Part shown: piece by piece, positions 1-44,471 of the stretch
Layout of the letters: each line of letters starts with the position of its first letter
Numbering within the stretch: position 1 is the stretch's first letter
Assembly (NCBI GenBank): GCA_938020525.1
Contig: CALIHW010000069.1
Coordinates: forward strand, 1-44,471
Reading direction: 5' to 3'
DNA: 44,471 nt
Source of the DNA: an uncultured Granulosicoccaceae bacterium
Lineage (GTDB): Bacteria > Pseudomonadota > Gammaproteobacteria > Granulosicoccales > Granulosicoccaceae
Notes under the pieces: generated by a model
Seen by the model: only the letters and a program-made list of their open reading frames with translations
Databases searched by the model: none
What the model was told of the DNA's origin: nothing
Translations under genes and position numbers: made by a program

Positions 1-133
1 GCGAGAAAGTGAGATTTTGAGTCAGATATTTCGATCGATTGAGGCGAATAGTCATTCATATTTAACGATATCGATCGCAATAGCTGGCCAAAAGATCGCT
101 TTCGCAGTAGATCATTCATTCTCGGACAAGCTC
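1..133. mobile_element. MITE-like element, right part (truncated by window start)
   Basis: The first 110 bases are identical to the last 110 bases of the window. Here the element continues to a terminal inverted repeat at 116-133, which is the exact reverse complement of the 18 bases at 44336-44353 (GAGCTTGTCCGAGAATGA). CTAG follows at 134-137 and also precedes the left end at 44332-44335, which fits a 4-bp target duplication. Joined across the shared 110 bases, the element is about 159 bp, too short to encode a transposase, so it is probably a non-autonomous element. The family of the mobilising IS is not known to me. Confidence 0.7.
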
Positions 134-213
134 CTAGTAAACAAGACCGTTCAATCTATGCACTACGACATCTCCCTTGGTCTTCAATTCCACCAATAGA
201 TGAGTAATGCAGC

Positions 214-600
214 CTAGCGAATCCAGGTCAAGCCACTTTCACTCCAGACATTGCACCAGGCTTCCCTTTCAGCATATCTGAAGCCTACAATGGTGCCGGT
301 GTCTGCATACCAATATTGGATCGTTGTAAGTGACTTACCGGCAGCAAAACTTCTCTCTACTGTAGAATCATCTGGCGTACCATTTATCTCACGCTGAAAT
401 AAAAAATCATTTGCACACGGATCAATCGTAGCAGCATCAATTTGTGGTTCGACCACAGCCACCGGCTCGGGTTCATAGTTTTCAGGTAACTCAAGCGGCT
501 CATCTCCACCGCTGCATGCACTGAGAGCGAATACCGCCATTGCGAGAAACAATAGGCGTTGACCTGCTTTTAGTCTGACCATTATGTTGAGTATCATCAT
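214..600 (-). CDS. small lipoprotein of unknown function
   Basis: A 128-residue protein with a basic N-terminus, a hydrophobic stretch and a lipobox (LSAC, lipidated Cys at residue 29 from the first Met, 23 from the Met at 582). It is therefore predicted to be exported and lipid-anchored. An acidic, proline-rich linker follows. The mature part holds two cysteines (in DPCAND and AWCNVW) that could form a disulfide, and a Trp/Tyr-rich C-terminus. The gene begins 8 bp after the stop of the giant lipoprotein gene on the same strand, so the two are probably co-transcribed. Either start is possible: the first Met follows a weak AGAG, and the Met at 582 has no visible ribosome site. I do not recognise a domain. 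Confidence 0.7.
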   Translation of the reverse strand: MMILNIMVRLKAGQRLLFLAMAVFALSACSGGDEPLELPENYEPEPVAVVEPQIDAATIDPCANDFLFQREINGTPDDSTVERSFAAGKSLTTIQYWYADTGTIVGFRYAEREAWCNVWSESGLTWIR

Positions 601-608
601 CGGTTACT

Positions 609-3600
609 CTATGGTTGTAATTCGTAACGGAAGCGACGTTGAACCAGAGGCGCTGTCGTACTGCCTGCAGCATCGGGATAAAAATCAATGCCTACCCCAT
701 TCACCGCCTCGTTGTTGCCGCGCCAGAAAATTTCAATCGCTGACGGGTTGCCAAGCTGTGCACGTGATAGTCCAAGCTCTGCAATACTGCCAACTTGCGC
801 ATTACTCACTGTGGCCACATAGGTCCACAGCCAGTTAGTGCCAGTTCCGGAGTAGCCATAGAGGTCAGTTCCCTCGAGCAGAAAATCAGCACCAAATGGT
901 AGCTCTGATGAGAACCCGTTAAAGCCGGTCGAATTGTCATCGTCGGTACCTATAAACGCTGCATGACCATAGGTAAGGCGATTCATAACAGTATCATTCT
1001 GATAGGCCAGATAGATCATGGATCCACTATGCGCTATATAGCCTTGCCTGAAATCTACTTCTTCAGCGCTGGCAGGAATATCTGCAGCATCCGCTGCCAA
1101 TGGAGTCAGGCCTGCCCAGTCCTGTAAGCTACCGTCGATGGTAAGCGTTGCAATAAAGTTTGAATCATTAGCCGCTGCCATTGCCGGATTAACGGTAATA
1201 GTGACCACTGCAGGCGATCCGCTTAGCTGCCCGTCCTTGGCAAGAAACTCAAATGAGTCTCCACCACTGAAACCTGCGTCAGGCGTATATTGAAGCGCCG
1301 GTCCGACACCTGATAAAGACCCATTACTGGGCTGCCTGGTGATCTGAAAAACGACTGAATCACCGTTAGCGTCAGTCGCAGACAAATTCACAGAAACAGA
1401 AGTATCCTGCGGAACTGTCACTAGCTGTGAGGCCGCAACAGGAGCTACATTCTGACTTTGATTCGCCACATCATAAACAAAGAATCTGCCCGAAGTACCA
1501 GCATCAAGCACGGGATCAGGATAGTAATCGACAGTCGTGCCATTGAATGCCGCGTTTTCACCGACATAAAACAGCTGCAGCATCGCGGGATCACCCATCA
1601 GGTCGCGCGGCACACTAAACTCTGCATTTTTACCGTTAAACTGAATATCCACAGTATGCACGGTAGTCCAGCTCCAGTTGTTACCGAATCCGGTGTAGCG
1701 CAATAACTCGTTGGCTTCTAACAGATAGTCTGCACCGACTGGATAACTGCCGTCGAAATTCTGAAAACCGGTAGCGGCACTGTTGTCAGTATCGATGTAA
1801 ATACCATAACCCCAACTCAACGCTACCGGGTTATCATTGCGATAGGCAAAGTAGAAGTTGGTACTATCGTGAGCCACCCATGCCTCACGCCAGTCGACTT
1901 GATCACCGGCACTGGTAGCATCTACAGGATCTAAACCAAAAGAGCTAATACCTGCCCACTCTGCAAGTGATCCATCAACAGTAATAGTAGTTTCATTGCT
2001 CGGCGCCTCACCAATATTGATGATTGAAACCGTCGCTACCGCACTGGTTGAAGTAGCATCACTGACCGTAAAGGTAAATGCATCAGTCCCGCGATACCCG
2101 GCATCCGGCGTATAGACAACCGCGGGTGGTGTACCGGCAAGGCTTCCGTTTGACGGTTGATCTATAACTTCATAAGTTAAAGTATCAGCGTCGAGATCCG
2201 TGCCGGTAAGTACAATTGATAATTGTCCATTCTCAGCAACAGTGAGATTCTGCGCCAGTGCAATTGGTGGTGAGTTACCACCGTTGTTTGCAATAGAGTA
2301 GGTAAAAAATCGATTATCATCTGCCAACGATGCATCAGCAACGCCGTTCGGAAAGAAGTCAAGCGTTGATCCACCAACGGCCGCATTGTTACCGTTGAAG
2401 AAAAGACGTAATGATGCAGGATCTCCCAACAAACTTCTTGGTACCGCAAGCTCTGCATTATTCTGATTAATAGCAAATTCAGCCAGACCTATCTCGTCCC
2501 AACTCCAGTCAGTACCCGCACCGGTATATCGCTGTACATCCCGGCCTTCTATCAGATAATCAGCACCAACTGGCAGCTCACTGCTAAAACCTTTAAATCC
2601 GGTATTGATGTCACCATCGACGTCAATGAAAATACCGTAGCCCCAGCTCTCTGCCACCGGGCCGTGACTACTATAAGTGATGTAAAAGTTATCGTCGTTA
2701 TGCGCAACAGAAGCACCCGCCCAATCTATTGTATTGGCACCAGTAGCATCATCCGGGTCATTACCAAACGTTGCCAGACCACTCCACTCGTTCACTGAAC
2801 CATCGATCACAACAGTGGTATTTCCGAGCGGGTTAGATACGCCTGCTATGGTTGGTGGTGTTACCGGAGGTACAGTAGGCGGTAACACAGGTGGCAATAC
2901 CGGCGGGGCAACCTGGTTACCTTCAAGCTGTAATAAATAGGCAGCGAGATCGATTTGTTCTGCAGCAGTTACAGTCACACTCAAGTGTGCAGTAATTGCA
3001 TCTTCTACCGTCGGTGCCGAGCCATCGTGCAAGTAGGGTGCAGTACGCCATAAACCAAGTAATGTGGGTGTATCGAGCCCGGTCAATGGCGCACCAAGGC
3101 GCTGACCACTTTCAGCCATCAGTGAGCCGACATCATGCAGTGAAGCACTGTTTGAATCAGTGAAAATATCTCCCGAGTGACAAGTGGCACAGCCTTTACT
3201 GACAAACAAAGACTCACCATTGAGTGCAGCGTTGGTCATCGTGCCATCAGCATTACGCCATGGACTTGGATCAACCGTGTCCAGGCTTTCCATATACGCT
3301 GCCAGTGCATCCAGATCAGCGCTTAAGCCGGCTTTGGCTGCACCCAGCGGAGGCGCGGTTGCAGCAAAGTCAGCGTCATTCATTAAACCGGTACCACCGG
3401 CAAATTCTCGAATTTGACCTTCGAAGTCCTGCACTTCGTCAAAATTACCAGTCCAGTGCAGAATACCGTGGCCGGTGCCGGCACGCCCTTTCAATGTAAT
3501 GGTATTGCGCAAGCCTTCACCCAGGCTGGTGAAATCCCAGGTTCGACCATCGTGCTCACCATCTACATGGCAACTGGCACAACTCATATAGTCAAGGCCT

Positions 3601-6600
3601 GCCAGGCGATCATCACGTGAATCATAAAAGAGTTGCTTACCGCGCAACACGGTATCAGTCAGCGCCTCATTACCTACCGTGTTTATTGTTGCCAAAACAG
3701 AAGCTGTAGATAAACCTTGTTGGGTAATACCTTCAATATCGTATACGCCGACAGTACGATCCATAAAGTTATGCACATACAATCGCCGACCGTCATTGGA
3801 AACCTCAATACTTTGTGGTGCATGGCCTGTATCAAAGCGCCCTATCTCAATACCGGTTTGCACATCTATTACAGAAATCTGCCGGTTGCCTTCAAGCGAT
3901 GTAAAAAGTGTTACACCAAGTGGGTCAAACGCAGAACTTGCGGCCACACTGGCGTTATCATGATCAATCCGGGAGCTGGTTATTTCGCGGTTATCAGTCA
4001 AACTGATTTTTGAAGTGATAGCGCGGACTGTCTGATCAAAAGTAATACCCGCACCGCCACGCAATGCACCGCCCAGAATGTTATCCTGCTTTGAAGGTAA
4101 CCACGCAGTATCACCATCCGGTGCAATCACTACCGGGCCAAGATAATTTGGCACGCCAGGGCCTTCATGCTCAGAGGCAATACGATTGATGTGCTTCATT
4201 ACAATGGTTGATTGTGTTGTCAGTGTCGCTACATCCAATACGAGTACCTCACCACCGTATTGCTGAGTACCATCATCAACCGTGACGATTGCGGTATCTT
4301 CCCCAGGAAGCGGATCGGTGATATAACGCGATACATAAAGCGTATTGCTATCAGACGTTAACGCCAGATGTCGCGGATTAGCCCCAACATCAGCGGTTAT
4401 TCCCAGTGCACCGCCTGCTGCCACGCGCTGCACTTCGCCGGTAGCCTGTAATGCTACTAATGCACCATTGGCATCAGTCACTATGCCATAAGGTTGGGAG
4501 GCTCTCGGCAACGGATAAGTAGCCACCACTGCAAGACTTGACGGGCTGACAACACTGATCGTTGCAGACTGTCGGTTAACCACCCAAACATTGCCATCAT
4601 TGGCTTCAGCAACACTCACTGGCTCATCACCAACTTCTATCTCGGCAAGCAATGAAAGTGAATCTGTATCTACAACAGCCACTGTATCGTTATCCGGATT
4701 GACGTTCCAGACCTGGTCTGCGGTGCTGTGCTCAAGCAATCCTCGTGACGCCTGTGCCAGGTTGTTTTGCACAGGCGGATGTACCACCTGGGTAAACGTA
4801 CTACGTATCTCCTGCCCTGATGCATCGCGTACTGTCAGACTAACTACATACCTACCCGGTCTTGCGTAGGTATGTGTTATCTCAGGGTTACGTCGGTAAG
4901 CGGTATCGAGATTGCCATCACCGAAATTCCAGCGATACTCAACATCAACCCCACCACTGGCATTTGCAGCAAAATTAACCGACGTCCCCTGTTGTACAGG
5001 TGATGCTATGATCGGCTGCACAACAAGTGGCGCTGATTGCTCAGTACCGAATACCTGAACCTCTGCCATATGTAAAAATGCAGGTAGGTTATTGGAGTCC
5101 AGCTGCACTCTTATATATCGACCGCTTCTTGAGATAGCCAGATTAGTGACTTGAGCTGCAGCGCCTGCATTAAATTGGTTTAGCACTCCGGGTTGTGCAA
5201 TGGTGTTGCCGAGACTTTTGCTGTTAAACGGCCTGTCAGATACCAGCACATGAAAATCAGACAAGCGCTCTGCGCAGCAGTCAGTACGATTGTGGATAAC
5301 CACGGAATCAATATCTACCAACCGACCAAGATCAAGTTCCCACCAGGGATTAATATCGTTATCTGTATGACTGAGAACCCCATTGCGTGCACCTGGACAC
5401 TGCAAGCCAATAGCGTTTATCGAAGCACCTGATCGGCCGGTTAATCCAGCAGCAACTCCACCCGCACAATTGAATGGTCCAACCGCAGTGCCATTGTTTG
5501 AACCGGCTCTTGGCAAGGGTTGTATAACACCTGACACAGTGCTTGCAGAAACTAGCTTTTGACACTGCAACTGCACCTGATTGATTTGCGAATCTGCGCG
5601 ACCCTCAAATCCGGTGACAGCCCATCCTGACGGGCAACTTGCCGAGTAAGGGCTACCCGCAGCAGTACCTGTGGTACCCGTATCTCTAGGCTGGCCGATC
5701 CAGCTTCCGTTCTGCGCTACAGAAACACAGCGCGCACCAACACGGTTCAAAAGCGAATTGGCATTGCCAAAGATACCTACCAGCACTTCATCTCGAGTAC
5801 ATGACAGATCAAACGCGCTACCACCGCTACCGCCAATGGTATTCCTACTGCTGCTAACGTTATTGCCGTCGGTGAAGCCATCAATGGCTTTATTGGCAAT
5901 AAGCTCACTGTTTCGATACGTAGAAGACTGTGACGCCGTGCCACTCAGTGCCAGGTTGTTAATATCAGTTCGCTGTGAACCAAACACCTGTACCTCTGCC
6001 AACTGCAAGGCATTGTTACCGGCCAACTGTACACGAACATAGCGACCCACCCTTGAGACTTTGATATCTGTCTGTCTGCCCGCCACGCCACTGGTTGGAA
6101 AGTCTGTTACTCCAAGTTGTGAACGGGTAAGGGCAAGATCAGTTGATCCAAAAGGTTCCGCTGATACGAACACATGAAAATTAGACAATCGATCAGAACA
6201 ACAATCAGTACGGTTCCAGAGCCGAATCGTATCTATATCGACCACACGGCCGAGATCAAGCTCCCACCAGGGTTGCGCTTCAATTTGTGTATGACTCATC
6301 GAGCCTGCGATAGCGGCACCGCTTAAATCACTATCAATAGCACGGGCAGCCTCAAGCGAATCTGTTCGTGCTTGATTGGAAAAAGTAGAAGACTGTGTCG
6401 CTGTACCCTGTAATGCCAGATTTTCAAGACGAGTATCAAGTGCTGTAATTCTAATTACCTGCGCCTCTGAAGGAACACCATTCGTATCAACTGCAAACAG
6501 CATCCAGTAACCCGGTATGCTTACATTAGGGTTTTGATTGATCGTCACCGAAAACCTGTTGTTGCCAGTCGCTGCGAATTCAGGCTTATAGAATCTGGCG

Positions 6601-8081
6601 TCTGTATTAACCGCATGTGTGGTTGCTGACATACGGATGAGACTAAAGTAGTCAATATCGCCAGCAGTGATTACCTCTAGTGCATCACCGGCATCAACAC
6701 TTGCATCTGTAGCAGTCACTTCCGGTCGGGTCGCAAGGTTCCCACCTGAACTATACAAGTACGGTGGAGAGAAAATCTGCGCATCCTGATGATTGCCCTG
6801 ACGGTTCGGATTGGAAGGATGATAACCACCGCCTGCAGTGATCACGCGACCATCAGCAAGCAACATTGCTGTTGAGTGGTAGTCACGCGGCACTGCCATG
6901 TTCGCCATACCACGCCATTGACCGGTTGCCGGATTCCAGATTTCCGGCTCCATCACGCTACCAACGTCCTCGAATTTTGCACCGGAAGTGTTTCCACCCA
7001 CCACCAGGACTTCGCCTGTAGGTAATGGAATCAGCTGATGAAATTTGCGCCTGTGTGCCATGCTGCCAGTCGCACGTATGTCTGGTACTGAACCATTGAG
7101 ATCAATAGTAAATGCATTGTTTGCGGCTCCGGTGGCATTACCGCCCCAACTGCCATCATTGCGACCCGTCGAAATCATTTTGCCAATGTCATAGGTGAGA
7201 TGCACACCGCCCGCGTGATTGTCTCCATCCGTCACGGCCGTATTGGTACGAACCTCACCGCTACCCATCGGGTTGATCATGTGATTTTCAACGGTATCCC
7301 AGTAGTGAAAAATGTTCCCGTCTGGTGCAACACTCAATATCGGCCACGAATTATCACGACCGAGTTCATTGTTGCGTTGACGCATACCGAGAAAGTCGAC
7401 CCCATTCAACACACGCCAGCCAGTATCCGGATCCCAAAGATCAGGGTTTCGGGTATTAGTCGCACTGCCCATTGCGGTCATTATCTTGCCGTCACCTGTT
7501 GCAAGCGAGGTTGGATACCACCGCCCACCACTGGCCATATTTTCCACGGTTTGCCATTCGTCGTTAGCGTAATCAAACAACGTCGTCCACGGACTGTTGC
7601 CCTGATTACGGCCGCCATTAACCAACACTTTGCCATCCGCTGTCATCGACATCGCAGCGCAAAACATGTTGTGGCCCGCGTGTAGATTCTCTTCGAACGT
7701 TCCAGTTATCGGATTCCAGATAGCACTGTAAGTCTGCTCGGTGGTAGGCCAAGTGCGCCGCTCTGAACCTGAGTAAGTTAGTACACGACCATCCGGCAAT
7801 GCCGCCATAGACACAGCAATATGTGGCCAGTCCAACACTGACCCCCAACTACCAATATCGGCCGGTTCCCCTACCGCCGCGCCAAAAACCAGCTCGGCGC
7901 TTGTTTCGGTCACCGTGTCCGTGTCAGTGCCCGTCTCAATGAAAATGTCCGAAACCGGCTCCACCTCTTCGGTCGCCGCCTCCTCGGTTGCAGTTACCCG
8001 CAGAGGAGCATTGCCTCCACTGTCGCACGCGGACAACAGCAGAGTTAGCAGCCATACCTGAATGAATAATGCAGAACGCAT
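609..8081 (-). CDS. giant multidomain lipoprotein: copper-radical oxidase fused to a di-haem peroxidase-like module
   Basis: A 2490-residue secreted lipoprotein (lipobox LLSAC, Cys19) followed by an acidic Thr/Glu linker. Residues ~75-440 form a galactose-oxidase-like propeller that ends in a DUF1929-type domain (~445-547). All the copper-radical residues can be placed by resemblance to galactose oxidase: Cys141 (NMFC), Tyr189 (RWYPT), Tyr401-His402 (DYHSTA) and His489 (THAVNTD). Next come discoidin (F5/8C) domains at ~553-705 and ~712-1010, the second with a ~150-residue Cys-rich insert. A PKD domain (~1017-1100), a YVTN/YncE-like propeller (~1104-1465) and a MauG/cytochrome c peroxidase-like region with two CXXCH haem sites (CASCH ~1501, CATCH ~1630) follow. 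After a Pro-rich linker come three ~175-residue beta-sandwich repeats separated by two cadherin-like domains. Known family chemistry would be oxidation of an alcohol or aldehyde to yield H2O2, and haem-dependent use of H2O2. The substrate is unknown. The fusion is uninterrupted. Confidence 0.9.
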   Translation of the reverse strand: MRSALFIQVWLLTLLLSACDSGGNAPLRVTATEEAATEEVEPVSDIFIETGTDTDTVTETSAELVFGAAVGEPADIGSWGSVLDWPHIAVSMAALPDGRVLTYSGSERRTWPTTEQTYSAIWNPITGTFEENLHAGHNMFCAAMSMTADGKVLVNGGRNQGNSPWTTLFDYANDEWQTVENMASGGRWYPTSLATGDGKIMTAMGSATNTRNPDLWDPDTGWRVLNGVDFLGMRQRNNELGRDNSWPILSVAPDGNIFHYWDTVENHMINPMGSGEVRTNTAVTDGDNHAGGVHLTYDIGKMISTGRNDGSWGGNATGAANNAFTIDLNGSVPDIRATGSMAHRRKFHQLIPLPTGEVLVVGGNTSGAKFEDVGSVMEPEIWNPATGQWRGMANMAVPRDYHSTAMLLADGRVITAGGGYHPSNPNRQGNHQDAQIFSPPYLYSSGGNLATRPEVTATDASVDAGDALEVITAGDIDYFSLIRMSATTHAVNTDARFYKPEFAATGNNRFSVTINQNPNVSIPGYWMLFAVDTNGVPSEAQVIRITALDTRLENLALQGTATQSSTFSNQARTDSLEAARAIDSDLSGAAIAGSMSHTQIEAQPWWELDLGRVVDIDTIRLWNRTDCCSDRLSNFHVFVSAEPFGSTDLALTRSQLGVTDFPTSGVAGRQTDIKVSRVGRYVRVQLAGNNALQLAEVQVFGSQRTDINNLALSGTASQSSTYRNSELIANKAIDGFTDGNNVSSSRNTIGGSGGSAFDLSCTRDEVLVGIFGNANSLLNRVGARCVSVAQNGSWIGQPRDTGTTGTAAGSPYSASCPSGWAVTGFEGRADSQINQVQLQCQKLVSASTVSGVIQPLPRAGSNNGTAVGPFNCAGGVAAGLTGRSGASINAIGLQCPGARNGVLSHTDNDINPWWELDLGRLVDIDSVVIHNRTDCCAERLSDFHVLVSDRPFNSKSLGNTIAQPGVLNQFNAGAAAQVTNLAISRSGRYIRVQLDSNNLPAFLHMAEVQVFGTEQSAPLVVQPIIASPVQQGTSVNFAANASGGVDVEYRWNFGDGNLDTAYRRNPEITHTYARPGRYVVSLTVRDASGQEIRSTFTQVVHPPVQNNLAQASRGLLEHSTADQVWNVNPDNDTVAVVDTDSLSLLAEIEVGDEPVSVAEANDGNVWVVNRQSATISVVSPSSLAVVATYPLPRASQPYGIVTDANGALVALQATGEVQRVAAGGALGITADVGANPRHLALTSDSNTLYVSRYITDPLPGEDTAIVTVDDGTQQYGGEVLVLDVATLTTQSTIVMKHINRIASEHEGPGVPNYLGPVVIAPDGDTAWLPSKQDNILGGALRGGAGITFDQTVRAITSKISLTDNREITSSRIDHDNASVAASSAFDPLGVTLFTSLEGNRQISVIDVQTGIEIGRFDTGHAPQSIEVSNDGRRLYVHNFMDRTVGVYDIEGITQQGLSTASVLATINTVGNEALTDTVLRGKQLFYDSRDDRLAGLDYMSCASCHVDGEHDGRTWDFTSLGEGLRNTITLKGRAGTGHGILHWTGNFDEVQDFEGQIREFAGGTGLMNDADFAATAPPLGAAKAGLSADLDALAAYMESLDTVDPSPWRNADGTMTNAALNGESLFVSKGCATCHSGDIFTDSNSASLHDVGSLMAESGQRLGAPLTGLDTPTLLGLWRTAPYLHDGSAPTVEDAITAHLSVTVTAAEQIDLAAYLLQLEGNQVAPPVLPPVLPPTVPPVTPPTIAGVSNPLGNTTVVIDGSVNEWSGLATFGNDPDDATGANTIDWAGASVAHNDDNFYITYSSHGPVAESWGYGIFIDVDGDINTGFKGFSSELPVGADYLIEGRDVQRYTGAGTDWSWDEIGLAEFAINQNNAELAVPRSLLGDPASLRLFFNGNNAAVGGSTLDFFPNGVADASLADDNRFFTYSIANNGGNSPPIALAQNLTVAENGQLSIVLTGTDLDADTLTYEVIDQPSNGSLAGTPPAVVYTPDAGYRGTDAFTFTVSDATSTSAVATVSIINIGEAPSNETTITVDGSLAEWAGISSFGLDPVDATSAGDQVDWREAWVAHDSTNFYFAYRNDNPVALSWGYGIYIDTDNSAATGFQNFDGSYPVGADYLLEANELLRYTGFGNNWSWTTVHTVDIQFNGKNAEFSVPRDLMGDPAMLQLFYVGENAAFNGTTVDYYPDPVLDAGTSGRFFVYDVANQSQNVAPVAASQLVTVPQDTSVSVNLSATDANGDSVVFQITRQPSNGSLSGVGPALQYTPDAGFSGGDSFEFLAKDGQLSGSPAVVTITVNPAMAAANDSNFIATLTIDGSLQDWAGLTPLAADAADIPASAEEVDFRQGYIAHSGSMIYLAYQNDTVMNRLTYGHAAFIGTDDDNSTGFNGFSSELPFGADFLLEGTDLYGYSGTGTNWLWTYVATVSNAQVGSIAELGLSRAQLGNPSAIEIFWRGNNEAVNGVGIDFYPDAAGSTTAPLVQRRFRYELQP
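2854..2913. repeat. five 12-bp tandem units encoding a Pro-rich linker
   Basis: Five imperfect 12-bp units (consensus GGYGGYnnYACC on the plus strand) encode the PPVx-type linker that separates the haem module from the C-terminal sandwich repeats of the giant lipoprotein. The repeat is in frame, so changes in unit number alter linker length without a frameshift. Confidence 0.75.
5391..5844 (-). other. Cys-rich module inserted inside the second discoidin domain
   Basis: The first discoidin copy runs from AIDSDL directly to SHTQ..PWWELDLG. In the second copy the same two strands are separated by ~150 residues. The insert contains three related units of the form C-x-VG/TG-x-GR/N-x-IN/LN-V/A-x-C (for example VTGFEGR..INQVQLQC). 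This is part of the 609-8081 gene, not a separate one. The repeats suggest a small disulfide-stabilised lectin-like fold, but I cannot name the family. Confidence 0.6.
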
Positions 8082-8167
8082 TGTAACTACCCGTTTTCTA
8101 TGGTCTATCCCATGGATAACGGTTAGCGCGAACTACAACTTGAGGTGTGACAGAAAGCCGGCCTCGG

Positions 8168-8186
8168 GTCACATTCCGGCTGTGAC
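8168..8186. promoter_or_regulatory. inverted repeat GTCAC-N9-GTGAC upstream of the giant lipoprotein gene
   Basis: GTCAC (8168-8172) and GTGAC (8182-8186) form an inverted repeat about 90 bp upstream of the lipoprotein start. Another GTGAC lies at 8155-8159 and another at 8189-8193. A longer imperfect stem (AGCCGG/CCGGCT) overlaps. It could be an operator, but no regulator can be named. Confidence 0.25.
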
Positions 8187-8319
8187 TAGTGACACAGTAG
8201 CCGTCAATCCGGTGTCAGATAAACTGATTCTTATATCGGTTCTTTGACTCCGGCAGCTATCCGCGTCGACATACTGACTTTGGCAATTGCCACGACAATA
8301 CCCGGAAAGACACTTTGTC

Positions 8320-8348
8320 TTGACACAAAATCATAGTCAGACGATAAT
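8320..8348 (+). promoter_or_regulatory. sigma-70 promoter of the tRNA operon
   Basis: TTGACA (8320-8325), a 17-base spacer and GATAAT (8343-8348) lie 11 bases before the tRNA-Gly gene. This is a near-consensus housekeeping promoter. The start of transcription should fall close to 8355, giving a very short leader. Confidence 0.8.
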
Positions 8349-8359
8349 TCTCGTTTCGC

Positions 8360-8435
<76 letters not shown>

Positions 8436-8447
8436 AAGATTTTAAAG

Positions 8448-8469
8448 CCCCGGCATCCGGGGTTTTTTT
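8448..8469 (+). terminator. intrinsic terminator after tRNA-Gly
   Basis: CCCCGG-CAT-CCGGGG (8448-8462) is followed by seven T. It lies 12 bp after tRNA-Gly and 145 bp before tRNA-Cys. It may end or attenuate transcription within the cluster, so tRNA-Cys and tRNA-Leu may depend on read-through or on a promoter of their own. Confidence 0.85.
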
Positions 8470-8613
8470 ATGCGCTACGGCCACAAACCAGGCCTTGGCG
8501 TACAAATAGAAAAGCGCACTTTCAGTCGGTGGCAGACATTACCGCCTGAACACTGATGCAATACGCACAGGGGCAATTCGCACCGTTGGTGCTAGAATTG
8601 TTGAGCACTCAAA

Positions 8614-8687
8614 GGCTCGATGGCAGAGTGGTTATGCAGCGGCCTGCAAAGCCGTGTACAGCGGTTCGATTCCGCTTCGAGCCTCCA
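8614..8687 (+). tRNA. tRNA-Cys(GCA)
   Basis: A 74-base cloverleaf: acceptor GGCTCGA/TCGAGCC, anticodon GCA at 8646-8648, T-arm GCGGTTCGATTCCGC, discriminator T and encoded CCA. It is separated by 12 bp from tRNA-Leu, so the two are surely co-transcribed. Confidence 0.97.
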
Positions 8688-8699
8688 TCATATCTATAT

Positions 8700-8786
8700 G
8701 CCCGGGTGGCGAAATTGGTAGACGCAAGGGACTTAAAATCCCTCGGTAGAAATACCGTGCCGGTTCGATTCCGGCCCCGGGCACCA
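8700..8786 (+). tRNA. tRNA-Leu(UAA)
   Basis: An 87-base class II tRNA with a long variable arm: acceptor GCCCGGG/CCCGGGC, anticodon loop CTTAAAA (UAA), T-arm CCGGTTCGATTCCGG, discriminator A and encoded CCA. Its 3' half recurs in decayed form about 0.9 kb downstream, which suggests it has served as an integration site. Confidence 0.97.
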
Positions 8787-9072
8787 ATAAAATCAATAGC
8801 TTAAATAAATTCTATATGGTGCTCAATTAGAGTGCTAAACAGATATTCGAAGTACAAACAAAAAAGCCCGATTTAGCTATCTGAGAAACAACAAAATGAA
8901 CCACAGCCACTCGGTGCTAGCCAACCCAGACAGAGCATTTCGAATTGAAATAGAATTATCAAATCACGGCACGATAAATATCGGATGTATTTATAGACAT
9001 CCAGATGTTCCGTTCTATTATTAGAAGGTACGCGTTTCTAAGACAGCTACCGCGTTCCTAGAGAGGTATGCG

Positions 9073-9549
9073 ATGAATAGAACTGAAAAACTTACTTTAT
9101 GGGCGGCCCTGGTTGGTCTTTTGGTGAACCTTATAGCAATTGCGAACTTCTCTGGGTTCCTGCCAGGTGGACCAGCCATAGCAGATAGGTCGGGCGCTTC
9201 GTTATTCTATGCCATATTTGCTTTGATATTTATATCTTACTCGTTCGTGATTCTAGGCTACATGTTGCTCAAGTTCCTTGCGAGCAAGTGGACGCTGGAA
9301 GATATGGGGCCGTCTGCTAGAGCCGCACAGAGTGCGATTAAGTTTTTTACCTATCTTTTAGTAGCGCCGATCTATCTGCTTTGGTTATTTACTGTCAATA
9401 ACTCTGGAGCTGTGTCATTGGATTTGCTAGTGCCCTTCGGTTTCTTCGGGGGGTTAGCATTGCCATTCTTATTGTTATTCGCTTCTAAAGCTCTCGTCGT
9501 CGTTCTTCATCCTGATTTAGAAGAAGCAGTCGAGTACGCAGTCAACTAG
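9073..9549 (+). CDS. four-helix inner-membrane protein, unknown function
   Basis: A 158-residue protein with four predicted membrane helices, at about residues 8-30, 44-68, 88-107 and 118-145. A short loop (KWTLEDMGPSARAAQSA) lies between helices 2 and 3, and the acidic tail ends in EEAVEYAVN. An AGAGG ribosome site lies 6 bases before the ATG. It is the only gene between tRNA-Leu and the decayed tRNA-Leu copy, so it is probably cargo of the element that left that scar. No family recognised. Confidence 0.7.
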   Translation: MNRTEKLTLWAALVGLLVNLIAIANFSGFLPGGPAIADRSGASLFYAIFALIFISYSFVILGYMLLKFLASKWTLEDMGPSARAAQSAIKFFTYLLVAPIYLLWLFTVNNSGAVSLDLLVPFGFFGGLALPFLLLFASKALVVVLHPDLEEAVEYAVN

Positions 9550-9690
9550 AGCCCAACGCTGGAGATCGCAAATAAGAAACCGTCTTGGACTCATAGGCAA
9601 AAGACAGCGTAACCCTAGCTAAACATACGGCCATTTCCAGCAAGTTTTAGGAAATAATATTGCACTAAGGTATTGTTTTTATTATCTAAT

Positions 9691-9753
9691 GCACAGGACT
9701 TAAAACTCCCTCGGTAGAATTACCGTGCCGGTTCAATTCGACCAGGCACCAAT
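9691..9753 (+). repeat. decayed 3' half of tRNA-Leu (att-like scar)
   Basis: About 63 bases match the tRNA-Leu gene from just before the anticodon loop to the CCA end (gGACTTAAAA, CTCGGTAGAA, TACCGTGCCGGTTC, GGCACCAAT), with several substitutions and a gap in the T-arm. No 5' half is present, so it is not a tRNA gene. Direct repeats of a tRNA 3' end are the usual mark of tyrosine-recombinase integration. No integrase remains. Confidence 0.8.
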
Positions 9754-10039
9754 CCAACAAGAATATTTCACCCACATCACCCATAGCTACATCAGCCGGG
9801 AATAACATCTGGCTCAATCGTGATACTTGTTTCGATATCTTAAGATAAAGCGAACAGGTTCAATAACAGATAACAGGCTGGCAATCGATAAATTTCGGTC
9901 ACTGATGCTATGTGTGTTTTTATTCACAATCTGGTGATGTTCACTCGTGCATCTTCCGGAGACTGACATACAGTTCTCGTGTTCTTACCTCTATTGACGA
10001 TAACCTAAAGGTGTCGTTAATGGAATAGCGGGAAAATAC

Positions 10040-10741
10040 ATGAATGTATTACTAGTTGAAGGCAACACTCTCCTACGAGAAACCATCAAACAAATCATAA
10101 TGAACTGGCAGACAGATGTGCTAGTGCATGATTATGAGTCGCTTGAAGACTTTGCATCCTCCTCCATCGAAATTAAATTCGAGCTGATAATACTCAAACC
10201 AGAGCAGCCATACTGTAACAACAGTGATGTTAAACACATTGCTGATACGCTACAGATTCGTTGTTCATTGCTTTAAAAACTTCACTCGGAACGAAGGTTC
10301 CACCAGCCATAACCAGCTGCAGTATCGCAAGAAACTCGTCACTTGAGGCAGTACCGGTAATAATGGCTTTCGATCCGGATTGAATAAGTTCCTGGACAAT
10401 TTTTCGATCAGCTGTATCCACCAGGCAAACTAGTGGTGAATCCGGCGGATCAATCTCATGATCGTCGATCAAAAAACACCGTCATTGACAACTATAATTT
10501 CAAATCTTATGGCTTGTCAGAACGGCATATTGAGGTGCTGAAACTACTCTTTCAAGGGTACTCAAACAAGGCGATCTCGGATGAGCTATGCTTGTCCATC
10601 AACACCGTAAAGGCTCACTTAACTTCAATTTTCAAACTCCTTTCAGTAAAATCACGCACAGAAGCTTTGGCCTTGTTCAGTCAAAATGTAATTCCCAATA
10701 ATTCCACGCAACAAAATCTTGTTTCAAAATATAATCGCTAA
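10040..10741 (+). pseudogene. CsgD-like LuxR-family regulator with inverted central segment (OFF form)
   Basis: On the plus strand the first 72 codons encode the start of a receiver domain (MNVLLVEGNT to ADTLQ), then the frame soon stops. Codons from ~10469 encode a LuxR-type helix-turn-helix (LSERHIEVLKLL..NTVKAHL). The missing middle of the receiver domain is encoded on the minus strand at 10467-10258. Re-inverting that block gives one uninterrupted 233-residue protein with both joints in frame. The receiver is degenerate: the acidic pocket is V-E-G, and the phospho-acceptor position in LIILKPEQP is Lys. CsgD, the curli activator, likewise has an atypical receiver. The gene converges on the csg operon and has a GGGAAAA ribosome site. 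As it stands it would yield a 78-residue receiver fragment and, if initiated internally, an HTH-only protein of up to 102 residues. Confidence 0.85.
10258..10467. other. inverted, possibly invertible, 210-bp segment inside the csgD-like gene
   Basis: The minus strand of this block encodes IDDHEIDPPDS to VFKAMNNE, which is the expected middle of the receiver domain. The junctions lie in GAT at 10255-10257 and its complement at 10468-10470. Around these, 10255-10268 and the reverse complement of 10458-10470 match at 10 of 13 positions with one gap, so any recombination sites are short and imperfect. No invertase or other recombinase gene is visible in the window. Confidence 0.8.
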
Positions 10742-10920
10742 AGAAATTATCTATATTAATATTCTTAATCTCAAATGAATAATTGTCTATACCTCGAATA
10801 CAATAGGGGATCTGATAATTTTACACGTGCAAAACACCAGATCTCTATTGATAAAGCAAGCGCTATATAAGCAACTTGAATTGAGAAAATAAATAGTCGA
10901 CTACTTCAATATTTTTCAAA

Positions 10921-10955
10921 ACTACTGATGCGTCGCCTCACGACGCACCAGTAGT
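10921..10955 (-). terminator. terminator of the csg operon
   Basis: A hairpin with 15-base arms (10921-10935 and 10941-10955) and a 5-base loop. As minus-strand RNA it is fully paired, counting one G-U pair, and it runs into TTTT. It begins 11 bp after the csgG stop and separates the operon from the convergent regulator gene. Confidence 0.8.
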
Positions 10956-10966
10956 AGATAGGCTAT

Positions 10967-12112
10967 TTAACTTTTGACTTTCGATTGATCTGAGAGAACA
11001 TCGTTAGTCGCAGAAACTTCGGCACTTGGCTCCGGTATAATATTCTGATTCGTGTTCTTCGTGGATGCAGTAGCGATATTGAACTCGCCTCCACCATCTT
11101 TTTTGCGAAGTAGCTGCAAACTCGAAGTGTGCTTATTTAATCGGGCTATTCCATCACGCATCCGAATGTTAACTGCGTTGACGAACTTCTCCTTCTCTAA
11201 TTTTCTGGTAGCTGCCAGGCGTATATCTTCAACAAAGTGTTGACGCTCGTTATCAGACAAGAAACGGTCGAAGGCTGTTGATTCTACGTCGTTAGCGTTC
11301 TCCAGTTGTAGTGTGCCGGCCACTACACCATCAGCAATTAGATTGATCAACGCTGATTCTACAGCCTCAGTCACAGCAATATGAGAAGGTTCATTGTAGC
11401 TAAAGCCCGCTTCTGTATCGAGAATTTGATCTGCATCAATATAGCTGAATATCCCACTGTCAAGCTTACGTGAGAAGAGTCGCTTCGTACTCATGACATT
11501 ATGAAGTATTAGCCCGTCATCGATATCAATCATTCGAATGTTAATAGTTACTCTATCTTCCCTGTAAGATGAAGAGCCACCCAAGCCCAGAAGCCGTAGC
11601 CCGGCACCGCCTGTTTGGGTATTAGAATCATAGGAGACAATGCTTCCTTCAATAATGACCTCCGCGGGTGCTACCGACGGTAGTTTGGCTTCACTATCTT
11701 CCTTATCAAGTAAGCTGGATTTTAGAATCTTTCGTTCTGTCAGCAAGCTTTGCAGGCTGGTTCTTTCTACAGGCGCAAACCATTTTGAATCAAGCAAAGC
11801 ATTTATCAAAATAGCATCCGCACCTTGCGTAACAGCAGTCGACAATCCATTTGACGGTTGTGGTTTATACTGACCAGAGTAATCCCTAAAAGAATAAACT
11901 GCGGCACGTAAAATACCCCTTGGCCGTGGAAGTGACTCGAGATCTATACGAGTTTGCGTTATCTCAGGCACAGTAGCCCTGGAATGCAACCCATCATTAC
12001 CTGGTTGAGGTTTAAAAGAAGCGCAACCCGATAGTGAAATCAGCGATACACAGGCAAAGAAACGGATCAAATTACCGCAACCTAAATCTGATACTATCTT
12101 CCATTTACACAT
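10967..12112 (-). CDS. csgG: CsgG, curli secretion channel lipoprotein
   Basis: A 381-residue lipoprotein (LSGC, Cys30) that forms the outer-membrane nonameric pore exporting curli subunits. CsgG hallmarks are visible in order: the SFRDYSGQYKPQP stretch, STAVTQGADA, DSKWFAPVERTSLQSLLTERK, IIEGSIVSYDSN, SGIFSYID and AGFSYNEPSHIAV. The start overlaps the csgF stop by 8 bp, indicating translational coupling. E. coli CsgG is 277 residues. This protein carries an extra C-terminal tail from about residue 285, charged and Asn/Ser-rich, of unknown role. It is the last gene before a strong terminator. Confidence 0.95.
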   Translation of the reverse strand: MCKWKIVSDLGCGNLIRFFACVSLISLSGCASFKPQPGNDGLHSRATVPEITQTRIDLESLPRPRGILRAAVYSFRDYSGQYKPQPSNGLSTAVTQGADAILINALLDSKWFAPVERTSLQSLLTERKILKSSLLDKEDSEAKLPSVAPAEVIIEGSIVSYDSNTQTGGAGLRLLGLGGSSSYREDRVTINIRMIDIDDGLILHNVMSTKRLFSRKLDSGIFSYIDADQILDTEAGFSYNEPSHIAVTEAVESALINLIADGVVAGTLQLENANDVESTAFDRFLSDNERQHFVEDIRLAATRKLEKEKFVNAVNIRMRDGIARLNKHTSSLQLLRKKDGGGEFNIATASTKNTNQNIIPEPSAEVSATNDVLSDQSKVKS

Positions 12113-12545
12113 CGTTCTGTACCTGTATTACTGTTCGATCGCCAGTTAGTTTATCAACCGTCTCTATTGTCACTAATCCGTTCCCTTCATCGATCACGTT
12201 AATTGTATAGTCAATAGTATCGAAGATACCTGGAGTAATATTTCCATCTATATCAATAATATCCTGAGTAACGGCACTAGTAATACGCCCGAGAAGTGAT
12301 CTTTGAAGTCGCTCATTAAATTCATCTAATGGACTCTGTTCCTCAAGTCCATCGTCCTGAAACTGATTTTGTGCACTGGCTAAACCCAATAGATGGGCAC
12401 TATTATTTGGGTTTCCACCAAAAGATGGGCTAATAAACTGATGAACGAGCTCAGAGCCTGAAGCAACCTGACTGGATACTGCCAGACAAAAGACCAAGGA
12501 CAAACAGATATTTGTTTTTTTACTTTCCATAGTTATTATTTTCAT
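12105..12545 (-). CDS. csgF: CsgF, curli nucleation/anchoring factor
   Basis: Secreted accessory protein that caps the CsgG pore and couples export to CsgB-templated nucleation. The mature start VHQFISPSFGGNPNNSAHLLGLASAQNQF is the family's N-terminal CsgG-binding segment, here split only by my description; the motif FGGNPNN is diagnostic. The C-terminus TGDRTVIQVQ also matches the family. The start chosen is the ATG at 12545, because AAAGGA lies 8 bases upstream. A longer reading frame to 12590 overlaps csgE and lacks a site. The gap to csgE is 13 bp and the stop overlaps csgG. Confidence 0.93.
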   Translation of the reverse strand: MKIITMESKKTNICLSLVFCLAVSSQVASGSELVHQFISPSFGGNPNNSAHLLGLASAQNQFQDDGLEEQSPLDEFNERLQRSLLGRITSAVTQDIIDIDGNITPGIFDTIDYTINVIDEGNGLVTIETVDKLTGDRTVIQVQNDV

Positions 12546-12558
12546 AATATTTTTCCTT

Positions 12559-12951
12559 TTAGTTTGATGGTACAAGCAGGCCTTGCTCACGAGCGTCAGC
12601 CAAAAAAGCTAAAGCTATTTCCTGCGGCTCGTTCTTATAGCGATTTTGCGAAATAGATAAATGATGAGTCGAAATAACTCTCAAAGGTGTCTGCAGTGTT
12701 AACAATATCTTTCTACCAGAGACCCTCTTTTCTTCCAATACCACAGATGACTGAACCTGCATTTTTTGAAGATATATCAACTGAGTAAATTTCTGAGCAA
12801 CATCATCACCCAGTCGAGATTCTGTACTAATTGTCACAACATTAAGTGAATCATTCAGCGTTTGAGAGGCGGATAAAGATGGTTGGTCAGCAAAACAGGT
12901 CTTTGAAAAAGCAAAAATACTAACCAGATAGATAAATAATCGGACTCGCAT
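12559..12951 (-). CDS. csgE: CsgE, curli export chaperone/adaptor
   Basis: A 130-residue protein with a signal peptide (cleavage near FADQ), the same size as E. coli CsgE (129). CsgE caps the periplasmic mouth of CsgG and selects curli substrates. The central pattern (a hydrophobic helix, then VVLEEKRVSGRKILLTLQT..L) fits the family, though similarity is modest and the call leans on position between csgB and csgF. A strong AGGGGA site lies 7 bases before the ATG. Confidence 0.85.
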   Translation of the reverse strand: MRVRLFIYLVSIFAFSKTCFADQPSLSASQTLNDSLNVVTISTESRLGDDVAQKFTQLIYLQKMQVQSSVVLEEKRVSGRKILLTLQTPLRVISTHHLSISQNRYKNEPQEIALAFLADAREQGLLVPSN

Positions 12952-13015
12952 AAATTTCCCCTGTAAAGATCCTTGGTGTCAATTCTATAAAGTATAAATA
13001 TTATTCGACTAATAC

Positions 13016-13624
13016 TTAGTAACTATCTATCTTCACAGTTTCGCCAGATCCTGACTGTGTTACATCCATTACGACATTAGAGCGATTTACACCTAACTCT
13101 ATATCGTTGTCTGAGCCGTTTTGAGATACACCAATGTTTATATTGCTACCTGAAAGTGAAAGGGACGCTCTATTGTTACTTCCACCTTGCTGAATGTTAG
13201 TTGAGCTTAAACTGCCATTAGATTCGAGAAGTACTGTATTTTCAGAGCCGCTCTGGTTTATCAGATTTCCATTAGAACTCCCAAATAGACTTCCAAATAT
13301 CTGGTTTCTATTTCCTGTTTGGTTTATGTGCAAGTGATTACCGGAACCAAACTCGGTATCCAGGGAAATTCGACCATAATTACCATGCTGATAAATCGAT
13401 GCATCTATATCCCTTCCAAAGTTTGCATCGAGAGCATTTGCTATCCCTGATTGATCAACTTTCACCTCAACATCACTACTGCCAGAAAGACTAATCTCTA
13501 CAGATCCACCCTGCCCATTTTGTTCGATAGATAAATCATTCGCTTGTGTACTTATACTAACAAGCATCAATATTGCGACGGCAAAATAAGTTACAAAGCT
13601 ATTGTCAAATTGTTGATCTTGCAT
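13016..13624 (-). CDS. csgB: CsgB-like curlin (minor/nucleator subunit)
   Basis: A secreted amyloid subunit of about 202 residues with a signal peptide (FAVAILMLVSISTQA) and about eight curlin repeats of ~22 residues in the form S/N-x5-Q-x-G-x2-N. Examples are SIEQNGQGG, INQTGNRN, INQSGSENT, VSQNGSDND and VTQSGSGE. The start is the ATG at 13624, since AAGGA lies 7 bases upstream. A TTG at 13675 lies inside the intercistronic hairpin and is less likely. It is assigned as the nucleator because it is shorter, has more charged repeats and follows csgA; the two curlins could be reversed in role. Confidence 0.82.
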   Translation of the reverse strand: MQDQQFDNSFVTYFAVAILMLVSISTQANDLSIEQNGQGGSVEISLSGSSDVEVKVDQSGIANALDANFGRDIDASIYQHGNYGRISLDTEFGSGNHLHINQTGNRNQIFGSLFGSSNGNLINQSGSENTVLLESNGSLSSTNIQQGGSNNRASLSLSGSNINIGVSQNGSDNDIELGVNRSNVVMDVTQSGSGETVKIDSY

Positions 13625-13652
13625 GGTTTCATCCTTGTTCACAGTTCCAAAT

Positions 13653-13686
13653 ATGCTCCGGTTTTGAATTTGCAAAACCGGAGCAT
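13653..13686 (-). promoter_or_regulatory. perfect 14-bp hairpin between csgA and csgB
   Basis: ATGCTCCGGTTTTG (13653-13666) and its exact reverse complement (13673-13686) flank a 6-base loop, 18 bp after the csgA stop and 28 bp before the csgB start. There is no following T-run on the minus strand, so it is more likely an mRNA-stabilising or processing structure, or a weak attenuator, than a full terminator. It could favour the major subunit over the nucleator. Confidence 0.7.
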
Positions 13687-13704
13687 CTCCTTCTACAAAA
13701 CTAT

Positions 13705-14796
13705 CTACTTAACGATTGCTTTAGCTTTGTTATCATCACCAGCTTGCTTGATTACGGTCGTGTCATAAGCACCACCTTCACTGCTAACTGTCGCAGTATT
13801 ATTCCAACCTGTTTGATAAGCAGCTACAAATGAACTATTAGCCTTCTTGAAATCGATATCAATTAGGTTGCCACCACTATATTCTTGCAACAGGTAAATA
13901 TCGTTATTGTTAGAGGCTATTAGATCGGCTTCGATCACATCATGGCTACCAAACTGCTGTGTAGCCTGAAAACGGTTCTTATCACCTTTCACAGTTACAT
14001 CTATACGTGAACCTCTTGATTTGAATTGATCCGTTTTAACAGTGTTCTCATCACCAACAGTTTTGAGATTTGCTATCTGAGCAATTCCATTTTGCTGAAG
14101 CAACGTTTTGTTGCCATTACCATAGACCGCGACGGTTCCTTCGTTACCTTCACCCCATTGGCTGGTTTTAACACTGTTATAAGTACCGCCAACATAGGTA
14201 GTAACAGTATTTCCCCACCCACCCTGGTCATTATCTACACCGTTGTGGTCACCGTAGACACTGATATTGGCTTCGTTCTCGCTGCCAACTTGTACAGAGT
14301 CAACAGTGTTAGAGCTGCCGGCAATTGCTACACCAGCAGTCTGGCCGTAGCCGTCCTGTATTACTATGCTCGTGTTTGCTTCACCCCAGACACCTACCTC
14401 TGCTTGGTGAGATTCACCGTACTGTTCAATCGTAGATTTGGAATCGGTCGCATAGTCCATAATGACTAAAGCGCCATTGTTTTGGCCTTCTTGATATACG
14501 AAAGACGATGAGCTTGTAGCATCCTGGGCAGTTACCGATTTATTTTCATCACCTAGTTGAATCACTGTAGTTGAAGCCGTACCGCCAGCACTTTGAAATG
14601 TTTTAGACTTATTTTTAACACCGATCTGTGCTGTCTTGGATACATTACCTCCATCACGAGTAGATTCCCAAGTGAACTCCAGAATCTCCTTGTATGGATC
14701 TGCGTGTACGCCAATTAACTCATACTCGATTTCGGCCATTGCAACTCCTGGTAGAATCAGAGCGACAGCCATTGCAGTTTTTGTTGCTTTAAACAT
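13705..14796 (-). CDS. csgA: CsgA-like major curlin with about 14 repeats
   Basis: Major subunit of curli amyloid, 363 residues (E. coli CsgA: 151). Signal peptide MFKATKTAMAVALILPGVAMA, then a short N-terminal segment (EIEYELIG to TWESTRDGG) that may act as the CsgG targeting signal. From about residue 51 to the end, 14 units of ~22 residues follow, mostly starting with Asn and carrying Q-x-G near position 7-9 and N near 12. Examples are TVIQLGDENKS, STIEQYGESHQ, TSQWGEGNEG and VIKQAGDDNKAKA. A good AAGGA site lies 6 bases before the ATG. Several repeats have Gly-Asp or Gly-Asn gatekeepers, typical of CsgA. Confidence 0.93.
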   Translation of the reverse strand: MFKATKTAMAVALILPGVAMAEIEYELIGVHADPYKEILEFTWESTRDGGNVSKTAQIGVKNKSKTFQSAGGTASTTVIQLGDENKSVTAQDATSSSSFVYQEGQNNGALVIMDYATDSKSTIEQYGESHQAEVGVWGEANTSIVIQDGYGQTAGVAIAGSSNTVDSVQVGSENEANISVYGDHNGVDNDQGGWGNTVTTYVGGTYNSVKTSQWGEGNEGTVAVYGNGNKTLLQQNGIAQIANLKTVGDENTVKTDQFKSRGSRIDVTVKGDKNRFQATQQFGSHDVIEADLIASNNNDIYLLQEYSGGNLIDIDFKKANSSFVAAYQTGWNNTATVSSEGGAYDTTVIKQAGDDNKAKAIVK

Positions 14797-14958
14797 GATA
14801 TTTCCTTAGTTATGTTTCAAATAATTAACAGAATAATCTCTGTATTTTCGCGAGTCCTCGCACTGTAGAGTGTTCATCTCTTCATTTATTTCGAGTTTCA
14901 ATATATTCTTTGAAATCAATTTTTAATCCTTGATATTCTCAGGAAATAAAAAATAAAA

Positions 14959-15246
14959 TCATTTGTTGATCCGAATATTTATTGAGTTCGACTTCCCTTT
15001 ACTTTTTATACGAATTCTTGATCCATCTTTACTGATCAGATCAATATCAGCACTATCGCAGTTTTCAACTACTATGGAGTTTTCATCCACAGATACCGTT
15101 TTTTTACAATCTGGGTTTTCAGTTGTCAGTTCGGTAGAGGAACTGATTTCTGTAGACCCAATGCTGTTCGATGAGAAAGCAAGAAAATTGATTAAGGCAA
15201 TAGCCGATAAAGCACTACACGCCTTTGAAGAAAAAAACATATACAT
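14959..15246 (-). CDS. small secreted protein in the curli locus, unknown function
   Basis: A 95-residue protein with a likely signal peptide (to about NSIGS). The mature part is Ser/Thr-rich with two cysteines 16 residues apart (DCKK and ENCD), then a charged beta-like tail (SRIRIKSKGKSNSINIRINK). AAGGA lies 10 bases before the ATG. It sits 162 bp upstream of csgA on the same strand. Size and position recall CsgC/CsgH-type amyloid inhibitors, but I see no CXC motif or clear similarity. An equally long plus-strand frame covers the same bases and is taken to be antisense. Confidence 0.6.
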   Translation of the reverse strand: MYMFFSSKACSALSAIALINFLAFSSNSIGSTEISSSTELTTENPDCKKTVSVDENSIVVENCDSADIDLISKDGSRIRIKSKGKSNSINIRINK

Positions 15247-15885
15247 CTAACAGATTTCCTTTGATTACTCACGAGGCTTATATTAGTAATCTGGTATCTC
15301 CTGGTATATTACGCTAAGGTCTTTTTTTCTTCGTATATATGACTATTTTGTGCTTTAGTTATTAAATTTAGTAACACCAAAGTCTTAGTCGGTTACTGCA
15401 TATCAAGTAAATTCCTGTGAATACTATTACTTATCCAACCCAGGGACGAAACAGTACGGTTAGTTTCAAGTAGATGAGCAATAAAAACACAGGGATCTAG
15501 CGCGAAAAAACGAACATGGTAAACAGCGATATATCGGTTAAGCCAATACAGGCTCTTTTAGGCAATAGATTTTGGGTGTAATTTCAGAACAAATATGCAT
15601 CTCCATCGCAAGAACACTTTCAATGGCTAGGAGAAATTTGAAATGACGCAACAGGTAACGAATCACACCAATAATGATAAGCACTCGACAATTGATCTCC
15701 CCAGTAACACATAAAATAGATGTTTCTCAGTGTTAATTCCGCAAGTACTCTCACTACTAATTAATTACAACTCTAAATGGGGGATATTTATCTATGATGA
15801 TGATGAGTGAGCGTTCATTAAACAATGAACGCTTACGATGATGAGGAGTTGAGCTACTCTGAACTTCAAGAACCCGCTGAAACGA
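15247..15885. other. 639-bp intergenic region with a hairpin
   Basis: AT-rich DNA with no credible gene. It should hold the promoter of the 14959-15246 gene. The only clear structure is a perfect 10-bp stem at 15810-15833 (AGCGTTCATT, loop AAAC, AATGAACGCT), 52 bp past the OmpA-like stop. It lacks a T-run on either strand, so termination is uncertain. Confidence 0.5.
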
Positions 15886-16434
15886 CTACTTTTCTGTACC
15901 GTTGAGAAGTGACACACGCACTTCCATTCGTTGATTTAGATGTCGGCCCTCCAGCGTGGAATTTGGATGTGCCGGCATGTATTGGCCCATACCCATTGCC
16001 GTTATTGTAGCCTCTGGATACGCACCCTGTAAGAATGCTTGCAGTGTTCTAGCTCTCAATAATGACAGATGTAGATTATCTTTTTCCGTACCACTGGAAT
16101 CTGTATGGCCAATCACATGAATTGATTGTATACCGTGTAACTGCTCAAGTTTACCAATCAGTTTCAAAAGTGATTGCTCGCTATTTGCAGCTGGAAAATC
16201 AGAATTGTGAGCAAATACCGCACTACTTTGCAGAATGATATTTTTCTCAACAGGGGTGGTTGGAATTACCGTAAATACAACTTCAGGATCAGCGCTGATA
16301 TTAGTAATCGGCGTAGAACTACCAGAGTCGTTACCTTCAGCTGTGTTTGTGGCAATAACCTCGCTAGCGCAAATTGAAGCGCTAGACAGTAAAGACACTA
16401 ACAACGAAATCCTTCTAATTACTTTCATATCCAT
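15886..16434 (-). CDS. OmpA-family peptidoglycan-binding protein next to curli genes
   Basis: About 182 residues: a signal peptide, a Ser/Thr-rich spacer, then an OmpA C-terminal domain with the peptidoglycan-binding features VIGHTDSSGTEKDN, LSLLRARTLQAFL, MGMGQYMPAHPN and LNQRMEVRV. The start chosen is ATG at 16434, with AAAAGGA 8 bases upstream. Upstream codons in the same frame have no site. OmpA-like genes accompany csg genes in other marine gammaproteobacteria, so it may anchor the secretion machinery to the wall; this is inference from location. Confidence 0.85.
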   Translation of the reverse strand: MDMKVIRRISLLVSLLSSASICASEVIATNTAEGNDSGSSTPITNISADPEVVFTVIPTTPVEKNIILQSSAVFAHNSDFPAANSEQSLLKLIGKLEQLHGIQSIHVIGHTDSSGTEKDNLHLSLLRARTLQAFLQGAYPEATITAMGMGQYMPAHPNSTLEGRHLNQRMEVRVSLLNGTEK

Positions 16435-17223
16435 GCGAGATCCTTTTCTATATGAATGAATTGCGGACCAATTAAACATCAAATACAAAAAAGAGACTAT
16501 AGAGTAAGTCAAAAAACAGAAATTCGGACATAAGGTTACGTTCACCTCATTCTTACTTCATGCAGTACGTAAAATTATTAGTGTACTTTTCTCTGCTTTA
16601 TTATCAGGTCATAAAACGCTTCCAGAACCATCAAAGCTAAAGATAACGGATGGACGCTCGAAAGGAGAAAGACGTCAGCTGGCTTACAAAAGTACTCAAT
16701 TCAAACATTGACTGTAGTATTCACGAAGCGACTAACAAAATAACACGAATGCTATACGCAATTTGGTACTGGTGCGATCAGAGTCTCAGGTGTTGAGGTA
16801 ATAATGACTCCGGTTGAATTCAGATCAACAATGGCCATCGGGATTAGAACACGCTACCCATAACCTGGTTAACGCCAGTTCAAATCATACTCTACAAAAA
16901 AATTAAAATGCCATACGCCGGACGCCAGATATTCAGAAAAAATATGCGACAAAGTTCTCGATGGCTCGGTATCTCTTAGACAGGCACCCTTGCTCTTTAC
17001 GTCTTACCCGCAAGAAAATGTGCGCGCCTGAGTCGATTTTGCTCGCGGAAGTACGATTAGGAGACGTAGATATCAACATAGTTGATCATCCACTCTATAA
17101 GAACGGCGGCCATTTGCTTCCGGTCAAACCGAAAAATACACAGGCGGTAATAACAATGTCGATTCTCTCGCCTTGCTGAACAACATGCAAAAACAAGCAG
17201 CAAATCGGCTCAAACGATACCTG
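16435..17223. other. 789-bp region without recognisable genes
   Basis: Short frames only, none with a credible ribosome site or recognisable motif. A 72-codon plus-strand frame at 16961-17179 has no similarity I can name. The composition suggests decayed DNA in the accessory block. Confidence 0.5.
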
Positions 17224-17328
17224 TTAAAAAACAACTTCCTTGAGTAACTTTAATAAGAGCAGCAACCAAAGACTTCCACCCGCAACCAGCGAAAACACGA
17301 ACACCCAGTAAAAAATATCCTGTTTCAA
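17224..17328 (-). CDS. 34-residue single-helix membrane protein
   Basis: A TTG-started frame of 34 codons with a full AGGAGG site 7 bases upstream (17336-17341). The product has a short polar start (MKQDIFYW), one membrane helix rich in Val/Leu (FVFSLVAGG to LLLLLK) and a basic-acidic end (LLKEVVF). Its size is like that of regulatory or accessory mini-proteins such as KdpF or CydX, but the sequence is not like them. The strength of the ribosome site is the main argument that it is real. No partner gene is nearby. Confidence 0.5.
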   Translation of the reverse strand: MKQDIFYWVFVFSLVAGGSLWLLLLLKLLKEVVF

Positions 17329-18201
17329 GTGAACCCCTCCTGCACACTTTCAATAGCTTCTTACAACAGTGAAAAGTAGTCTGGTCCACAGTAGTACCTG
17401 TGTACCGTTTACCGTTGCTTCTCTGACTGACTCAAGTGGGTGATGCGCAATGGGTATTGTTGACCGCATAACACACAATTAACTCTAAAGGTTGCTCGTC
17501 TTTCTTCCCTTGTAGCTGGCAACTTAATATACACGAATCATAAATGCAAACAAGTGTATTAATGCCGATCATTAAGGGTTGTAATTCTGCTGTAGATTGG
17601 GTTATGCAGAACTCGAAAACACAAAAAAACTCCGGTATTGAGGCTATTCTCTGCACAAAATCGACGATAATTTGACACTTGAATAGCTCATTAGCAAACC
17701 AATACAGTACCAAAGCTATAAGTCAACTATCACGATTCGCAAAGCACTTTACTCACGGGTAAACAATTGCTCTTTATACGGTCTAAGAAATTCCCGCAAT
17801 GGCTTCAGTGGCGCGTTCATTCGGATGAATACCATCTGTAAACATAAACCGCGTGATGTACTCGAACCATACATCCACCAGCTAACCGCACATATATTAC
17901 GCAATTTGGGTTACTTTTAGATCTTAGACAGAAAACTACCGATATAGAACTTCAATGAGGGCGGCAAAGTGGACGGCGGCACGCCGGCATTATCCGAATA
18001 CTCTTCATTCATCAGATAGACTCAAAAGCACCGAACCAGTACCGTTCATTTGAGAACTTGTTATTTCAGCAATCAAATATTCTGTTTTATTGCACGTATC
18101 AAGCGGGTCAGCTGATACCCTCAACTACAGACAACTGCCCTACCCTTATGACTAGTCGCGGGTTATCATCATCTGCAAGATTTAACGGAAAAAAGATTGA
18201 G
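17329..18201. other. intergenic region containing an SGNH-hydrolase scrap
   Basis: No intact gene is seen. A minus-strand frame at 17432-17713 (TTG start, no ribosome site) is Cys-rich but unrecognised. Only the stretch at 17782-17884 resembles a known family. Confidence 0.5.
17782..17884 (-). pseudogene. C-terminal fragment of an SGNH/GDSL hydrolase
   Basis: The minus strand reads WFEYITRFMFTDGIHPN then ERATEAIAGIS and a stop. The DGIHPN block is the last catalytic block (Asp-x-x-His) of GDSL lipases/esterases. An in-frame stop lies just upstream and no other blocks are found, so this is a remnant. Confidence 0.4.
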
Positions 18202-18426
18202 ATGACCAAACCTGACAGAGATATAGAAAAATCCTACTCCGACGCAGAATTCACAGAAAAGTTGCGCCGCCTTGCAGATGCGATTGAAAATAACCAACAG
18301 TTTGAAATACAAATCGCTGGTGAACGAGTTTATGTGCCAGTCCGAGCCACCTATTCTATTGAACACGAGCGAAGTGACTCAGAGGAAGAAGTAGAGTTTC
18401 AAATCAAGTGGCCACTGGAAAGCTAG
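18202..18426 (+). CDS. amphi-Trp domain protein
   Basis: A 74-residue cytosolic protein in which almost the whole length matches the amphi-Trp domain pattern: FTEKLRRLADAIENN, FEIQIAGERVYVPVRA, YSIEHERSDSEEEVEFQIKW. The final Trp after the acidic strand gives the family its name; its biochemical role is not established. The start is taken at the ATG at 18202 because the upstream 48 codons look non-coding. It sits 39 bp before a PhnD-like gene on the same strand and may be co-transcribed. Confidence 0.75.
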   Translation: MTKPDRDIEKSYSDAEFTEKLRRLADAIENNQQFEIQIAGERVYVPVRATYSIEHERSDSEEEVEFQIKWPLES

Positions 18427-18465
18427 CAAAGAGCTTTAAACAGCTCCGGGTTCACGACATTAAAT

Positions 18466-19209
18466 ATGACAACCAGCTTCCCGATGTACATGCGACCAGA
18501 AACAATCGATGCACATCGTGGTTACTACGCTTTAATTCGCAAGCATCTCGACGCAAGAGGCATTGACAGCCCAGCGGTAATAACAGAGCCTGATGATCTC
18601 TACTCGCATTGGGAGAGCCCGAATCTTTTCCTGAGCCAGACCTGTGGCATGCCGTATCGAGTAAGGCTGCATAATCAAGTGCAATTGATCGGTACCCCCG
18701 ATTTTGGGCTGGAAGGCTGCAAGCCTGGCTACTATCGCAGCGCTATGGTTGTCAGACGTGAAGATAAAAATAAGACCCTACAGAACTTTAAAGATTCTGT
18801 ATTTACATATAACTCTGATGATTCGCAGTCAGGCTATGCAACGGCTTATCAGCTAACGCAAAAACATGGCTTTTGGTTTCGAAACAGAGTGCCGTCCGGT
18901 AGTCACCGTGATTCTTGTTTGTCGATCGCCGAGAGACGTGCTGATATTGCTGCAATTGACGCTATGACCTGGCGATTACTTAAAAAATACGAGTTTTTTA
19001 CGGAACAATTAACCATTCTGGAATGGACCGACCCAACTCCCGGGTTACCTTACATAACTGCTCGCGATAATGATGGTTTAAGCATGTTTGAATCAATTAG
19101 CGCCGCCATTGACGAACTGCCGGATGATCATCGGCAACTGCTGAACATACATTCGCTGGTAAAAATCCACACAGACGAATATCTTGCTGTGAGTAACCCA
19201 CCGGATTAG
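18466..19209 (+). CDS. PhnD/SsuA-type substrate-binding-like protein without signal peptide
   Basis: 247 residues resembling periplasmic phosphate/phosphonate-binding proteins of the PhnD type: a start MYMRPETIDAH, LSQTCGMPYR, GYYRSAMVVR, a Ser-rich hinge (SGYATAYQLT) and RADIAAIDAMTWRLL. The N-terminus has no export signal, so it may act in the cytosol or have lost secretion. No permease or ATPase genes are adjacent, so an ABC uptake role is doubtful. The ligand is unknown. Confidence 0.7.
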   Translation: MTTSFPMYMRPETIDAHRGYYALIRKHLDARGIDSPAVITEPDDLYSHWESPNLFLSQTCGMPYRVRLHNQVQLIGTPDFGLEGCKPGYYRSAMVVRREDKNKTLQNFKDSVFTYNSDDSQSGYATAYQLTQKHGFWFRNRVPSGSHRDSCLSIAERRADIAAIDAMTWRLLKKYEFFTEQLTILEWTDPTPGLPYITARDNDGLSMFESISAAIDELPDDHRQLLNIHSLVKIHTDEYLAVSNPPD

Positions 19210-19276
19210 CAATCTCTCAAGCCAGCGAAGATGGCTACTGTCAACTGCCAGTTGCGGTAAAACCAGCGGACTCCAT

Positions 19277-19306
19277 TATTCTTATCTCTTGTATTCTTAT
19301 CTCTTG
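19277..19306. repeat. perfect 15-bp tandem duplication
   Basis: TATTCTTATCTCTTG occurs twice in a row, covering the stop codon of the 19297-19764 gene. It is one of several short tandem duplications at gene ends in this window. Confidence 0.85.
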
Positions 19307-19764
19307 GGGGTATCTCTCGGATTTTCATGCGCTCGGGCATCCTGCTCAAAAGCGCTGTCGTAATATCCGCAGGTTAAAACAGATTCCACGTAGGCGTTGA
19401 TAAACAATTCCAGACTGCCAGCCTGTTCAAACTGATAGACGTGTCTGAACTCGTGCCGCAACAAGCGCCTGGATTCAAATCCGACAACCACTTCAATACC
19501 GTAACCCATAGCACGAGCAGCCGCTGAATCACCCAGCAAGCCTGTCTCAGTTGCCGCCTGTAGTAATGCAGGATGTTCTGGTCTGGCGAGACTCTGCACC
19601 ATCAGTATTCTTATATTCTCAGGCTTTAGTACACCGACAGACAGGGCATCCTGGATCTCGTTCTCAGAAAGTTTTCTGCCATTTTTAAGACAGTTCTGCT
19701 CTACCTCAATGACCCAGTCTAACGCTAAAGGCAATAAGTCACGGTAGTGTTCTATAGATTTCAC
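19297..19764 (-). CDS. zincin-like protein with HEFRH motif
   Basis: 155 residues, no signal peptide. The sequence LLRHEFRHVYQFEQAGS contains HExxH (HEFRH), the zinc-binding and catalytic signature of many metallopeptidases. A downstream Glu in YVESVL or FEQDA could be the third ligand. The first 70 residues are helical and acidic. It sits 9 bp from pgsA on the same strand, so it is probably co-transcribed. Activity is predicted only from the motif. Confidence 0.65.
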   Translation of the reverse strand: MKSIEHYRDLLPLALDWVIEVEQNCLKNGRKLSENEIQDALSVGVLKPENIRILMVQSLARPEHPALLQAATETGLLGDSAAARAMGYGIEVVVGFESRRLLRHEFRHVYQFEQAGSLELFINAYVESVLTCGYYDSAFEQDARAHENPRDTPKR

Positions 19765-19773
19765 TATGACCTG

Positions 19774-20322
19774 CTATCGTGATCTAAATGCCGCCATCAA
19801 GTAGTCAATCATCGACCAAAGTGTCAGGGCTGCCGCGACATACAACGCAACAATACCGATGTTATAGATCGGCAGTCCGAATAGATCTATCTTGTACAAC
19901 AACATAGCCAACGCAGTAATTTGCATTGTGGTTTTGAGCTTACCAAGATAGCTTACTGCCACCTTGGCACGCGAGCCAACGCTTGCCATCCATTCTCTTA
20001 GCGCAGATATAGTGATTTCGCGACTGATAATAATAATCGCCGGTAGCGTCACCCAGACACTGGAAGCATCTTCAACAACCAGTATAAGTACGGTAGCCAC
20101 CATCAGCTTGTCGGCCACCGGATCCAGGAATGCACCAAACTCAGATTCAATGTTCCACTTACGAGCCAGATACCCATCAAGCCAGTCAGTGATTGCCGCA
20201 ATGAGGAATATTGCGCAACACAGTGGCCGCGCCCATGGTGTTTTGAAGTAGAACACTGCAACAATCACTGGTAGCAACAGGATGCGGCCAATCGTCAGTA
20301 TTGTAGGTATATTTAAAGTCAT
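19774..20322 (-). CDS. pgsA: CDP-diacylglycerol-glycerol-3-phosphate 3-phosphatidyltransferase
   Basis: Makes phosphatidylglycerophosphate, the first committed step to phosphatidylglycerol and cardiolipin, in the inner membrane. 182 residues, as in E. coli. The CDP-alcohol phosphotransferase motif DG-x2-AR-x8-G-x3-D-x3-D is complete in DWLDGYLARKW..FGAFLDPVADK, and several membrane helices follow. It lies downstream of uvrC on the same strand, as in E. coli. The tRNA cluster that usually follows pgsA is instead 11 kb away in the opposite orientation. Confidence 0.95.
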   Translation of the reverse strand: MTLNIPTILTIGRILLLPVIVAVFYFKTPWARPLCCAIFLIAAITDWLDGYLARKWNIESEFGAFLDPVADKLMVATVLILVVEDASSVWVTLPAIIIISREITISALREWMASVGSRAKVAVSYLGKLKTTMQITALAMLLYKIDLFGLPIYNIGIVALYVAAALTLWSMIDYLMAAFRSR

Positions 20323-20398
20323 GCCCTGAACTATATATTACCCTCGGCTGTTTGTTGCCGATTCAACCGTTATTTTTTATGCCTTGCTCTGCAGGCCA

Positions 20399-22411
20399 CT
20401 ATTTTTCATGGAAAAAATCGTACACCTGCTGCGCCAGATGCTTGCTGATACCAGGCACATTGGAGATATCTTCCTCACTGGCCAATTTTAGCTCCCTTAG
20501 ACCGCCGAAGTGTGTCAGTAACGCCTTTCTTCGTTTCGGACCCAAACCGGCAATATCCTCAAGCACAGATTTCTTCCGGACTTTTGCACGCGCCGCTCGG
20601 TGCCCCGCGATCGCAAATCGGTGCGCTTCATCGCGAATTTGTTGAATCAGGTGCAACGCGGGAGAGTCGTGATTCATATGCACTTCCCTGCCCTGACGAC
20701 ACAGCAAGAGTGATTCCTCTCCGGGTCTTCGAGCAGGCCCTTTTGCGACACCAATAATTTGCATGTCTTCTTCAAGTTGAAGATCCCTGATGACTTCATT
20801 GGCGATACTTACCTGCCCCTGACCTCCATCAATAAACAAAACCTCTGGAATGCGCTGTTGTTCTTTTATTAATCTGGTGTAGCGACGAGTCAGCGCCTGT
20901 CGCATAGCGGCATAGTCGTCACCAGGCGTGATATCACTGATTTTAAAACGACGATACTCCGCTTTAATAGCACCCTCAACACCAAATACCACACAGGATG
21001 CAACGGTTGATTCACCAGACAGATGGCTTATATCAAAACACTCCAGTCGATTTGGCAGTTCGTCCAGTTGCAGCAATTGCCGCAACCTGTCCTGCCGCTC
21101 TGCCATACCACTGCGAGACGCCAATCGAGCTTCGAGGGCTATCTTGCCATTTTCATACGCGCTTTCAAGCCAGCGCCGTTGTTCGCCACGAACATTATGA
21201 GCAAATTCTACCGTTGTGCCGAGACGGAGCTTCAGCGCCTCCTGCACGAGCTCGACATCATCGACCTTGTACTGAGTGACAATCCGATCCGGCACCTCAT
21301 GCTGCAAATAATACTGCGATACAAAGCTGTTTAAGACTTCCTCCGCCGAGGAGTCTGCAGGGGCAGAAGGAAAGAACGCTTTATTTCCAAGACTAAGACC
21401 GTTACGTATAAAAAATATCTGTATGCAGCTCTTGCCACTTTTTTGAAAGCACGCAACTACGTCAATATTGCCTTTACCGCCTTCAACGTACTGCGATTGA
21501 TTTACCGACTTTAGATTTTTTATCTGATCGCGCAACCTGGCGGCAGTTTCAAACTGAAGTTCTGATGACGCACGCTCCATGTCGTCAGCGAGACCACTAA
21601 TGACTTCGTTGGTTCTTCCTTCAAGCACCTTGATCGTCATTTCAACATCGCGACGATATTCTTTCTCATCAACTAACCCGACACACGGAGCAGTACAGCG
21701 GTTTATCTGATACTGCAGGCAAGGCCGTGAACGGTTTTTAAAATAGGAGTCTTCGCACTGTCTGACTTTAAAAAGTTTTTGAATATAACGCAGCGATTTT
21801 TTTACCGCACCAGCATGGGGATAGGGACCGATGGTTTTGCCAGACGTCTTTTTGCCACCACGCCTGTAGGATACACGCGGGAAATCCTGATCAGTAGTTA
21901 TATGTACAAACGGGTAGCTCTTGTCATCACGAAGCAGAATATTATAGCGTGGTCTCTTTTCCTTAATGAGGTTGTTTTCAAGAATGAGTGCTTCAATTTC
22001 ATTGTTGGTAACGGTTAACTCAACATTAACAATCTGCGTCACCATGATGCGAGTTTTGGCTGAACCCGGATCTTTTTGAAAGTAGCTCGACACTCGTTTT
22101 TTAAGGTTGCCAGCTTTGCCGACATAAATAGTATCCCCATTAGCGTTGAGCATCTGATAAACACCGGGGCGCTGCGTTACTGTTTTTAGAAAAAGTTGCG
22201 GATCAAAAGTACTTTCAGCCTTGGTAACCTTGTCTGATTTGTTATCGTTAATGGTGGGATATTTAGCACTGCTATTTTCAGCCTGCGCTACATCGTGGTC
22301 ATTTGTATTATCCGCAGCAGATTCTTTGCCTGAATGCTTACCATTATCTTTGCCTGAATCTACTGATGATCCAGCATTTTTCTCTACTTCATCTGACTTT
22401 GTAGAATTCAC
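20399..22411 (-). CDS. uvrC: UvrABC excinuclease subunit C
   Basis: Dual-incision nuclease of nucleotide excision repair, 670 residues. In order: a GIY-YIG domain (GVYQMLNANG..IYVGKAGNLKKR, ~83-165) for the 3' cut, a Cys-containing linker, a UVR domain (~265-300), the RNase H-like domain for the 5' cut (ECFDISHLSGE, FIDGGQGQV) and C-terminal helix-hairpin-helix repeats (IAGLGPKRRKALL, VPGISKHLAQQVY). The GTG start adds ~68 hydrophilic Ser/Asp/Lys residues before the usual beginning (FDPQLFLKTV). No other start is visible between them. Confidence 0.95.
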   Translation of the reverse strand: MNSTKSDEVEKNAGSSVDSGKDNGKHSGKESAADNTNDHDVAQAENSSAKYPTINDNKSDKVTKAESTFDPQLFLKTVTQRPGVYQMLNANGDTIYVGKAGNLKKRVSSYFQKDPGSAKTRIMVTQIVNVELTVTNNEIEALILENNLIKEKRPRYNILLRDDKSYPFVHITTDQDFPRVSYRRGGKKTSGKTIGPYPHAGAVKKSLRYIQKLFKVRQCEDSYFKNRSRPCLQYQINRCTAPCVGLVDEKEYRRDVEMTIKVLEGRTNEVISGLADDMERASSELQFETAARLRDQIKNLKSVNQSQYVEGGKGNIDVVACFQKSGKSCIQIFFIRNGLSLGNKAFFPSAPADSSAEEVLNSFVSQYYLQHEVPDRIVTQYKVDDVELVQEALKLRLGTTVEFAHNVRGEQRRWLESAYENGKIALEARLASRSGMAERQDRLRQLLQLDELPNRLECFDISHLSGESTVASCVVFGVEGAIKAEYRRFKISDITPGDDYAAMRQALTRRYTRLIKEQQRIPEVLFIDGGQGQVSIANEVIRDLQLEEDMQIIGVAKGPARRPGEESLLLCRQGREVHMNHDSPALHLIQQIRDEAHRFAIAGHRAARAKVRKKSVLEDIAGLGPKRRKALLTHFGGLRELKLASEEDISNVPGISKHLAQQVYDFFHEK

Positions 22412-22535
22412 AGTAAGACCACCCGCTTAAGAATTCCATAGCTAACACACGCTATATGTAAACAGAAATGAAATCTTGTATACACTGTTATTCACATGCC
22501 GCTGATGAAGCGCCACCAGCCACGATTGCCTCTTG

Positions 22536-23204
22536 TTAATTTCGCTGTTGATCGTTACCAAGAAAACCACTATCCCTGCCCATTTCTATCAGCTCCGGCA
22601 AAGTATTTACTTTTAGCTTTTCAAAAGCCCGTCGCTTGTAAGTGCTTACTGACTTTGGACTAAGAAATAGCATAGAACCAACGACACCAGATTTGTGACC
22701 ACTCATGAGTAAAAGCACCACCTGCAGCTCGCGCCTGGAAAGCTCGTCCAACGGATGCTTGCCATCACTTTGCTTTAATGAATCAAGCGCCATCTGGTTA
22801 GCAACCTCGCGTGAGAGGTAAGTACCACCCTGCATCACACAGTCGATTGCCTGCTCGACCTCTTCAGTTGCAGAAGCTTTCGTCATATAGCCACTTATAC
22901 CAGCCTGTAGTACGACTCGGGATACTGGTCGATCCTCCAACCCGGTAAGTATAATGATTTTCAAGTTCTCATCGATTTGTAACAGCCGCAACGAGGTGGA
23001 AACACCATCCTGACCAGGCAAACTGAAGTCCATAAATACTACATTTATTGGATGTTTACGGACTACTGGAATGCTGCCCTCACCGGTTGAAGCCTCATAC
23101 ACTTTGCTATTAGCTCGCGGTGATGACTCAAGAATCATTCGAAGACCTGAACGAAAAAGATCATGGTCATCGACCAGCAGGATGTTAATTGAACGATCGG
23201 GCAT
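22536..23204 (-). CDS. gacA: GacA/UvrY-type response regulator
   Basis: 222 residues: a receiver domain with Asp12-Asp13 and phospho-acceptor Asp59 (VVFMDFSLPG) and a C-terminal LuxR helix-turn-helix (LSRRELQVVLLLMSGHK..VSTYKRRAF). Linkage to uvrC and pgsA on one strand is the classic uvrY(gacA)-uvrC-pgsA order. By that homology it would answer to a BarA/GacS-type kinase and drive Csr/Rsm small RNAs, which often control biofilm genes. The HTH part (SGHKSGVVGSMLFLS) is more divergent than in typical GacA, so the call is made largely on context. Confidence 0.82.
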   Translation of the reverse strand: MPDRSINILLVDDHDLFRSGLRMILESSPRANSKVYEASTGEGSIPVVRKHPINVVFMDFSLPGQDGVSTSLRLLQIDENLKIIILTGLEDRPVSRVVLQAGISGYMTKASATEEVEQAIDCVMQGGTYLSREVANQMALDSLKQSDGKHPLDELSRRELQVVLLLMSGHKSGVVGSMLFLSPKSVSTYKRRAFEKLKVNTLPELIEMGRDSGFLGNDQQRN

Positions 23205-23445
23205 TTTAAAACAACTGCACTACAACACGAATTGACGGTCATTAAAACACATCCCGTAATCACTCGCAGTTAACATAAAACCACTAAATACGAGGGCTTC
23301 AGGCGGAATTTCGCGTGTGAAAAGTTTCGATCATCGAAATTACCGCAACTTGCGACTCATGCCCGGATACTTTCCCTTAGCGCGGATTCGTACAAACTGA
23401 ATTATCAGGAAAAAGAAAGCCTTAAATGCGAGGTTTCAAGCAAGC

Positions 23446-24414
23446 CTAAAACGTCACAAGTGCAGAACCCCAGGTAAAGCCACCGCCAAATCCTTCGAGC
23501 AACATCGTCTCACCAGTTTTAATCCGCCCGTCTCTTACCGCAACATCAAGTGCCAACGGGATGGAAGCAGCAGAGGTATTGCCATGGTCCTGAACAGTTA
23601 CAACAACCTTTTCCATGGTCATAGACAATTTGCGGGCCGTGGCTTTAATAATTCTAAGATTCGCCTGGTGAGGTACCAACCAGTCCAGATCAGATTCGTC
23701 GAAATTATTCGCCTTTAGTGTCTCATCAGCGACTTCGCTCAGCTTGGATACCGCCATACGAAAAACTTCACTGCCACGCATTTGTACATAAGCTTGCTGC
23801 TGCATGTCTGCATAGCCGCGCGATACCCCTTCAGGCACATGCAGTAACTCCTCATAGCGACCGTCCGCATGCAAGTGAGTGCTGTGAATACCTGGCCCAT
23901 CAGACGCCTTTAAAACCACGGCCCCTGCGCCATCACCAAATAACACGCACGTGTTTCTGTCTTGCCAGTTGAGAATGCGCGAGAAAGTCTCTGCTCCAAC
24001 CACAAGTACCGTTTTGGCGTTTCCCGCCTTAATAAAAGAGTCTGCCACACCCAGAGCATAAACAAAGCCTGCACATACCGCCTGTACATCAAATGCAGGG
24101 CTTGCATTAGTAATACCTAGTCGACTTTGCAAAAGGCAGGCTACACTTGGAAACACACAGTCCGCTGTGGTAGTCGCAACGATAACCAGATCGATGTCAT
24201 TGACAGAGACGTCTGCCATTTCAATTGCATTTCGCGCTGCAGCCTCTGCGAGATCACATGTGGTTTCTGAATCATCGGCAATATGACGACGCTCTATGCC
24301 AGTTCTTTCACGAATCCACTGATCACTGGTATCAACCATTTGCTCGAGCTCGGCGTTCTCCATTACCCGCTTCGGCAAATAACTACCCGTGCCTGCAATT
24401 CTTGCGTACTTCAC
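23446..24414 (-). CDS. fabH: 3-oxoacyl-ACP synthase III
   Basis: Starts fatty acid synthesis by condensing acetyl-CoA with malonyl-ACP. 322 residues with the Cys-His-Asn triad at Cys114 (AVCAGF), His249 (PHQANLR) and Asn279 (GNTSAAS), and the C-terminal [13 protein letters not shown]. It overlaps plsX by 4 bp (ATGA). The usual fabD-fabG-acpP do not follow: 241 bp without a gene and then gacA come next, so the cluster has been split here. Confidence 0.97.
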
Positions 24415-25493
24415 TCTATCTGAACCGCAGTTTTAAGAATGTTTTCTGTTGCTTTATTGATCATAGCTACCAGATCCTTCTGAGCCTCCACCTTGGCAAC
24501 ACCTATCGCATTTTCAATTGCCAGAGCATCAGCACTGCCATGACTCTTGATCACAAGACCACGCAAGCCGAGTAAGCTCGCACCATTGTAGCGTCGTGGA
24601 TCTATTCGCATCTTCAACCGATTCAATACCGGCTTAGCAATTAACGCCCGCAGTTTTGCCAACGGGGAACGAGTGAATTCTTCGCGCAAAAAGCGGGTAA
24701 TCAGTTTGGCAACACCTTCTGACGTTTTGAGTGCGACATTACCGACAAAACCATCAGTGACGACAACATCAACATCACCTAGATAGACTTTGTCCCCTTC
24801 GACAAAGCCAATGTAATTCAATTTGGCTTGCTGCAAGAGCTTATCAGCCTCACGAACCAGCTCGTTGCCTTTGATATCCTCCGAGCCAATATTCAGCAAC
24901 CCGACGCGTGGTGCGGTGTTGGAGTCAACAACACCCGAGAGCGCGGATCCCATAACAGCAAACTGATAAAGCTGTTCAGCGGTGCAATCGACATTCGCGC
25001 CAAGATCAAGCATGTGAACCTGGCCGTTAATATTGGGGATCGTCGTGCAGATTGCGGGTCGGTCAACGCCCGGCAATGTCTTAAGCACAAATTTGGCAGT
25101 GCCCATCAGGGCGCCAGTATTGCCGCTACTGACGCATGCATCAGCTTCGCCTTTATGTACCAGATTGATGGCAACACGCATTGAGGAATCTTTCTTTGAT
25201 CGCATCGCGACCGCTGCAGATTCTTCCATAGTGACTATCTCGGAAGCATGGTGCACCGAGAGACGTTCTTTCAGAGATTGATCAGTGTTGGACTTGGCAA
25301 GCAGAGATGAGAGCAGACTCTCATCACCCACCAGAATAACTTTGAGATCATCATAGTGCTTTACCGCAGACTGTGCTGCCTGCACAGCGGTTTCTGCACC
25401 GAGATCCCCACTCATCGCGTCAAGCGCGACAGTAACGATGGACTGATCTGTGGCCGGGTTGCGGTTTCCAGGCCCAGTGGAATCTATTGTCAC
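24411..25493 (-). CDS. plsX: phosphate acyltransferase
   Basis: Converts acyl-ACP to acyl-phosphate for phospholipid synthesis; peripheral membrane enzyme. 360 residues with family blocks [69 protein letters not shown] and [10 protein letters not shown]. An N-terminal ~18-residue polar extension precedes the usual start. It is translationally coupled to fabH and lies 44 bp after rpmF. Confidence 0.97.
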
Positions 25494-25537
25494 TGTCGGT
25501 GAGTACTTACGCTGAGAGCAGGATTAACGAAAAGGTG

Positions 25538-25735
25538 CTATTCGTCGTCTTCGTCTATTTCCACCGCTGTTTCGATCACCTTACGACCCCGGTAGTACCC
25601 TTCCGGCGATACATGGTGACGCAAATGCACTTCACCGGTAGTCGGGTCAGTGGACAAAGCCGGGGACTTAAGCTTGTCGTGTGAGCGGCGCATACCACGA
25701 CGCGAGCGAGTTACTTTGTGTTTCTGAACGGCCAT
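25538..25735 (-). CDS. rpmF: 50S ribosomal protein L32
   Basis: 65 residues with the L32 start [21 protein letters not shown] and the GYYRGRKVI end, plus an acidic tail. No zinc-binding cysteines, so it is the C-minus form. It lies in the standard yceD-rpmF-plsX order. Confidence 0.97.
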
Positions 25736-25752
25736 CAGGCGCTCCTAATCAG

Positions 25753-26271
25753 TTATTTCTTTAGTAAATCATCCAACCCAGCAAACGGGTTGTGTGTTTT
25801 GGCAGGCTTTTCCTGCCCGCCTGACAACGCGGCAATCACCGCAGGGTCACAATCAGATTCGTCCTCATGCACAACTCTGGACGGTATCTGCAAAATAAGT
25901 TCATCTTCGATGAAATCAACCACATGTATTTCTTCATTCTCACCGATAATCACCGGATCAAGATGTTCCGGCAGGTCCTCGGCGTCCTCTTCCTGAGCAA
26001 CAAATACTAGCGAAAACTCGCTCGACAACTGCGCCTGTAAAACCCTCTGGCACCGCTGACAGGTCATATTTACCACACAAGTCTGAGTGCCGTTGGCAAT
26101 CAGGTGTTTGTCATCCGTCCACCCAAACGTCGTCCTGATCTCCACATCACCGGAGTTATCCGCGAGAATAGCTGCAAAACGGGAAAAATGTGATACTGGC
26201 AGTGTAGTTTGAGCGGCTCGACCAGAGCGGGCCAATTCAGCAGGATTGAACCTGGCAGGAAGCTGATCCAT
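25753..26271 (-). CDS. yceD: YceD family protein (DUF177), 23S rRNA accumulation
   Basis: 172 residues. The family's Cys pair is seen in NMTCQRCQRVL, and the acidic segment EIHVVDFIEDELILQIP is characteristic. Its conserved location before rpmF and the known need for YceD in 23S rRNA accumulation support a ribosome-related role. Divergent from maf across a 95-bp gap that should hold both promoters. Confidence 0.93.
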   Translation of the reverse strand: MDQLPARFNPAELARSGRAAQTTLPVSHFSRFAAILADNSGDVEIRTTFGWTDDKHLIANGTQTCVVNMTCQRCQRVLQAQLSSEFSLVFVAQEEDAEDLPEHLDPVIIGENEEIHVVDFIEDELILQIPSRVVHEDESDCDPAVIAALSGGQEKPAKTHNPFAGLDDLLKK

Positions 26272-26366
26272 AAACCCTCAATATTAATAGGCTTTGCCCA
26301 ATTAGTCAAAGTTCGCGCTACTTAATCTCACGGCAACCTACCCACAGTTTTTCTGAATCTTTTTCC

Positions 26367-26948
26367 ATGCAATCATCCATTATTCTCGCCTCCACCTCTC
26401 GTTATCGTGCCGAACTCCTGCATCGGCTTAAAATCAACTTCGAGCAGCACGCCCCGGTTTGCGACGAAACCCCCTTACCCGAGGAATCTCCAAACCAGCT
26501 GGTCGAGCGCCTTTCCACCACAAAAGCACAGTCCATCGCCGATAAGTTTCCTGAGCATTTGGTGATTGGCTCGGATCAGGTTGCCAGTCTTGATGGCAGA
26601 ATCTTCGGCAAGCCGTTAGATCACGCCGATGCGGTCGCCCAGCTTCAGGCATTGAGCGGAGAAATGATCTCTTTTTTGACCGGACTTTGCTTGATGCAAA
26701 AATCCAGTCAACGGATGTTGCAAAGCATAGTAGCGACGAATGTTCAGTTTAAAAAACTTAACGACGCGCAGATCGAGCGTTATCTTGAAGCTGACAAACC
26801 GTATGATTGTGCCGCGAGCTTTCGATCCGAAGGATACGGTAGCACTATCGTTGAAAATATTAGTAGCGATGATCCAACGGCCATTATTGGACTACCGATT
26901 ATTCTTGTATCCACTTATCTCGATCAGCTTGGCCGCCCACTGCCGTAA
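26367..26948 (+). CDS. yceF: Maf family nucleoside triphosphate pyrophosphatase (YceF type)
   Basis: 193 residues. Maf motifs: STSRYRAELL near the N-terminus, the catalytic Asp in VIGSDQVA, GKPLDHADAVAQL, and AASFRSEGYG..ENISSDDPTAIIGLP. The YceF branch hydrolyses 7-methyl-GTP; assignment to that branch rests on its neighbours yceD-rpmF, as in E. coli. Housekeeping role: sanitising non-canonical nucleotides. Confidence 0.93.
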   Translation: MQSSIILASTSRYRAELLHRLKINFEQHAPVCDETPLPEESPNQLVERLSTTKAQSIADKFPEHLVIGSDQVASLDGRIFGKPLDHADAVAQLQALSGEMISFLTGLCLMQKSSQRMLQSIVATNVQFKKLNDAQIERYLEADKPYDCAASFRSEGYGSTIVENISSDDPTAIIGLPIILVSTYLDQLGRPLP

Positions 26949-27022
26949 TCGCCTACCGCCAATATTGCTTGCACTCTGGCTGGCAATCTGTATATATCAA
27001 AATTACGGTAAATATCGTAGTT

Positions 27023-27487
27023 TTAAAACAGCCCGGGGAACAGTCGAAAAATTAAATGCAGAACCACACAACTGGCAATGCCTGCAATGATGTCATCAAC
27101 CATGATTCCCAACCCGCCACTTAGCTTTTTATCTGCCCATGAGATTGGCCACGGCTTGAGGATGTCAAAAAATCGAAATAACAAAAAACCGATGAACATG
27201 GCAGTCAGTGAAAACGGGATCAGAAAGACTGTCACCAGATAACCGACAATTTCATCCCATACAATACCCCCATGATCATGCACCCCCATAGCATCTGAAG
27301 CACTCTGGCAAATCCAGACACCAATCACAGCCATTACTGTAAGAATCAACAGATAAGCTATCCAATGCAGCTGGCTAAGCGGAACCCATAGTAACAGTGC
27401 TGGCAGGGTACCAAACGTGCCAGGCGCTACTGGTGCCAATCCGGACCCAAATCCAAACGCCAGCAGGTTGATAGGTGAACGCAGCAA
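27023..27487 (-). CDS. pgpA: phosphatidylglycerophosphatase A
   Basis: Removes phosphate from phosphatidylglycerophosphate, the step after PgsA. 154 residues, four membrane helices. Family blocks: GFGSGLAPVAPGTFGTL, GGIVWDEIVGYLVT, FFDILKPWPI and GLGIMVDDIIAGI (metal-binding Asp pair). A TTG start is preceded by GAAGGG 6 bases away. It follows nusB on the same strand; thiL, often between them, is absent. Confidence 0.94.
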   Translation of the reverse strand: MLRSPINLLAFGFGSGLAPVAPGTFGTLPALLLWVPLSQLHWIAYLLILTVMAVIGVWICQSASDAMGVHDHGGIVWDEIVGYLVTVFLIPFSLTAMFIGFLLFRFFDILKPWPISWADKKLSGGLGIMVDDIIAGIASCVVLHLIFRLFPGLF

Positions 27488-27578
27488 CTCGCGCCCTTCT
27501 TGAAGTTTACTAATGAAAACCTCTCGTGCGGGGAGGTGAAACCCAAACCGCTATGTGGTTTTTAAATTCGAACATCGA

Positions 27579-28346
27579 CTATTTGTCTGATTGATCGCTG
27601 TCATCACGATCAGGATTACTACTCTTTGCTGTGGCAGGCTTGACTTCCGATTTACTCTTGACTGAACCTGGAGCTGATGATCCCGTGGCAGGTGGCCTCG
27701 CCTTAGACGGCCGAGGAGCTGACGACCGAGGAGCTGACGACCGAGAAGCGGTAGATCCGGGTGCGGAAGCCTGAGATGTCGGCTGCGGCTTTTCCTTGAT
27801 ACTTATCTTCACACTACTATCTGGCTCTTTAAACGCTGGTTCCCGCACCGTGGTTTTCTCAGACAACGGGTTGCCGGATGGATGATCTGCGTTGTATTCA
27901 ATACTGCGAAGTGAAGCGGCAAGTTTGTCGGCAATGCCATTGATATAGCGGTAACCTTTATCAGCGCCGAAGTCTTTGCAAATCTCAAGTGCTTCATTCA
28001 CAACCACTTTGTAAGGCGTACCGAGTTGCTGCTTTAATTCTGTGCAACAGATTCTAAGTATAGCCCGCTCAATCGGGTCAAGCTGTGCCAGCTCGCGATC
28101 CAGATGCTGACTGATTTCCGCATCGATTTGCTCAATATTTTCAACAGCGCCATTAAAAAGCAATTCGAAATATTCAACATCGACCTTTTCCATGTTCTGC
28201 ATGTCGCAGAATTGCTGAATCACTTGCTCGGGACTATTTGAGGCCTGATCAAAGTCCCATTGATACAAAGCCTGCATCGCTTTTTGCCTGGCCCCGCGTT
28301 TACGTTTTGCAGTACTTCCGCGTTTAGGTAAGTTTTGGGCAGTCAT
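27579..28346 (-). CDS. nusB: transcription antitermination factor NusB with a long disordered tail
   Basis: The NusB fold spans from RGARQKAMQALYQWDFD to YRYINGIADKLAASLR, with ERAILRICCTEL and YKVVVNEALEICKDFG between. NusB binds boxA RNA with NusE in rRNA antitermination. The start is set at MTAQNLPKRG (28346); the 40 codons before it are low-complexity and probably not translated. Unusual: about 100 residues of Ser/Pro/Ala/Arg-rich tail follow the domain, containing duplicated SSAPR units. Confidence 0.93.
   Translation of the reverse strand: MTAQNLPKRGSTAKRKRGARQKAMQALYQWDFDQASNSPEQVIQQFCDMQNMEKVDVEYFELLFNGAVENIEQIDAEISQHLDRELAQLDPIERAILRICCTELKQQLGTPYKVVVNEALEICKDFGADKGYRYINGIADKLAASLRSIEYNADHPSGNPLSEKTTVREPAFKEPDSSVKISIKEKPQPTSQASAPGSTASRSSAPRSSAPRPSKARPPATGSSAPGSVKSKSEVKPATAKSSNPDRDDSDQSDK
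27711..27755. repeat. 15-bp tandem duplication in the nusB tail
   Basis: Two perfect copies of CCGAGGAGCTGACGA (27711-27740) and a degenerate third encode repeated SSAPR in the NusB C-terminal tail. Confidence 0.8.
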
Positions 28347-28427
28347 TATTGGCAACGGGCTGAAAATGGGTACACCACATAAATCTGAAAACGGCGAGCC
28401 AGACGTGTTACTCCAGATTTTAGGGTC

Positions 28428-28463
28428 AGTGTCCGGACCAAAGTCTGGGCCAGATTCTGGACC
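28428..28463. repeat. three 12-bp tandem units upstream of nusB
   Basis: Three imperfect 12-bp units ending in GGACC/GGGCC lie in the nusB leader, between the divergent nusB and cyclophilin genes. Confidence 0.65.
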
Positions 28464-28554
28464 CACTTCCAGATGATAAACACAGTAACGTATCGCCTTC
28501 AGGATTGAACCAAGCTAGTATAAACAGCCTGCGAAATTTTCACAGAGATAAACC

Positions 28555-29238
28555 TTGCACAATCGACTTCTGTCCCGTGGTTTCCACGGCGTAACGTTAT
28601 TTTCAGTCACTTTTTTGGCCGCATTGCTCCTGCAAGCGACACCAGTCGTCTTCGCTCAAGACGCGGCCGAAAGCGTAGTTACTGTTACAGACGAAGCCAC
28701 TGCACGTGCGGTAAATCAGGCACAGGATGCTGGACACCCTGTGGTCGCACTACAGACCAATCTCGGCACACTGCACCTTGCGCTATTCCCAGAAGAAGCG
28801 CCAAAGAGCGTCGAGAATTTTTTAGCCTATGTTAAAGACGGCTTTTACAATGGGACTGTCTTTCACCGGGTAATCGAAGGGTTCATGATTCAGGGCGGTG
28901 GGATGGATTTGCGGCTCGAGGCAAAAGACACGCGCGACCCGGTAATCAACGAAGCAGACAACGGATTGCTAAACGAACAGTTTACACTGGCGATGGCACG
29001 CACAGGTGACCCCCACTCTGCCACTTCACAGTTTTTTATTAACACTGCCAACAATGGGTTTCTTGATCACAAGGGCAAGACACCGACTGGCTGGGGCTAT
29101 GCAGTTATTGGCAAACTGGTGAGTGGTATGCGCATAGCAGAGTGGATGAGTAAAGCCCCGACCGGACCTGCAGGGCCGTTTCCGTCAGATGTGCCGGTAA
29201 CGCCGCTGATAATTGAAAAAGCGCAGCTGCTTCAATAA
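28555..29238 (+). CDS. secreted cyclophilin-type peptidyl-prolyl isomerase
   Basis: 227 residues. A signal peptide (VTFLAALLLQATPVVFAQ) is followed by a ~20-residue spacer and a cyclophilin domain: VFHRVIEGFMIQGG (catalytic Arg in FHRV), LAMARTGDPHSATSQFFIN and GWGYAVIGKLVSGM. It should fold proteins in the periplasm, like PpiA. The start is a TTG with only a weak site; a later start would cut the signal. It appears to be a duplicate of the next gene plus an export signal. Confidence 0.9.
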   Translation: MHNRLLSRGFHGVTLFSVTFLAALLLQATPVVFAQDAAESVVTVTDEATARAVNQAQDAGHPVVALQTNLGTLHLALFPEEAPKSVENFLAYVKDGFYNGTVFHRVIEGFMIQGGGMDLRLEAKDTRDPVINEADNGLLNEQFTLAMARTGDPHSATSQFFINTANNGFLDHKGKTPTGWGYAVIGKLVSGMRIAEWMSKAPTGPAGPFPSDVPVTPLIIEKAQLLQ

Positions 29239-29310
29239 GTCACATCAACGTATGCGTAACTAACTGCAATTCACATTCAATTAAAACCAACACTTTAGTG
29301 GATACCTCCA

Positions 29311-29802
29311 ATGATCAGAATAACAACCAATAAAGGCCCGATAGACGTCGAACTTAACGAAGAGCTTGCACCAAAATCCTGTGCAAATTTTTTAAGCTAT
29401 GTTGAAAGCGGTCACTACAGCAATACTCTCTTCCACCGTTGCATACCCGGATTTATGGTTCAGGGCGGCGGCATGGATGAAACCATGCAGCAAAAACCTA
29501 CCAGCGCTGCAATTGAAAACGAAGCTGACAATGGTCTTTTGAATGAGACCGGCTCGATAGCAATGGCAAGAACCGGTGACCCTCACTCTGCTACGTCGCA
29601 ATTCTTTATCAATGTTAACGACAACACTTTTCTTAACCACACCGGAAAAACCCCGGATGCCTGGGGTTATTGCGTATTTGCAAAAGTTACTGCCGGCATG
29701 GATCTCGTGATGGAAATCAGCATGACCCCGACAGGCAACATGAATGGACACGGCGACGTGCCAATAGAAGCGGTTATCATAGAAAAAATAGAAAAAATCT
29801 AA
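29311..29802 (+). CDS. ppiB: cytosolic cyclophilin peptidyl-prolyl isomerase
   Basis: 163 residues with no export signal. Cyclophilin blocks LFHRCIPGFMVQGGG, MARTGDPHSATSQFFINV and WGYCVFAKVTAGM match E. coli PpiB. Located just upstream of lpxH on the same strand, a common gammaproteobacterial pairing. Confidence 0.95.
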   Translation: MIRITTNKGPIDVELNEELAPKSCANFLSYVESGHYSNTLFHRCIPGFMVQGGGMDETMQQKPTSAAIENEADNGLLNETGSIAMARTGDPHSATSQFFINVNDNTFLNHTGKTPDAWGYCVFAKVTAGMDLVMEISMTPTGNMNGHGDVPIEAVIIEKIEKI

Positions 29803-29867
29803 CCAGGTTCTGACGCTACCAGCAGCACCTCAGCATCAATACGGCAGTATCCAACACGGCAGCAGCG

Positions 29868-30617
29868 ATGAGCACAACACTATATATTTCGGATTTGCAC
29901 CTGCAATCAAGCACACCAAAGCTCACCGAACTGGCATTTGAACTTTTCAGCACAGTTGAATGTGAGTGTCTGTACATACTGGGGGATCTTTTTGAATACT
30001 GGATCGGTGATGACTGTATTGATCACACCGCTGAGGCAGTTAGTCAAAAACTCAAAACTCTGCGCAATCGCGGTACTGAAATAAAAGTCATGCACGGCAA
30101 CAGAGATTTTCTACTTGGCGATGAATACGTAAACGCCTTTGGTGGCCAGTTAATACCGGACGATTCAATAAAACTGGACATCGCTGGTAAACCCACTCTG
30201 TTGATGCACGGGGATACGCTTTGCACCGATGATACGCAGTACCAGTTTTATCGACGCATGGTTCGGAATCGAGACTGGCAGAGAGACTTTCTTGCCAAGT
30301 CAGTATCAGAACGCGAGGCCACCGCCCGAATGATTCGCAGTACCAGCAAAGCTAGCGGTAGCCGGGCGCATAGAAATTCAATTGCAGACATTAATACGGA
30401 CACACTACTGCAAACCGTCAACAACCATCAGGTCGAAAGAGTGGTACACGGTCACACTCACCGACCCGCATTGCACGTAACTACAGCAGAGCAAAAAGTT
30501 GAGAGAATGGTGTTAGGTGACTGGCATGAGGATCATGCAGTTGTTGCAGTCAGCGATAAAGAAAACTGTGAGCTTGTGAAATGGGATGGCAGCTCACTTT
30601 CGGCTATTGCTGCTTAA
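29868..30617 (+). CDS. lpxH: UDP-2,3-diacylglucosamine diphosphatase
   Basis: Lipid A synthesis: cleaves UDP-2,3-diacylglucosamine to lipid X and UMP at the membrane face. 249 residues with metallophosphoesterase ligands Asp9, His11 (SDLHL), Asp40 (GDLFEYW), Asn78 (HGNRD), His114 (MHGDT) and the HGHTHRP block. The last codons and the stop lie in an 18-bp tandem repeat. Confidence 0.95.
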   Translation: MSTTLYISDLHLQSSTPKLTELAFELFSTVECECLYILGDLFEYWIGDDCIDHTAEAVSQKLKTLRNRGTEIKVMHGNRDFLLGDEYVNAFGGQLIPDDSIKLDIAGKPTLLMHGDTLCTDDTQYQFYRRMVRNRDWQRDFLAKSVSEREATARMIRSTSKASGSRAHRNSIADINTDTLLQTVNNHQVERVVHGHTHRPALHVTTAEQKVERMVLGDWHEDHAVVAVSDKENCELVKWDGSSLSAIAA

Positions 30618-30662
30618 CGGTACGGGGCTGCTTAAGGGCACGGGCAGCTTAAGAACACGGGG
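30609..30662. repeat. three 18-bp tandem units at the lpxH stop
   Basis: Units close to GCTGCTTAANGGNACGGG are repeated three times, beginning in the last lpxH codons. The stop codon is in the first unit; later units carry it again. Confidence 0.75.
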
Positions 30663-30819
30663 CTGCGTATAGACAAGCCCTAGTTTAATTCCCGTCTCAC
30701 CTAATACTACTGAGCCCAAACACAGGCTGTGCTTACTCAGTCCTTCTAAGGTCAGCCAGTAGGAAGAAAAATCATTATTGATTCACTGTACAGCGCATAA
30801 ATTGCACAGCGCATATAAT

Positions 30820-31059
30820 TTACGCTGTAATTCGAGAATCTTCACAAGCTCTACGCTTTGCAGTCACAATGACATTGGCCAAATGAATAAGCGGCTGTTC
30901 GAGTATTTCAGGCGCTTTTATCTCCAGATATTTACACCAATTACGCATTAATTGGTCACTTGATAGCGCACAAAGCTGGTGATGTCTTTCAACGTATAGT
31001 TCAGCCAACAAACGTAGCTCTGCACTGGGCTCTTGTATAGGGGAAGTGTTCTTGTTCAT
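30820..31059 (-). CDS. small helical protein, unknown function
   Basis: 79 residues, no signal peptide or membrane segment. Predicted helical, with His/Cys near the middle (ERHHQLCAL) and WCKYLEIKAPEI. Monocistronic and flanked by long gaps. No family recognised; coding status is likely but not certain. Confidence 0.5.
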   Translation of the reverse strand: MNKNTSPIQEPSAELRLLAELYVERHHQLCALSSDQLMRNWCKYLEIKAPEILEQPLIHLANVIVTAKRRACEDSRITA

Positions 31060-31372
31060 GCTGGTAAGACGTCGATTTATAAAAAGAGTTCTGCGTCAAT
31101 AGACCGGCAATAAAGCGACAATATAAAAATTTCCTTTCGTATCAATAAATTGATAACTAACCTCGCTTTGCAGTTTATAAAAAATTTAAAAATGAAATAT
31201 AGAAAAGATAAATTATCGACAAATAACTGACAGAATTTGGCTAATTAGCAGGCGTTACCGCAGTTCAAGCTGGTCATTAGTAACCTGGTCATTAACAGCC
31301 GAGAACTCACCAACCTGGCTACAACCAATCCGTAATTCAACCATTCTATAAATCATTCTTTAATTCAACCAA
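31060..31372. other. 313-bp AT-rich intergenic region
   Basis: AT-rich, with short direct repeats (CTGGTCATTA twice, TAATTCAACCA twice) near the 3' end of the histidine kinase gene. No gene or clear promoter seen. Confidence 0.5.
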
Positions 31373-32668
31373 TTAAGCCGCAAAAGTAATTGTTACGCTG
31401 GTACCTACGCCTTTCTCACTATCGAGCGAGATATCCCAACCGTAGTTTCTACAGCTCTGTTTCACAATGGCCAGGCCCAGCCCCTGGTGTTGATGTGAGT
31501 CGCTGTCATTGTTAGCACGAAAAAACGGTTCGAACGCTTGATCAATGGAGTTTTGGTCCATCCCCGTACCGGTATCAGTGATAGTAATTTTAGTGCTATC
31601 AATTGAAACCTGAATATCGCCATCCTGGGTATAACTGAATGCGTTACCAAGAACATTACCCAGAACAATCGACAACACGGACTCCGGTGCCTTTGCAAAC
31701 AAGCGCTCGTGGTGCTGTATACGAATTCGGTTGCCTTTGTTCGAATAGACCTTACTCAGTTGTGCCAACAAGGTATCAGTAAGATCATTTACACTGAGTA
31801 ACTCACAATTCTCTGTATCAGCTTCGCTCTCTTCCCTTGCCAGCAGCAGCAAGGTATTCAGTAAGTCCCCCATCTGACGCGATGTTCGTTTTATTCGCTG
31901 TACTGCACGAGCCGGGGCTCCCTCAAGCTCCAGCAACTCAAGCGAAGACGCTGAACCTTGTATTACTGCCAGCGGTGTTCTGAGTTCATGTGAGGCAAAC
32001 CGGGTAAAATTCCGCTCCCTCTCAATTGAAGCACTCGATCTTTGTACAAAGTGATTAAGGGCTGCGGCAAGAATTTCAGTTTCTGAGTTACTCGACTGAT
32101 CAAGGCTTGCAAGATTCAACTCATTCGCTTCACGTTTATTAAAATCAAATCGCTCAATGACGCTTGCCAGTCTTGTTATTGGCGATACCACTTGCTTTGA
32201 CAACTGATATGTTAGAAACGCAAATCCATACATTGTCAGCAAGACCAGAAGTAATGGCAATACGCCAAAATAAAACGCCAATTTACTCACGGTACCACCA
32301 GCAAACAACAAATACAGACGATCGCCGTCTCTTTCACTCACATGCACGATCTGACGCTGTTGATTTTGATCAACACGGTGCTGCCCCAGAGGCAGGTTTT
32401 TAAACAAAACAGGAACAGGTCGAGTTGTATCCGACGACAGAAAAGATGTCAGGTTCAACGTTTCCGGCAACGGAAATTCTTCACTTTCTGCATGTTTATT
32501 CCAATAATAATCTGCCTCACCCTGCAGCGCTTTGTTTACCAGCAACCGCTCGACAATAAGACTGGCGGTGATAACACCAATGATGGTTACAACGCTAATC
32601 AAGATGAGCTGCAGCAGAAATACTCTCAGTAATCTTGACTGGACGCGATTGTTAGTTGTACGTGACAT
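31373..32668 (-). CDS. orphan sensor histidine kinase
   Basis: 431 residues. Helices at ~16-40 and ~131-153 flank a ~90-residue periplasmic sensor. A HAMP-like linker follows, then the dimerisation box with phospho-acceptor His227 (FTRFASHELRTPLAVIQG), then an ATPase domain: N box NVLGNAFSYT, G1 DTGTGMD, F box FEPFFRA and G2 GLGLAIV. There is no response-regulator gene beside it, so its partner is elsewhere. The signal is unknown. Confidence 0.92.
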   Translation of the reverse strand: MSRTTNNRVQSRLLRVFLLQLILISVVTIIGVITASLIVERLLVNKALQGEADYYWNKHAESEEFPLPETLNLTSFLSSDTTRPVPVLFKNLPLGQHRVDQNQQRQIVHVSERDGDRLYLLFAGGTVSKLAFYFGVLPLLLVLLTMYGFAFLTYQLSKQVVSPITRLASVIERFDFNKREANELNLASLDQSSNSETEILAAALNHFVQRSSASIERERNFTRFASHELRTPLAVIQGSASSLELLELEGAPARAVQRIKRTSRQMGDLLNTLLLLAREESEADTENCELLSVNDLTDTLLAQLSKVYSNKGNRIRIQHHERLFAKAPESVLSIVLGNVLGNAFSYTQDGDIQVSIDSTKITITDTGTGMDQNSIDQAFEPFFRANNDSDSHQHQGLGLAIVKQSCRNYGWDISLDSEKGVGTSVTITFAA

Positions 32669-32834
32669 CAGCGCATACTGTTGGCTACATTAACAACAGT
32701 CTAGTGTAGGGTGCCACTCAAAGTACACTGGCAAATTCGTAGCCCTGCACAGTTGAATATCGGCCAACAGCACAATGCTGGTACGATTTGCACAGACACC
32801 TAACGTTACACTGGCCGCCAAGCATCGGAATTTT

Positions 32835-33833
32835 ATGAATATTGACATCGAGTATCTCGGCGGCCCTGAAGTCAAAGCACTCAACCTGACAGATGCAGAA
32901 ATTATTGCTGCCGTCGAAAAAGGCCTGGAAGCCAGCGGCAACAGACAGACGGTCATCGAACCGCGCACACACCTGCAGCCCAATGCCGGTACGGAAGGTC
33001 ATTTCAATATTCTGCGCGGCTACATACAGCCGCTTGATCTTGCAGGTGTGAAAATTGTCGGTGACTTTGTAGATAACTACAAAAGTGGCTTACCGTCCGA
33101 GATGGCCTTACTGAACCTGTTCTGCCCCCGGACCGGAATGCCACGTGCCGTGATCGATGCTGCGGGTATAACCGATATGCGCACCGGTGCGCTGACTGCT
33201 ATCGGTGCAAAGTACCTCGCACCCCGCAACCCAAAAAGGCTGGGGCATATCGGCGCACGAGGTACCGCCTATTGGAATGTAAGACTTCTGGACAGCCTGT
33301 TCAATTTTGACGAGATCCGTATCCATAGCAGACGACAGGAAAGCCGTGATGCATTCGCACAACGCTTGTCTGAAGATCTGCAGAAGAAAGTCATTGCGAC
33401 AGATACCTGGCAAGACTGCCTTGACGGTGCTGACATCGCTGTAGAAGCATCCCGATTACCTGAACCTACTCCTCTATATCATTCTGAATGGGTACGCAAA
33501 GGGTCGCTGGTTGTACCTTATGGCACCATGAGCGCACTACCGCTCGACTTCACTGATCAGTTCGATAAATTTGTCATGGATGATTTCGGTCAGATTATGG
33601 CAGGACCCTATGGCTCGTTAAGACCGCACTTAAACGCGGGAAAAATTTCAGTAGATTCCTTTTACAGCGAGATAGGCGAAATAGTCACCAGTCACAAGCC
33701 GGGCCGGGAGAGTGAAGATGAAACGATCCTGTTCTGGCATCGAGGCCTTGCGACCAGCGATATCGCACTAGGCGCTTTTATGCTGGAAAAAGCGCGGCGA
33801 ATGAAACTGATACAGAAACTTCGCTATGCCTGA
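32835..33833 (+). CDS. ornithine cyclodeaminase/mu-crystallin family protein
   Basis: 332 residues from the ATG at 32835 (MNIDIEYLGG); earlier codons look non-coding. Family features: VKIVGDFVDNYKSGLPSEMALL, MRTGALTAIGAKYLAPRN, then a nucleotide-binding segment LGHIGARGTAYWNV, TWQDCLDGADIAVEAS, and GEIVTSHKPGRE. The family includes NAD(P)-dependent cyclodeaminases, amino-acid dehydrogenases and ketimine reductases. The glycine-rich loop is unusual (HIGARG rather than GxGxQA). It ends 11 bp from the convergent PAL/HAL-like gene, so both may handle one amino acid, but this is inference. Confidence 0.88.
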   Translation: MNIDIEYLGGPEVKALNLTDAEIIAAVEKGLEASGNRQTVIEPRTHLQPNAGTEGHFNILRGYIQPLDLAGVKIVGDFVDNYKSGLPSEMALLNLFCPRTGMPRAVIDAAGITDMRTGALTAIGAKYLAPRNPKRLGHIGARGTAYWNVRLLDSLFNFDEIRIHSRRQESRDAFAQRLSEDLQKKVIATDTWQDCLDGADIAVEASRLPEPTPLYHSEWVRKGSLVVPYGTMSALPLDFTDQFDKFVMDDFGQIMAGPYGSLRPHLNAGKISVDSFYSEIGEIVTSHKPGRESEDETILFWHRGLATSDIALGAFMLEKARRMKLIQKLRYA

Positions 33834-33844
33834 TACCAGTTATC

Positions 33845-35374
33845 TTAATCGGCACGTACACTGGCAAAATCATCCTGCGAAAGCCGTTGCGCCAGAATTT
33901 CCAATTCCCTGGTAATAGAACGATCCTCTGTCATCGCTGGTGACAAACTTCGCAAAGCTTTGATTGTTGGCTGTAAAGCAGGTGCTGTGATATCCAACAC
34001 ATCACGCAAGTAAATTGCATGCACAGATGCAATCATTTCAAACGCCAGTATTAAATTAAATTTATCAACTATCTGCAGCAATGATTTGGCAGAAACAGGT
34101 GTATTGGTTATGCAGTCTTCAACACTGTCTGCCTGAGTCGGTGGATAAATTGCCGGTGGTGTTGCGAGCTGTGCAATTTCAGCAAACAAAGCCTCTGTCA
34201 CTTTGGTTGCAGCCCCCAAGCCAACCGACCCGATATCACTAGCATTCAATCCAATAGGCAGATCGGTAAATCGCGTACTCATCATCCTTGAGCTACGCGC
34301 AACGGAAGCAGCTGCCATTTGCAACAGCGCATGGTTTAGACCGACCAGTTGCACTGCTAGATACGGGTTAAGGTAACCACCTCCTGAGAGAATCTTGTTT
34401 TTTTCCTTCAGCACCACCGGGTTGTCACTTGCGCCATTGATTTCAGCTATTAAGGTACCGTCTATTGCTTTAAGACTTGCGAAGACAGCACCATTAATCT
34501 GCACTGCGTTGCGCATACTCAATGGATCCTGCAATCGACGGGCATTGCCCTCTTTGTTAAGTGCCGAACCGCTTAATAATTGCACAAGATCCTGAGCTGA
34601 ATCAGATTGACCCGGTTGATGTCGAGTGCTCAACACATCAGAATCAAGCGGAGACAGATTGCCACGAAAACCCTCAAGAGTAAGTGCCGTTGCAAGCTGA
34701 GTATTGCGCCACAGCATCTCTGCTCTGTACTTTCCAATGGCAGCAATCGCGGTACTGAAGCTTGAATGACTGGCCAGTGCAAGCCCGTCTCGTGGCCCCG
34801 GCTTCAAAAGGGGAATGCTGTGTTCCTCCATCGCTACATTAGAGGGGCTATCGGTATCCATAAATTGGCCTTCCCCTATAAGCGCCAGCCCCATTGTCCC
34901 ACCCCACAACAGATCTGCCGCACCAACCGATGCAGTCTCGCCTACCCTCGGTATCAATCCGGCATTCAGGCAACGGCACAAGTGCTCTGCCACATCCGGA
35001 CTCGCCCCTGATGAACCTGTTAGCAGAGAATTTAATCTCACTGCCATGGCAGCACGGACAAGATCTTTAGCAAGCGGTTTACCGACCGCATGAGCACGGC
35101 CTCGTATTGTTTTAAGTGCAAATTCCTGAATAGCACTTTCACTGAGAACTGTATTTACCTGCGGCCCCAATCCGGTAGTTACTCCATACACAGGCGTGCC
35201 CGTACGAGCGGCATCAAGAATTAACGCATTCGATGCACCCATACGCGACAGTGCCGCAGATTCAATCTCGCATACGCAACCTAGCGCAATCGCATGCAGT
35301 TCGTTGACAGTTAGATCACTACCATTAAGCTTCACTGGATTACGCAGGAACTTGTTCTCGTTATCGTTGGTCAT
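33845..35374 (-). CDS. PAL/HAL-family protein lacking the MIO-forming motif
   Basis: 509 residues with the overall layout of aromatic amino-acid/histidine ammonia-lyases. YGVTTGLGP keeps the catalytic Tyr63, and EINGASDNPVV and other blocks are recognisable. The segment that normally holds Ala-Ser-Gly (SVGASGDL), which cyclises to the MIO cofactor, reads SVGAADL (149-155), one residue shorter and without the Ser-Gly. The QDxYSxR block reads QDPLSMR, with Leu285 in place of Tyr. The reading frame is intact and well kept, so the protein is probably functional but not a standard ammonia-lyase. It faces the cyclodeaminase-like gene. Confidence 0.85.
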   Translation of the reverse strand: MTNDNENKFLRNPVKLNGSDLTVNELHAIALGCVCEIESAALSRMGASNALILDAARTGTPVYGVTTGLGPQVNTVLSESAIQEFALKTIRGRAHAVGKPLAKDLVRAAMAVRLNSLLTGSSGASPDVAEHLCRCLNAGLIPRVGETASVGAADLLWGGTMGLALIGEGQFMDTDSPSNVAMEEHSIPLLKPGPRDGLALASHSSFSTAIAAIGKYRAEMLWRNTQLATALTLEGFRGNLSPLDSDVLSTRHQPGQSDSAQDLVQLLSGSALNKEGNARRLQDPLSMRNAVQINGAVFASLKAIDGTLIAEINGASDNPVVLKEKNKILSGGGYLNPYLAVQLVGLNHALLQMAAASVARSSRMMSTRFTDLPIGLNASDIGSVGLGAATKVTEALFAEIAQLATPPAIYPPTQADSVEDCITNTPVSAKSLLQIVDKFNLILAFEMIASVHAIYLRDVLDITAPALQPTIKALRSLSPAMTEDRSITRELEILAQRLSQDDFASVRAD

Positions 35375-35393
35375 ATTTGTACACTTGCCCTGT

Positions 35394-35453
35394 CTATTGC
35401 CCTAATTAGTGCCCTAACTATTGCTCTGGTTAGTGCCCTGGTTAGTGCCCTGG
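35394..35453. repeat. five 12-bp tandem units upstream of the PAL/HAL-like gene
   Basis: Five units close to TTAGTGCCCTGG (the last two identical) begin 20 bp before the start of the PAL/HAL-like gene on its upstream side, so changes in copy number could alter its leader or promoter spacing. Confidence 0.85.
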
Positions 35454-35544
35454 GACTGCCTTTGCACCAATCTATCTTTACCGTTAACTTACCTTTGCCA
35501 TGACTTATCGGCACAATTGGATTTGCACGAGTAGAATTGTAAAC

Positions 35545-36416
35545 ATGAACAAAAAACAATGGGGAAAACTTGCCGTCACCTGGTTGCTTTTGTTTTCCCA
35601 GCAACCAATTTACGCTTCAGAAGCAGGCACAATCAGAGTCACGTCATTCAACATTCACTACGTTGCTGCAGGACAAAAAAAGCTCGCCTGGGATCAAAGA
35701 AAAACGCTGTTACCGAGGCCATTCGAGAGCTCGACTCTGACATTATCGCATTTCAGGAAATGGAAACCTTTGCCGGTGGCAGTTTTAACACAGAAAACAA
35801 ACAACTCGACTGGGTGCTAAAGAACTTTCCGCAGTATAGTGCTGGAGCATACGGAGACGCGGCTGAGTATCCAAATACACAACCCGTTATTTATAAGCGT
35901 GATCGCTTCACACAAAAATCTCAGGGTTATTTCTTTTTTTCAGAGACACCCGATGTAATTTATTCGAGAACTTTTAACGGCAGCTGGCCCGCGTTCTGCT
36001 CCTGGTCACTATTGACGGACAAACAAAGCGGTACAGATTTTTATGTATACAACGTGCACTTTGAATACAAAAGCATGGGAAATCGCAGCAAGTCAGCAGC
36101 GCTGGTAAAACAACGAATCAAGCCCGTTGTAGGAAACCACCCGGTAATTTTACTAGGTGACATAAACGCACCATCATTTTCACCAACAGCTCGAAAACTC
36201 AAAAGTATACCAATGCATCTTGTAAAACCCGATGGTGCAACCTTTCACTTTAACCGCGGTCTGAATTTAATTCCAGCCATAGACCATATTTTCATAAACG
36301 AAAAATTCGTACAGAGCGGTAACATGAAACGACTCAGAAAGAAGTACGATAACATCTGGCCAACAGATCATTACCCAATTACTGTGGATGTGACACTACA
36401 ACTGGAGGACAAATGA
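35545..36416 (+). pseudogene. endonuclease/exonuclease/phosphatase-family secreted protein, frameshifted
   Basis: A signal peptide (WLLLFSQQPIYA) and VTSFNIHY start one frame. After DQRK the frame must shift at an A5 run (35700-35704); one extra A gives a continuous product continuing NAVTEAIRELDSDIIAFQEME. EEP-family motifs follow: FQEMETF, YNVHFEYKS, LLGDINAP, IDHIFIN and TDHYPI. Restored, it is about 290 residues and probably a periplasmic or secreted phosphodiesterase/nuclease. The remainder is well preserved, so the shift may be recent or a homopolymer error. Its stop overlaps the next start (ATGA). Confidence 0.85.
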
Positions 36417-37076
36417 GTCATCACACCGTTAAAAACGCAATGCGGACGATCTCCTAGCCTGGGTTATTCATGAGGATTCAGCGCCCATAGGAAATCTGGC
36501 TAAACAGGTCGGCCAATCGCCTGAAGAAACGAGGTCTGAGAAACGTGGCTCGCCACGTGCCGAAGAGGATGGGCCGAGATGTGACGCCAGATTTTCTTCT
36601 GGCGTCGAATAGACATACTACTATATCGAAAAAGGTGCTAAAAAAGTGGTTAGGAACTGCATACATAGAATTTCGCCAATAGTTACTTGTCGCCTGATGA
36701 ATAACCCAGGCTAGAGCTATCCCGACAAGACCGCTTCAAATATCTGGTCAGGAACAGCGCTGATAGTCAGCGGGTGTGGGGTTTAAAAACTGACGAAAAC
36801 TGGCTAATTTTTCGAGATGAAGACGGTGATGAAATTTTTCCGGTCTGGCCGCATGAAACACTCGCTGATAAATGTTGCTTTGCAGAACACAAAGCACTTG
36901 GCGCTAAGCCCCACGCTATTACGGTCGATTCTTTTGTAAATGCGTGTATACCTGACATGCTTGAGAGTAGCGTCGGCTTCGGTGTTTTTTACGACAGCAA
37001 CAGACAGGATCTGGTAGTTGATGGCCGCGACCTAAAGGCTGCGATCGAAAACGAGCTGGCTTATTCGAGAGATTAA
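36413..37076 (+). pseudogene. DUF2750 protein gene split by a MITE
   Basis: The downstream part reads LSRQDRFKYLVRNSADSQ, RVWGLKTDENW, FPVWPHETLADKC and ends AAIENELAYSRD, which matches the DUF2750 pattern (WGLxxxxGW, PVWPH). Its first codons (MSHHTVK) lie at 36413, coupled to the EEP gene by ATGA. A 253-bp element sits between them after codon ~14. Removing it and one CTAG restores the gene if one A is added to the A5 run at 36431-36435. A GTG at 36774 could still start a 100-residue C-terminal product. The function of DUF2750 is unknown. Confidence 0.8.
36458..36710. mobile_element. 253-bp MITE inside the DUF2750 gene
   Basis: Terminal inverted repeats of 18 bases (CCTGGGTTATTCATGAGG at 36458-36475; reverse complement at 36693-36710, one mismatch) are flanked by CTAG on both sides (36454-36457, 36711-36714), a 4-bp target duplication. 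CC-starting ends and a 4-5 bp duplication are usual in the IS1380 family, so an IS1380-like transposase may mobilise it. Inside are two hairpins: GACGCCAGA/TCTGGCGTC (36583-36606) and ACGTGG/CCACGT near 36543-36558. No transposase gene is present. Confidence 0.88.
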
Positions 37077-37178
37077 CCCCCGCTACCTCGGCCATGGTTA
37101 CCAGCCCCAGTTACCAACCGTAATAGCTGGAACAATGGCCGGCTCATTCACTGAACCGTTTGGATATCCGCTATTACC

Positions 37179-37406
37179 TCACCCAACATCAGACTTAATG
37201 TACCGTAAGTAGTGCCACACCAGATACGCTACACTGCAGATAATCAAACCGATACTCCAAACTACAATCCACATCTGCTTACCGCGCTTGCCGACGTACA
37301 GCAACACTATACCAATTACCAAAGAGAGCAATACAGTTGCACCAAGCATTCCGGGTGAGGTTTCTGCCATAGGCAAACCGGTAGTTGGATCAATTTTATA
37401 GCGCAT
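37179..37406 (-). CDS. small two-helix membrane protein
   Basis: 75 residues: a polar start (MRYKIDPTTGLPMAETSPG), a helix (MLGATVLLSLVIGIVLLYV), a basic loop (GKRGKQ) and a second helix (WIVVWSIGLIICSVAYLVW), with a Lys/Arg/Asp tail. It lies 32 bp after msrB on the same strand, so it is probably in its transcript. Family not recognised. Confidence 0.65.
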   Translation of the reverse strand: MRYKIDPTTGLPMAETSPGMLGATVLLSLVIGIVLLYVGKRGKQMWIVVWSIGLIICSVAYLVWHYLRYIKSDVG

Positions 37407-37438
37407 AGCAGCTCAAGGTCTGCAACCGGTACTTCACC

Positions 37439-37831
37439 TTACTCATCCGTCGGTACAAACTTAAGCGAGGCGGAGTTTATACAGTAGCGCATACCAGTTG
37501 GCTGCGGTCCATCCGGAAATACATGACCCTGATGCGCATCACACTTTTTACAATGCACTTCAGTGCGCACCATGCCATGCGTTTCATCCGTGGCTTCTTC
37601 AATATTTTCTAACACCGCTACATCGTAAAAACTTGGCCAGCCACTGCGCGAATCGTATTTGGATTCAGAGTCAAACAAATGTGCACCACAGACAACACAA
37701 AGGTACTTGCCTGGCGCCTTGTTATCATTCAATTCACCAGTGAACGCCCTTTCGGTGCCATGCCGTTGCGTAACCTGATACTGGATATCCGTTAGTCTTT
37801 CTCGTAGTTCCTGATCATCAGGTTTGCTCAT
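37439..37831 (-). CDS. msrB: peptide-methionine (R)-S-oxide reductase
   Basis: 130 residues. Zinc cysteines at 45, 48, 94 and 97 (CVVC, CKKC), the SGWPSFYD block, GHVFPDGP and the catalytic Cys117 in MRYCINSAS. Reduces methionine-R-sulfoxide in oxidised proteins; cytosolic, with no signal peptide. Confidence 0.97.
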   Translation of the reverse strand: MSKPDDQELRERLTDIQYQVTQRHGTERAFTGELNDNKAPGKYLCVVCGAHLFDSESKYDSRSGWPSFYDVAVLENIEEATDETHGMVRTEVHCKKCDAHQGHVFPDGPQPTGMRYCINSASLKFVPTDE

Positions 37832-37974
37832 CTTTTGGCTCCTGGATGCCCTATTGTGCTTTGTTATACTACGTGGTCAGTTTGCAGTAAACCGCACCAC
37901 ATCGCCACGGTATTTTAATCTGGTCAGGCCTGTTTTTTGTGTGAATACCCAACAAGCTATGCCCGAAACTTAAT

Positions 37975-38592
37975 ATGACTTCATCTGAAAATAAAAACTC
38001 GTCAGACTCGAAAGACCCGGCAAATGATGAGGAATTGGCAGACATCAGTGATCCGGTTGAACTCTTCCGCAAAGCTGTCGGGGACGTCAAACCGGTCGCA
38101 GATGACAAGGTCGCACCAACACCATCGAAAATCAACGCCAGACCACGACAGCTCGAAAAAGACGAACGCTCTGTAATGCATGAGGCAATGCATGATGACC
38201 GGGATCCTGATGAGCTGGATGCTGGTGAGCATCTCTCATGGCGACGCGATGGGGTTCAAAACCGCGTGATGAAGAAACTTCGCAATGGCTACTATTCCAT
38301 TCAGGATGAGCTCGATCTGCACGGCATGACCGTGGCAGAAGCCCGGGTGATGCTAACCGAATTTCTAGCGCACGTTGTGGATAATCATCAAAGCTGTTGC
38401 GTACGTATTATTCACGGCAAAGGACGCAAGACAATGACAGAAAAACCAGTAATGAAGCCGTTTGTGTCTTCCTGGTTGCGGCGAAGAAGACATATTATGG
38501 CGTTTTGTTCATGCCGCCCTGCACACGGAGGTACTGGCGCTGTTTATGTTCTGGTCAGACGCGGCAAAGAGACCGTAACCGACCCAGATTGA
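37975..38592 (+). CDS. Smr-domain protein (SmrA-like putative endonuclease)
   Basis: 205 residues. A disordered acidic N-terminus, then VMKKLRNGYYSIQDELDLHGMTVAEA (the DLHGxT motif), VRIIHGKGRK (HGKG) and a C-terminal GGTGAVYVLVRR. The Smr domain is associated with nuclease or nicking activity and, in related proteins, with ribosome rescue. It is divergent from msrB across 143 bp. Confidence 0.9.
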   Translation: MTSSENKNSSDSKDPANDEELADISDPVELFRKAVGDVKPVADDKVAPTPSKINARPRQLEKDERSVMHEAMHDDRDPDELDAGEHLSWRRDGVQNRVMKKLRNGYYSIQDELDLHGMTVAEARVMLTEFLAHVVDNHQSCCVRIIHGKGRKTMTEKPVMKPFVSSWLRRRRHIMAFCSCRPAHGGTGAVYVLVRRGKETVTDPD

Positions 38593-38612
38593 ACACGGCT
38601 GACCAAGACTGA

Positions 38613-39308
38613 CTAGTGCAAAACAACATTTCCCGCATCGCGCTGATCACCATCTTCACTAAGCTCTTGAGAAATCAGTTCCTCATCAACTGCGTCTTCA
38701 GGAATTTCGCTTTCACCCGACTCCCCTTCCACATCTTCTACAGGATCAACAGGCAACCCGGCTTCTTTGGCAATGCTGTCAAGATCTTTTAGTTCACTTA
38801 ACGGTGGTAGTTCATCAATGCGACGCAAATTAAAGTAGTCAAGAAACTCTTTTGTAGTTGCATACATTGCAGGACGGCCTGGCACTTCTTTATGGCCAAC
38901 TACTCTGACCCATTCACGCTCAAGAAGTGTTTTGATGATGTTGGTGCTGACCGCCACCCCACGAACTTCTTCGATTTCACTACGGGTAATTGGTTGCCTG
39001 TAAGCCACTAGTGCAAGAGTTTCAAGCAACGCACGTGTGTATTTTGGCGCACGCTCTTCGAACAAAAGCGATATCCAGGGTGATAACTCCTGGTCTATTT
39101 GCACACGGAAGCCACTGGCCACCTCCACAATACTGACACCACGATCATCGTATTCGGATTGTAGTGTCGTCAATGCTTCTTTAACTTGATCGCGTTCAAC
39201 AGGCTCTTCTTCATTGGCAAACAGTGCATGCAAATGTGCAACGGTTAATGGCTTGTCAACCGCCATCAATGCTGCTTCCAGAATTTTTTTTATTTGATCA
39301 GGCGCCAC
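38613..39308 (-). CDS. scpB: segregation and condensation protein B
   Basis: 231 residues of tandem winged helices: ILEAALMAVDKPLTVAHL, YTRALLETLALVAYRQPITRSEIEEVRGV, VVGHKEVPGRPAMYATT. ScpB dimers bind ScpA in the SMC-ScpAB condensin. The acidic C-terminus is typical. It follows scpA by 17 bp. Confidence 0.95.
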   Translation of the reverse strand: MAPDQIKKILEAALMAVDKPLTVAHLHALFANEEEPVERDQVKEALTTLQSEYDDRGVSIVEVASGFRVQIDQELSPWISLLFEERAPKYTRALLETLALVAYRQPITRSEIEEVRGVAVSTNIIKTLLEREWVRVVGHKEVPGRPAMYATTKEFLDYFNLRRIDELPPLSELKDLDSIAKEAGLPVDPVEDVEGESGESEIPEDAVDEELISQELSEDGDQRDAGNVVLH

Positions 39309-39325
39309 GGGCTTTCACCTTACTG

Positions 39326-40201
39326 TTATGCGTAGTCAGAATCAGGATCTGAATCATCATTGAAGTTAACCCGGTCTGTGTTTTCAGAAGCACTGGCGGG
39401 CTTTAGATAAATAGGTGCGAACGGTTTTTCCTGCACAATTTCAACCATCGATTCTTTACACAGCTCAAGCATTGCCAGAAAGCTCACGACACAACCTGCC
39501 CGACCTTCTTCTGGTGTAAACAAAGAAAGAAACTCTATTTGGCCACGTTCATTCAAAGTAGCAAGCAGGTTCGACATACGCTCACGGACAGATAGTGCTT
39601 CGCGTTGAATATTGTGGTGCTGGCTAAGATTGGCACGCATCACTACACTGCGAAAAGCGGTGAGCATTTCTTCAAGCGTGATGTCAGGCAACGGTTGCCT
39701 GTTCTCCAGTACCGGTAAGCCCGCGCCAGCATCGAATACATCGCGCTCCATTCGGGTTAAGGTATCCAGATCTTCCGCGGCTTTTTTAAATTGTTCGTAA
39801 GCCTGCAGCCTTCTGATTAGCTCTGCACGAGGATCATCTTCATCATCCTCTTCTTCAGGTCGCGGCAGCAGCAAGCGCGATTTGATCTCGGCCAGCATAG
39901 CAGCCATCACCAGGTACTCAGCGGCAAGCTCGATACGCATCATTTCCATCACCGCTATATACTGCATGTATTGCGAGGTAATGGCGGCGACGGGAATATC
40001 CAGAATATCCAGGTTCTGGCGCTTGATCAGATAGAGCAGAAGATCCAGGGGACCCTCGAATGTCTCCAGGAACACTTCCAGCGCATCAGGCGGGATATAC
40101 AGGTCTTTCGGTGCATCTGAGTATGGCTGCCCCAGAACCATCGCAACCGGAACGGACATGTCGGGCTGCGAGTCCGGATTCTCCGGTTCATTTTCAGGCA
40201 T
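39326..40201 (-). CDS. scpA: segregation and condensation protein A
   Basis: 291 residues. The kleisin N-terminus FEGPLDLLLYLIKRQNLDILDIPVAAIT, a central EYLVMAAMLAEIKSRLLLP and a C-terminal winged helix. It bridges SMC heads and ScpB for chromosome segregation. It is operonic with scpB and follows the yciO-like gene by 46 bp. Confidence 0.95.
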   Translation of the reverse strand: MPENEPENPDSQPDMSVPVAMVLGQPYSDAPKDLYIPPDALEVFLETFEGPLDLLLYLIKRQNLDILDIPVAAITSQYMQYIAVMEMMRIELAAEYLVMAAMLAEIKSRLLLPRPEEEDDEDDPRAELIRRLQAYEQFKKAAEDLDTLTRMERDVFDAGAGLPVLENRQPLPDITLEEMLTAFRSVVMRANLSQHHNIQREALSVRERMSNLLATLNERGQIEFLSLFTPEEGRAGCVVSFLAMLELCKESMVEIVQEKPFAPIYLKPASASENTDRVNFNDDSDPDSDYA

Positions 40202-40247
40202 GCGCGATCACTTCTCTAGAAAAATTCATCTTATTGGCAACGATTAG

Positions 40248-40865
40248 CTAAGACAGCTTACCGATGTCCCCTTTTCCTTCTCGTATAACTTCAACTTCAG
40301 CCTCGAGAGAGATGACACTCGTCTCCTCAAGACCACACGCACCCCCGTCAATCACTGCATCGACCTCTGACTTAAGCAACTGGCTGATATCATAGGGATC
40401 ACTGAGCGGGTAGTCTTCTCCGGGCATCAATAATGTGGTGCTCATCATAGGTTCCCCCAACTCCCCAACCAAAGCCTGAGCAATGGCGTTGTCCGGTACG
40501 CGGATGCCAATTGATTTTCGCTTCGGGTGCAACAACCGTCGTGGAATTTCATTGGTAGCTTTCAAAATAAATGTGTACGGGCCCGGAGTCATTGATTTCA
40601 ATAATCGATAATCGCGGTTTGCTACTTTGGCGTATGTGGCTATTGAAGATAAATCCTCACAAATCAATGACATATGATGACCTTTACTCAACCGTCTGAT
40701 TCGATAGATTCGCTCCAGCCCGCTCTTGTTATCCAGTGTGCAACCTAGCGCGTAGCAGGAATCCGTCGGATACACTACTACCCCACCCGAGCGCAATATC
40801 TCCACCACCTGATTGATCAGGCGCAATTGGGGTGATTCCGGGTGAATTTCGAAATACTGGGACAT
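40248..40865 (-). CDS. yciO: YciO/TsaC/Sua5-family protein
   Basis: 205 residues. The YrdC fold is seen in GGVVVYPTDSCYALGC, RIRRLSKGHHMSLI, TPGPYTFILKAT and the KRKSIGIRVPDN block. Relatives make threonylcarbamoyl-AMP for the tRNA t6A modification; YciO itself is a paralog of unsettled function. Linkage to scpA-scpB and the SKGHHMSL signature favour YciO over TsaC. Confidence 0.88.
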   Translation of the reverse strand: MSQYFEIHPESPQLRLINQVVEILRSGGVVVYPTDSCYALGCTLDNKSGLERIYRIRRLSKGHHMSLICEDLSSIATYAKVANRDYRLLKSMTPGPYTFILKATNEIPRRLLHPKRKSIGIRVPDNAIAQALVGELGEPMMSTTLLMPGEDYPLSDPYDISQLLKSEVDAVIDGGACGLEETSVISLEAEVEVIREGKGDIGKLS

Positions 40866-40907
40866 GACCAGCTATGCCGATGGCAGCTTTCCGCCTTGAG
40901 CGTGTTG

Positions 40908-40955
40908 CAACTAAACACGCATTCTACCCCAGCAGCAAGCGCTTGTGTTTAGTTG
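40908..40955. repeat. 11-bp inverted repeat with 26-base loop
   Basis: CAACTAAACAC (40908-40918) and its exact complement GTGTTTAGTTG (40945-40955) lie between the VC0807-like gene and the yciO-like gene. There is no T-run, so it may be a regulatory or mRNA structure rather than a terminator. Confidence 0.4.
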
Positions 40956-41097
40956 GTAACACTACATTTTGTGTCACAACAGATAAGACACACTACAAAG
41001 TGTGATCGCAGAGTCATATAGCGCTCTTACAGACCGGGTTTCAAGACGGTTCCGGCAGGTTTTTCGGGCAGATATCGGTGAAATGCCAGTTAGCCAG

Positions 41098-41910
41098 CTA
41101 CTTTTCTTCCTCGGCACCAACCACTACTTGTTCCAGCTTCAGATCGGTCAGCTGCCTGATTGTGCGCCAGATGTAGTAAAAGATCGCCAGCATCATAATC
41201 ATCGATGGTATGGCAATCACCGGATAGGACAGCAGTGTCATCCTGCCGAGCTCATTATTGAAGGATTCGGTACCGCTATCGCTTTTGACGATCATTTTGG
41301 CTAGCACGTAGTTTGCGACGGCAGAGAAGAAAAAAGTACAGGCAAAAAGGATATTGGCGCGATCTAACTGCTTCAAAAATTGTTGTTGATTACCGCGCTC
41401 CTTCAACGCTTGATCAACACGATCGACACGCATAATGCTCGGGTTATAAAGCAGCTTTCGAATCAACGGAAAACCGAAGAAATTCGCTACCAGCACACCT
41501 ATACCAATACACAGCGGGATCGCAGCTTCCTTAACCGCCAACCATTGTGCATCCAGCTTCAACAGACCGATACTTCCAGTGAGAAGCACACTAACTACCC
41601 CAAGAATCGCAACATAGTTCTTGACGCCGTTTTTTATCAAATCGTAAAGCCCCCAGACAATCGGGAACGACAGAGCAAGCAACAGAGCTCCGGTTGGACC
41701 AAACCGGTCTTCACCACTAAATTTCATCAAAATAATCGACGGCAGAATGATACTAATAATCAAGTCCATAAACGGACTCTGCTTCTTCTTCGATTGATCC
41801 GGGCCGGGTGGATTCTGACCGTGAGAGCTCAGACTCCCGGATTCAGGCATCGGAGATTCGATTTGTTCTGGTCGCTGTTCTGGTCGCTGTTCTGGGGCTT
41901 TATCTTTCAC
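41098..41910 (-). CDS. VC0807-family inner-membrane protein
   Basis: 270 residues. A Pro/Gln/Ser-rich cytosolic N-terminus (~45 residues, with repeated EQRP), then about six membrane helices: DLIISIILPSIIL, GALLLALSFPIVWGLYD, YVAILGVVSVLLTGSIGL, AIPLCIGIGVLVANF, LFACTFFFSAVANYVLA and YPVIAIPSMIMMLAIFYYIW. This layout fits the VC0807 family. Function unknown. Confidence 0.75.
   Translation of the reverse strand: MKDKAPEQRPEQRPEQIESPMPESGSLSSHGQNPPGPDQSKKKQSPFMDLIISIILPSIILMKFSGEDRFGPTGALLLALSFPIVWGLYDLIKNGVKNYVAILGVVSVLLTGSIGLLKLDAQWLAVKEAAIPLCIGIGVLVANFFGFPLIRKLLYNPSIMRVDRVDQALKERGNQQQFLKQLDRANILFACTFFFSAVANYVLAKMIVKSDSGTESFNNELGRMTLLSYPVIAIPSMIMMLAIFYYIWRTIRQLTDLKLEQVVVGAEEEK
41864..41895. 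repeat. 12-bp tandem duplication at the start of the VC0807-like gene
   Basis: Two perfect copies of TGTTCTGGTCGC and part of a third encode the repeated EQRP residues at the N-terminus. Confidence 0.75.
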
Positions 41911-42095
41911 AGGGGAGATTCGGTTAGCGTGTCAGCGCTGGATTATAGCGCCAGATGTGGCATCACTGTCCAGCAACCACAACAGTGGCCATTTCGTCGG
42001 CAATTCCAGACAGCGAAAAACAGTGAAATACCTTGAATAGCTTCAGTTTAACGCTATCTTCCACTACTTACATTTTATTCTCAGGCATTCTCGCT

Positions 42096-42881
42096 ATGCA
42101 CCGTACTATCATTGCGCTCTCTGTGTCAGCACTACTCGTCTCCGCAATCGCGCAGGCTCAAGACACAGCTTCTCCAACTATTGCGACTGTCAATGGAGAA
42201 ATAATCACGGAGCTGGAACGCACCACCCACATAGAACAATTCAAAGCCCGTGGTCAGACGGCGACCGACGAGCAAGTACTGGACGAGCTAATCACACTTG
42301 AATTGATGCGACAGGCAGCCCTAGAGCAGGAGCTCGACAAAAGCCCGGCTGTAGAAGTGGAAATGAAAACCATGCGTGCACGCGTGCTTGCCAACGCACT
42401 GCTCAACGACCTAACTGCCAACATTGACACCAGCGATGAGAAACTAAAAGCTGAGTACGAAAAAGAAATTGCCGCAGCCAATGCTAAAGAATACAACGCC
42501 AGCCATATTCTGCTCGAAGATGAAGCCAGAGCCAAAGAGATCATCCTTGAACTTGACGGTGGAGCTGACTTCGCAGAGGCCGCTAAAAAATACTCAACCG
42601 GACCTTCCGGGCAAAGCGGTGGCGATCTCGGATGGTTTGATGCAGCTACGATGGTGCCTGAATTTTCCGCCGCGACTGCCGAGCTTGAAGTGGGAGAGTA
42701 CTCCGCAACTCCAGTAAAAACACAGTTCGGTTACCACATCATTAAACTAGCGGATACGCGAGCAAAAGAACCACAGCCATTCGAATCAGTAAAAGAACAA
42801 CTGCGTGGTATGGTGATGAACAACGCCATCGCAGACTATGTAGACAATCTGAAGGCTGATGCTGAAATAACAAAGCCTTAA
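42096..42881 (+). CDS. periplasmic parvulin-type peptidyl-prolyl isomerase
   Basis: 261 residues from the ATG at 42096; codons upstream in frame do not fit a signal peptide. Signal IIALSVSALLVSAIAQAQ, an N-terminal helical chaperone-like region (TVNGEIITELERTTHIEQ, QAALEQELDK), then a rotamase domain: YNASHILLEDEARA, FAEAAKKYSTGPSGQSGGDLG, QFGYHIIKL. It resembles PrsA/SurA-type folding factors. Monocistronic. Confidence 0.93.
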   Translation: MHRTIIALSVSALLVSAIAQAQDTASPTIATVNGEIITELERTTHIEQFKARGQTATDEQVLDELITLELMRQAALEQELDKSPAVEVEMKTMRARVLANALLNDLTANIDTSDEKLKAEYEKEIAAANAKEYNASHILLEDEARAKEIILELDGGADFAEAAKKYSTGPSGQSGGDLGWFDAATMVPEFSAATAELEVGEYSATPVKTQFGYHIIKLADTRAKEPQPFESVKEQLRGMVMNNAIADYVDNLKADAEITKP

Positions 42882-42969
42882 CAACACCTGGCAAGTCTTT
42901 TAAAATTGCCCACAGATATTGCGCTTGTAAATAACCCTGGTAAATCGCACAAAGCGACTACGAGAAAAT

Positions 42970-43004
42970 TACAAATGCCCGGTGTTTTATCCGGGTATCT
43001 TGTA
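42970..43004. terminator. bidirectional hairpin between convergent genes
   Basis: The stem ACAAATGCCCGG/CCGGGTATCTTGT with a loop around GTGTTTTAT lies between the parvulin and radical SAM stops. The minus strand continues into ATTTT. It probably ends both transcripts, though the T-run is short. Confidence 0.6.
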
Positions 43005-43021
43005 ATGTAGCAATTATAAAT

Positions 43022-44152
43022 TCAAAGCAAAGACAACTGCCCGCTCTTGCCGTAGTTTTTCTGACAGGGTGGAGTCTGACTGGGTGGCATTTGGTCGGGT
43101 GGCGTGAACTTCGAACAATCCAGTTCAAAATCCCGGCCCACGCTTAAGCCGCACCGTCTGCAGGCAAGTTCAAAGCGCTGCTTTATAATATCAGCACGTG
43201 GCCCGCTACCGATCATTCTCGATCCGAAATCCGCATTGTTAAGCTTGTTCTCTCTGACCGAACGAATGGCTTTCATAATACGAGCCGCACGTAGCGGATA
43301 ATGCTGTTCAAGCCATTGCGGAAACAACTGCTGCAACTCATGTGGCAGTCGCAACACAATCGCGTAAGCAGCCTGTGCACCGGCATCAGCAGCAGCCGCG
43401 ACAATGGTATCCATCTCTTCTTCATTAAGTGCCGGTATCACCGGAGAAACAGATACTCGTGTTGGTATACCTGCATCGCTGAGTCTCTTTAAAGTTTTTA
43501 ATCTGCGATGTGGCGTGGTTGCACGTGGCTCAAGATTTCTGGCGAGCTTGCGATCAAGCGTTGTTATCGTTATACAAACTGATACCAGGTTTTTCTCTGC
43601 CATTGAAGAGAGCAGATCTATATCCCGCTCTATCAAAGATGATTTGGTAATCAGATAAGCCGGATGATTCGTTGCAAGTAATACCTGTAGCACGGTCCTT
43701 GTAATCTGTAGCTTTTTCTCCAGTGGTTGATAGGCATCTGTATTCACCCCAATGGCAATTGGCTCGCAACGGTAGTTTCGCTTAGCCAACTCTGCCTTGA
43801 GAAGATCCGCAGCACCTCTTTTGGCATATAACCTGGTTTCAAAGTCCAGTCCGGCTGAATGACCCAAATAGGTGTGTGAGGGTCTGGCAAAGCAGTAGAT
43901 ACATCCATGTTCGCATCCCCGGTATGGGTTTATAGACCGGTCGAAGTGAATATCGGGCGACTGGTTGCGTGTAATGATGGTGCGGTTGCTGTCATCGCAC
44001 CATTGAGTGGTTACCGCGGTATCCGGTTCTGTGTAGGAACTCCAGCCATCATCAATATCTTGGTGTCGCAGACTCTCAAACCTGCCTGTAACATTACTGG
44101 CGGCACCCCTGCCCCTTCGCAGCAATGGCTTTTCATGTATTTTGAGATTCAC
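43022..44152 (-). CDS. PA0069-family radical SAM protein
   Basis: 376 residues. The [4Fe-4S]/SAM motif C-x3-C-x2-C is at Cys80, Cys84, Cys87 (YRGCEHGCIYC), followed by RPSHTYLGHSAG. Other blocks are IGVNTDAYQPLEK, LITKSSLIERDI and SVSPVIPALNE. This spore-photoproduct-lyase-like family is widespread, but its substrate is unknown. The C-terminus is Pro/Gln-rich and encoded by a 15-bp tandem repeat. Confidence 0.92.
   Translation of the reverse strand: MNLKIHEKPLLRRGRGAASNVTGRFESLRHQDIDDGWSSYTEPDTAVTTQWCDDSNRTIITRNQSPDIHFDRSINPYRGCEHGCIYCFARPSHTYLGHSAGLDFETRLYAKRGAADLLKAELAKRNYRCEPIAIGVNTDAYQPLEKKLQITRTVLQVLLATNHPAYLITKSSLIERDIDLLSSMAEKNLVSVCITITTLDRKLARNLEPRATTPHRRLKTLKRLSDAGIPTRVSVSPVIPALNEEEMDTIVAAAADAGAQAAYAIVLRLPHELQQLFPQWLEQHYPLRAARIMKAIRSVRENKLNNADFGSRMIGSGPRADIIKQRFELACRRCGLSVGRDFELDCSKFTPPDQMPPSQTPPCQKNYGKSGQLSLL
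43061..43105. repeat. three 15-bp tandem units at the end of the radical SAM gene
   Basis: Units close to CTGACTGGGTGGCAT occur three times and encode the PPDQM-PPSQT-PPCQ tail. In-frame length variation is possible. Confidence 0.7.
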
Positions 44153-44335
44153 GCATATACCTGGTAGCAGCAGGCGTCAAGCACACCTGGATAAATACTG
44201 TACATTTATACAGCATTAAAGTAAACCCTGACCCGGCAAGAGCAAACTGACAGGTATTCTATGGATGATCCCGTTTAATAATCCCTGTTTAAAATTCCTT
44301 GTCTAAATTCTCCAATTGAAAAACTGCCAGACTAG

Positions 44336-44471
44336 GAGCTTGTCCGAGAATGACGGTCGTAGCGAGAAAGTGAGATTTTGAGTCAGATATTTCGATCGAT
44401 TGAGGCGAATAGTCATTCATATTTAACGATATCGATCGCAATAGCTGGCCAAAAGATCGCTTTCGCAGTAG
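44336..44471. mobile_element. MITE-like element, left part (truncated by window end)
   Basis: Left terminal inverted repeat GAGCTTGTCCGAGAATGA (44336-44353) preceded by CTAG (44332-44335). From 44362 to the window end the sequence is identical to positions 1-110. See the entry at the window start for the right end. Confidence 0.7.

Follow-up and report, generated by a model that had tools for sequence, protein, structure and literature searches.

Why should a regulator gene beside a curli operon read on one strand at its two ends and on the other strand in its middle? The gene in question occupies positions 10040-10741 of the window, by which we mean the whole stretch of 44,471 nt that was analysed, contig CALIHW010000069.1 (C69) of an uncultured Granulosicoccaceae bacterium. 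In the assembled sequence, the start and the helix-turn-helix (HTH) of this csg-linked, LuxR-type gene lie on the plus strand, and the minus strand holds the latter half of its receiver domain. The N-terminal part (10040-10257, plus strand) holds a stop-free piece of 72 residues (10040-10255), the inverted core (nominally 10258-10467, minus strand) one of 69 residues (10260-10466) and the C-terminal part (10468-10741, plus strand) one of 90 residues (10469-10738); with one split codon per joint, reading frames and arithmetic give 233 residues. A sequence-only reading of this DNA had described a gene split over the strands beside the csg operon, whose re-inversion yields an unbroken protein of that length, and both claims are borne out, the three pieces (plus, minus, plus) reading without stops and in the correct homology order. 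In the present orientation, the plus-strand frame from 10040 crosses into the inverted core, where it is closed by a stop after 78 codons, and the C-terminal part belongs to a 102-aa ORF beginning with a GTG at 10433, from which the HTH part alone could be made. The split gene is present as one copy in its genome.

What kind of regulator this is can be read from its C-terminal part and from its neighbours. The C-terminal piece carries a LuxR/GerE HTH (PF00196, E 3.5e-16), for which the best NCBIfam model is MadR, with CsgD second (E 1.6e-11), and the best PDB chain by sequence is VpsT. Against the CsgD equivalog NF007505, this piece alone reached 44.3 bits, compared with a cut-off of 250 bits, and the other pieces gave no CsgD match. 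Downstream, all on the minus strand, are a convergent CsgG-like curli secretion protein (10967-12112, E 2.5e-57), a CsgF-like protein (12105-12590, E 2.6e-13) and a curlin of the CsgA/CsgB type (13705-14796, E 6.9e-17), each below its equivalog cut-off, together with a probable CsgE (12559-12951), so called from gene order only and with no curli family match, and a CsgB-like curlin-type repeat protein (13016-13675) similar to ORFs in two other csg loci (L064 and L065). Because the CsgG-, CsgF- and curlin-like ORFs at 10967-14796 adjoin it, we regard the gene as csg-linked; its probable role is the control of curli fibres. It resembles the LuxR-type biofilm regulators CsgD and VpsT in its GerE HTH, its atypical receiver and its adjoining csg genes.

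That the core has been inverted is shown by the order of homology, not by the open frame alone. We compared the pieces with a first profile of length 225, made from 20 relatives with uninterrupted genes; 22 loci had been offered, and L014 and L015 were left out for want of an HTH match at E 1e-6 (a further locus, L011, with 174 codons, is cut by its contig start). On this profile, which is partly circular because a match to the core had brought in 17 of its 20 members, the N piece fell at positions 13-65 with 8.5 bits (best of 300 shuffles, 7.1), the core at positions 86-145 with 35.4 bits and the C piece at positions 159-223 with 74.2 bits. The alignment made with the first profile misplaced parts of the short pieces, and profile matches were used in its stead. 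A second profile was built from 9 loci picked by HTH or CsgG rather than by the core (26 offered, the rest outside 195-300 codons), with 23 distant loci from an HTH search of genome contigs being used for this profile only. Here, the core again matched ahead of the HTH, at positions 80-138 with 16.0 bits versus at most 3.2 in 300 shuffles, and the C piece matched at positions 156-218 with 72.0 bits; the N piece reached 0.1 bits, with shuffles up to 4.3. Among 539 six-frame stretches of the window, only the HTH of this gene and an intact regulator elsewhere in the window (22539-23219) outscored the core on the second profile. With the relative L003 as query against this genome, the HTH was found at 10511-10684 on the plus strand and the core at 10257-10448 on the minus strand. 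A tblastn search for the core at E 1e-6 found 5 of 19 relatives' loci, and the Pfam receiver model matched neither the N piece nor the core when each was taken singly.

The core is placed as the second half of a receiver-like domain by two profiles, and the first half weakly and by one profile only; the assignment of the N piece is weakly supported by its frame, its position and a start that looks receiver-like by eye. Taken together, the sequence supports a LuxR-type regulator that is linked to csg and has its core inverted. An open frame as proof of inversion was rejected, since the window has 34 clusters in which an inversion of 120-600 nt would join frames, 33 of them elsewhere than here; 26 are on the plus strand and 8 on the minus strand and, by eye, they mostly lie opposite long genes.

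The place of the joints is less sharply given than the inversion itself. The frame stays open with 949 breakpoint pairs, of which 437 also agree with the homology, with possible breakpoints at about 10231-10266 on the left and 10445-10483 on the right and an inverted length of 181-252 nt. The joints proposed from the sequence alone, at 10258 and 10467, are one pair among these 437 and the event is not pinned there.

Do the two boundaries resemble each other, as the ends of a recombining segment would? Over the 437 admissible pairs the longest exact inverted run was 5 nt, and the score of the left against the right boundary zone was equalled by 55% of random zones. At the joints the sequence-only reading had seen a GAT with a 10-of-13 extension. 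The GAT run is present, an exact run of at least 3 nt occurring in 5% of random pairs, but the extension is no better than chance: 6 of 26 positions match in register (reached by 66% of random pairs), the gapped score was equalled in 58% of random pairs, and the best ungapped match nearby, 9 of 11 nt, was equalled or bettered at 13% of 150 random places. No dyad above chance was found at these joints, with 78% (left) and 12% (right) of random sites as good. An exact inverted 7-mer is shared between the zones (10206 and 10514), outside the breakpoints that keep the frame. A flanking inverted repeat at the joints was rejected in three tests, the similarity of the boundaries being at random level.

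These results bear on whether the inversion is a programmed switch, in which a recombinase would flip the core so that a full regulator alternates with a 78-aa fragment and an HTH-only ORF. Intragenic invertons and gene-altering programmed inversions, those of Chanin et al. 2024 and Milman et al. 2023, reportedly have their segment inside one coding sequence, which they truncate, and the present locus is alike in this respect. Invertons that intersect genes are known; they are sought by their flanking inverted repeats, and calling them takes reads of either orientation (PMC11892184). The present case, with a longest run of 5 nt over 437 pairs, no repeat exceeding chance and a single orientation, differs from those described there. 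The frame could be restored without loss, and the HTH part could begin from the GTG at 10433, both of which would suit a switch. So would the presence of one serine recombinase domain in the genome, but it lies on contig C73, in a 169-codon open frame that runs off the contig end, and its best models, XisF and Mpi, are both far below their cut-offs. It is accompanied by five tyrosine-recombinase matches, three of them over cut-off (XerD, XerC and an integron integrase), one Xer-like protein below it and one without a family match, all on other contigs. A search for these two families, tyrosine and serine recombinases, found none on contig C69. A contig running straight through the gene also suggests one dominant orientation, and the second orientation of the core was not found, the species being represented by a single genome. 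With neither repeat nor dyad above chance, no such recombinase on the contig and the related cores found all in open frames, the phase switch put forward earlier seems to us very improbable. It had been argued that the undamaged state of the fragments spoke against old decay; the pieces do lack stops and frameshifts, but this fits a young one-off mutation or an artefact as well as a reversible switch.

Slightly less credible still is reversible flipping without conventional repeats, by a low-specificity recombinase such as that on C73, which would alternate the whole protein with an HTH-only form from the GTG at 10433. Were the inversion reversible, a regulator linked to csg would carry an inversion switch within its own coding sequence. 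The bistability of CsgD in Salmonella (cited in PMC11868660) is one of expression and, to our knowledge, involves no DNA rearrangement; the likeness would lie in heterogeneity in a curli regulator. No csgD inversion of this type was found in the literature searched by title and abstract opening, a search that lay mostly outside subscription papers.

Is the split arrangement shared by relatives? Matches to the core were found in 19 of 57 genomes (own included), and all 20 rows from other genomes lie within frames that stay open for 174-253 codons; 17 of these rows entered the first profile, and in each of those the receiver is in frame with the HTH. A sample of the class gave core matches in 15 of 369 genomes (own included), and 15 of 15 rows from other genomes were open over 196-266 codons, as judged by the open frame alone and not by an HTH in the same frame; one genome of this sample (G020) is also in the set of 57. 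The relatives' cores are 25-37% identical to that of the split gene and many may belong to paralogues. At this distance they show the normal architecture rather than the recent history of the split gene. A comparison of both orientations in related genomes, as had been recommended, returned related cores in open frames throughout, from distant relatives. With the DNA of 8800-18000 as query, none of 13 congeners shared the locus, and 5 of 13 matched only at a tRNA-like stretch. Viral contigs yielded no opposite orientation by the core pattern and, by protein, 13 stretches that fit a pattern but none that was a relative; 265 plasmid records were matched by the HTH, and the 10 of these matches that were listed are response regulators or LuxR-type by name, apart from one unannotated. 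The genome itself contains an uninterrupted paralogue (L103, contig C72), 43% identical to the relative L003, whose HTH is 54% identical to that of the split gene over 52 residues; tblastn with the core did not match its receiver.

Other csg loci were compared as well. In the family, CsgG matches were found in 5 of 48 genomes (own included), with two others strong (G011 and G068) and G013 weak, and the regulator pieces had no match at E 0.05 in the csg stretches of these three. In the class sample, 36 of 369 genomes (own included) had CsgG matches, and the stretches of the best five, which are more distant, were read. The core and N pieces matched in none of these five loci (L098-L102); the nearest two by CsgG, L098 and L099, had no HTH match, and L100, L101 and L102 each had one near csgG, within an unbroken frame of 228-276 codons. 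The key positions of a receiver we take to be the acidic pair, the phospho-acceptor Asp, the Thr/Ser and the Lys. By eye, on the first-profile alignment, the receiver of the split gene lacks all of these and so is probably not phosphorylated; in L100-L102 most of these positions have departed too, with the Asp kept (by eye). The split gene's receiver is, in these terms, more degenerate than theirs, and the loss of the Asp, along with the split by inversion, is where it differs from CsgD and VpsT.

It may be, then, that the gene was already a decaying pseudogene when the inversion occurred as one event among others. The lost receiver positions, and their greater departure than in L100-L102, are what such prior decay would leave behind, and because L100-L102 keep the Asp lost here, we gave this explanation more weight and a one-off microinversion less. 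Against it, the pieces contain no stop or frameshift, and atypical receivers are usual in CsgD-type regulators. We hold prior decay to be improbable.

An error of assembly or library preparation is a more serious competitor, which we rank second and regard as unlikely, if well within reason. The gene would then be whole in the source cells, and chimeric reads or the filling of a gap would have turned its core round. At 93.3% completeness, the genome is spread over 224 contigs and, given this fragmentation, looks metagenome-assembled; local errors giving incorrect protein-coding sequences have been described for metagenome assemblies (PMC7111523), and pieces free of damage are what an artefact would show. 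Yet it would need two joints, made without N and without detectable loss or duplication, around a 210-nt core that is generally within reach of paired short reads, and the neighbouring csg ORFs are uninterrupted.

We consider a recent one-off microinversion that knocked out the regulator to be the most likely explanation, and hold it with reasonable though far from full confidence. A recent single event is favoured because the ends are unmarked and the gene shows no other break; the absence of stops in the pieces makes the event look young. An inversion of about 180-250 nt (nominally 10258-10467) would have turned round the middle of the csg-linked LuxR-type regulator, with a few shared bases probably serving for template switching or microhomology-mediated repair. 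An inverted run of at most 5 nt and boundary zones at random level fit such illegitimate joining. The regulator would be out of function in the sampled lineage, and curli expression probably altered. Reversal would be rare, since there is no repeat that a recombinase or homologous recombination could use.

In-place inversions with as little flanking homology have been described between human and chimpanzee, where 8 of 59 microinversions, 17-33 nt long, have inverted repeats of just 3 nt at their edges (PMC8755829). Those cases are like the present one in being inverted in place with flanking inverted repeats that can be as short as 3 nt; they differ in being eukaryotic and 17-33 nt long, whereas ours is prokaryotic and about 210 nt, with breakpoints unpinned. 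The length is unusual for an illegitimate microinversion, being far above the 17-33 nt cited. If real and fixed, this would represent a clear knock-out of a bacterial gene through a microinversion that happened in place and had hardly any homology at its ends. Such mutations are hidden by ORF callers because the parts resemble small genes on opposite strands.

Some features of the surroundings deserve mention. A tRNA-Leu gene lies at 8729-8788, and an 85% identical copy of its 3' part lies about 1 kb downstream, before the csg genes (8700-8786 and 9696-9753). G+C content per kb is 38-45% over 9001-18000, compared with 43-54%, mostly at least 46%, elsewhere. The csg region looks like a genomic island placed at the tRNA gene. 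By eye, recombinase- or transposase-like ORFs occur near the csg operons of L064 (G011) and L065 (G068). The minus strand at 609-8081 is taken up by a single ORF, 2490 codons long, whose start looks lipoprotein-like by eye.
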